DNA of 41,110 nucleotides from Candidatus Aegiribacteria sp. (GTDB lineage: Bacteria > Fermentibacterota > Fermentibacteria > Fermentibacterales > JCC-6). A program made the position numbers and the translations under genes. Position 1 is the stretch's first letter, and every line of letters begins with the position of its first letter. Below, in pieces: positions 1 to 41,110 of this stretch. Location: NCBI GenBank assembly GCA_013138965.1, contig WTBT01000012.1, positions 67,497-108,606 on the forward strand. Direction: 5' to 3'. The notes under the pieces were generated by a model. It saw only the letters and a list, made by a program, of their open reading frames with translations. It did not search any database and was not told where the DNA came from.

Positions 1-1
1 G

Positions 2-553
2 GAACAGATAAAGATAGCATCGGGTGAAAAACTCGGCATGGGCCAGGAAGATATCAGCATAAACGGGGCCGCCATCGAATGCAGGATCTCAGCTGAGGAT
101 CCGGAGACTTTCCTCCCTTCGGTAGGCTACATAACGGAGCTTGTTGAACCCGCAGGTCCCGGAGTCAGGGTTGAATCGGGGATATCGGCGGATTACGACA
201 TTCCTGTTTATTATGATCCCCTCCTGGCCAAGGTCATCACTTGGGGTAAAGACCGACAGGAGGCTATAGCAAGGATGCTGAGAGCTCTGGATGAGTACAA
301 GATAAAGGGCGTCAAAACAACAATACCCTTCCACAGGAGAGTACTTATAGACAAAGGCTTTTCGGAGGGGAACTACGATACGGGCATCGTGACCAGGATC
401 GAACATCACAGAACAAATGATTTCCTGGAGATCTCCGCAATCGCGGCCACTATAGTAGCGATGAATGATGAGAATGTTGATTTCGTTTCCGATGTGAAGC
501 AGGATGACAGATGGAAACTTTCCGGAAGGAATTACGGTGGCATTCGAAGTTAA
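2..553 (+). CDS. accC: Biotin carboxylase subunit, C-terminal part (partial)
   Basis: The reading frame is open from the window edge, so the N-terminal and ATP-grasp parts lie outside. The visible part starts with a stretch like the QI-ASGE-L-QEDI-I-G-AIECRI-AEDP block of biotin carboxylases, and continues into the Biotin_carb_C domain (motifs YYDPLLAKVI and GVKTTIPFH). This family carboxylates the biotin of a carrier protein using ATP and bicarbonate. The last 40 or so residues are a lineage-specific tail. Its 3' end overlaps the next gene, a biotin carrier protein, by 50 bases. It therefore probably belongs to a split acyl-CoA (acetyl-, propionyl- or pyruvate-type) carboxylase; the carboxyltransferase subunit that would fix the substrate is not in view. 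Confidence 0.93.
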   Translation, partial: EQIKIASGEKLGMGQEDISINGAAIECRISAEDPETFLPSVGYITELVEPAGPGVRVESGISADYDIPVYYDPLLAKVITWGKDRQEAIARMLRALDEYKIKGVKTTIPFHRRVLIDKGFSEGNYDTGIVTRIEHHRTNDFLEISAIAATIVAMNDENVDFVSDVKQDDRWKLSGRNYGGIRS

Positions 554-1046
554 TGATGGCGAACATATGCTCAGAGTGGAGGCTTCAAGGCTTGAAGTCC
601 GACCCCATGACGAGCTTTTCGAGGTTGTGATAGACGGTGAGAAAAAGATTGTAAGCATTTCCAGAATATCTCCGGCTCACCTCTCGATTCTTCTCGAGGG
701 TAAATCCTACAATGTTGAAGTTGAACGCTTCGGGAAGAAGTATCAGGTAACCACGAGGGGAGAGGTCTACGAATTCAGTGTAACGGATGAACGGGAAGTA
801 GTCACAACCGAAAAGCCGCAGGCGGGTGGAAGGCTGGTTGTAACCGCTCCCATGCCCGGCCTCGTGGTGGAGATCATGTGCAGCGATGGAAAACAGGTGG
901 AAGCCGGCCAGGGTGTTCTTGTTCTTGAGGCAATGAAGATGCAGAACGAGATCGTAGCGCCTGTCTCAGGCATCATCACCGAAATTCCGGTTGAATCGGG
1001 AGCATCGGTAAACCTGGGAGACAGCCTCTTTGTAATAGAAAGCTGA
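504..1046 (+). CDS. Biotin carboxyl carrier protein (biotin/lipoyl attachment domain)
   Basis: This 180-residue protein ends in a classic biotinyl domain (about residues 110-180), with the biotinylated lysine K145 inside EAMKM. The first 100 residues resemble the linker/BT-type region found before the biotinyl domain of propionyl-CoA and pyruvate carboxylase alpha chains rather than the Pro/Ala-rich linker of AccB. It carries carboxybiotin between the upstream biotin carboxylase and an unseen carboxyltransferase. The ATG at 504 follows a GAAGCAGG-like ribosome site and overlaps the biotin carboxylase gene by 50 bases. A shorter start at 567 would avoid the overlap but lacks a clear ribosome site. 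Confidence 0.92.
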   Translation: MTDGNFPEGITVAFEVNDGEHMLRVEASRLEVRPHDELFEVVIDGEKKIVSISRISPAHLSILLEGKSYNVEVERFGKKYQVTTRGEVYEFSVTDEREVVTTEKPQAGGRLVVTAPMPGLVVEIMCSDGKQVEAGQGVLVLEAMKMQNEIVAPVSGIITEIPVESGASVNLGDSLFVIES

Positions 1047-1077
1047 TGTGCCCCGCAGAAATCCCTCAGGAAAACAC

Positions 1078-3699
1078 CTATTCATCGACAGTTATCCATT
1101 TTTCGATCATTTCGATGATATCCATCTGGTTTACAGGCTTGGATATATAATCGTTCATTCCGGCATCAAGACATTTCTCGCGATCCCCCTGCAGAGCATT
1201 GGCTGTCAATGCAATTATCGGGATACTCCTGTTTCGTGCAAGAGACTCTTTGCTACGGATAATCCTGGTGGCTTCGTAACCGTCCATTTCAGGCATCTGA
1301 CAGTCCATCAGTACGATATCGTATGGAAGCATTTCCAGAGCCCGAACTGCTTCCCTGCCGTTTGAAACAGCGTTTACTGAGAATCCGGCCTTCTCAAGTA
1401 TCTTCATGGCTACTCTCTGGTTGACGGCATTGTCCTCCACTAGAAGTACGCGAATACGCTCTCTTCTCATCTCCGTAATACTGTGTTTGGTTACCATTTC
1501 CTTCTCATCGGCGTTTTCGGGCCTGCATGAACCAACGATCAGTGTACTCAGACAGTCATGCAGGCACGACTGCTTGACAGGTTTTGTCAGGTAAGCGGAA
1601 AACCCTTTATCCATAAGCCTTTTCGAGTCGCCGCGTTTTCCCATGGAAGACATCATTACCATTGTAGTATCGTTGAGATGGGGATCGGATTTTATCTTAA
1701 CTCCCAACTCTTCTCCATCCATGACCGGCATCTGCATGTCTATGATGGCTATCCTGAATGGATCCTCATCTGCAATACCATTCCTGAGAGCCTCAAGGGC
1801 GGATTCCGCGCTTGAAACAACTTGATATCTGCACTTCCAGGTTTGGAGAAGAAGAGAAAAGAGCCTTCTGTTTGTGGGATTGTCATCTACTGCCAGGATT
1901 TTGACTCCATCGATGCTCTCCAGGTTCTTAATGGAGGTTTTGTGATCCATTTGCCTTTCAAGGCGTATTTCAACCCGGAAGGTGGATCCCTCTCCTAATG
2001 TGCTTTCAGCACTGATCGTGCCTCCCATCAGCTCCGCGAGCTGCTTTGAAATCGATAGACCCAAACCGGTACCACCGTATTTTCTGGTGGTTGAAGCATC
2101 CGCCTGTGTAAAGGACTCGAAGAGGCTTTCCAGCCTGTCAGCAGGAATTCCTACTCCCGTATCCCGAACTTCGAATCGCAGTTTGGCTGAATGATCCGAT
2201 ACATCCAGTCCATCAATCTCGATAGCCACTTCACCTTCATTCGTGAACTTAATAGCATTACCCACAAGATTTGTAAGTATCTGTCTTATCCTTCCAGGAT
2301 CTCCTTTCAGGTATGAAGGCACATCAGGACCTACTATGCTGATAAATTCGACACCTTTCTGCTGTGCCCTGAAAGCTACCTGATCAACGAACTCCTCCAG
2401 CATACTCCTCAAATCAAAATTGATGATCTCAAGTTGCAGCTTTCCAGCTTCGATCTTGGAGAAATCGAGAATATCGTTGATGATCGCAAGCAGGGCGTTG
2501 CCGCTGTTTTTAACTGTCTGGGCGAATTCCGTCTGTTCAACGGAGAGTTCGGTTCCCAGGATAAGATCGATCATCCCGATGATACCGTTGAGAGGTGTTC
2601 TGATTTCATGGCTCATATTCGCAAGAAACTCGCTTTTAGCGAGGAATGCCTCCCTCGCCTGCTCGGCAGATTTCTCAGCCAGGCGCAACGCTTCTTCAAG
2701 CTGCTGATTCGCGCTTTCGGTAGCAAGGATGGCTGCTTCAAGTTGTCCTTTCGATTTGATTTTTTCAGCCTCAAGGGAAAGGTTGTAGATTGAAAAAGCC
2801 ACATCATCCGCAACCTCCTGGAACAGATTCTGTTCTTCTTCTGAGAAGCTCATTTCCTCGGGAATTTCAGCTGAGAGAAGTCCGAAGAGCCGCTCATCAA
2901 CTCTTAAAGAGGTTGTCAGGGTCCTGCTGTCCGGTTCAAGGCCGAGAAGGGGGCAATCCGCGCATTTTGATCTCACATCGTTGATGGTAACTATACCGGG
3001 GTTTGCCATGGCAAGAGATGAACATGCGATCTGATCTCCGCGGAAAAGGATTTCGGAGAGAGCCTGTGCGTTAGCATCGGGAATTCCGGCTGATTCGAAA
3101 CGGCTGAATGAACTGGATTCATCATCGCATACTGCTATCCATGAGGATGTGTAACCCCGGTTGGAAATAAGAGTATTACAGATATTCTTTATGAGACTTC
3201 CCAGATCCCTATCTTTGGTTATCAGCTGGTTGACTTTGCGAATCGCCTTGAGAACTCTGTTGAGGTGGGCCAGCTTTTGCCGGTCTTTCGTCCTGTTTGT
3301 GATATCAATCAGTGCAGTGATGCAGCCATTGAAATCATGTAAATCGTTGAAAACAGGTGTCACCAGGGTAAGAACTCTTATTTTTTTGCCCCTGGCGGTA
3401 AGCATCCATAATTCGTAGGAGGAGGCTAACCCTTTCTTTCGAAGTTCAGTCTGTTCAGAGACCATGTCCTCTTCTTCAGGGCATATGTAGTCATGGATAT
3501 TCTTCCCTGCAAGAAAATCCTTTGAGGCAATTTCCAGCAGTTCTGCCATAGCCTTATTGGCAAATGTTATAACTTCATTCTCGTCAATGATGCAGATGCC
3601 CTCATGAAGAGAATCAATGATGAGAGCATACCGTCCAGCCTCCTGCCGGAGCTGTTCAAGTTCGGTCTGAGACGCCTCAGATTTTTCCAGGTCCATCAT
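1078..3699 (-). CDS. Hybrid sensor histidine kinase, PAS-GAF-HisKA-HATPase-REC-REC
   Basis: This 873-residue protein is soluble as read (no membrane segment). Domains in order: PAS (about 20-140), GAF-like sensor (about 150-310), coiled coil (310-355), HisKA with phospho-acceptor H364 in [10 protein letters not shown], HATPase_c (N box around N481, DTGVGIP from 513, GGTGLGL 542-548), and two receiver domains. REC1 has D605/D606, D654 and K706. REC2 has E755/D756, D799, T832 and K854. All key phosphorelay residues are present, so both receivers look active. No HPt domain or output regulator is encoded beside it, so a separate HPt protein is expected. The signal sensed is unknown. The gene is convergent with the carrier protein gene and has its own promoter at 3755-3783. 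Confidence 0.95.
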
Positions 3700-3721
3700 T
3701 TCCCATCACATTCAAGAAAGA

Positions 3722-3733
3722 GAAAACGTTTTC
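3722..3733. promoter_or_regulatory. Perfect 12-bp palindrome in the histidine kinase leader
   Basis: GAAAACGTTTTC reads the same on both strands. It lies 23 bases upstream of the kinase start and just downstream of the predicted transcription start, where a repressor could block elongation. Function as an operator is inference; a 12-bp AT-rich palindrome may occur by chance. Confidence 0.35.
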
Positions 3734-3754
3734 ATTCACATCCTGTCGGCAGGT

Positions 3755-3783
3755 ATTATTCTGTACTTATGTATGTATGTGAA
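3755..3783 (-). promoter_or_regulatory. Sigma-70-type promoter for the histidine kinase gene
   Basis: On the minus strand, TTCACA (5 of 6 to the -35 consensus) at 3783-3778 is followed after exactly 17 bases by AATAAT (5 of 6 to the -10 consensus) at 3760-3755. The predicted start of transcription is near 3748, giving a leader of about 50 bases. A 7-bp inverted repeat (TATGTAT at 3768-3774 and ATACATA at 3785-3791) overlaps the -35 region and could bind a regulator. Confidence 0.5.
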
Positions 3784-3867
3784 AATACATAGGGCAAACC
3801 CCTCCTGTCAAACAGAGAGCAATGCTGGGCATTCTCCACCTGAGGCTCCTGCCGAAGAAGTAACGGG

Positions 3868-4866
3868 TCAGTTCAGAACATCCTTCATGTAGGCGAACAG
3901 AACCGGAGAACCTCCGGTATGCAGAAACAGAACCTTTTCGTTCTTTGCGAAATACCCTTTTCTTGAAAGGTCTATCAAACCCGCAAAAGCTTTTCCCGTG
4001 TAAACCGGATCCAGGAGAATGCCCTCGAGTCGAGCCATCAATCGAACCGCTTCTGACATCTCCCCGGTCGGTAAAGAATAACCCTGACCCACGTACTCAT
4101 CGAAACAGCAGACTGACTCTCCGGGTATCTCTACTCTGGCTCCCAGATGTTCAGCGGTCTGTTTTGCCAGATTCAAAACCAGTTCTTCCTGTTCTGATTT
4201 CCCCCGACTGACGTTGATTCCGATCACCGGAAGGCTCGAGTTGTTCCCCAGCAAACCAACCAACAAGCCTGCATGGGTGCCTGCGCTACCGCTGGCGCAC
4301 ACGAGGCAGTCGAAGGATAAACCCTGTTCAAAACTCTGAGCCAGGATTTCCTCGGCACAGGCCGCATAACCCAGAGCGCCTATCGGGTTAGAACCCCCGC
4401 CGGGGATGATGTAGGGTTTTTGGCCGCTCTTTATCAATTCCTCAGCCATCAGATCCATTTCTGTATCTATATCGGAACCATTGGGAACCACTTTTATCTT
4501 TTCCACCCCAAGAAGATGGTAGAGAAAGTTATTTCCTGAAGCGTTCTCGTCATAATTTCCAGGTATCCTTTCCTCCAGGATAAACTGACAGTTCAGACCT
4601 TCCTTTCTGGCCGCGGCCAAAGTCAGTCGACAATGGTTGGACTGGGGTGCTCCACAGGTGATCAATGTGTCTGCGTTTTGTGCAAGAGCGTCTGCCACCA
4701 GAAACTCCAGCTTTCTGGTCTTGTTACCACCACCAGCCAGGCCCAGAAGATCGTCTCTTTTCATATAGATGTTCGGACCACCGATATTTTCAGAAATCCT
4801 TTCGATTTTTTCTATGGGCGTCTGCCATGAGGTGTATCGCCTGCGGGGAAACCGTGCTAAATCCAT
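3868..4866 (-). CDS. dcyD: PLP-dependent D-cysteine desulfhydrase / ACC deaminase family enzyme
   Basis: At 332 residues it has the usual length for this fold-type II PLP family. Visible hallmarks are GGGNKTRKLEF with the PLP lysine K49, the SNH motif at 76-78 (CGAPQSNH), and a C-terminal LHTGG phosphate-binding segment. D-cysteine desulfhydrase converts D-cysteine to pyruvate, sulfide and ammonia; ACC deaminases and other D-amino acid lyases share the same motifs, so the substrate is not certain from sequence. It lies 39 bases downstream of the transglutaminase-like gene on the same strand and may share its transcript. Upstream of its start is a weak AAGGAG-like ribosome site. Confidence 0.85.
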   Translation of the reverse strand: MDLARFPRRRYTSWQTPIEKIERISENIGGPNIYMKRDDLLGLAGGGNKTRKLEFLVADALAQNADTLITCGAPQSNHCRLTLAAARKEGLNCQFILEERIPGNYDENASGNNFLYHLLGVEKIKVVPNGSDIDTEMDLMAEELIKSGQKPYIIPGGGSNPIGALGYAACAEEILAQSFEQGLSFDCLVCASGSAGTHAGLLVGLLGNNSSLPVIGINVSRGKSEQEELVLNLAKQTAEHLGARVEIPGESVCCFDEYVGQGYSLPTGEMSEAVRLMARLEGILLDPVYTGKAFAGLIDLSRKGYFAKNEKVLFLHTGGSPVLFAYMKDVLN

Positions 4867-4905
4867 CAGGTTATCTCCTTACATTTGCCAGTCAACAAAC
4901 AATGT

Positions 4906-5901
4906 TCATTTTCTTGTTATCAGGCACATCGGGAAGAGCTTCAGCAATCTTTCTATAAAATCCGGATCAGCGAAGGCTGCCTGCATCGATATATCCAGGT
5001 TAATGTTCTGCTGCGGGTAAAAGACCGAGACTTCATGTCCGTCGGTATACTCATAATTCCACAGGGGAATAATATCCGTAGGGCAGTGTCCGATACCTCT
5101 CAGAGAGTCCGCGAAGAAAAGCGCCGCGTCAATGGGCATTCCATTCACAGGGATTTGATTCCAGGCGTGGAAAAGCAGGCTGTCCGTGCCGGTTCTAAGT
5201 AAACCGCCGGTGATATGCAGTTCAAGTCCCGCGTCGGCTGCCCTGTCTCGCAGAAGGTACGCGATCTCAAGGCAGGGCCCCGGGCCGGTCTCGGTTTCCG
5301 GCATCGGAATTGATCGTATCAAAGAGGAGATATCCTCAAGGCTTACCGAACCTGCAATGCCTGGATAGTGCGCGGGAAGTGGTCTGAAGTTGTAAGGATG
5401 TTGTGTTATGTGAAGTATCAGTGGAAGGACAAGCGTAGTCCGGGAAGGCAGAAGGTCAATATGCTGTGCCATCAGATTCCCTTCCGCCACGAAAGCGCTT
5501 GCCAGCAGTTCTATCCGCTGATAGGGGGTATGGGATACCGGCAGGGGTATTTCAACTGATATATCAATGGCATCTGCGTCGCTCATGTTACTGATCACGG
5601 TACTGAGAATTACCAGCGTGTCCAGGGTTCTGCTGCCTGATATCCTGTTTTCAAGCCATTCTGACAGTAAAGGATCGTTTGCTGAATTGAGCGCGAGGCT
5701 GTAACAGTGTTCAGCTTCTGTAAACCTGCCCGCCATCTCCAGCATAGTGGCAAGATCAACCGCCGACCGCCCTCCTTCCTTCGCCGCAAGTTCAGCGAAG
5801 AGGATAGCCCTCTCGGGAATATTGCCCAGTGTTACCAGATTCCAGCTGGAATCACCCGGAGAATAGGCGTAAGACAGCAGAACGGCAAGAAGAATACTCA
5901 A
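4906..5901 (-). CDS. Secreted transglutaminase-like protein
   Basis: This 331-residue protein starts with a short signal peptide (LAVLLSYAYS), then a TPR-like helical stretch (about 28-90), then a transglutaminase-like core. The core shows the expected triad in order: C210 in GPCLEIAYLLR, H245 in FHAWNQI, and D258 in MPIDAALF. A preceding segment (VEIPLPVSHTPYQRIEL) also resembles the beta-rich lead-in of bacterial transglutaminase-like proteins. This superfamily includes peptidases, amidases and crosslinking enzymes; the actual reaction is unknown. The start is a TTG at 5901 that overlaps the TGA stop of the upstream permease gene as TTGA, which implies translational coupling. Periplasmic location is inferred from the signal peptide. 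Confidence 0.72.
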   Translation of the reverse strand: MSILLAVLLSYAYSPGDSSWNLVTLGNIPERAILFAELAAKEGGRSAVDLATMLEMAGRFTEAEHCYSLALNSANDPLLSEWLENRISGSRTLDTLVILSTVISNMSDADAIDISVEIPLPVSHTPYQRIELLASAFVAEGNLMAQHIDLLPSRTTLVLPLILHITQHPYNFRPLPAHYPGIAGSVSLEDISSLIRSIPMPETETGPGPCLEIAYLLRDRAADAGLELHITGGLLRTGTDSLLFHAWNQIPVNGMPIDAALFFADSLRGIGHCPTDIIPLWNYEYTDGHEVSVFYPQQNINLDISMQAAFADPDFIERLLKLFPMCLITRK

Positions 5902-7121
5902 CTTTCAAGCCCTCGTACCGGATCAAGCCCCGCAGCCTTCATTGCGGGTAAAATACCTGATGCCAGGCTGAGCATGAAAGCTATGAGGCCGACCATGGCT
6001 GTCCGGGGTATTGAAACCCTGACAGGGATATTTTCATGAAATGAATAGACATCCGGCAGCTGCAAAAGGTTGGTGTCACCTATGATCCAGCATCCTGCGA
6101 GACCGATTAAAACACCCATAACGATACCGGCTACTCCAACGATTACCCCTTCCCAGAGGAATATGCTGAATACAAGCCTGTTGTTGCCTCCCATGGCTTT
6201 AATGACGGAGACGTCCTTTCTGCGTTCGATGGCCGATCTGGAGATGGTTCCCATGATGTTGAAGGTAGCAACAAGCGTGATAAGAAGCAGAGCCAGGAAG
6301 GCTCCCATTCGCTCAAGCTTCATGGAGGCGGCAAGATCAGGGTTCAGTTCTTTCCATGTTCTTATGGAGGTGCCTTCCGGTAACAGGAAAGCCGCTGCTT
6401 CAGCAGTTATCTCTGGAGGAAAACCCTCCGCCGGATAGAGTTTGATACCGGTGTAGCCGCCCTCTGGAAGGTACATTCTTCTGGCCAGATCGAGTGGAAT
6501 GTAGGCCAGAGTCTCATCGTTCACAGGCAGCCCTGTTTCCAGGGCTCCCGATAGAACTGCCTTCCCTATGGCATATCCCCTGCTGGAAAAGAACGCCTTT
6601 GGCGGGAACAGGTACAGGGTATCCCCGACGGAGTGATAGAACTGTTCCGCAAGATACAGACCCATCAGGATGCAGTCATTCCCCTCCGGAGTCGAAAGCG
6701 CAAGCTCTCCGTAAGAGAGTTTATCTTCCATCATACCGGAGGCGAATTCCCGTTCAGGGTCGACCCCTCTTACCCTGCATCCCGAATCCACTCCCCTTGA
6801 AGGAAGACTGATTATCGCCTCTCCCTGTATGAAAGGCGAGATGCTCCCGATGGAAATGAGGGATTCCAGTTCATCCAGAAGGTTGTCAGACATCTGAAAT
6901 GAGCCGCCGCTGTCGGGCATTATCACAAGTGGCGCGTCAACCGTGATAACCGATTCCTCTATGAAATCCTCAAGGCCTGAAAGGACGCCCATTACGATAA
7001 TAAGGGCTCCCACTCCGAGGGCTACACCCGCAACGCTGACAATGGTTGAGAATGCCAGATGCTTTCTTCGTGGATGCCTTCTAAGATATCTCCATGCCAG
7101 GTGCCATGAAAGTGAATTCAT
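5898..7121 (-). CDS. LolC/FtsX-type ABC transporter permease
   Basis: The protein has the MacB/LolC topology: one membrane helix near residues 22-48, a large periplasmic domain, and three C-terminal helices (starting MGAFLALLLITLVATFN, then LVFSIFLWEGVIVG, then TAMVGLIAFMLSLASG), ending in PVRGLES as in lipoprotein-releasing permeases. It probably extracts lipoproteins from the inner membrane or works mechanically across the envelope. The frame is open up to 7226, but ATG at 7121 has a fine GGAGGA ribosome site 5 bases upstream and starts like family members, so I place the start there (407 residues). No ATPase partner lies in the window. It is translationally coupled to the secreted transglutaminase-like gene. 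Confidence 0.88.
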   Translation of the reverse strand: MNSLSWHLAWRYLRRHPRRKHLAFSTIVSVAGVALGVGALIIVMGVLSGLEDFIEESVITVDAPLVIMPDSGGSFQMSDNLLDELESLISIGSISPFIQGEAIISLPSRGVDSGCRVRGVDPEREFASGMMEDKLSYGELALSTPEGNDCILMGLYLAEQFYHSVGDTLYLFPPKAFFSSRGYAIGKAVLSGALETGLPVNDETLAYIPLDLARRMYLPEGGYTGIKLYPAEGFPPEITAEAAAFLLPEGTSIRTWKELNPDLAASMKLERMGAFLALLLITLVATFNIMGTISRSAIERRKDVSVIKAMGGNNRLVFSIFLWEGVIVGVAGIVMGVLIGLAGCWIIGDTNLLQLPDVYSFHENIPVRVSIPRTAMVGLIAFMLSLASGILPAMKAAGLDPVRGLES

Positions 7122-7416
7122 CTGTTCCTCCGCCGGTGTATTGTGCGAATATAAGAAACTTCCGCAACTGAAACTTTTACAAAAGAAGTAGAATAGATAT
7201 ACTTGTCTTTCTGTATTCCTGATCAAAGGGGATACGGATTGAAAAATATAGCATGCTGGTGAAATTTGCGGGCTGACGGGAACACATGCCTTCCGGCGGA
7301 GTTATATTGCAAATGCGGAGTCACATATTTCCGGTCGGCGAACAGAATGAACTGTTGTGCTTCTTTATGTTGCGGACTCTGATTCGGGTAGTATTCAGAT
7401 CTGAAAGGAAAGTATT

Positions 7417-10400
7417 TTGAACCTTCTTTTACTGGCCGTATTTCTGCTGAGTAACCGGGAAAACCAGGATATCGTTACTTTCAACTATTCAGGTAATGAT
7501 GGATGTTCATTCACCGTAAGTGTCGGCCAGCCAACCTTTCGGAGCTATGAAGACAGATGGTATCCTGTTATTCATGGTATGGGTGTTGCATTCGATCAGG
7601 ATGAATACGTTCTGCCATCACTCATCTGCTACATTCCCATTCCCCCAGGATGCGAACCGCAGATAAGCTGTATAACCACTGGATCTCAGCCCGCGGAGCA
7701 GCCCGGACCGCTTCTGGTCACTCCCGTCATGACAGGGGGCGGGCTTGATACGGAATGGAAAATACCTTCCATCATACCTTCTGTTGAACCAGGCGGTTAC
7801 GCAGAGCTCCGCACATTCAGGATACTCGGCACAACGGTTGCCGCGGTAACCGTCAATCCATTTGGCGGCGGTAATACCGGCAACATCCCTCTTGAAATAT
7901 CCATCCGATTGACATGGCCTCCGGCACATGGAAGCCGCGAGATCGATTCGCCTCTGCTTGAAGCTGTCTCTCATCCCGATCTTTTATTCTGGCCGGTGCT
8001 TGACCGGACCGATGTTACCAGCCCTTTCTGGGGCAGGCCATGGGCTAGAATGGCGGTTTCTTCCACCGGTATCTACGCGGTGACCGGAGCAGAACTTGAG
8101 CAGACAGGATGCGGGATAACCGGAACGCCTTCAAGGACTTTAAGGGTCCTTTCCGGGCCCGGAACCCAGTATGTCCTGAAAGATCCGACCGATGAGCACC
8201 AATTGTCTGAACTGGCAATAGAAGTGTGTGACGGGGGAGACGGTGTATTTGACCACTCGGACACACTCATATTCTTCGCCCGGGGACTTGAAAGGTTCGA
8301 TATCTCGAGCGGAGTGCAGAGACTCTCCCACAGGTACGCGACACACAACGTTTACTGGCTGACATGGGGCGGTGAGAACGGTCTCAGAATAGATACTGTC
8401 AGCGCGATGCCCGATGCTTCACCCGAATGGGGAGACAATCTGCTTCACCGCATATGGCAGGAGCAGGAATACATGTGGGTCGCAGGACAGGAAAAGCGCA
8501 CAGGATGGGTATGGACGCAACTCTTCGAGAATATGCCGAGTTATTTCTACTTTTCAACCCTCTCTATGGACGGGTACGGAAGCCTGACTCTGTCAATAAT
8601 ACCTAAATCAAGAAACAGCGGACCCCACAGAATAGAGATCGACCTTAACGGTTCGGTGATTGAAGACACTCTGTGGACAGGGAGCAGAGAGGTAATACTG
8701 AATATAAGTGATCTTGACTTCGATCCGTCCATGAACCTCCTCAAGGTTACCGCCCTGGAGGAGCCTGTAGCGATATATCTCAATTACTTCAAGGTTGAAT
8801 ATCCAAGAAAGCTGTCATATGCCGCCAACCGGATGCTGCGTTTTCCCTTTGTATTTTCAGCAAGCTATAACTTCACGTTTGGTGGAGCGCTCGGTGAATT
8901 CGGACTCCTGGATCTTACGAATCCTGCACTGCCTGTAAGGCTTGAAGGACACTTATCCGGAGCGGACCTTGGTGTCGCGCTTGATTTGCGGCATAACAGC
9001 CAGTTCTGGCTTTCGGCGGGAGCCTCCAGCTATCTTTCACCGGATTCAATCACGGTTTCCGAACCCGGCCGTATTATCGGGCTCGGAATTGAGGGAAATG
9101 TAGTGATCGTGGTTGCCGACCAGCTGATGGAGGCTGCCGAACCCCTGGAAACAATGTATGCCGCCAGGGGTCTGTCTTCAGTCATTGTGAGTGCTGGAGA
9201 GGTGTACGACGAATTCGGACAGGGTCTTCGCGACCCCGGCGCGATAAGATCCTTCTTCAGATATACTCAGGATTCATGGAGTGAACCGCCCCGGTCACTT
9301 CTGCTGGTAGGAGACGGATCCTACGATCCGCTCATGCATATCACTGCGTATCCCACGCTGATTCCTGCCTGCATTCGTCTTGATACAGAAGATGGCACGA
9401 ACTATGATGATATCTTCGTAATCGCCCATAAAGACGGACAGTACCCCGAAGTTCCCATATCGAGGATTCCGGCATCTTCGGAAGACGAGCTGACCTCTTA
9501 TCTGTGGAAGGTTATGACCTACGAGTCTCAGGAGGGAACGGGAGAGTGGGAGAACAGGATAGTGCTGGTCGCGGATGATGAGTGGGGGAAATACAGTACT
9601 CAGGAGTACATGCATACGGCCAGCTGTGAGCTGCTGGCGGATATCATTCTTCCCGCAAGCCTGAACAGGATAAAATTCTATATGATAGAATACCCCTGGC
9701 CCCCGGGAACAGTACCCTCCGGAGATCACCCGGAAAAACCCGACGCAAGGGAAGCTTTTATTCAGGAGCTGTCAAATGGCTGCGCGAACATGATCTTCTT
9801 CGGTCACGGTTCCTACGGGCAGCTTGCCCATGAGAAGCTGCTTGTCTCAAGTGATGTTCAGAGAATTGATAACGGTACCAGGCAGCCGGTAATGATCTTC
9901 GCGAGCTGCGATCTGGGTCATTTTGACATGATATCGGCCAATTGCCTCGCCGAGGATTTCATGCTGAAGCCCGAATCCGGTTCCATTGTTTCCATTGGAG
10001 CCACCAGGGGCACTTATTCTGCACCAAATGACGAGCTTTTCTGTTCTTATTACGAAGAGTTATACGGCGGCGGAGCCCCCAGCATTGGAGAAGCCCTGTG
10101 GCTGGCCAAACTGCAGACATCGAGCATCGGTAACAGCAAGTTTTATGTTCTCTTTGGAGACGGAGGCATACATTCCGTTTACCCGCCCGTCGATGGATGC
10201 AGCTTTGAAATTCCTTCGGATACTCTCTACAGAGGCAGAATTAACACAGTGACCGGTTCTTTCCGGAACAGCTCGGTTGGTTTCCTGAATATCACCGAGA
10301 GCGGATCGGAAAGGGTTTACAGCGGTATAGGCAGCGATTCAGTAGCCTACCTCCGGTACGGTTCGAGCATTTACCAGGCGTTCATCACGGGAACCGATCA

Positions 10401-11187
10401 GGGATTTTCCGCAGCCTTCTTCATGCCGATGCAGGCGGATACAGGCTCGTATTCCCGGGGCAGCGCCGCAGGAATATCGCTGAATGGTACTGAGGTGGCG
10501 TTCGATGAGTGGGTTGCTTCCGTGGACGAAGGCAGTCACTCAGCCGATTCGCTGCCCCCGTCAATTGAGCTCTGGATCGATGGTTACCGGGGAGAAAACG
10601 TTCCATGCGTGAGCGGAGACGCGATGCTGAGAGCTTTGCTTTCCGATTCCAGTGGAATCTGCGCGATAGGCGGTGGGGCAGGCCGCTCAATCCTCCTGAG
10701 CCTGGATTCACGGGGATTCGACATAAGCAGATATTTTACCTACAGAACCGACAGTTACACCTGCGGCGAGGTTGAATACAGCCTTCCCGAACTGGTAGAA
10801 GGCGACCACAGGATAATCCTGGTCGTCTGGGATGGAATGGGCAATACAGCAAGGGATACACTTGATTTCAAAGTGATCATGGCATCTGAAGACCTCCTCT
10901 CTTCGGTATTCGTGTACCCCAATCCGGGGGAAGGGCAGAGGTGCTTCAATTTTGAGACTTCTTCTGCCGGTACTGCCGTAATTACCGTTTATACCGTTGC
11001 CGGAAGAACCATATGGCGGAAAACCGCAACCTGTAATGAAGGCTACAATCAGGTTGTATGGAATGGCCTTGATATGGATTTCGATGAGCCGGGATCCGGA
11101 GCTTACATATACAGAATCGACTTCTCGGCCGTGAGAGGCGCATCCAGTTCAGTTACCGACATCATGGCGATTGTGCGTGAACGCTGA
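7417..11187 (+). CDS. Secreted gingipain-like peptidase, family C25, with FlgD-like C-terminal module (paralog A)
   Basis: This 1256-residue protein has a short signal peptide, a long beta-rich N-terminal region with a propeptide-like module (WGRPWARMAVSSTGIYAV), the C25 catalytic region (about 560-910) and a C-terminal FlgD-like/type IX-style module (about 1163-1256, starting VYPNPGEG). The catalytic dyad is visible: H797 in FFGHGSYG and C831 in FASCDLG. C25 enzymes are cell-surface or secreted cysteine endopeptidases. The TTG start at 7417 has AAAGGA upstream; no in-frame ATG fits better. It is the first gene of a four-gene cluster and has a paralog at 11965. Arginine versus lysine specificity cannot be read from sequence. 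Confidence 0.9.
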   Translation: MNLLLLAVFLLSNRENQDIVTFNYSGNDGCSFTVSVGQPTFRSYEDRWYPVIHGMGVAFDQDEYVLPSLICYIPIPPGCEPQISCITTGSQPAEQPGPLLVTPVMTGGGLDTEWKIPSIIPSVEPGGYAELRTFRILGTTVAAVTVNPFGGGNTGNIPLEISIRLTWPPAHGSREIDSPLLEAVSHPDLLFWPVLDRTDVTSPFWGRPWARMAVSSTGIYAVTGAELEQTGCGITGTPSRTLRVLSGPGTQYVLKDPTDEHQLSELAIEVCDGGDGVFDHSDTLIFFARGLERFDISSGVQRLSHRYATHNVYWLTWGGENGLRIDTVSAMPDASPEWGDNLLHRIWQEQEYMWVAGQEKRTGWVWTQLFENMPSYFYFSTLSMDGYGSLTLSIIPKSRNSGPHRIEIDLNGSVIEDTLWTGSREVILNISDLDFDPSMNLLKVTALEEPVAIYLNYFKVEYPRKLSYAANRMLRFPFVFSASYNFTFGGALGEFGLLDLTNPALPVRLEGHLSGADLGVALDLRHNSQFWLSAGASSYLSPDSITVSEPGRIIGLGIEGNVVIVVADQLMEAAEPLETMYAARGLSSVIVSAGEVYDEFGQGLRDPGAIRSFFRYTQDSWSEPPRSLLLVGDGSYDPLMHITAYPTLIPACIRLDTEDGTNYDDIFVIAHKDGQYPEVPISRIPASSEDELTSYLWKVMTYESQEGTGEWENRIVLVADDEWGKYSTQEYMHTASCELLADIILPASLNRIKFYMIEYPWPPGTVPSGDHPEKPDAREAFIQELSNGCANMIFFGHGSYGQLAHEKLLVSSDVQRIDNGTRQPVMIFASCDLGHFDMISANCLAEDFMLKPESGSIVSIGATRGTYSAPNDELFCSYYEELYGGGAPSIGEALWLAKLQTSSIGNSKFYVLFGDGGIHSVYPPVDGCSFEIPSDTLYRGRINTVTGSFRNSSVGFLNITESGSERVYSGIGSDSVAYLRYGSSIYQAFITGTDQGFSAAFFMPMQADTGSYSRGSAAGISLNGTEVAFDEWVASVDEGSHSADSLPPSIELWIDGYRGENVPCVSGDAMLRALLSDSSGICAIGGGAGRSILLSLDSRGFDISRYFTYRTDSYTCGEVEYSLPELVEGDHRIILVVWDGMGNTARDTLDFKVIMASEDLLSSVFVYPNPGEGQRCFNFETSSAGTAVITVYTVAGRTIWRKTATCNEGYNQVVWNGLDMDFDEPGSGAYIYRIDFSAVRGASSSVTDIMAIVRER
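9683..9746 (+). repeat. 64-bp patch identical to 14222-14285 (copy in protease A)
   Basis: These 64 bases are identical to 14222-14285 in protease B, in the same reading frame (offset 4539). They encode a stretch beginning IEYPWPPGTVPSGDHPE in the C25 domain, about 30 residues before the catalytic histidine. Other equally conserved peptides of the two proteins differ at many third codon positions, so this patch looks like recent gene conversion. Confidence 0.9.
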
Positions 11188-11206
11188 AGAAGATTGTAAA
11201 AGGAGT

Positions 11207-11968
11207 ATGATAACAGAACTGCCGTCCGGGAGTCTTATTGCAGAAGCCGCGGACATGATAGAAGCTGCCGGATTAACGGTTGTTTCAACCGGAGCCGGGA
11301 TGTCCAGGGAAAGCGGAGTAAGAACATTCAGGGGAGAGGACGGCTTCTGGAGGGAGTACAGAGCAGAGGACCTTGCTTCGCTGGAGGGCATCAGGAAAAA
11401 TCCCGCACTGGTATGGGAGTGGTACGGAGAGAGGCTGAAAGCCTGTCAGGAACTTGAACCCCATGCAGGGTATTATGCCCTTGCACGGATACAGAACGGG
11501 AAGGGGATACTTCCACTGATAACGCAGAACGTTGATGGACTTCATCAAAAAGCCGGCATAAAGGATGTCATTGAGCTTCACGGGAGCCTCAGAACGGCAT
11601 CCTGCCTGGATTGCTGCGGCGCTCCCGGTGTACCGATGACCGAGGATCTCTTCGAGGAACTTCCGCCGCGCTGTTCATGTGGAAGCATTCTTAGGCCGGA
11701 TGTCGTTCTCTTCGGAGAGCAGCTCCCTGAGCAGGCTCTGAAAAGGGCGTTTCGACTGGCGGACAGTTGTGATCTTATGATGGTCATAGGAACTTCCATG
11801 GTTGTGTATCCCGCAAGTTCGTTACCTCTGATCGTTCTGCGAAGAGGTGTAAAAGTTATAGAGATAAATCCCGAGGAAACCTCCCTTTCATCCCTTGATG
11901 GAACATTAAGCCTGCGTGGAGCTGCCGGCAGTGTTCTTCCCGAAATAGTTAAGGCGGTATACGGATGA
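11207..11968 (+). CDS. cobB: NAD-dependent protein deacylase, sirtuin (CobB/SIRT5-like)
   Basis: A 253-residue sirtuin with GAGMSRESGVRTFRG (NAD binding, 29-43), QNVDGLH (107-113), catalytic H125 in ELHGS, a zinc site C133/C136/C156/C158, and the GTSMVVYPA and INPEE motifs. Y73 and R76 form the YxxR pair that marks class III sirtuins preferring succinyl or malonyl lysine. Start choice: ATG 11207 lies directly behind AAAGGAG (only one base spacing), so a GTG at 11177 or TTG at 11171 overlapping the upstream protease stop is a real alternative. Its end overlaps the next protease gene as ATGA. A cytoplasmic enzyme between two secreted proteases is unexpected. Confidence 0.93.
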   Translation: MITELPSGSLIAEAADMIEAAGLTVVSTGAGMSRESGVRTFRGEDGFWREYRAEDLASLEGIRKNPALVWEWYGERLKACQELEPHAGYYALARIQNGKGILPLITQNVDGLHQKAGIKDVIELHGSLRTASCLDCCGAPGVPMTEDLFEELPPRCSCGSILRPDVVLFGEQLPEQALKRAFRLADSCDLMMVIGTSMVVYPASSLPLIVLRRGVKVIEINPEETSLSSLDGTLSLRGAAGSVLPEIVKAVYG

Positions 11969-14900
11969 TAACGTATTTACTTCTGTTTTGTGTATCCGTA
12001 TCACAATTGGCAGCATCTGTTACAACGGATCCCTCAAGAGGGTACAGCACAGTGCTGACCTTCGAAGATCCTGTCGTAATCAGTACAGAACGCGGCAGTT
12101 ATCCTGTTTTCCGGGGAGTACCTGTAAGATTCGCGACCGGTGAGCCCATACGTCCTTCCCTGACACTTTTCATCCCTGTTCCCGAGGGGGCTGTACCCGA
12201 ATTGCGTTATTCGGCAACCTCATACAGATCAACAGGCATCACTTCAAGCCAGGCAAGGACCCCGGACATAGAAGGAGAAGGCCTGAATGCGAGAGAGATC
12301 GATGTCGATCCTGTGCCGCCCGAAGAGAGGCATGTCGTGCTTAACGGCATTATCCCTCTTGCGGGAACCCGGCTGGCTATGATTACGGTGTTTCCCATTG
12401 CCGGGGAAAGCGGCAGCAGCTACGCTTCGATGATCGATCTTCAGCTGCACTGGGATCCTGTACCCGGAGGCATCTCCGTACGAAGGCATCCCCTGCTCAA
12501 GCTTATAGCTCCGAAGGATTGTCTTTTCTGGAGAAACAGAGCTGATGGAACCGCTGAGAGTATTTTCTGGGGAAGGCCATGGGCTCGGATAGCAGTTGAG
12601 AATACCGGCGGTTACACTCTATCGGGCAGCGATCTTGCGGGTGGCGGCTGTGAGGTAATCGGTTCTCCATGTGCCTCCCTGAGGCTGTTTACCGGCCCTG
12701 GTCTAATGTTCAGTGATGATCCTTCCGATTCCCATGAACTGTCCGAAGTTGCTTTCAATGTGAATGATCGGAATGGTGATGGATTATTTGACGGAAATGA
12801 TTCCATAGAATTCTTCGGAAGAGGGTTATCGAGATGGGAGCTTTCAGACCGGGAAGTTCTGAGGCTGCAGCATCGGTACGCAACCCATAACGTATACTGG
12901 CTTACGTGGGGCGGTGAAAACGGCCGGAGAATGGATGATCTGTCAGGGCAGCCTGATTCATCCCCCGAATGGGGAAACACGATCCTTTCCGATCTTTGGC
13001 TCAGGCAGGAACATATCTGGATGCCATCATGCGAAGGCACAACAGGATGGGTATGGGAAACGATTGAAGAGGGAGAAACCATTACCGTACCGTTTCAGGT
13101 TGCCGCTTCAGGCAGAAGCTCAGCCATAATTTCCGTTATAACTGACAAATCCCAGTCCCATACAGTCGCGGTTTACATAAACGGGAACCAGGTTCTGACT
13201 GACACGTGGTTCGGTTACGGCGGCAGGATATTGGAGGTAGACAGCCTTCAGCTGTCCGGTTCCTGTACGCTTGAGATCAAACTGGTGGAAGATGTTGGTG
13301 AAGGTATTTTGGGACTTGTATCGTTACGGGTTACATATCCTGATCAACCCGGCGATCTTACGGGTACGGCGCTCTTTCCTTCAAGAGAAAGAACCGGAAG
13401 GTACAACTTCAGCGCTTCTGGTGTATCCTCTGATTGCAGCGCCTATGACATTTCCGATTTCAATTCACCGGAATTGATAACAGGTGCGGAGCATGCAGGC
13501 GGTGATCTGGAATTCTCATACAATGCCGATACTTCATCAGCGTTGATACTTATGGATTCCGGTGACTGGATGTCTCCTGATTCAATCGTATCCTCCAGTC
13601 CCGGACGCCTTGTGGGCACGGTATCGGATGGAGACAGACTGATAGTTGTGCATCCTTCCCTCTTCAACGGTATCTTTGGAATTGAAACACTCAGCTCCAT
13701 GCAGGGACACAGTCCTGTGGTGGCAACTACTACGGAGATCTACGATGAATTCGGCCAGGGTGTTGCCGATCCCGGCGCTATCAGATCGGCAGTCAGATGG
13801 GGAATAGACAATTGGCCCGGCGGCCTGCACGGCGTAATACTTACAGGTGACGGGCACTACGATTTCCTTGGCCACGCAACCACTCAGCCGGTGATGATCC
13901 CCCCCTGGATTAAACTGTTGACAGGCAGAATTGACTGCCTTGACGATATGTACACAATGGTTCACGAGAATGCTTTCCTGCCTGAGGTTCCCATTGCCAG
14001 GATACCGGTGGACAATCTCTCCCAGCTGGGTACCTGTACCGCGAAACTGCTTGCCTACAATGACGACAGGAACAGCGGCACATGGATGAACAGGGCTCTT
14101 ATCGTCGCCGATGACGAGTGGGGCCCGGGTGCGGCAACGAACGAAACCATTCATACACTGAATAGCGAACGCATCACCGAGGAAGTTCTGCCGAGATGGA
14201 TGTCCCGTGAGAAGTTCTACCTGATAGAATACCCCTGGCCCCCGGGAACAGTACCCTCCGGAGATCACCCGGAAAAACCCGACGCGAGAGAAAGCTTTAT
14301 TGAAACACTGAATCAGGGTTTCCTGTTCCTGTTATACCAGGGGCACGGGGCGCCGAATCAGATAGCTCATGAGGTGATGATGCGCGGTGAGGATGTGAGC
14401 AGCCTTGTCAACGGCCACAGGCTGCCGGTCTCCTTCTGGGCTACCTGCCATGCGGGAAAGTTTGAGGATCCGGGAAGTGATGCGATCGGGGAAACCCTTG
14501 TGCTGCACCCCGCGGGGGGTAGTATCTCCAGTGTGGCGGCGACCAGGGGAACCGGCGCCGCTTCAAACTACCGGTATTTCAGGAGTGTCATCGATTCCCT
14601 CTGCCGGTATCAGGATCTTACGGTTGGTGATGCCGTCTGGCAGTCAAAACTCGCCCTGTCCGGGGCCTACAGCAATAACAAGTTCTACGTTCTGTTCGGA
14701 TATCCCGATATGCCGCTGCCGCTTCCGGATTCCGACGGGTCAGTGATCCTAAGCGGCGACACTCTGTGGAGTGGAGAGCTGAATACCCTTTCCGGAAACG
14801 GTTTTCAGAACGACGGTCTGGCTTTCATCGATATTCTGGAATCATCCTCGAATGTTGTCTACACGTGTCTGGGGGATTCCCAGATCCCTTATATCAGGTA

Positions 14901-15738
14901 CGGCGGCACAGCCTACAGCGGTACTCAGCTTGTGGAAAACGGAGAGTTCAGTATTGACTGCTTCATCCCTCTTCAATCCACTACCGGGAGTATGGCTCGT
15001 GGCGCCGCGCTGGCGCTTTCCAGCCAGCTTGCCGTGTCCGGAGCTTTCGACCCTGCAGTTCTTGCCCGGGGAACACCACAGGGAGGCGATCTTGAGGGAC
15101 CTGCCGCGAACATGTGGATAAGGGGCTATGAAGGCATCGGGCATCCTGAACTGACGGGAGATATTACACTGGAGGCTGAAATAAGCGATTCAAGCGGTAT
15201 CTGTCTTCTCGGGGGCTCCGGAAAAGAACTCAATCTGTTCATCGACGGCAATGGAAACAACGTCAGTTCATATTTCTCATACAACAGAGGCAGTTCGGTT
15301 GCCGGGAAGCTTGTGTACACGCTTGAAGCTTTGGGCGCGGGGGAACATACGCTGATACTATGGAGTGTGGATGGCCTGGGTAACAGTTCCAGGGACACGC
15401 TGGAACTTAGAATTCTTGAAGAAAGCGATCTTGCCGTTACCGAAGCTGTAGTTTATCCTAATCCGGGGAACGGAAGAAGATGTTTCAGCTTCAGGATATC
15501 GGAAGATGCCCTGGTAACGCTTTCCATCTTTACAGTAGCCGGTACCAGAATAGAAGACCTGTCGCAGATATGCAGCCAGGGGTACAACCAGATACTGTGG
15601 GACGGCCTTGATCACGATGGAGATCCTGTTGCGTCGGGTTCTTACATTTATAAGATTAATGCGGAGGCTCTGGGTACTTCCGTATTCAGCAGAATAACGG
15701 AGGAATTCGGTATACTGGCTGTAATCAGGAAGGATTGA
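11965..15738 (+). CDS. Secreted gingipain-like peptidase, family C25, with FlgD-like C-terminal module (paralog B)
   Basis: This 1257-residue protein has the same architecture as paralog A: signal peptide (LLLFCVSVSQLAAS), long beta-rich region, propeptide-like module (WGRPWARIAVENTGGYTL), C25 domain (about 560-910) with H794 in YQGHGAP and C828 in WATCHAG, and a FlgD-like tail from about 1160 (VYPNPGNG). Near residue 270 is an acidic DRNGDGLFDGND loop that looks like a calcium site; the same place in paralog A is degenerate. The ATG at 11965 overlaps the sirtuin stop (ATGA), so the two are translationally coupled. The tail suggests export to the cell surface by a type IX-like route, although no secretion gene lies here. 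Confidence 0.9.
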   Translation: MITYLLLFCVSVSQLAASVTTDPSRGYSTVLTFEDPVVISTERGSYPVFRGVPVRFATGEPIRPSLTLFIPVPEGAVPELRYSATSYRSTGITSSQARTPDIEGEGLNAREIDVDPVPPEERHVVLNGIIPLAGTRLAMITVFPIAGESGSSYASMIDLQLHWDPVPGGISVRRHPLLKLIAPKDCLFWRNRADGTAESIFWGRPWARIAVENTGGYTLSGSDLAGGGCEVIGSPCASLRLFTGPGLMFSDDPSDSHELSEVAFNVNDRNGDGLFDGNDSIEFFGRGLSRWELSDREVLRLQHRYATHNVYWLTWGGENGRRMDDLSGQPDSSPEWGNTILSDLWLRQEHIWMPSCEGTTGWVWETIEEGETITVPFQVAASGRSSAIISVITDKSQSHTVAVYINGNQVLTDTWFGYGGRILEVDSLQLSGSCTLEIKLVEDVGEGILGLVSLRVTYPDQPGDLTGTALFPSRERTGRYNFSASGVSSDCSAYDISDFNSPELITGAEHAGGDLEFSYNADTSSALILMDSGDWMSPDSIVSSSPGRLVGTVSDGDRLIVVHPSLFNGIFGIETLSSMQGHSPVVATTTEIYDEFGQGVADPGAIRSAVRWGIDNWPGGLHGVILTGDGHYDFLGHATTQPVMIPPWIKLLTGRIDCLDDMYTMVHENAFLPEVPIARIPVDNLSQLGTCTAKLLAYNDDRNSGTWMNRALIVADDEWGPGAATNETIHTLNSERITEEVLPRWMSREKFYLIEYPWPPGTVPSGDHPEKPDARESFIETLNQGFLFLLYQGHGAPNQIAHEVMMRGEDVSSLVNGHRLPVSFWATCHAGKFEDPGSDAIGETLVLHPAGGSISSVAATRGTGAASNYRYFRSVIDSLCRYQDLTVGDAVWQSKLALSGAYSNNKFYVLFGYPDMPLPLPDSDGSVILSGDTLWSGELNTLSGNGFQNDGLAFIDILESSSNVVYTCLGDSQIPYIRYGGTAYSGTQLVENGEFSIDCFIPLQSTTGSMARGAALALSSQLAVSGAFDPAVLARGTPQGGDLEGPAANMWIRGYEGIGHPELTGDITLEAEISDSSGICLLGGSGKELNLFIDGNGNNVSSYFSYNRGSSVAGKLVYTLEALGAGEHTLILWSVDGLGNSSRDTLELRILEESDLAVTEAVVYPNPGNGRRCFSFRISEDALVTLSIFTVAGTRIEDLSQICSQGYNQILWDGLDHDGDPVASGSYIYKINAEALGTSVFSRITEEFGILAVIRKD
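14222..14285 (+). repeat. 64-bp patch identical to 9683-9746 (copy in protease B)
   Basis: Second copy of the identical patch described at 9683-9746, with the same codon phase. The first mismatches on either side are 9682 A against 14221 C and 9747 A against 14286 G. Confidence 0.9.
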
Positions 15739-15740
15739 TA

Positions 15741-16886
15741 TTGGCAGGCTTACCCGGCGATAAAATAGACTGGCTCTGGAAGCAGGTTGAAAAAGCAAGG
15801 GAAGTGAAGAATAATGAAGCTGTCAGGGAGAGCCTGGAAAGGCTTCTGGCCGACCCTTCCATCAGAAATACCTCCGATGAGGACCTTGCTGTTCTCAACC
15901 TGAGCCAGCTTGATATTGACGAGGGCCGCACGCGTGATGCGGCGCTGAGGCTGTCGGGCTTCAAATGGCACGGTGTGCCCGGCCCCGCGGGGTTGCTGCT
16001 GATCTCAGACGCCTGTCTGAAGCTCGAATGGTTCGAGCAGGCAAGGGAAGCCCTTGAGGATTATCTGAAGCTCATTCCGGAGGATCTAGACGCGAGGCGG
16101 AAACTCGGGCTTGTCCATCTAATGCTGAACAATGATGATGAAGCCCAGCGAATTCTTCTTGCCACCGCCAGGCGTGAGAAGTACAGAATCCCGACTACTC
16201 TAACCTATCTGGCCATACTCGAAGCTAAGGTTGGAAGAATTGAGGAGAGCCTTCATCTTCTTCTGCAGGCGAAAGAACTTGCCCCGTTTGACGAGAAGAT
16301 CGAGCATACCCTCCTCAGAATTGAATCCCTCAGGGTCAGCCTGAAGAGGAAAGCCCTCCATCATGAGGATCTTCCCATCGAGGACCTTGTCGCCGGCATG
16401 GTCAGCGGCATGCTTGAACTTCACGGCTACTCCCGCGCCAAGTCCCGGCAGGCTCTTGATGTATGGAACAGGTTCTGCTCGGTGGTTACTCCCCAGGGCA
16501 GGAAACCAGCGATATGGGCCGCAGCCCTGGAGTACGCTGTTACGAAATACGGCCCCCACTTCACTCAGAAGCAGCTCGCCGATGAATACGGGGTATCGGC
16601 GTCACAGCTCGGCGAGCATTACCATGCCATTACCGAGGCTGTTGATCTCGATTCGCTGGTTAATACCGATCTTCTTGGTGAGATCGAGAAGGAAGGCTCC
16701 GGGCTCTACAGCCTTGTCCGGAGGGAAGAGATGGCTGAAGTAATAGCAACAATCGCCGGAAAACTGGACGAGTTTGATGGTCCGGGGGAAGTCTGCTTCT
16801 GGGTATTCGACAGGATAGAACCCCTGAACGAAACCGAGCGGCGGGAGATTGAGGATTTCCTCAGCTACCTCTGGAAAAAAAGATAA
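15741..16886 (+). CDS. TPR protein with C-terminal TFIIB/cyclin-box-like helical domain
   Basis: About 381 residues without signal peptide or membrane segment. Residues 10-205 are TPR-like helical pairs (for example EWFEQAREALEDYLKLIP and GRIEESLHLLLQAKELAP). Residues about 225-305 hold a helical segment (IWAAALEYAVTKYG, then QKQLADEYGVSASQLGEHY) that resembles one repeat of TFIIB/cyclin-box folds and the DUF6398-like tails of some bacterial SEC-C proteins. The role is unknown; protein binding or regulation is likely. An AGGAAGGA ribosome site at 15727-15734 favours the TTG at 15741; a TTG at 15735 would overlap the protease stop as TTGA. It closes the protease-sirtuin cluster and is probably co-transcribed. 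Confidence 0.68.
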   Translation: MAGLPGDKIDWLWKQVEKAREVKNNEAVRESLERLLADPSIRNTSDEDLAVLNLSQLDIDEGRTRDAALRLSGFKWHGVPGPAGLLLISDACLKLEWFEQAREALEDYLKLIPEDLDARRKLGLVHLMLNNDDEAQRILLATARREKYRIPTTLTYLAILEAKVGRIEESLHLLLQAKELAPFDEKIEHTLLRIESLRVSLKRKALHHEDLPIEDLVAGMVSGMLELHGYSRAKSRQALDVWNRFCSVVTPQGRKPAIWAAALEYAVTKYGPHFTQKQLADEYGVSASQLGEHYHAITEAVDLDSLVNTDLLGEIEKEGSGLYSLVRREEMAEVIATIAGKLDEFDGPGEVCFWVFDRIEPLNETERREIEDFLSYLWKKR

Positions 16887-17020
16887 TCAGCGCAGATTAT
16901 TAAGAACGACAAAGAACGACAAGGCCGGACTTACCTATCGCACTTATTCGCATAATTATGGCTACTATATATATCTATAAAATGCAATTCGCCGGATTCT
17001 GTCCCCTGTCGCTATCTTTA

Positions 17021-17521
17021 TTAATGAAGTCTTGAAGAACGGTTCCGGAGATGTTTAAGGGTTCTGGATAAGAGGCTCAGGCGATTGGATACATCTCCTG
17101 TTTTGAGCCTGTAACTGATGAGAACCCGTTTGAAGCCCGCATGCCTGTCCCACCGGTTACGTTTCCAGGCAAGCCATCCGAACGCTCTGACAGCGATATA
17201 GATGGAATATTTCTGCCAGACATGGACTTTCAGCACCGCCATTCCTTCAAGCATGATTCCGTCAGCTTCTTTTCTTGAGCGTTTCTGTGTCCAGTAAAGC
17301 CAATCGTGAATTACGGCTGCGTTTCCGTATTTGCCCCAGCAGGGAAGGAAGATCCATAGAAGCCTTGGTATCGAAGCAAAATCCGTCATGAAACCCGTCT
17401 TAACGCTTACCGTATCTCCACTGCCAATATTTCCCACATCGTAACTGAAGGGTCGAAGTATTACCCATGTTTTTCCATCAGAAAGAGGTGAGACAACCAG
17501 CTGTTCAGTAAAAACACTCAT
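17021..17521 (-). CDS. DUF1353 family protein
   Basis: A 166-residue protein with the DUF1353 core: TGFMTDFASIPRLLW followed by a histidine-aspartate block (AAVIHDWLYW). This family is common in phages and as single genes in bacteria. Its biochemical role is not established; the conserved D, H and D residues hint at a metal site. ATG at 17521 has AAAGG seven bases upstream, which is better than the upstream ATG at 17548. The last 50 residues are basic and not part of the family core. It is transcribed alone and divergently from the pyruvate phosphate dikinase gene. No other phage genes are nearby, so it need not be prophage-derived. Confidence 0.8.
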   Translation of the reverse strand: MSVFTEQLVVSPLSDGKTWVILRPFSYDVGNIGSGDTVSVKTGFMTDFASIPRLLWIFLPCWGKYGNAAVIHDWLYWTQKRSRKEADGIMLEGMAVLKVHVWQKYSIYIAVRAFGWLAWKRNRWDRHAGFKRVLISYRLKTGDVSNRLSLLSRTLKHLRNRSSRLH

Positions 17522-17659
17522 GAATAACCTTTCAGAAGAAATATCCATTCAATATAGCATAGCGGAAAGTTCTGATCCAGGTTGGTACTGAGTGTTTTAA
17601 GAGAGTTACTTGCAGGAATCTGTTTTTGGTTTGTTAAGTCTTATAAGAACAACGCTGAT

Positions 17660-17690
17660 AGTAGACTTAACGTCTACTTTTTCCTTATAT
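17660..17690 (+). promoter_or_regulatory. Promoter with palindromic operator before pyruvate phosphate dikinase
   Basis: TAGACT (17662-17667, 4 of 6 to -35) and TTATAT (17685-17690, -10-like) are spaced by 17 bases. A perfect 7-bp inverted repeat (AGTAGAC, loop TTAAC, GTCTACT; 17660-17678) covers the -35 box and is followed by TTTTT. It can be read as an operator or as a small intrinsic terminator/attenuator. It lies 44 bases before the dikinase gene. The -10/-35 reading makes an operator more likely, but only transcript data would settle it. Confidence 0.5.
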
Positions 17691-17733
17691 TACAAGTTCG
17701 CGAATTTCTATTATTTCATAAGAAAGGTTCTGC

Positions 17734-20511
17734 ATGAATCAGAAGAAATATGTCTATTTCTTTGGGGGCAATGAAACAGAGGGTAACCGTACACAGAAGG
17801 AACTGCTGGGCGGCAAGGGCGCCAACCTGGCTGAAATGACCAGACTTGGTCTTCCTGTGCCTCCGGGATTCACAATATCCACCGAGGCTTGTTCCGATTT
17901 TTACACAGATGGTACGGAAGGAACGTGGCCTGAGGATCTTGAAGAGCAGATAAGGGAAAAGCTTGCCCTGCTTGAGTCGGTCTCCGGGAAGAAATTCGGC
18001 ACGGGTGAAGAGCCCCTTCTGGTTTCGGTAAGGAGCGGTGCGGCCGTCTCCATGCCCGGAATGATGGATACAGTATTGAACCTCGGTCTTAACGAAGATT
18101 CTATCAAATCACTGATAAGCAAAACAGGTAATCCCAGATTCGTCTGGGACGCGTACCGAAGATTCATACAGATGTTCGGCGATGTGGTTATGGGAATTCC
18201 TCATCATACCTTCGAGGAAGCGCTTGATGGTGTTAAAAGCCGCAGGGGCGCAGAACTCGATACTGATCTTTCCACTGATGATCTTAAGGAAGTAGTAGCC
18301 GAATTCAAGAGGATATACGACAAGAATATAGGAAAACCTTTCCCCGAGAATCCCTGGGATCAGCTCAAGCTCTCAATCGATGCCGTGTTAGGTTCCTGGA
18401 ATAACGCAAGGGCTATACGCTACAGGCAGATCAATGAGATAACAGGTCTTGTTGGAACGGCAGTGAACGTTCAGATTATGGTTTTCGGCAATATGGGTGA
18501 TGCTTCCGGCACAGGAGTCTGTTTCACCAGGAATCCTTCAAACGGTGAGAACGAATTCTACGGTGAATACCTGATGAATGCCCAGGGAGAAGATGTTGTT
18601 GCGGGGATAAGAACGCCGAAACCGATTTCCACTCTTCGCGCCGTGGACGAGGAAGCCTACGATGAGCTGCTGCGTATTAGAAAAACCCTTGAAGAGCATT
18701 ATCTTGATATGCAGGATATTGAATTCACCATTCAGGAGGGCAAGCTCTACATCCTTCAGACGAGAACAGGCAAGAGGACTGTATTCGCCGCGCTTAACAT
18801 AGCGGTTGATATGGCAAATGAAGGTCTTATAGACAGGAAGACAGCCATAGGGCGCGTTCCAACCGCCAGTTTCAACCAGCTTTTTGCGCCGGTGCTCGAT
18901 AAAGCCGGCAAGGAACATGCGAAGTATCTGACAACCGGGCTAAGCGCTTCTCCCGGCGGAGCATGCGGAAAGGCTGTGTTCACCGCTGTTCATGCTGAAG
19001 AGTGGGCTGCAAGAGGAGAAAATGTAATACTGTGCAGAAAGGAAACCAGCCCTGAAGATATTGGTGGTATGTCGGTTTCAAAGGGAATAATAACATCCCG
19101 CGGTGGAATGACTTCACACGCGGCAGTTGTTGCAAGGGGCATGGGGCTTCCCTGTGTCGCGGGAGCAAGCGATCTCCTTGTGGACAGCAACTCAAAGAAG
19201 ATGACGTGCGGTGATACCGAGATCGGCGAGGGTGACCTGATAGCCCTTGACGGTTTTACCGGTGAGATCTACGCGGGTAAGGTAGATGTTAAATCCTCTG
19301 AGATACTCTCCATATCATCCGGTGAGGGAGAGCCTTCCGAATCGATACTTTTCCAGAATTATTCGGTAATGATGAAATGGGCCGATGAATACAGGAGGCT
19401 TGGTGTCAGAGCAAATGCGGAGACCGTACGTGATACGAAAACAGCGGTCAATTTCGGAGCGGAGGGTATAGGCCTCTGCAGAACCGAGCATATGTTCTTC
19501 GGAGAGGAGAGAATTGTTTCATTCAGGAAACTCATTCTTGTCGCCGAAGAGGTGAAGAACCTTCAGGATCTGATAGCATCTACAGAAGGGGATGCTTCAT
19601 CCCTCGAAAGCAAACTTGCAGGACCCCTCGAGGATTACAATGAAGCCCTTGAAGAACTGCTGCCTCTGCAGAGGGGTGATTTTGCGGCTATCTTCAGGGA
19701 GCTTGATGGACATCCATGTACCGTAAGGCTTCTGGACCCTCCCCTGCATGAATTTCTGCCGAAGGATGATAAGGGACAGATCGAGATGGCCAGGGAGATG
19801 GATCTGCCTGTCGAGAAAATCAAGAGCGCTGTCGATAAGCTCCATGAATTCAATCCCATGCTCGGACATAGAGGATGCAGACTGGGACTTATCTATCCAG
19901 AGGTTTCGGATATGCAGGTGAGGGCCATCATGGAAGCCGCCATAGAGGTAAAACAGGATGGTATTGAGGTGCTTCCTGAAATAATGATTCCGTTGGTGGG
20001 GCATCCGGAGGAGTTGCGAATATCCCGGGAAAGGGCACAGAAGGTTATCGATGATATCCTGAATGACAGAGGACTCAGGGATGATCACATTAAGTACCGC
20101 ATAGGAACCATGATTGAGATTCCCCGTGCTGTTATAGACGCTGCAAGAATTGCTGAATACGCTGATTTCTTCAGTTTCGGAACAAACGATCTTACGCAGA
20201 TGTCATGCGGGTTCTCAAGGGATGATGCAGGTGCTTTCCTTGAAGATTACGTGAAGATGGGCATCTATAATGAGGACCCTTTCACATCCATAGACATTGA
20301 AGGTGTGGGACGCTTTGTGGAGATAGGAGTTTTCGAGGGCCGCAAAACCAAACCTGACCTTAAAATCGGAGTCTGCGGAGAACATGGCGGCGACCCGAAA
20401 TCAATCCGCTTCTTCAATGCGGTGGGTCTGGATTACGTTTCCTGTTCGCCGTTCAGGGTTCCTGTGGCAAAACTTGCGGCTGCCCAGGCGGAGATTGAAG
20501 CGAAAAAATAA
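17734..20511 (+). CDS. ppdK: Pyruvate, phosphate dikinase
   Basis: At 925 residues it is slightly longer than the family's usual 870-890. It contains the N-terminal nucleotide-binding domain (GGKGANLAEMTRLGLPVPPGF), the swivelling phosphohistidine domain with H462 in GGMTSHAAVVARG, and the C-terminal PEP/pyruvate barrel with C881 in VCGEHGGDP. It interconverts pyruvate, ATP and phosphate with PEP, AMP and pyrophosphate, serving glycolysis with pyrophosphate saving or gluconeogenesis. The extra length sits around residues 605-650 as an acidic helical insertion. ATG 17734 follows AGAAAGG. The next gene begins 42 bases downstream, so read-through is likely. Confidence 0.97.
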   Translation: MNQKKYVYFFGGNETEGNRTQKELLGGKGANLAEMTRLGLPVPPGFTISTEACSDFYTDGTEGTWPEDLEEQIREKLALLESVSGKKFGTGEEPLLVSVRSGAAVSMPGMMDTVLNLGLNEDSIKSLISKTGNPRFVWDAYRRFIQMFGDVVMGIPHHTFEEALDGVKSRRGAELDTDLSTDDLKEVVAEFKRIYDKNIGKPFPENPWDQLKLSIDAVLGSWNNARAIRYRQINEITGLVGTAVNVQIMVFGNMGDASGTGVCFTRNPSNGENEFYGEYLMNAQGEDVVAGIRTPKPISTLRAVDEEAYDELLRIRKTLEEHYLDMQDIEFTIQEGKLYILQTRTGKRTVFAALNIAVDMANEGLIDRKTAIGRVPTASFNQLFAPVLDKAGKEHAKYLTTGLSASPGGACGKAVFTAVHAEEWAARGENVILCRKETSPEDIGGMSVSKGIITSRGGMTSHAAVVARGMGLPCVAGASDLLVDSNSKKMTCGDTEIGEGDLIALDGFTGEIYAGKVDVKSSEILSISSGEGEPSESILFQNYSVMMKWADEYRRLGVRANAETVRDTKTAVNFGAEGIGLCRTEHMFFGEERIVSFRKLILVAEEVKNLQDLIASTEGDASSLESKLAGPLEDYNEALEELLPLQRGDFAAIFRELDGHPCTVRLLDPPLHEFLPKDDKGQIEMAREMDLPVEKIKSAVDKLHEFNPMLGHRGCRLGLIYPEVSDMQVRAIMEAAIEVKQDGIEVLPEIMIPLVGHPEELRISRERAQKVIDDILNDRGLRDDHIKYRIGTMIEIPRAVIDAARIAEYADFFSFGTNDLTQMSCGFSRDDAGAFLEDYVKMGIYNEDPFTSIDIEGVGRFVEIGVFEGRKTKPDLKIGVCGEHGGDPKSIRFFNAVGLDYVSCSPFRVPVAKLAAAQAEIEAKK

Positions 20512-20553
20512 CCTTCGCAGTTTTGTCCCGTCACTGGAAATGGTGTTTGATAG

Positions 20554-22974
20554 ATGCATGGGAATAAAAGTGTAATAATCGCTGACAGCGATGCCGGCCT
20601 TCTCCAGGTTTTTGTTAAAGTGCTCAGACTGGAAGGATTCAAGGTTATACCCTGTACATCGGGTATGGAAGTAATAGCCCAGGCAGCTGACTCCACGCCT
20701 TCCCTTGTAGTCTGCGGGTATTTTCTTCCCATGCTTGATGGATTGAAAACATGCCGATACCTTAAGAGGGAACCTGCCACTTCGGAGGTTCCCTTTCTTC
20801 TCCTGGCGCCCGGGCTTGATGCTTACCTTCACAAGAGGGCCGAGTGGGCAGGGGCTGACAGTATCAAGGAGCTTCCTCTCCGCCCCGAGGAGTTCGTGGA
20901 ACTCTGCAGGTCCCTCACGGAAGGCGCTCCTTCGAGCGTTGATTTCAGTATATCAAGGAGTAGTCCGCCGGATAGAGAAGCCGTTCTCGAGAAACTCTGC
21001 GGATATCTTGAAAACAGAGTGAACAGGCTTGAAGCTACGTGGAATCTTACCGAGGAACTGGGAAGGACTATGAGTGTCCGTGAGATCTTCAGAAGAATGG
21101 CAAACGGTATTCTCACCGGGCTGAGCTTTGACAGAGTCTGGCTGTCCAGATACCTGGAAGAAACTGATGAGCTGGTTACTGAAGTCGCAAGGGGCAGGAA
21201 CTTAACGGACATACCGGATTCCATTCATGTGCGGGAATACTCTGATCTTCCTGCGGGAGTGGCGATCAGAGAACTTGTTCAGGTGAGATCAGGGGATATT
21301 GATCTGCCGGACGAGCGGCTCTGGTGGGCAGGGTCAAATAACTATATCGACACCCCCCTTGTGGCAGCAGGACGGCCAATTGGCCTCATTCGATGTGACA
21401 GGTTTCTCACCGGACGCAAGATTGAAAAAACGGATCTTGAAGCCCTGAGACACTACGCTGTTCATGCTGCGGAATCAATTCTTAACGCAATGGTTCTCGA
21501 GGATGTAACCGATGAACGTGAACAGATGTCCGCTATTATGAACAGCCTTGATTCCGGCATACTGGTAGTTGATAATTCGGGTGTTCTTCTGCAGGTGACT
21601 TCAAGGGTAGTCAAGCTGTTCGGAAAAAGTATTGATAACCTGAAAGGGAAGCAGATAAGGGAAGTGCTGCCAGTTCTCACTTCAAGCAATGATAATGCTT
21701 TTCTCAAGGCTCTGCGGGAGGAAAGATCCGTTCTGAACAGGCAGGTCCATATCGGCAGAGCCGGTGCGGGTGACCTGGTTCTGAATGTCAGTTACCTTCC
21801 GTTTCAGAGAGCTGGACATTTCGCGGGGATTGTTATCATGGCAAACGATGTAACCGAGAGCTATGCGCTAAGGGATAACCTGAGAAAGAAGAATGAGGAG
21901 CTGGAAACCATTTCCGTAATTGGTAGAGAGCTTAACTCGACTCAGGATCTGGACAGGATCTGCAAGGAAGTTGTTAAGGCTCTGCAAAGGTTCTTCCCAT
22001 CTGACGCCGTTGCTGTTATTCTGGCGGAAGGAAGCAGGGAAAACCTGGTTCCCGATTCAGTAAAGATTGCAGCAACCGCCGGTTACGATCGCGAAACCGA
22101 TCCCGAAGGTTTAGTGATCAAGATCAGCAAACCTGCCGCAATTGACGATACCATGCCTCAAGGCACCCTCTCGATGGGAACTGTGGCCAGTTGCATTTAC
22201 ACCAGGAAGTCGATCAACATCAAACAGATACCAGAAAACATAAGATACATTGAGAATCCTGCCGGAATAAGAAGTGAGCTTGCCGTTCCCATGATCGTTC
22301 AGGACAGAGTTGTGGGAGCTGTTGATATACAGAGTTCAGTCCCGGCTCGATTCACTTCCGAATCGGAAAATACCATAGTTGCCCTTGCAAATCATGCAGC
22401 TACAGCTGTTGAAAACGCGATACTTCATTCAAGGATACTCAGTCTCGCTCGAAAAGATAAACTTACAGGGCTGGGTAATCTGCGTTTCTTCGAAGAAAAA
22501 CTTGAGGATGAGTTCATGAGAACGGACAGGTCGAATTTCCCATTCTCTCTTATCATGATGGACATAGATGATTTCAAGAATTACAATGATTCCTGGGGTC
22601 ATCCTATGGGAAACACTCTCCTGAAGACCGTTGTGAAGGCAATGAACAGTGCCATAAGGGAAGTGGATGTTCTTATAAGGTACGGCGGAGAGGAATTCGT
22701 CTGTATTCTTCCCTTCACAGGCGAGCAGGAAGCCGCGGAGATAGCCGAGCGGATACGAAAGAGAGTTCTTGAATCATCGTATGTGATCCCTCATTCGGAG
22801 CAGCAGCCTCTGGGGAAAGTCAGTATAAGCCTTGGTGTGTCCACTTACCTCACGGATGTGGGAGACCGGAACCTGCTGCTTAAGTACGCTGATCAGAGAA
22901 TGTACATGGCTAAGCGAGCCGGGAAGGACAAGGTAATGGCTCCCGCTCTCGGAAACTGCCGGTTCGCCGGCTGA
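20554..22974 (+). CDS. Diguanylate cyclase with degenerate receiver, two GAF domains and PAS
   Basis: This 806-residue soluble protein has a receiver-like domain (1-120), GAF (about 165-320), PAS (about 325-440), GAF (about 460-620) and GGDEF (about 640-800). The cyclase site is intact: GGEEF at 711-715 with the RxxD product-inhibition site (R702, D705) five residues before it. It should make cyclic di-GMP from two GTP. The receiver lacks its phosphorylation site: G55 stands where the aspartate should be, and L107 where the conserved lysine should be, so it is a pseudo-receiver. The ATG at 20554 has only a weak ribosome site. It may be transcribed with ppdK; the link between them is not clear. 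Confidence 0.92.
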   Translation: MHGNKSVIIADSDAGLLQVFVKVLRLEGFKVIPCTSGMEVIAQAADSTPSLVVCGYFLPMLDGLKTCRYLKREPATSEVPFLLLAPGLDAYLHKRAEWAGADSIKELPLRPEEFVELCRSLTEGAPSSVDFSISRSSPPDREAVLEKLCGYLENRVNRLEATWNLTEELGRTMSVREIFRRMANGILTGLSFDRVWLSRYLEETDELVTEVARGRNLTDIPDSIHVREYSDLPAGVAIRELVQVRSGDIDLPDERLWWAGSNNYIDTPLVAAGRPIGLIRCDRFLTGRKIEKTDLEALRHYAVHAAESILNAMVLEDVTDEREQMSAIMNSLDSGILVVDNSGVLLQVTSRVVKLFGKSIDNLKGKQIREVLPVLTSSNDNAFLKALREERSVLNRQVHIGRAGAGDLVLNVSYLPFQRAGHFAGIVIMANDVTESYALRDNLRKKNEELETISVIGRELNSTQDLDRICKEVVKALQRFFPSDAVAVILAEGSRENLVPDSVKIAATAGYDRETDPEGLVIKISKPAAIDDTMPQGTLSMGTVASCIYTRKSINIKQIPENIRYIENPAGIRSELAVPMIVQDRVVGAVDIQSSVPARFTSESENTIVALANHAATAVENAILHSRILSLARKDKLTGLGNLRFFEEKLEDEFMRTDRSNFPFSLIMMDIDDFKNYNDSWGHPMGNTLLKTVVKAMNSAIREVDVLIRYGGEEFVCILPFTGEQEAAEIAERIRKRVLESSYVIPHSEQQPLGKVSISLGVSTYLTDVGDRNLLLKYADQRMYMAKRAGKDKVMAPALGNCRFAG

Positions 22975-23137
22975 GATTCATCCTGAGAGGTTGTCCGACG
23001 CCCTCCTAGCCTTGCCAGACCTTGTTTTGTAGATTCATAAATTGATCTGTACCTGCCTGCACACACAGCTCCGCGTTAATTTTCGGTATTTCGTGCAGGT
23101 TATACTTTTGTGTACACGGACATGATGGGAAAGTTGC

Positions 23138-24244
23138 ATGCCCTTTGATGTAGTGCTGAGGTCAGGCTTTAAGAATTACGTCAGAAGTGCGCTGATCGAC
23201 AGCCTCGGAGAAATGATAGAGCTGGCCGGAGGCTGGCCCCAATCCGTTGTACCGGGCGCCAGGGTTCTTCTGAAAGTTAACATGCTGTCCGCCAAGTCCC
23301 CTGAGAGGGCGATAACCACACACCCTGAAGTCGTAGCTGCCATGGCTGTGCTTCTTAAAGCTGAAGGCTGTTCCGTATCCGTCGGCGACAGCCCCGGCGG
23401 TGCTGTAAAGGGTGTTGAGCGGTACTGGAAGAACTGCGGCTTTGAAGCTGTTGCGGATGAACTGGGAATTGAACTGGTCAATTTCGAGAAAGCCGGATCG
23501 TTTGAAGTTTCCCTTGATGATCGAACCTACAATATTGCGAAACCCGTAATTGATGCCGATGTGCTTATCAACATGTGCAAATTCAAGACCCATGGCCTGT
23601 GCAGGCTGACAAACGCAGTGAAGAATGCCTTCGGAGCTGTTCCCGGGCTTGGAAAAGCTATCCATCACTGTAATGCCATAAAGCCTGCTGATTTCGCTAA
23701 AATTATTGTGGATATCTATACGCTGGTCAGTTTTGATCTGCATGTGATGGATGCGATACTGGCCATGGACGGAAAGGGTCCCAGCACCGATGGCACGCCA
23801 AGATGGGATGGAATACTTGGAGTCGCCAGGGATGGTGTATGTCTTGATGTTGTCATGACCGGACTGGCGGGACTGGATCCCCGCAAGCTTCGTACCAACA
23901 GAGTCGCCCTTGAACGGGGGCTGGGGTTGGATCCGGAAGAAATAGTGATCAGCGGCATAGAGGATTGCGTGCTGGAGGATTTTCGGATACCGGGGGAGAG
24001 TTTTTACAACCTTCTGCCATCATTCCTGGGAGTGATCGCAAGGTATTTTTTCAAGAAACCTCCGGAAGCAACGGATAAGTGCACAGGGTGCGGAATATGC
24101 GCGGGGGGATGTCCGGTTGATGCCGTAACCATCATAAACGGAAAGGCCGTGATGAACCGGAAAAAGTGCATAATGTGCCTATGCTGTCATGAACTCTGCC
24201 CCGAGCATGCTGTGAAAATTCGTATTCCGCTGAGCAGGAACTGA
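23138..24244 (+). CDS. DUF362 protein with C-terminal 2x[4Fe-4S] ferredoxin domain
   Basis: A 368-residue protein with the DUF362 domain (about 1-290; motifs LLKVNMLSAKSPERA and KFKTHGLCRLTNAVKNAFG) and a bacterial-type ferredoxin tail (about 305-360) with two CxxCxxCxxxCP-type clusters (CTGCGICAGGCP and CIMCLCCHELCP). Family members are widespread in anaerobes and of unproven function; an electron-transfer role is likely for the tail. The ATG at 23138 follows GGGAAAG. It is the first gene of the long operon, one base before the acyltransferase gene. Upstream (22975-23137) is a spaced inverted repeat, CCTGCAC at 23056-23062 and GTGCAGG at 23093-23099, that may mark a structured leader. Confidence 0.9.
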   Translation: MPFDVVLRSGFKNYVRSALIDSLGEMIELAGGWPQSVVPGARVLLKVNMLSAKSPERAITTHPEVVAAMAVLLKAEGCSVSVGDSPGGAVKGVERYWKNCGFEAVADELGIELVNFEKAGSFEVSLDDRTYNIAKPVIDADVLINMCKFKTHGLCRLTNAVKNAFGAVPGLGKAIHHCNAIKPADFAKIIVDIYTLVSFDLHVMDAILAMDGKGPSTDGTPRWDGILGVARDGVCLDVVMTGLAGLDPRKLRTNRVALERGLGLDPEEIVISGIEDCVLEDFRIPGESFYNLLPSFLGVIARYFFKKPPEATDKCTGCGICAGGCPVDAVTIINGKAVMNRKKCIMCLCCHELCPEHAVKIRIPLSRN

Positions 24245-24245
24245 A

Positions 24246-25202
24246 ATGGGATCTGAAAGAAAACCTACGCTGCTTCATAGAATTGAATATGCCATGACGC
24301 GTACGGTGATATTCTTTGCAGGGCTTCTGCCTTTAAGGTGCGCTCTGACCCTGGGTGCTTGTCTGGGCTGGACAGCCTGGAGCATTCTTGGGATCCGGAA
24401 GAAGATTGTGATAATGAACCTGCGGCAGGCCTTCCCGGACAGGACCAGCAGGGAGCTGAATAGAATAGGGCTTCATTCCTATATGAACTCGGGCCGGTTC
24501 ATGCTGGAGTTCGCCAGGCAGAACAGAATGGGTGAAGATCACATAGAAAAGCATGTAACCGTTAAGGACCCTGAAGCGCTGGATGCTCTGAAAGCCTTGA
24601 GCGGGGCAATAATCATTACGGGACATTTCGGGAATTGGGAACTTTTCGGTGTTGTCAACAGGTATAAACTGGGAGATGTAGCCTTCCTTGTCGGCAGACA
24701 GAGCAACAGCCTTGTGGATGGATATATAAATGGAATGAGATCCATCCACGGAATAGAGCTTTACAACAGGAGGTCCGCAGTCAAAGGGGTTCTCAGATCG
24801 ATGAAAAGGGGCGGGTACGTATGCTGGCTTTCAGACCAGGATGCCGGCGACAGCGGAGTGGTTGTCGAATTCTTCGGTTATCCCGCATCGACTCCAAGGG
24901 GAGCTGCGGCGTTTTCCGTGAAACTCGGGGTACCGGTGGTGCCTGCGGTACTTGCACGGGAAGGGAAAGGTGCGGATCACACGCTCATGATAGGGAAACC
25001 TGTCTATCCTGAACGGAACCTTTCACCGGAAGAAGCTGAGAAAGAGGTTACTCAGAAATACACCAGACAGCTTGAGCAAATGATAATCAGTAGACCTGAG
25101 CTTTACTGGTGGGCGCACAGGAGATGGAAAACGACCGGAATGTACGGTAGCAGGAAATTGAAATCAACTTCAATAACCGCCTTTGAGGGAAAAGGGGAAT
25201 GA
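24246..25202 (+). CDS. lpxL: Lipid A biosynthesis acyltransferase (LpxL/HtrB family)
   Basis: A 318-residue member of the LpxL/HtrB group: an N-terminal membrane-anchoring segment (about 19-50), the HX4E catalytic motif H127-F-G-N-W-E132, a YVCWLSDQDAG block, and the conserved GVPVVPAVL near residue 230. It transfers acyl chains to the lipid A precursor, or a similar glycolipid, at the inner membrane. Its presence implies an outer membrane with lipid A-like material. Some phyla use homologues for other lipids, so the acceptor is not proven. It lies one base after the DUF362 gene. Confidence 0.88.
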   Translation: MGSERKPTLLHRIEYAMTRTVIFFAGLLPLRCALTLGACLGWTAWSILGIRKKIVIMNLRQAFPDRTSRELNRIGLHSYMNSGRFMLEFARQNRMGEDHIEKHVTVKDPEALDALKALSGAIIITGHFGNWELFGVVNRYKLGDVAFLVGRQSNSLVDGYINGMRSIHGIELYNRRSAVKGVLRSMKRGGYVCWLSDQDAGDSGVVVEFFGYPASTPRGAAAFSVKLGVPVVPAVLAREGKGADHTLMIGKPVYPERNLSPEEAEKEVTQKYTRQLEQMIISRPELYWWAHRRWKTTGMYGSRKLKSTSITAFEGKGE

Positions 25203-25268
25203 AGATTATCGCAGACTGTTCAAGAGCATCGATTACCTGGATTATCCGGACAGGAAGGATAGAATAGC

Positions 25269-26249
25269 ATGTCACTTGCTCAGGCGGTTCTGGGCTGTGG
25301 AAGATGGGGCAGTTTCCACCTGTGGTACGGATCGAGAATCGGGAACTCCGTCACAGGCTGGGAACCTGAGGGTATCACTGAATTTACTCAACTGCGGGAG
25401 ACCAGGAAGAACAGCTACCTGGAACTGCCGCAGGATATACGGCTGACCACTGATATCGAAGAAGTTTCCGGCTCCGATATGCTTATTGTTACGGTTCCCG
25501 CCCAGAAGTTCAGAAGCCTCTGCGGAAAACTCAGGCAGATTGATATTTCAACAGCCGATCTGATACTCTGCATGAAGGGTATTGAAAAGGATACCGGAAA
25601 GAGGCTTACTGAGATCTCACGTGAGGAGGGGCTGGAGCCCCGGAGCCTTTCGGTCTGGGTAGGCCCGGGACATCCCCAGCAGTTTGTTGCGGATGTACCC
25701 AGCTGCATGATAATCGCATCGGAAAACGAAAGCGATTCGGTACGCATTATAAAACTGTTGAGCAGCGATTTGATACGTTTCTACTGGTCCCGTGATATCA
25801 TCGGCTGTGAAGTGGGGGCAGCAGCTAAGAATGTTATTGGAATCGCTGCCGGGATACTTGACGGGCTGAACCATTCCGGCCTCAAGGGAGCTCTCATGGC
25901 CAGGGCTCCACAGGAGGTAGCAAGACTGGTAGCCGCCATGGGCGGTGACTGGAGAAGCGTATACGGGCTTTCTCACCTGGGTGATTACGAGGCGACTCTC
26001 TTCTCCCCATACAGTCATAACCGGATGTACGGCGAAGCCGTTGCAAGGGGAAGTGGAATGGAAAGCCTTCAGCTTGCAGAGGGGGTTGATACCGCGACCG
26101 CCGTCATGCTGCTTGCGGATGAGTACAATGTGGAGATGCCCATAACCAGTACTGTACGTAAAATTATCAACAACGAGATACCGGCGAGGGAAGCCATCGG
26201 AGAACTCTTTGCAAGACCGGAGAAGGAAGAATTTGATGACCACTTCTGA
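25269..26249 (+). CDS. gpsA: NAD(P)-dependent glycerol-3-phosphate dehydrogenase
   Basis: A 326-residue GpsA-type enzyme: Rossmann start LGCGRWGSFHL, K103 in CMKGIE, catalytic K187 in VGAAAKNVIGIAAG, and the C-terminal block GDYEATLF-S-HNR-YGEA. It makes sn-glycerol-3-phosphate for phospholipid synthesis, which fits its place after the lipid A acyltransferase. It is divergent: the usual SGPSFA is GPGHPQQF, and SRN is SHN. ATG 25269 follows AGGAAGGA. Sixty-six bases separate it from the upstream gene; I see no small gene there. Confidence 0.87.
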   Translation: MSLAQAVLGCGRWGSFHLWYGSRIGNSVTGWEPEGITEFTQLRETRKNSYLELPQDIRLTTDIEEVSGSDMLIVTVPAQKFRSLCGKLRQIDISTADLILCMKGIEKDTGKRLTEISREEGLEPRSLSVWVGPGHPQQFVADVPSCMIIASENESDSVRIIKLLSSDLIRFYWSRDIIGCEVGAAAKNVIGIAAGILDGLNHSGLKGALMARAPQEVARLVAAMGGDWRSVYGLSHLGDYEATLFSPYSHNRMYGEAVARGSGMESLQLAEGVDTATAVMLLADEYNVEMPITSTVRKIINNEIPAREAIGELFARPEKEEFDDHF

Positions 26250-26267
26250 CCTGGAAGGGACAACCTG

Positions 26268-27389
26268 CTGAAGAAGACAACCTACCTGGACAACCTTACA
26301 GTTACTCCTCTCCGCGAAGAGGCAGAAAGGGCTGTTTCGGAAGCTTTGCGGCAGGGATACGGACATCCGCGAAGCACTAATCTCCCCGGGAGACGCGCGC
26401 AGAATATTCTGGAAGATATGAAGGAACGTACAGCCCGTTTTTTTAGTGGATCACGGGTTGTGTTCTGCAGCGACGGTGGTGTGGCCAACGGGCTCTCCAT
26501 TCTATCCACCGGACGGCTGGCAAGGGAGTCGGGTAGAGGGCACATTGCAGTTTCCCCGGTTGAACGATCTTCCGTGGTAGCCGCCTTGAAAATTCTTAGA
26601 AGCGAGGGATCAGTTGTAAGCGTTCTTGCGATTGACGATTCCGGCAAGATAATCCCGGAGTCACTCGCAGAAGCCGTATCTGATGAAACCGGTCTGGTTA
26701 CATGTGCCTGGGTCAACGGAATTTCCGGAACCGTTCAACCGGTACGGGAACTTGCGCAGACAGCCCGTTCCGCGGGAGCCTGGTTTCATACAGACGCGCG
26801 CGACGCGGCAGGAAGAATTGAAATTGACATATCCGATACCGATATTGACCTTATCACAGTGTGCTCCCTCAAGATCGGAGGTCCCCCCGGGGCGGCAGCG
26901 GTTGTGATGTCGGATCCCGGGCCGTGGCTTATGAGCGCCGCGCCGGAATTATCATGCATGGCCAATATACCCGGATTATCCGGTATGATTGCTGCGATGG
27001 ATGTTATGGGAACCAGTATTGAACCCTGCACAAGGATAGTCAATCAGCTTAGAGCCGACCTTCTTGAGGGGCTTGACTCATTCAATGTCAGGTACTCTAT
27101 CATTGGAGGCGGTCTTGATCATATTCTACCGGGAACTGCTCTGCTGAATATCAGCCATGCACCTGAGAAACTTCATCTTAAACTGGAAAAGGAGAATATT
27201 ATCCTCCCCTCTCACAACTCAACCGACCGATTATCCTACCTTGATAGAACGGGGTGGGATATTTCCAATCCTGAACAGTATCTTGGTTTCTCTATAGATA
27301 CACGTAACACAACAGTTGATATCGAACATTTCCTGAGATCTTTTTCGGAGATTATTCTGGCGGAGAAGGGCGGCAGAGGTGAAATTTAG
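26268..27389 (+). CDS. Divergent NifS/class V aminotransferase-like protein with probable CTG start
   Basis: Fold-type I PLP protein similar to cysteine desulfurases: YLDN-x-TPLREEAERAV at the N-terminus, GYGHPRSTN, VNGISGTVQP, and the PLP lysine in CSLKIGGPPG. The N-terminal YLDN segment is encoded upstream of the first TTG (26346), and no ATG, GTG or TTG exists between it and the preceding in-frame TGA. A CTG at 26268 stands 7 bases after GGAAGGGA and is the best start. Family catalytic residues are altered: the histidine that stacks on PLP (EH) is ER, and SAHK is CSLK, with no catalytic cysteine loop seen. It is therefore probably not a true cysteine desulfurase. Confidence 0.7.
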   Translation: MKKTTYLDNLTVTPLREEAERAVSEALRQGYGHPRSTNLPGRRAQNILEDMKERTARFFSGSRVVFCSDGGVANGLSILSTGRLARESGRGHIAVSPVERSSVVAALKILRSEGSVVSVLAIDDSGKIIPESLAEAVSDETGLVTCAWVNGISGTVQPVRELAQTARSAGAWFHTDARDAAGRIEIDISDTDIDLITVCSLKIGGPPGAAAVVMSDPGPWLMSAAPELSCMANIPGLSGMIAAMDVMGTSIEPCTRIVNQLRADLLEGLDSFNVRYSIIGGGLDHILPGTALLNISHAPEKLHLKLEKENIILPSHNSTDRLSYLDRTGWDISNPEQYLGFSIDTRNTTVDIEHFLRSFSEIILAEKGGRGEI

Positions 27390-28557
27390 AACTGTTCTTC
27401 TACCGGTTCTGGCTTTCGTTGCGGCCGAAGGCGCATATGCGGGAAATCAGGTCTGCGACAGCCGATACTTCTGGGTTGTCAGGGATGGTCTTGAAAGCCC
27501 TGAATCCATCGATTCACTGGTAGACAGAGCCGCAGAGGCCGGAGCAAATGGAATAATCGTTCAGGTAGCCGGAAGAGCCGAAGCATACTACATGTCATCG
27601 ATACTTCCAGCAGCCACCTTTCAGGATGGATTTGACCCCCTTGCATATACAATTGCCAGAGCCAGGCCAAGGGGAATGGAGGTTCATGCCTGGATAAACG
27701 CGTTCCTGGTCTGGTCCGCGCCTTACCCGCCGAACGATTCGACACATATCTGGTATACCCATCCCGAATGGTTCATGGCCGACAAGTACGGCCGCTCTAC
27801 GAGGGAGTATACCAGGGATGAATGCGACCGGAACGGGTTGGTGGGAGCGACACTCTCGCCAGCGTTGCCTGAAGTAAGGGCATTTCTTGCGGATATTGCC
27901 CGGGAGATCGCGGTGAACTATAACGTGGACGGGATTCATCTTGATTACATAAGGTATCCCAATCCCTCATTTGGTTTTGAACCGCTATCAACAGGCGCGT
28001 TCTTTCTGGAAACCGGGCTTGACCCCCTGGACATGTTCAGAAGATACGGGGAAAACGATGAGTTCAGAGATATCTGGTCCTTCTGGAAAATATGTCATGT
28101 AACCCGGACTGTTGAGACGGTAAGGTCGGTTTTGAGGAGCGAGGCTCCCGGTGTACTGCTGTCATGTGCTGTAATGGCCGATCCTCACGAAGCAAGATCT
28201 CATTACTCCTGTGACTGGAGATCATGGCTGGAATCCGGGCTGGTTGATTTCGTGTGTACAATGGCTTACACCACTAATGCGCAGAAAGCCAGGGAACTGG
28301 CGGTTCTTGGGGCGGCAGTTTGTCCGGAGAGAGTCATTCACGGTATAGGCATTTACAACCAGCCGATGTCCAGTGCGTTTACAGGAGCATCTGAAGCTCT
28401 GTCCAGAGGCTGCGGAGGTGTATGTGTATTCAGTCTCAGTTCACTATCTTCTGATAGTACCTGGATGCTGAGGAATTTCTGGAGAGAGCGAGGCAGCACT
28501 GGTTTTCCGATAGACTCAGCTGTCTTTCAACGTGTTACTACTGAAGGTAGGCCATGA
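27379..28557 (+). CDS. Secreted GHL10/YddW-type glycoside hydrolase-like protein
   Basis: A 392-residue protein with a signal peptide (cleavage likely after EGAYA) and a glycosyl-hydrolase-like 10 barrel: FWVVRDGLESPESIDSLV, EVHAWINAFLVW, a segment with THPEWFM, and VDGIHLDYIRYPNP carrying the conserved acidic residue. Relatives such as YddW and DigH cleave peptidoglycan glycan strands or other polysaccharides; the substrate here is unknown. The GTG start at 27379 overlaps the end of the NifS-like gene by 11 bases. Its own stop overlaps the next gene as ATGA. Periplasmic or surface location is inferred from the signal peptide. Confidence 0.87.
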   Translation: MKFRTVLLPVLAFVAAEGAYAGNQVCDSRYFWVVRDGLESPESIDSLVDRAAEAGANGIIVQVAGRAEAYYMSSILPAATFQDGFDPLAYTIARARPRGMEVHAWINAFLVWSAPYPPNDSTHIWYTHPEWFMADKYGRSTREYTRDECDRNGLVGATLSPALPEVRAFLADIAREIAVNYNVDGIHLDYIRYPNPSFGFEPLSTGAFFLETGLDPLDMFRRYGENDEFRDIWSFWKICHVTRTVETVRSVLRSEAPGVLLSCAVMADPHEARSHYSCDWRSWLESGLVDFVCTMAYTTNAQKARELAVLGAAVCPERVIHGIGIYNQPMSSAFTGASEALSRGCGGVCVFSLSSLSSDSTWMLRNFWRERGSTGFPIDSAVFQRVTTEGRP

Positions 28558-29315
28558 GGCTTGGTGTGCTGGCAAGCGGAAGCCGTGGAAATGCCCTCGT
28601 GATCGAGCATGAAGGCTGCATGGTGTTCTTCGATGCAGGACTGAGCGGAAAGAAGCATACTGAAAGACTCCTTGCAGCAGGATTCGGAGGTCTCTTTCCC
28701 GAAGCGCTTTTTATAAGTCATGAACACTCGGATCATATTAAGGGCGCCGGTGTGCTGGCCCGAAAATGGAATATTCCCGTGTACGGTTCCAGCGGCACTC
28801 TAGGTGCCTCCAGGAGAAGCCTGGGGAAGCTGCCGGATACCGGGATACTTGAAAATGGAACAGGCGTGGATTTCCGTTCCTTTACCGTAAGCGCTTTCAG
28901 CATTGCCCATGACGCGACTGACCCGTCAGGATACGTGATCGAATGGGATTCCGGGAAGCTGGGAATCGCGACTGACCTCGGTAAATCCAGCCCTCTGGTT
29001 GAGGCGAGCCTGAAAGGCTGCAGCGCCCTGATCCTGGAGTTCAACCATGACGAGGACATGTTGTGGAATGGCAGTTACCCCTGGCACCTGAAACAGAGGA
29101 TAGCTTCAACGACCGGACACCTGTCGAATAGTATGGCCTCGGATCTTCTGGGGGCGGTTTATCATAGAGATCTGAAAGTTTGTGTTCTCGCCCACCTGAG
29201 CCAGGAGAATAATTCTCCGCATCTGGCCGAGAACGCATCACGTGAAGTAGCTGGAGGAACAGTAAGGATCCATACAGGCATGCAGGATACACCTCTGCCC
29301 GCAATGGATCTGTGA
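28554..29315 (+). CDS. walJ: MBL-fold metallohydrolase, WalJ/YycJ type
   Basis: A 253-residue metallo-beta-lactamase-fold protein: SGSRGN at 8-13, the metal motif HEHSDH at 56-61, a C-terminal ATDLG block, and TTGHLSN. WalJ/YycJ proteins are linked to cell-wall and DNA-repair homeostasis in Firmicutes and have nuclease-like active sites; the exact role is unsettled. The ATG at 28554 overlaps the upstream stop as ATGA. It is followed by a strong GAGGAGG site for the next gene. Confidence 0.87.
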   Translation: MRLGVLASGSRGNALVIEHEGCMVFFDAGLSGKKHTERLLAAGFGGLFPEALFISHEHSDHIKGAGVLARKWNIPVYGSSGTLGASRRSLGKLPDTGILENGTGVDFRSFTVSAFSIAHDATDPSGYVIEWDSGKLGIATDLGKSSPLVEASLKGCSALILEFNHDEDMLWNGSYPWHLKQRIASTTGHLSNSMASDLLGAVYHRDLKVCVLAHLSQENNSPHLAENASREVAGGTVRIHTGMQDTPLPAMDL

Positions 29316-29329
29316 GGAGGTAGTTAGAA

Positions 29330-29857
29330 TTGAAATGGGCCATGATACTGGCATGTTCGGCCGCAGCAGTCTGCTCGGCCATTGATATCGATTTTGCGGC
29401 GGAAACCGGCCTGTCATATCCAACCGGGCAGTGGGGGAACAGCCTGAATACGGGTGTGGATGCCGGGCTTTCCGCTTCGTGGATTGTTACACCATCGCTG
29501 CGGGCCGGAGTGGGGCTTTCATTGAACGTATTCGGAAGCAGCGACCAGGGGGCGGCAAGCCTGACCTTCTTCAAACCCCAGCTGCAAGCAGGATATTACC
29601 TGAGACCCTGGGGAAAAGTGTTCAATCCAGGTGTAGTGTGTGCCTTCGGATTCTGTAGAAGCTCACTGAGCAACAGCGGAGGCATCGATCCAGCATCCTG
29701 GGATCCGTTCTGGAAAGCCGGACTCAGATGGAATTTCAGCCTTGGAGGCGGCTTCAGAGGAGAAGTCGGGGGAGATTATTCCAGTATAATGGCTGAAATA
29801 GAGAACGGAGATGTATTTACCCTCCGGTTTGGTATTGCAAGGGAGGTGACATTATGA
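29330..29857 (+). CDS. Small outer-membrane beta-barrel protein
   Basis: A 175-residue protein with a signal peptide (starting MKWAMILACSAAAVCSA) and alternating hydrophobic strands (for example GVDAGLSASWIVTP, then LRAGVGLSLNVF, then GEVGGDYSSIMAEI), as in 8-stranded OmpW/OmpA-type barrels. Its function is unknown. The TTG start at 29330 is supported by a strong GAGGAGG site nine bases upstream. Its stop overlaps the next gene's ATG as ATGA. Confidence 0.7.
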   Translation: MKWAMILACSAAAVCSAIDIDFAAETGLSYPTGQWGNSLNTGVDAGLSASWIVTPSLRAGVGLSLNVFGSSDQGAASLTFFKPQLQAGYYLRPWGKVFNPGVVCAFGFCRSSLSNSGGIDPASWDPFWKAGLRWNFSLGGGFRGEVGGDYSSIMAEIENGDVFTLRFGIAREVTL

Positions 29858-30501
29858 GATGGCTTGTATTAGTGCCGGCCCTGATACTTTTAGCAATTGC
29901 AGGATGCGGCAGAAATCCCCTCTTCTACCGAATGGGATCGGATTACTATCCAGTAGATCATCTAGGCAGCCAGTGGGAGTATTCGATCGACGGCGGAGGA
30001 ACATTGATAGTATCTGTGATAGATCAGACCGAAAGGGGAGAGAGAGCCTGTTACAGGGTTCTTTCCGGAGCGGACTATACATACTGGATAGCGAATGACG
30101 AATACCTTGAATTCTACGAAGATCACAGAGTGATGTTCAACGGGTACGAAGTTCCGCTTTACCAGGCCTGGGTGACATGGCTGGACTGGCCTCTTACAAC
30201 GGGATATCTGCGAACCGACACAGCATCTACCTTTGCCGTGAACCAGGGTGTTACAATAAGCCATGACTGGGAGAGGACTTCGGTTGTTCAGGGAATAGAA
30301 ACCAGCCCCGATGGCAGATGGAAGCAATGCTATCATCTGACACAGCACGAGACAACGATCAACTGGATAAGAGCCGCAGGATTCGAACCCGAAACCACTA
30401 TCGTTCACAGGGATATCTGGCTTGCCCCCGATGTGGGGTTGGTCGCAAAGACAACCGCTGACAGCAGCCTGACCCTGGTAGAGTATCAGCAGGGTAACTG
30501 A
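29854..30501 (+). CDS. Putative lipoprotein of unknown function
   Basis: A 215-residue protein with a lipoprotein signal (LLAIAGC, lipidated C18). The mature part is rich in aromatics and beta structure (QWEYSIDGGGTLIVSVID), and resembles the DUF-type lipoproteins in which a QWEYS or WEY phrase opens a beta fold. I do not recognise a family beyond this. GGAGGTGACATT precedes the ATG, and the gene is coupled (ATGA) to the upstream barrel gene, which suggests the two work together at the outer membrane. Confidence 0.65.
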   Translation: MRWLVLVPALILLAIAGCGRNPLFYRMGSDYYPVDHLGSQWEYSIDGGGTLIVSVIDQTERGERACYRVLSGADYTYWIANDEYLEFYEDHRVMFNGYEVPLYQAWVTWLDWPLTTGYLRTDTASTFAVNQGVTISHDWERTSVVQGIETSPDGRWKQCYHLTQHETTINWIRAAGFEPETTIVHRDIWLAPDVGLVAKTTADSSLTLVEYQQGN

Positions 30502-30503
30502 AC

Positions 30504-31847
30504 TTGACTTCCGGTCTCATTTTCTCGCTGTTCTTTGTCTTCGCGTACGTCTATATAGCCGCCGCCCATAAAAAGCGGGGGCTGGCGATATGGATCACCG
30601 CGGGTCTGGCGGTCGTATTCAGTTTCATCTTCGGCTGTTTTGCCGGGTGGGGCGAACTGGCTTCGATAGCCGGCGGTATTAATTTCAGTGTTCTTCTGAT
30701 ATTCTCCGGCATTCTTCTTATTGCCGAGGTGCTCATCGAAGCCGGAGTACCCGGATATCTTGCAGGTCACATAGTAACCCGCTCGAAGAATTATGGCCAT
30801 GCGGCCATCTATCTCTGTATCCTCTCAAGTGTGATATCGATTTTCGTGGAGAACGTAGCCACGGTGATGATCGTAGCGCCGATAGCTCTGGAAGTAGCCA
30901 GAAAGCTGAAGGCTAACCCCGTAGCTCTGCTGGTGGGAATTGCGGTTGCCAGCAATCTCCAGGGAACAGCCACGCTTGTCGGTGATCCTCCGAGCATGAT
31001 ACTGGCTGCAGCGGAGAATATGGATTTCAACGATTTCTTCTTCATGAACGGGAAACCGGGAATATTCTTTGCCGTTCAGCTGGGAGCGGTCGCATCCTTT
31101 TTCATCCTGAGAAGGTTTCTGAAAAAGGACTCCAGACCACTTCCGAAAGTCACGATCCCTGAAGTAAGCAGCTGGTTTCCAGCCTGGATCCTTGCCGGAG
31201 TGATCCTCGGCCTGGCAATACTCAGTTTCTTCTTCCCCGGAGTAGGTATAGAGGCCGGTCTGCTGTGTATTGGCGGAGGAGGGACAGCCGTAGTATGGCA
31301 TGCCTTCTTCAGAAGGGGCCGCCTTGGAAACAGAGGCAAAGGAAAGCATGGAAACCGCAGAGCCAGGCAGATCCTGAGGGAATTCGACTGGGATACGCTG
31401 TTCCTGCTTGCTGGAATCTTCTTCATGGTGGGCGCCCTTGAGGAAATGGGGGTCATGCATAAAATTGGCGTTTTCCTGGCCGGTGTATCAGGGAACAGTC
31501 CTTTTCTCGCGTTCCTGATAGTTGTTGTAAGCGCGGTCATACTGAGCGCTTTCATAGACAATGTTCCCTACGTGACGGCCATGATACCGGTAACCCATGC
31601 AATCGCGCAGACTCTTGCAGAATCAGGCCAGAGTCATTACTATCTTTCCTTTGGCCTGCTTATAGGAGCCTGCCTTGGAGGTAACATATCCCCGGTCGGT
31701 GCTGCTGCTAATATCGTATCCGTATCTGTATTGAGAAAGAACGGTTATAAGGTATCATTCATGGAGTTCGTTAAAATAGGGCTGCCGTTCACAATAGCCG
31801 CTACCGCAGTTGGCGCTGCTTTCATCTGGTTTGTCTGGGGGCCGTAG
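30504..31847 (+). CDS. Ion transporter of the ArsB/NhaD (SLC13-like) superfamily
   Basis: A 447-residue membrane protein with about ten helices. Signatures are GTATLVGDPPSMILA (the NhaD/ArsB motif), SAFIDNVPYVTAMIPV, and GACLGGNISPVGAAANIV, the paired re-entrant loops of this superfamily. Members exchange Na+/H+, arsenite or dicarboxylates; no arsenical gene is near, so substrate is open. The TTG at 30504 lies two bases after the lipoprotein stop; a CAGGG site stands about ten bases upstream. The positively charged loop around residues 265-295 is probably cytoplasmic. Confidence 0.88.
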   Translation: MTSGLIFSLFFVFAYVYIAAAHKKRGLAIWITAGLAVVFSFIFGCFAGWGELASIAGGINFSVLLIFSGILLIAEVLIEAGVPGYLAGHIVTRSKNYGHAAIYLCILSSVISIFVENVATVMIVAPIALEVARKLKANPVALLVGIAVASNLQGTATLVGDPPSMILAAAENMDFNDFFFMNGKPGIFFAVQLGAVASFFILRRFLKKDSRPLPKVTIPEVSSWFPAWILAGVILGLAILSFFFPGVGIEAGLLCIGGGGTAVVWHAFFRRGRLGNRGKGKHGNRRARQILREFDWDTLFLLAGIFFMVGALEEMGVMHKIGVFLAGVSGNSPFLAFLIVVVSAVILSAFIDNVPYVTAMIPVTHAIAQTLAESGQSHYYLSFGLLIGACLGGNISPVGAAANIVSVSVLRKNGYKVSFMEFVKIGLPFTIAATAVGAAFIWFVWGP

Positions 31848-31851
31848 ATAT

Positions 31852-32928
31852 ATGATGAATTTCGAGTGGAATACTGCAATGTCTGCAACGACTGTGCGTA
31901 CCTGTTCACTTAAAACAGAACAGTCAGTGTGGCTTAATGAATTCTCAGATGGATGGGAACACCCGTTCCTTATAATCGATTCGGAAGTGAGAAGGCTGTG
32001 GGATAATCTGCTGCAGCCGGCCATAATGTCAGCTTCGGGGCTGTACATCATGGAAGCAAGGGAGGTGCTGAAGAATACTTTCACACTTTCCCGGATATGG
32101 GACAGCATGTCAGCTGCGGGAATCCACAGGGACACGCCAGTCGTTGTGATTGGGGGCGGTCTGGTATGCGACATTGGCGCAATGGCCGCCTCAACCTATC
32201 TCCGCGGATTGAGACTGATGCTTGTCCCCACCACTCTTCTGTGTATGGTGGACGCATGTCTCGGGGGAAAAACCGGTGTGAATCTTGCCTCTGCCAAGAA
32301 CCAGGTGGGAACGTTCAATCCCGCCGAGAAGATACTTATAGCACCTGATTTTCTCGATACGCTTCCGAATCGCGAGTTCAAGAGCGGCATTGCGGAGATA
32401 CTAAAGACGGCATTGATAGGGGACAGATCGATACTGGAATTGCTGGAGCGGATGGATATAGAGAATCCCGATAAGAACAGCATCCTGAAAATCATACTTA
32501 AATGTCTTGAAGTGAAAGGCGGTATAGTAACCGAGGACCTCAGGGAAACCGGGAAGAGAATGCTTCTCAATCTCGGACATACCATAGGGCATGCTCTGGA
32601 GAGCGCCAGCGAGTTCCGGCTTTCGCACGGGGAAGCTGTGGGCCTGGGGCTTTTGGGAGAGGCTGCCATTGCGGTAAACCGGGGAGGTAACAGGGACCTG
32701 CCGGGAGAGATCCGGGGTATGCTGAAACAGGCTGGCCTTCCCACGGGCGTTAATGATATGGTTTCCGGGGAGAAACTCTCCCGCCTGTTCAAAAGAGACA
32801 AGAAAACCCGGAGGAACGGGCGGATATGGGTGCTTCCCTTTGATTGGTGCGACTGCAGGCTTACATACCTTACGCCTGATCAGGAGGAGAAGGCTCTTCC
32901 GTTCGTCATGAGCCTGCTGAGGGTGTGA
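31852..32928 (+). CDS. aroB: 3-dehydroquinate synthase
   Basis: A 358-residue AroB with an NAD loop (VVVIGGGLVCDIGAMAAST), the PTTLLCMVDACLGGKTGVN block with K140, and zinc ligands E182 (GIAEILK), H243 (LGHTIGHALE) and H259 (SHGEAVG). It forms 3-dehydroquinate from DAHP in the shikimate pathway. ATG 31852 follows the permease stop by four bases; a later ATG at 31879 is possible since the family often begins near there. No other aro gene is nearby. Its stop overlaps the tatC start as GTGA. Confidence 0.93.
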   Translation: MMNFEWNTAMSATTVRTCSLKTEQSVWLNEFSDGWEHPFLIIDSEVRRLWDNLLQPAIMSASGLYIMEAREVLKNTFTLSRIWDSMSAAGIHRDTPVVVIGGGLVCDIGAMAASTYLRGLRLMLVPTTLLCMVDACLGGKTGVNLASAKNQVGTFNPAEKILIAPDFLDTLPNREFKSGIAEILKTALIGDRSILELLERMDIENPDKNSILKIILKCLEVKGGIVTEDLRETGKRMLLNLGHTIGHALESASEFRLSHGEAVGLGLLGEAAIAVNRGGNRDLPGEIRGMLKQAGLPTGVNDMVSGEKLSRLFKRDKKTRRNGRIWVLPFDWCDCRLTYLTPDQEEKALPFVMSLLRV

Positions 32929-33638
32929 AAAGTATTACGGAAGGAAGCTTCTGGGAACATCTTGAAGAGTTCAGGCACAGATTGTTCTATGTTCTGGGCG
33001 TTCTGGCAGGTTCAACCATCGTATCGTTCGTTTTCAGCAGAAAACTCATGGAGCTTGTTCTTTCCCGTGGTCCTTCTGAACTTCAGACCCTTGCTCCCGT
33101 CGAGGCTTTCGCGGCACATCTCAACCTGTCGCTTGCAGCCGGTATTCTTGTTTCTTCACCTGTGATATTCTACCAGTTCTGGCGATTCGTCTCTCCTGGC
33201 CTTTTCAGGAAGGAAAGAAGAGCTGCGGTTCGTTCAGCTTTCGCATCCGTCCTTCTGTTTCTTGCGGGGGCGGCATTTGCATGGTTTCTGATGCTGGGTC
33301 AGGCCATCGATGTGTTCAGAAGCTTCGAGACGGGAAACATTACAGGTCACTGGAGCCTTGCGAACTATATAGGCTTTCTCAGCAGGTTCATATTAATATT
33401 TGGTGTCGCTTTCCAGTTGCCGGTTCTTGTGCTTATGCTTGTAAATCTTGGAGTTGTAACTCCCGAAAACCTCGCGAAATACAGAAGACACATAATCGTG
33501 GGGCTTCTCATTATCGCTGCCATCCTTACCCCTCCCGACCCCCTCACCCAGGTTATGCTTACCCTTCCTCTGTATCTTCTCTTTGAATTGAGCCTGCTGG
33601 CGGCAAGGGTAGGGTACAGGAGGAAAAAAGCTTCATGA
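32925..33638 (+). CDS. tatC: Twin-arginine translocase subunit TatC
   Basis: A 237-residue protein with six predicted membrane helices and the TatC opening FWEHLEEFRHRLFYVLGV, then FVSPGLFRKERRAAV and a PDPLTQ tail. TatC recognises twin-arginine signals and moves folded proteins across the inner membrane. TatA/TatB are not in this window, so they must be elsewhere. The GTG start at 32925 overlaps the aroB stop, and its own stop overlaps the glycosyltransferase start (ATGA). Confidence 0.95.
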   Translation: MKSITEGSFWEHLEEFRHRLFYVLGVLAGSTIVSFVFSRKLMELVLSRGPSELQTLAPVEAFAAHLNLSLAAGILVSSPVIFYQFWRFVSPGLFRKERRAAVRSAFASVLLFLAGAAFAWFLMLGQAIDVFRSFETGNITGHWSLANYIGFLSRFILIFGVAFQLPVLVLMLVNLGVVTPENLAKYRRHIIVGLLIIAAILTPPDPLTQVMLTLPLYLLFELSLLAARVGYRRKKAS

Positions 33639-34390
33639 ACAAAGTAATAAGCATTACGGAAAGCCTCCGTGAAGCTCGTCCGGACAATGCGTCAACAGTC
33701 GGGATTATCGTGCCCGTTTTTAACGAGGAGAGTATTCTCGAAAGCCAGCTTGTGCCTGTTCTTAAGATTCTCCCCGCGGGGTTTCGGATAACAATTGTTG
33801 AGAACGGCTCAACGGACAGGACAGAAGAGCTGCTTCACGATCTTGAGGAAAGATACACAGCTCTTGATTCCATATCACTTCCCCTGCCCAATTACGGCCT
33901 GGCGATGAAAACCGGACTCATAAAATCGCAGGCGGACATCGTTATAATTGATGATCTGGATGTGCTTGATACGGATTTCTGGATAAGGGGGCTCCGGCTC
34001 CTCTGCAAGGACGATATCGACCTTGTCCAGGGTTCAAAAGTACTTGCTGGAAAGAATGACCGGCGGCCGTTGATAAGAAAGGCCGCAACCCTTGCGCTTA
34101 CATTCCTTCTCAGGAGTTTCCTTGGATACAGCGGGACGGATACTCACGGCCCGAAGGTCGTATGGAGGGATGCCATAAAGGACATTCCGCCACGGTGTGA
34201 GTATGAGCTTGATATATTTCCGACCGAACTGGTGATAAGAGCCCAGAAATCCGGAATCAGGATCCGCGAAATACCCATTCACCTCAGGGAGATCCGCGCA
34301 ACACCCCTGCCGCTGATAAAGCGGGTTCCCCGGGCTCTCCGGGATATCTGGCGCCTCCACAGATCATTGTACCGAGGGGGTCGGGGCTGA
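33635..34390 (+). CDS. Family 2 glycosyltransferase (dolichol-phosphate-type)
   Basis: A 251-residue GT-A enzyme: VGIIVPVFNEESILE, ITIVENGSTDRTEELL, and IVIIDDLDVLD with the metal-binding aspartates, then a C-terminal basic stretch (REIPIHLREIRATPLPLIKR) as in DPM1/polyprenyl-phosphate transferases. It probably transfers a sugar to a lipid carrier or envelope glycan. It lacks the C-terminal membrane helices of ArnC/GtrB types. It is the last gene of the operon; its TGA lies inside the terminator hairpin. Confidence 0.85.
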   Translation: MNKVISITESLREARPDNASTVGIIVPVFNEESILESQLVPVLKILPAGFRITIVENGSTDRTEELLHDLEERYTALDSISLPLPNYGLAMKTGLIKSQADIVIIDDLDVLDTDFWIRGLRLLCKDDIDLVQGSKVLAGKNDRRPLIRKAATLALTFLLRSFLGYSGTDTHGPKVVWRDAIKDIPPRCEYELDIFPTELVIRAQKSGIRIREIPIHLREIRATPLPLIKRVPRALRDIWRLHRSLYRGGRG

Positions 34391-34417
34391 TCCCGGCCCC
34401 GCTCTATTCCGGGATCA
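34388..34417. terminator. Bidirectional terminator hairpin spanning both convergent stop codons
   Basis: TGATCCCGG (34388-34396) and CCGGGATCA (34409-34417) form a perfect 9-bp stem with a 12-base loop. The first three bases are the stop codon of the glycosyltransferase gene, and the last three are the stop codon of the opposite propeller gene. There is no U-tract, so it may end transcription weakly or protect the 3' ends. Confidence 0.6.
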
Positions 34418-35398
34418 GAGGCACATCAGTTTCAGGACAGATTCCGAACCGCTGCCGCATCTGACCCTGGCAAAGTAGACGCCCTGCGAGAGATCATCTG
34501 AATCACCAAGCACATAGGATCCGAAGAAGCTGTCGCTGGACACCAGGTTACCCCTGATGTCATAGATGCTTATAGTCGATTGGCTGTCAAAACCGATACC
34601 CGTGATAGTCACCTGGCCGGCGAAAGGATTCGATGAGGCCTGGAGGCAAGGAGTGATGTTCTCTCCGGAACCCTCGATACCTTCGGTGAGATCTATCTTG
34701 TAGATCTTGTCATTCACGATATCGCTTACCCAGAGGTAGCCGCTTTCATCCATGGTTACACCACGTGCGTAGGGTACCAGTCCGGCGGGAATATTATCGA
34801 TCATCACGTTACTTGTGTTGTAGAGTCTCAACGGCATGACGGCGAGGTCGGTGGCTACCCAGATGTTGCCATTGGTGGTGATGGCGATATCTCTGGTCTG
34901 GCTTCCGCCGGAGTAGTAGATGTAGGATATCCTTCCCGTGATCCCGGGAGCTGTGTACCTGTAGGTCCTATTCTGGGTACGCGAACTGACGTAGAGGCGA
35001 GTGGCATTATTTGCCGCAAGTCCCGTCACCGACGAGACAGGGTTGCCTCAACCGCCGCACATGCTGGCGTAACCGATATAGGTGCCCGAATAGCTGTACT
35101 TGTAAACGTAAGCGTTGGTGGTATTGTTCCAGGCCGCGATGTACACAATGTCGTTCTCGACTGCAAGACCTGTAGCCTCATAGGCCGCAGTTATGAGAGT
35201 GGTGAAGGAGTTCAGAACATTACCCGACCCTGGATCGATCTTATAAACCTGCTTCGTAGAGGCGTCAGTGGCCCATAGATTGCCGTCCCCCCAGCCAAGA
35301 CCGGAGATGTCTCCAGTCGGGGAGTCGAAGGTCTGTACGATGGTCTTGGCAGGAGCGATCACGAAGAGGATGATCGTAAGGATGATAGCAATTCTCAT
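34415..35398 (-). CDS. Secreted beta-propeller protein with sorting tail, interrupted by in-frame UGA
   Basis: One frame runs from ATG 35398 to the TGA at 34415-34417, broken only by TGA at 35048-35050 (codon 117). Both halves make one sensible protein of about 327 residues: signal peptide (starting MRIAIILTIILFVIAPAK), NHL/six-bladed-propeller-like repeats (ISGLGWGDGNLWATDAST, and later VTMDESGYLWVSDIVND), and a FlgD/type IX-style tail (QVTITGIGFDSQSTISIYD). It is either a recoded gene (the UGA sits in C-G-G-UGA with a hairpin following) or a gene broken by a point mutation or sequencing error. A strong promoter lies at 35462-35490, and GCAGG precedes the start. Confidence 0.7.
35020..35050 (-). 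promoter_or_regulatory. In-frame UGA with downstream stem-loop (possible recoding element)
   Basis: On the mRNA, UGA (35050-35048) is followed by nine bases, then GTCTCGTC (35038-35031), loop GGT (35030-35028) and GACGGGAC (35027-35020): an 8-bp stem with one G-U pair. The loop begins 17 bases after UGA and opens with G. Bacterial SECIS elements sit at a similar distance. This is suggestive, not proof. Confidence 0.35.
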
Positions 35399-35461
35399 AA
35401 TGTTTGCCTGCTTTCCTGGTTTTGCATAGCCAATATGATCCATTAAATAAAGATCTATAGT

Positions 35462-35490
35462 ATTATACGAGGAATTTTCTCTTCTGTAAA
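35462..35490 (-). promoter_or_regulatory. Strong sigma-70-type promoter for the interrupted propeller gene
   Basis: On the minus strand, TTTACA (5 of 6, 35490-35485) and TATAAT (6 of 6, 35467-35462) are separated by 17 bases. Transcription should begin near 35455, about 57 bases before the ATG at 35398. It is the best promoter match I found in the window. Confidence 0.65.
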
Positions 35491-35516
35491 TGCGGGCGGC
35501 CCCGCTTGCCCGAAAC

Positions 35517-35545
35517 TTGAGTGCTGAACATATGTTTACTATTTT
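35517..35545 (+). promoter_or_regulatory. Possible promoter for the DUF72 fragment and downstream lipoprotein gene
   Basis: TTGAGT (35517-35522) and TATTTT (35540-35545) are 17 bases apart. Matches to consensus are moderate (4 of 6 each). The following GGAGGAGG at 35553-35560 would be very close to the RNA 5' end. Divergent from the strong promoter at 35462-35490. Confidence 0.3.
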
Positions 35546-35566
35546 ATTCTGTGGAGGAGGCGGAAT

Positions 35567-35831
35567 GTGGTAACCAGCTACAGTGAGCCTGTGGAAATGA
35601 TAGGGCATTTCACCCGAGGGAAGGTGCAGCCCTGCCGGTTCAGCTGGAACGACGGCGCACTCCGGTATGATTATACTTACAGTGATGAGGAACTTCAGGC
35701 CTGGTTGCCTGCTATAAGCAGGTCAGGTGCGGAATCAGGAAAGATATTCGTAATGTTCAATAATTGTCATTTCGGTCAGGCCGTTCGTTAAAGACGCGAT
35801 TAGAATGAAGGAATTATTCACAGGAGAATAA
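35567..35831 (+). pseudogene. Frameshifted C-terminal fragment of a DUF72 (YecE-like) protein
   Basis: GTG 35567 with a strong GGAGGAGG site opens a 74-codon frame that ends at 35791. Its second half matches the end of DUF72 proteins (LRYDYTYSDEELQAWLPAI, then FVMFNNCHFGQAV). A 4-base tandem copy (CGTTCGTT, 35782-35789) then shifts the frame. In the +1 frame the family's ending continues as VKDAIRMKELF and stops at 35831, three bases before the next gene. Removing one CGTT restores the frame. Full DUF72 proteins are about 240 residues, so the N-terminal part is also missing; its first 30 residues (starting MIGHFTRGKVQPCRF) are of unclear origin. Confidence 0.6.
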
Positions 35832-35833
35832 CT

Positions 35834-36808
35834 ATGAAAAAAACACTGTTTTTGATCTCAGTTCTTGCTGTTGCGGTTATGGTTCTATCAGAAACCGGCT
35901 GCGGGATAACAAGCCCGGTATTCTCAACCGATTTCCCCTTCTATTTTCTTCAGGACATAACCGTCCCGACTACTCCGCTTCACTGCTGCTATCTTAAGGA
36001 TGGCGGAGATGGAATTGCGGCGGTGGACAGCCTCTATTTTATAGATTACGAAAACGGTTACTGCCTTGCCCGGGTGTACCTCGAGGGGTATACGGTTGAA
36101 GATGTGGGAGCAACTGCCGAAGGGGGGTATGCCCTTGCGCTCTGCGGTAATCTCCTTTTCTACGTGAGCAACAGCACCTATATAGTGCACAGCCCTGTTG
36201 CCCTCAGCTCCTACGGCAGATTCATTTTGACGGAACCCACCGGTGGAAGCTGGCACCTTTACTCGGTTGGAGCAAACGGGACAATTACTACGATCAATTC
36301 CCAATCGTGGGATGTGACAGCGGTAAATTCTGTATCGGGCCTTCAGGACCCTGTAGCGGCTGCTATTACTGCCGATGGAACAGCGATTTTCATAGCTGAC
36401 GGCTACGATAATACCATCAAGAAAATTTCCACCGGTGATCTCAGCGCTGTAGTGACTGAATGCGCGGTTCCCGGTGGAATAAACGATCTGTACGCAGGGT
36501 CAGGCAACCTGGTTTACGCAGCTCCGGATTCTCTTAATGTGATATGGGGAATAGATACGGGAACAGGTCAGCATTATTCCACCTATCCAATATCCAGCCC
36601 CGCTGTCGCAGTCGCGGTCACCCCTGATGACCATTACCTCTTCGTGGCTCACAAAAGCAGCGGTGTTTCGGTAATAAATACACAGAATAACGATGTGGAA
36701 GCCACAACATCCGGTTATGGAACGGTATACGACATTGCCGTAAACCCGAATGGCAACCGGTCGCTTCTCTGCTCAAACCTTGCTAAAATCATAAGCCTTG
36801 AGAAGTAG
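35834..36808 (+). CDS. Exported YVTN/NHL-type beta-propeller protein, probable lipoprotein
   Basis: A 324-residue protein with a signal peptide ending near LSETGC (C23 possibly lipidated, although E at -3 is not a good lipobox) and about seven propeller-like repeats, for example PVAAAITADGTAIFIADGYD, AVAVTPDDHYLFVAHKSS and GTVYDIAVNPNGNR. Such propellers bind proteins or sugars on the cell surface; no catalytic residues are recognised. ATG 35834 follows AGGAGA. It resembles the interrupted propeller gene on the other strand in theme but not in detail. Confidence 0.7.
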   Translation: MKKTLFLISVLAVAVMVLSETGCGITSPVFSTDFPFYFLQDITVPTTPLHCCYLKDGGDGIAAVDSLYFIDYENGYCLARVYLEGYTVEDVGATAEGGYALALCGNLLFYVSNSTYIVHSPVALSSYGRFILTEPTGGSWHLYSVGANGTITTINSQSWDVTAVNSVSGLQDPVAAAITADGTAIFIADGYDNTIKKISTGDLSAVVTECAVPGGINDLYAGSGNLVYAAPDSLNVIWGIDTGTGQHYSTYPISSPAVAVAVTPDDHYLFVAHKSSGVSVINTQNNDVEATTSGYGTVYDIAVNPNGNRSLLCSNLAKIISLEK

Positions 36809-36842
36809 GAGCAGAATCACCTTCTCAGGAAACACTTCGTTA

Positions 36843-36877
36843 TTGACATTATGGTACTACAATAGTACTATACTATT
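36843..36877 (+). promoter_or_regulatory. hicAB promoter with palindromic operator
   Basis: TTGACA (6 of 6) at 36843-36848 is followed after 17 bases by TACTAT at 36866-36871 (or TATACT at 36869-36874 with a 20-base spacer). A perfect 17-bp inverted repeat, AATAGTA-CTA-TACTATT (36861-36877), covers the -10 region. HicB antitoxins repress their own promoters through such repeats, so this is probably the HicB operator. Confidence 0.65.
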
Positions 36878-36890
36878 ATGCCGAGAAAAA

Positions 36891-37175
36891 ATGAACTACA
36901 CCCGCCGCAAGCAGCGGGGTATCTATAAGTCGAACTGCAACTGTTGCTACGCCCCAAGGGGCGGGGAATTAAACCCTCTTCAGATTAAAGAACTGATTCG
37001 TGATTTGAAAAAAGCCGGGTTTGTCAATCGCGGTGGGAAAGGGAATCACCGTAATTTCAAGCATCCGTGTGGAGTTAGACTCACTATCAGCGGAAATCCC
37101 GGGCATGACGCCAAGCGATATCAGGAGAGAGAAGTAGAAAAAGCCCTTTTGGAGGTGAAGAATGAAATCTGCTGA
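36891..37175 (+). CDS. hicA: HicA-family mRNA interferase toxin (start uncertain)
   Basis: The last 60 residues are a HicA toxin of the variant LIRDLKKAGFVNRGGKGNHRNF, with the catalytic histidine in GNHRNF and a DAKRYQEREVEKAL tail. HicA cleaves mRNA and is blocked by HicB. The family core begins near NPLQIKELI (about 36979). The only canonical start before it is ATG 36891, which makes a 35-residue extension encoded by the REP-like hairpins at 36892-36976 and has no good ribosome site. The native start may have been lost when that element arrived. The gene overlaps hicB by 14 bases. Confidence 0.78.
   Translation: MNYTRRKQRGIYKSNCNCCYAPRGGELNPLQIKELIRDLKKAGFVNRGGKGNHRNFKHPCGVRLTISGNPGHDAKRYQEREVEKALLEVKNEIC
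36892..36976. repeat. REP-like pair of GC-rich hairpins at the 5' end of hicA
   Basis: Two short GC-rich hairpins lie close together: CCCGC...GCGGG around 36902-36918 (centred on CGCAAGCA) and GCCCC-AA-GGGGC near 36951-36962, the latter followed by GGGGAATTAAACCC. These look like the REP/REPIN-type sequences scattered in many genomes next to RAYT transposase genes. I see no RAYT gene here, and only one copy in this window, so the assignment rests on form alone. Confidence 0.4.
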
Positions 37176-37515
37176 TAATTATTTCAAGATCGTAGAGTGG
37201 TCAGAGGAAGATCAATGCTATATTGGATGTTGCCCCGGTTTAATGCTGGGCGGTATACATGGTGACGATGAAGCCGAAGTATATAAAGAATTGTGCCATA
37301 CTGTAGAGGAATGGATAAGAATCTATAAGGAAGACGCTGATCCTCTTCCTCCTGCAACCGCTGGAAAGGAGTATTCAGGCAAATTTGTGATTCGAGTCGG
37401 GAAAGATCTCCACAAGATTCTGGTCGTTAAAGCCCTTAGAAACGGAGAAAGTCTGAACTCCTACTGCGTAAATGTATTGCGCGAGCAAAGATCCCCCTAT
37501 GGGGAGAACAAATGA
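37162..37515 (+). CDS. hicB: HicB-family antitoxin
   Basis: A 117-residue antitoxin with the HicB RNase H-like fold (YFKIVEWSEEDQCYIGCCPGL, about 7-65) and a C-terminal ribbon-helix-helix-type DNA-binding part (GKFVIRVGKDLHKILVVKA, then NGESLNSYCVNVL, about 72-110). It should neutralise HicA and repress the promoter at 36843-36877. GGAGGTGAAGA precedes the ATG. Gene order hicA-hicB and the overlap are typical. Base composition is more AT-rich than neighbours, which suggests transfer. Confidence 0.87.
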   Translation: MKSADNYFKIVEWSEEDQCYIGCCPGLMLGGIHGDDEAEVYKELCHTVEEWIRIYKEDADPLPPATAGKEYSGKFVIRVGKDLHKILVVKALRNGESLNSYCVNVLREQRSPYGENK

Positions 37516-37579
37516 ACCTCAGTTCAGATCAGAACTCCTTTGAGAAGGCTTCTGAAGGATATGAAACCGGAGAATGCTT

Positions 37580-38290
37580 ATGTCTGATGCTATCAATGAA
37601 GTTACCCGTGAGCTGAGAAAGTTTGCAGAACCGGAGAGAGCACGAGTTCACCAGAGGTTCTTCAAGACCGGCAGGGGGGAATACGGCGAGGGCGACAAAT
37701 TCCTCGGTATAAGGGTTCCGCACATAAGAAAACTTGTAAGAAAATTCAGGGGGCTCTCCCTCGCAGATACGGAGAAGCTCCTTCATTCCTCCTGGCACGA
37801 GGAGCGATTGTTCGCGCTTCTTGTAATGGTTGATTCCTTCAAGAGAAGCAGCGATGAATCCGGAGAGAATATCTACGATCTGTACATGGACAGTACCCGC
37901 TGGATAAACAACTGGGACCTTGTAGACCTTTCCGCCCCTCATATTCCGGGAGGTTGGCTTTACGGCAGGGATAGGAAACCTCTGTACGAGTTTGCCGAGT
38001 CGGACGATCTGTGGAAGAAAAGGATAGCTGTAATATCCACCCACCACTTCATCAGAAAGAACGATTTCAGCGATACCCTTGCAATATCCGAAAAGCTTAT
38101 TAAAGATAACCATGACCTGATTCATAAGGCTGTAGGGTGGATGCTTCGTGAAGTTGGCAAGAGAGACCTTGAAATCGAAGAAGAATTCCTCAGAAAGCAT
38201 TACATGAACATGCCAAGGACAATGCTCCGATACGCGATCGAGAAGTTCCCGGAGGAGAAACGGCAAAAATACCTGAAAGGCAAAATCTAG
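37580..38290 (+). CDS. alkD: DNA alkylation repair enzyme AlkD
   Basis: A 236-residue HEAT-like-repeat DNA glycosylase: FLGIRVPHIRKLVRKF, HEERLFALLVMVD, the conserved WINNWDLVDL with catalytic aspartate, and GWMLREVGKRD. AlkD removes bulky or cationic N3- and N7-alkyl bases without flipping them. An upstream ATG at 37574 is in frame, but GGAG at 37569-37572 fits 37580 better. The gene follows hicB by 64 bases and may be co-transcribed or independent. It is convergent with the prepilin peptidase gene; 38291-38376 between them holds no clear terminator. Confidence 0.93.
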   Translation: MSDAINEVTRELRKFAEPERARVHQRFFKTGRGEYGEGDKFLGIRVPHIRKLVRKFRGLSLADTEKLLHSSWHEERLFALLVMVDSFKRSSDESGENIYDLYMDSTRWINNWDLVDLSAPHIPGGWLYGRDRKPLYEFAESDDLWKKRIAVISTHHFIRKNDFSDTLAISEKLIKDNHDLIHKAVGWMLREVGKRDLEIEEEFLRKHYMNMPRTMLRYAIEKFPEEKRQKYLKGKI

Positions 38291-38376
38291 CCCGGATCCA
38301 TCCTTTTAGGATTACAGTCTTGCAGTAGTTACACTTCCTGTCCGTGTTCCCATGGGTTTCAATTGCTTCAGGCATA

Positions 38377-39207
38377 TCAGAGATTGTACCCGGCTGTCAG
38401 GTAGAATTGCCACATAGCCTGGCCTGCGAATACAGCGACAGCTGCGCCAAGGGCAAGGAAAGGGCCGAAGGGTATGGGAAGCCTTCTGTTCCTTCCGGCG
38501 ATCATAGCAGTGATTCCGGTAAGAGCTCCGGCAAGGAAAGCTATGAAAAGAGCTATCGCTGCGGAAGAGGGGCCCAGGAAAGCTCCTATCATTCCGGCAA
38601 GCTTGATGTCTCCCCAGCCCATGCCGCCCTGAAATTCATCAGCTTCATCCTCATGCCCTTCAGGGGCTAGGGTGTATCCCGGCTTTCGCTTCAATATCAA
38701 CTCGCTTACGATTCTTATAAGGAAAAAGAGTAAAAATGCCCCGGCGGCGCTAAGCAGTGAAGGCAGTAAACCCACTCCTCCCGGCATCAGCGAGAATGCC
38801 AGGCCGGTTGCGATTCCCCCGAGACTTACGCTGTCCAGAATTATCCAGTGGTCGATGTCCGTAAGAACCGCGCAGATAAGAAGTGACACGAATACGGCGT
38901 TTTTGATGAAGAGCCACGTTACACCGAATTTCAGGAAAACTCCGGCAAAGAGAAGCCCTGTCAGAAGCTCAACCATGGCGTATCTGATAGAGAAACGTGA
39001 GCCGCAGCTTCTGCATCTGCCTTTAAGGATGAACCAGCTTAGAACCGGGATATTATCGTACCACCTGATTGCACTCCCGCAGGAAGTACACCTGCTTCCC
39101 GGGCGGATAATGGATTCGTCTCTGGGTACTCTGCATGCTACAACGTTCAGGAAGCTACCGATAGTCATTCCCAGAATTAACGCATATATCAATTGAACTG
39201 TTTCCAT
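38377..39207 (-). CDS. pilD: Prepilin peptidase (type IV leader peptidase, A24)
   Basis: A 276-residue, eight-helix membrane aspartyl protease. It has the N-terminal methylase-like domain with GSFLNVV-CRVPR and two zinc pairs (C40xxC43, C65xxC68), and the peptidase domain with D117 (LTDIDHWIILD) and D200 in GMGWGDIKLAGMIGAFLG. It cleaves and N-methylates type IV pilin or type II pseudopilin leaders. No pilin genes are in the window. A PGYTLAPEGHEDEADEF acidic loop before the second motif is an unusual insertion. Confidence 0.94.
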   Translation of the reverse strand: METVQLIYALILGMTIGSFLNVVACRVPRDESIIRPGSRCTSCGSAIRWYDNIPVLSWFILKGRCRSCGSRFSIRYAMVELLTGLLFAGVFLKFGVTWLFIKNAVFVSLLICAVLTDIDHWIILDSVSLGGIATGLAFSLMPGGVGLLPSLLSAAGAFLLFFLIRIVSELILKRKPGYTLAPEGHEDEADEFQGGMGWGDIKLAGMIGAFLGPSSAAIALFIAFLAGALTGITAMIAGRNRRLPIPFGPFLALGAAVAVFAGQAMWQFYLTAGYNL

Positions 39208-39249
39208 TTAAATACCTGTGACTTTCAAAACCAAGCATTAAGGTAAGGT

Positions 39250-39278
39250 TTGCCAATGTCTGTAGTCTTTAGTATACT
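39250..39278 (+). promoter_or_regulatory. Sigma-70-type promoter of the porin-like gene
   Basis: TTGCCA (39250-39255) and TATACT (39273-39278, 5 of 6) are separated by 17 bases. Transcription would start near 39285, leaving a 120-base leader that holds a perfect 6-bp hairpin (CCACCG at 39317-39322, CGGTGG at 39328-39333) and a weaker one around CCCC/GGGG at 39280-39300. Leaders with hairpins are common on abundant outer-membrane protein mRNAs. Confidence 0.55.
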
Positions 39279-39404
39279 TCCCCACAATTGGATCGGGGAG
39301 TAGCTGTTAAATATCACCACCGAATCTCGGTGGAGCCTGTCAAACACTGAATGAATGTGATGGCTGATATTGACAGCATTGTTCAATTTAACTGAAGGAG
39401 CATT

Positions 39405-40472
39405 ATGAAATATGCACTTGGTCTTGTTGTTCTTGTAGCAACGCTTAGCTTTGCCGGGTCCGACTTCTCGGGTGGCTGTGGGGAAACTTTCGGTATCATG
39501 GGCTATACAAAAGTATGGTTCAACATGTTCGGGGCCGAGAACCATGACCCGGCGAACAGTTTCAGGGGTTACAACTGGACATCTTTCATAGGGCGTCTCA
39601 ATGAGAATGTTTACGGTTGCGTAGGTACACAGTTCAAAACCTGGAACGGGAATACCTCAATTCAGGTTTGTGACGCGTTCCTTAATATGAAGATCATACC
39701 CGAGCTTTCCATAAAAGCCGGTCAGTTCAGAGTTCCTATCGGCTGGGCATTCAACTGTTCAGGCGGCGGGATATATTTCCTCGACAGGGCTTACTATACA
39801 ACTACAACTGAATTCAAGAACTTCAGCGGTCGCGATATCGGTGTTCAGCTTCACGGCCAGTTCGACATGGTCGGCCTTGATCTCGGTATTTACAACGGTA
39901 CGGGAGCCTATACCGATGCTGATACCAGTACCAACAAGAAAATCGCTGCGCTCGTAACCGTCGACGTCACAGACTGGCTTACCTTTGCGGGTGGTGTTTC
40001 TATGATCGGTCAGCCTGTTCTTCACGACACCTCCGGAGCTGTTTCGCAGGACGAATGGAGCGCCACCGCATTCGACGCATACGCACTCGTCGATTACCCG
40101 CTTTCGGAAACCGCTGACCTCATCTTCCAGGGTGAGTTCCTTCAGTCCGGATACGCCGGACCGGAACGCATCGGTGGTGAATGGGAATCCGCAATGGCTT
40201 ACAACGCCTTGCTCGGAGTCAACATCGGTATCGAGAACAGCTTCCTTACAGGCATCATGCCTGCCGTACGATACGAGAGCCTCAGTCCTTATGAGTTCGT
40301 TGAGGTTGGTCAGGATGCCGCCGAGGACAACATCACAGTTATGGATTTCTGTCTGAACTGCTACATTACTCCCAAGAACAACATTCAGATAGGCGGGCGC
40401 AACTTCAGTTACGAAAACGAGAACATGGACGGTCATACCGACATGTACCTCGGCTGGAGAATGAACTTCTAG
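39405..40472 (+). CDS. Porin-like outer-membrane beta-barrel protein
   Basis: A 355-residue protein with a signal peptide (starting MKYALGLVVLVATLSFAG) and long alternating beta strands ending in the C-terminal aromatic W-R-M-N-F that BamA-folded barrels use. Segments such as LSIKAGQFRVPIGWAF and GRDIGVQLHGQF resemble phosphate-selective (OprP/OprO) porin-like proteins. It probably lets small solutes cross the outer membrane. GAAGGAG sits seven bases before the ATG. Codon choice is biased to C-ending codons, and it has its own promoter and a strong terminator, so it looks highly expressed. Confidence 0.82.
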   Translation: MKYALGLVVLVATLSFAGSDFSGGCGETFGIMGYTKVWFNMFGAENHDPANSFRGYNWTSFIGRLNENVYGCVGTQFKTWNGNTSIQVCDAFLNMKIIPELSIKAGQFRVPIGWAFNCSGGGIYFLDRAYYTTTTEFKNFSGRDIGVQLHGQFDMVGLDLGIYNGTGAYTDADTSTNKKIAALVTVDVTDWLTFAGGVSMIGQPVLHDTSGAVSQDEWSATAFDAYALVDYPLSETADLIFQGEFLQSGYAGPERIGGEWESAMAYNALLGVNIGIENSFLTGIMPAVRYESLSPYEFVEVGQDAAEDNITVMDFCLNCYITPKNNIQIGGRNFSYENENMDGHTDMYLGWRMNF

Positions 40473-40499
40473 GAACTTTGAATATATAGTTCATAGAAT

Positions 40500-40534
40500 G
40501 GGAATCCGGCTTAATTGCCGGGTTCCCTTTTCTT
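40500..40534 (+). terminator. Strong intrinsic terminator after the porin gene
   Basis: GGGAATCCGGC (40500-40510), loop TTAATT and GCCGGGTTCCC (40517-40527) form an 11-bp stem with one wobble pair, followed by TTTTCTT. It lies 27 bases after the porin stop. This is the only textbook rho-independent terminator seen in the window. Confidence 0.9.
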
Positions 40535-40885
40535 ATTGCCTGGTTATTTCATCATTATGGCGTCCTGAGCCATATTACCTCTCGGAGCGTTACGTAGATA
40601 ACCATGGGCCTAACTCCGGGAAGGGATCTCAATACTGGTCTTATTACGGGAATTGGTTGAAAGCAATGGCTCCGACAGCTTCCTGTTTCAGGGGCTGGTC
40701 TGTTCTGCCGCGGAATTCCGGGCAAATCGCAAGTATTTCATAACATTGACTGACTTGGATTATCGCATTATGCTTAAATCAAGTAGAAAAATGGGGTACG
40801 ATATCAACTCAGCTTAGCGCTATGCGCAGCTACAGGCTGGGCTACGGCAAAGCCACTTTCATATTTGGCAAAAGGGGGGATTGTT
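40535..40885. other. Intergenic stretch without a convincing gene
   Basis: An open frame at 40498-40743 begins inside the terminator and has no recognisable family, so I do not call it. The stretch is mostly featureless apart from the promoter at 40746-40774 and an imperfect GCGC-rich inverted repeat near 40818-40832. Confidence 0.6.
40746..40774 (+). promoter_or_regulatory. Promoter for the last, partial gene
   Basis: TTGACT (40746-40751, 5 of 6) and TATGCT (40769-40774, 4 of 6) are 17 bases apart, about 110 bases before the ATG at 40886. Confidence 0.45.
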
Positions 40886-41110
40886 ATGACTATTACGAAA
40901 TTTCTTTTTACCACTATTATTCCCGTGCTGTTTCTATATGGTTCGGTGAAGGGCCAAACGACTCTTGTCAATCCCGGGGCTGACTGGAAATATCTGGATG
41001 ATGGTTCAGACCAGGGAACTTCATGGCGGGAGGTTGGATTTAACGATACCTTATGGACAGCCGGCCCCGCTCAATTGGGCTATGGCGATGGAGATGAAGC
41101 TACCATTATC
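40886..41110 (+). CDS. Secreted protein, N-terminal part (partial)
   Basis: ATG 40886 follows a strong GGGGGG site and opens a frame that runs to the window edge. It starts with a signal peptide (FLFTTIIPVLFLYGSVKG) and then a jelly-roll-like module (WKYLDDGSDQGTSWREVGF, then LGYGDGDEATII) seen at the N-termini of many secreted Bacteroidetes/FCB phosphatases, CotH-type and large adhesin-like proteins. The catalytic or binding part lies outside, so its role cannot be told. Its codon use is less GC-rich than that of neighbours. Confidence 0.75.
   Translation, partial: MTITKFLFTTIIPVLFLYGSVKGQTTLVNPGADWKYLDDGSDQGTSWREVGFNDTLWTAGPAQLGYGDGDEATII

Follow-up and report, generated by a model that had tools for sequence, protein, structure and literature searches.

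Within a reverse-strand gene of a Candidatus Aegiribacteria contig lies a single in-frame TGA, and the question raised by this locus is whether that codon ends a broken gene or is read through and, if so, as what. The stretch of DNA that we analyzed (the window; 41,110 nucleotides, positions 67,497 to 108,606 of contig WTBT01000012.1) had been described before from its letters alone, and this original prediction offered three options: a new secreted selenoprotein, another recoding of UGA, or a simple nonsense mutation. Here, we ask which of these is supported by the gene itself, by its relatives, and by the genome that carries it.

The gene is open for 327 residues including the TGA, which falls at codon 117 directly after Cys114-Gly-Gly, as originally predicted, so that reading it as selenocysteine (Sec) would give the motif C-G-G-U (Table 1). 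The frame terminates at an ordinary TGA (34417-34415), and the earlier exclusion of a global code change is thus borne out by the gene itself. The upstream promoter, described previously as near-perfect, matches the sigma-70 consensus at 11 of 12 positions; four promoter-like sites were found, compared to a shuffled mean of 1.9. Two neighbors were noted on the opposite strand: a gene whose product matches the beta-propeller model PF25174 weakly and well under its cut-off (35834-36808) and adjoining HicA and HicB family genes, likely a toxin-antitoxin pair (36798-37515).

Table 1. Features of the window gene, in window coordinates
Feature	Position	Strand	Basis
Predicted selenoprotein gene, 327 residues with Sec at 117	34415..35398	-	frame and translation
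TGA codon 117, predicted to be read as selenocysteine	35048..35050	-	conservation
Cys114 codon, putative partner of Sec117	35057..35059	-	sequence and alignment
Predicted bacterial SECIS hairpin, 8 bp, GGU loop	35020..35038	-	folding, covariation, conservation
Sigma-70-like promoter, TTTACA-17-TATAAT	35462..35490	-	consensus match only
N-terminal hydrophobic stretch, likely signal peptide, residues 1-18	35345..35398	-	by eye; helix 2-12 in model
Predicted five-bladed beta-propeller, about residues 19-240	34679..35344	-	structure model, Foldseek
C-terminal Ig-like type IX secretion sorting tail, residues 251-327	34418..34648	-	TIGR04183 and model

Conservation of the TGA codon and its cysteine partner

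A scripted survey of 149 loci yielded 127 distinct matched frames, 123 of which reach the Sec position (the other four comprise one frame at a contig end that begins downstream of it, two fragments, and a lone sorting tail). All 123 spanning frames, from Candidatus Fermentibacterota and nearly all of them from metagenome assemblies, carry TGA at this position, and all 123 have a cysteine at -1 or -3. The motif at the TGA is CU in 71 frames, CGGU in 47, CSGU in 3, and CPGU and CDGU in one each, while the residue that follows is Gly in 117, Ser in 4, and Glu or Asp in one each. The window gene is one of four Sec propellers in its own genome, along with two CU forms (on contigs C3 and C48) and a tail-less form (on C81). 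The original prediction had treated it as a single gene; that the gene is real stands, but it belongs to a phylum-wide family.

Searches of several designs gave the same picture. When the sequences on either side of the TGA served as separate queries against 60 genomes, 43 were matched by each, and many of the paired matches lay one codon apart. A profile built from 46 read-through proteins, all alike at the Sec column, had matches in all 42 genomes of the phylum that were searched, and the best 121 among the matches listed all contained at least one TGA and came, by hand count, from 40 of the 42; among these best 121, genome G012 had no TGA-containing match and G008 only a partial one. Scanning named genomes with the C-terminal part returned 47 loci, 45 of them from Candidatus Fermentibacterota (Ca. 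Aegiribacteria, Ca. Sabulitectum, and Fermentibacteraceae) and overlapping with the first set. TGA lay directly upstream of the match in 43 of the 43 loci examined, with L223, L227, L229, and L230 left out; in L229 and L230, which are outside the phylum, there was no UGA in the stretch read.

To compare selection on the two sides of the codon, we estimated dN/dS, which was 0.22 to 0.40 after the TGA in nine pairs of genes and 0.20 to 0.66 before it in eight (the highest value, 0.66, being that of L002-L034, and the ninth pair, L043-L041, being saturated). These ratios indicate that purifying selection persists downstream of the TGA.

Several variants were also seen. L226 and L228 form a further subfamily with the motif FC-TGA-GGGVPSAMGM. 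L327 (G008:C277) is a CGGU-TGA gene whose reading diverges after GNPVS and whose hairpin is lost, and it looks like a decayed copy; L030 (G035:C16:38921-39894) is a Sec propeller interrupted in its C-terminal part by a frame change.

A conserved hairpin downstream of the TGA

The hairpin described in the original prediction, beginning nine bases past the TGA, was recovered as 19 nucleotides that form eight base pairs, including one U-G pair, around a GGU loop whose first base is the 18th after the TGA. Its minimum free energy (MFE) is -9.8 kcal/mol (z -2.97). The wider 49-nt stretch does not fold very unusually (z -1.72); the signal sits in the hairpin itself. The longer context of L113 as a whole folds no better than shuffles (z 0.61), with the hairpin still in its MFE structure.

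Such hairpins are rare by chance. As a control, we used the 19,698 other codon positions within the initial set of 75 family genes. At 1.25% of them, a perfect stem of 8 bp or more closed by a 3-nt loop follows in the same distance range, and at 5.8% the loop of the best hairpin begins with GG. At least seven contiguous pairs around a 3-nt loop were present in 71 of the 75 genes, compared to 2.7% of the control positions. Of the TGA triplets in the window, 24 are flanked on each side by 60 or more open codons, and codon 117 alone pairs at all eight positions around a GG loop, the next-best triplet pairing at five of eight.

The hairpin is also kept across the family. GG occurs at exactly +18 or +21 in 121 of the 123 homologous frames, and the frames retain at least six of the eight stem pairs in 120 cases and at least seven in 109; the exceptions are two frames without GG at the set distance and one further frame that pairs at only four of eight. 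We tested covariation on 42 distinct hairpins from the first 75 genes. Aligned in register by the GG loop, which favors pairing, 96.1% of the 336 hairpin cells were paired, compared to 70.3% after shuffling. Doubly changed stem cells numbered 71 (shuffled mean, 21.5), and the stem covariation score was 0.632 (shuffled, 0.174); for all three measures, none of 500 shuffles was as high. Six of the eight stem pairs had changes on both sides, a count equaled by 44 of 500 shuffles. Codon usage points the same way: in 38 CGGU genes, those that carry the majority residue use just one codon at -1 and at each position from +4 to +9, while an invariant Leu at +10 uses six codons and an invariant Gly at -12 uses four. 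The lack of synonymous change at codons +4 to +9, which encode the hairpin, indicates that the RNA there is under selection.

The consensus for bacterial SECIS (bSECIS) elements in a recent review calls for a small loop with a G and a UGA-to-loop spacing of 16 to 37 nt (PMC13188914). The hairpin was also judged on a loop of 3 to 9 nt, a stem of 4 to 16 bp, a G in the first two loop positions, and an MFE of at most -7.5 kcal/mol. The window hairpin has a 3-nt loop, an 8-bp stem, GG in the loop, and the MFE given above, and the spacing, 17 nt in the window gene and 17 or 20 nt in 121 of 123 frames, falls within the consensus range. Judged by its sequence, geometry, and conservation, the hairpin is a bacterial SECIS element.

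Selenocysteine machinery and other readings of the TGA

The genome that holds the window (G000; 2.92 Mb in 110 contigs, 94% complete) encodes all of selA, selB, selC, and selD, for which the original prediction had proposed a search. SelA (445.7 bits) adjoins SelB (333.8 bits), the tRNA-Sec scores 75 bits and has the anticodon UCA by ARAGORN, and two SelD genes lie above cut-off, each with its own in-frame TGA. The two selD genes (G000:C74:6999-7931 and G000:C49:35877-36803) are of two different forms, and some relatives also have two. Across 17 SelD frames from 13 genomes, GGU or GGC stands at +23 in 14, seven of which have at least seven contiguous pairs; of the two SelD hairpins in the window genome, one has a 6-bp stem whose loop, at +18, is GGG, and the other forms just three contiguous pairs around GGC at +23. 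In G012, which is 73% complete, neither SelB, tRNA-Sec, or SelD above curated cut-off nor a Sec propeller was found among the matches listed. That genome has propeller relatives without Sec.

A hairpin at fixed distance, in a genome with SelA, SelB, tRNA-Sec(UCA), and SelD, indicates that the UGA is decoded as selenocysteine, and insertion of selenocysteine at UGA 117 is, on these grounds, almost certain. If a suppressor or a changed code had the UGA read as Trp, Cys, or Gly, the frame would equally stay open through the TGA, but we regard this as extremely unlikely. A changed code is rejected because the gene ends in TGA and because the complete machinery and the fixed-geometry hairpin fit Sec; moreover, the SelD genes of the phylum, which are known selenoproteins, also hold TGA, 14 of 17 with GGU or GGC at the distance given above, and the incomplete G012 lacks listed SelB, tRNA-Sec, and SelD as well as a listed Sec propeller. 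A pseudogene, with TGA 117 either a nonsense mutation of recent origin or an error made in sequencing or assembly, might be suspected from one in-frame stop in a draft assembly, but this is ruled out by the same TGA in all 123 distinct spanning frames from many assemblies, by selection that is unchanged past it, and by the TGA in three related genes of a closed genome from another phylum (described below). The new secreted selenoprotein among the original options is thus strongly supported, by the conserved TGA and Cys, the covarying hairpin, and selection past the TGA.

Relatives without Sec and relatives in a second phylum

Bacterial selenoproteins usually, though not necessarily, have homologues with Cys in place of Sec, and the original prediction had proposed aligning close homologues for Cys, Trp, or Gly at this codon. 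We fetched 19 loci, mostly better-scoring ones among the listed matches that lack a TGA, though not the full set of these; one, L180, stops short of the site. None of the 18 relatives that span the site has a Cys at the Sec column paired with the partner Cys. Instead, the site holds Ser in 12, Ala in one, and Asp in one, and the remaining four (the tail-less L177, L178, L179, and L181) have a lone Cys in the loop, which falls in the Sec column only in L181. (A TGA flagged in L179 is, by its sequence, the terminal stop.) No neat Cys-for-Sec replacement was found among them, so the family lacks the customary comparison of Sec and Cys forms.

A quick tree of 80 proteins (66 Sec and 14 non-Sec, built with the Sec loop removed and with long branches flagged) placed the non-Sec homologues on one side (support 99) and the CGGU genes in one group (99) nested among the CU genes. 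We also searched 385 genomes, scoring up to five candidates in each, so weaker relatives in other phyla may be missed. One genome outside the phylum matched at E 1e-15: G099, a closed 5-Mb genome that is the sole member of its phylum in the search set and has a SelA of 520.8 bits. It carries three propeller genes with an in-frame TGA after FHCPGG (L328:2328, L328:5268, and L329:1815; frames of 487 to 944 residues). Their hairpins differ from those of Fermentibacterota: a scan for 3-nt loops gave eight, three, and four pairs, and a GG loop at +18 or +21 was absent from all three.

Protein fold and export

An AlphaFold2 model of the window protein, made from 40 sequences, had a mean pLDDT of 86.9 and a pTM of 0.69 and showed propeller-like sets of strands over residues 19 to 236 and an Ig-like tail at 251 to 326. 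The strand order, together with a conserved 'GLAW...LWA.D...VY' repeat, suggests five blades, closed by the strand at residues 19 to 25. By this order, the loop at 113 to 123 would lead from the outer strand of blade 2 into the inner strand of blade 3; model confidence drops to about 72 at the Sec loop, which is placed here from strand order rather than from coordinates. The top four Foldseek matches were PDB entries 3mbr, 2iwa, 3nol, and 2faw, with TM scores of 0.68 to 0.75 by target length and 0.54 to 0.55 by query length, and sequence profiles matched designed Pizza propellers and NHL domains.

The sorting tail, which the original prediction had called intact, matches TIGR04183 at 33.4 bits (cut-off, 23), and the same tail is present in 41 of 46 family members. 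The window genome encodes an SprA translocon (SprA_N in two stretches, 49.5 bits together against a cut-off of 27, in a 1871-aa frame) and has dozens of further sorting-tail matches. From these sequence features, export of the protein to the cell surface is quite probable.

Discussion

Taken together, these data support a model, which we consider very likely as a whole, of a surface selenoprotein with a SECIS-decoded Sec117, export by a signal peptide and the type IX system, a five-bladed propeller, and a Cys-Sec thiol/selenol pair. In this model, UGA 117 would be decoded by SelA, SelB, tRNA-Sec(UCA), and SelD through the SECIS hairpin at its fixed distance; the predicted N-terminal signal would move the chain across the inner membrane, and the C-terminal type IX tail would carry it to the cell surface, where it is predicted to adopt the propeller fold. 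In propeller enzymes, the active site usually lies on the face where the linkers from outer to inner blade strands are found, and Cys114 and Sec117, in the loop between blades 2 and 3, would occupy that face. There, the two residues may work as a reversible thiol/selenol (selenylsulfide) couple. Its substrate would lie outside the cell, with zero-valent sulfur, polysulfide, and the disulfides of an anoxic and often sulfidic habitat as plausible candidates.

For the Cys-Sec pair, we lean only slightly toward redox use. A sulfur substrate is an improbable guess. Fermentibacteria have been characterized as strict anaerobes that live in anoxic and sometimes sulfidic settings (PMC5763382), and Mahoney Lake, from which Aegiribacteria come, has abundant polysulfide and elemental sulfur (PMC4846661; 'selen' does not occur in the main text of that paper). 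Ca. Sabulitectum silens, unlike Ca. Fermentibacter daniensis, is reported neither to possess nor to transcribe sulfhydrogenases (PMC5763382), a report that does not favor a sulfur substrate.

The Cys-Sec pair could instead be a soft-metal site (for mercury, copper, silver, and the like) in a surface metal binder or sensor rather than a redox couple. Cys and Sec are adjacent in 71 of the 123 frames, no other Cys stands in an invariant or nearly invariant column, and CU motifs occur in the catalogued MbdU, HgcA, SaoL, and SaoC (PMC13188914 Table 1). Against this, the spacing is CxxU in 52 of the 123 frames, with CGGU accounting for 47, the same table assigns CxxU to several redox selenoproteins, and the conserved neighbors, Asp, Trp, and Gly, are not obvious soft-metal ligands; we consider a metal site somewhat unlikely. 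UGA decoding is generally leaky, and the codon might thus serve as a switch, with a truncated secreted fragment made when selenium is scarce and the full propeller when it is present, so that the gene reports selenium status. However, in the model a chain ending at this codon would hold only about two blades of the propeller, and nothing that we saw suggests selection for the fragment as such, making a switch very improbable.

Returning to the Cys-Sec pair as a functional site of a full-length surface protein, we tentatively propose, as a possibility broader than our data require, that Sec-obligate surface propellers, with several paralogues per genome across the phylum, use a Cys-Sec pair on the top face for selenium chemistry outside the cell, whether to reduce sulfur or disulfides or to capture soft metals. 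If so, methods that search for Sec/Cys pairs would tend to miss such a Sec-obligate family, and the second-phylum propellers, with Cys at -4 (CPGGU), would point to an older or laterally moved system. Genes of this kind are likely annotated as two truncated fragments, and a family of surface proteins in an anaerobic phylum may thereby have escaped notice. The family also offers a testable case for the role of Sec outside the cell.

Among known structures, the top four Foldseek matches are all type I glutaminyl cyclotransferases, which are five-bladed propellers, at 14 to 16% identity, and the N-terminal part of the window gene falls below the cut-off of the corresponding family PF05096 (16 bits against 22.3). 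To our knowledge, type I glutaminyl cyclotransferase is not a selenoprotein. The tail is that of type IX (T9SS type A) sorting proteins; unlike such cargo, some members of the propeller family are tail-less, and the window genome's own paralogue L094 starts, by eye, like a lipoprotein.

Like other bacterial bSECIS selenoproteins, the family has an in-frame UGA, a coding-region hairpin just 3' of it with a G in a small loop, and SelA, SelB, SelC, and SelD in the genome. It differs in that its loop is almost invariably GGU or GGC, placed at either of two fixed distances, and in that no Cys-substituted Cys-Sec site was found for it. In searches, none of the 14 NCBIfam families that match the 46 members at E 0.01 or better is a seleno-family model, and the literature, in a search whose scope lay outside bioRxiv and most subscription papers, yielded no report recognizable as a Sec propeller family. 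The consulted sections of the deep-Sep paper make no mention of propellers, and its new families have Cys homologues (PMC12013277). A 2026 review tabulates 119 prokaryotic selenoprotein families or subfamilies (PMC13188914 Table 1), in which CxxU and CU motifs recur as well; by its table entries, none is listed as beta-propeller, NHL, virginiamycin-lyase-like, or type IX-sorted. As judged by comparison with those entries, this is a new selenoprotein family, with standard decoding and a new host protein. Most characterized selenoproteins have a thioredoxin-like fold (PMC13188914); here, Sec and its Cys partner would sit in a propeller, mostly with a type IX tail, in 123 frames of one phylum.
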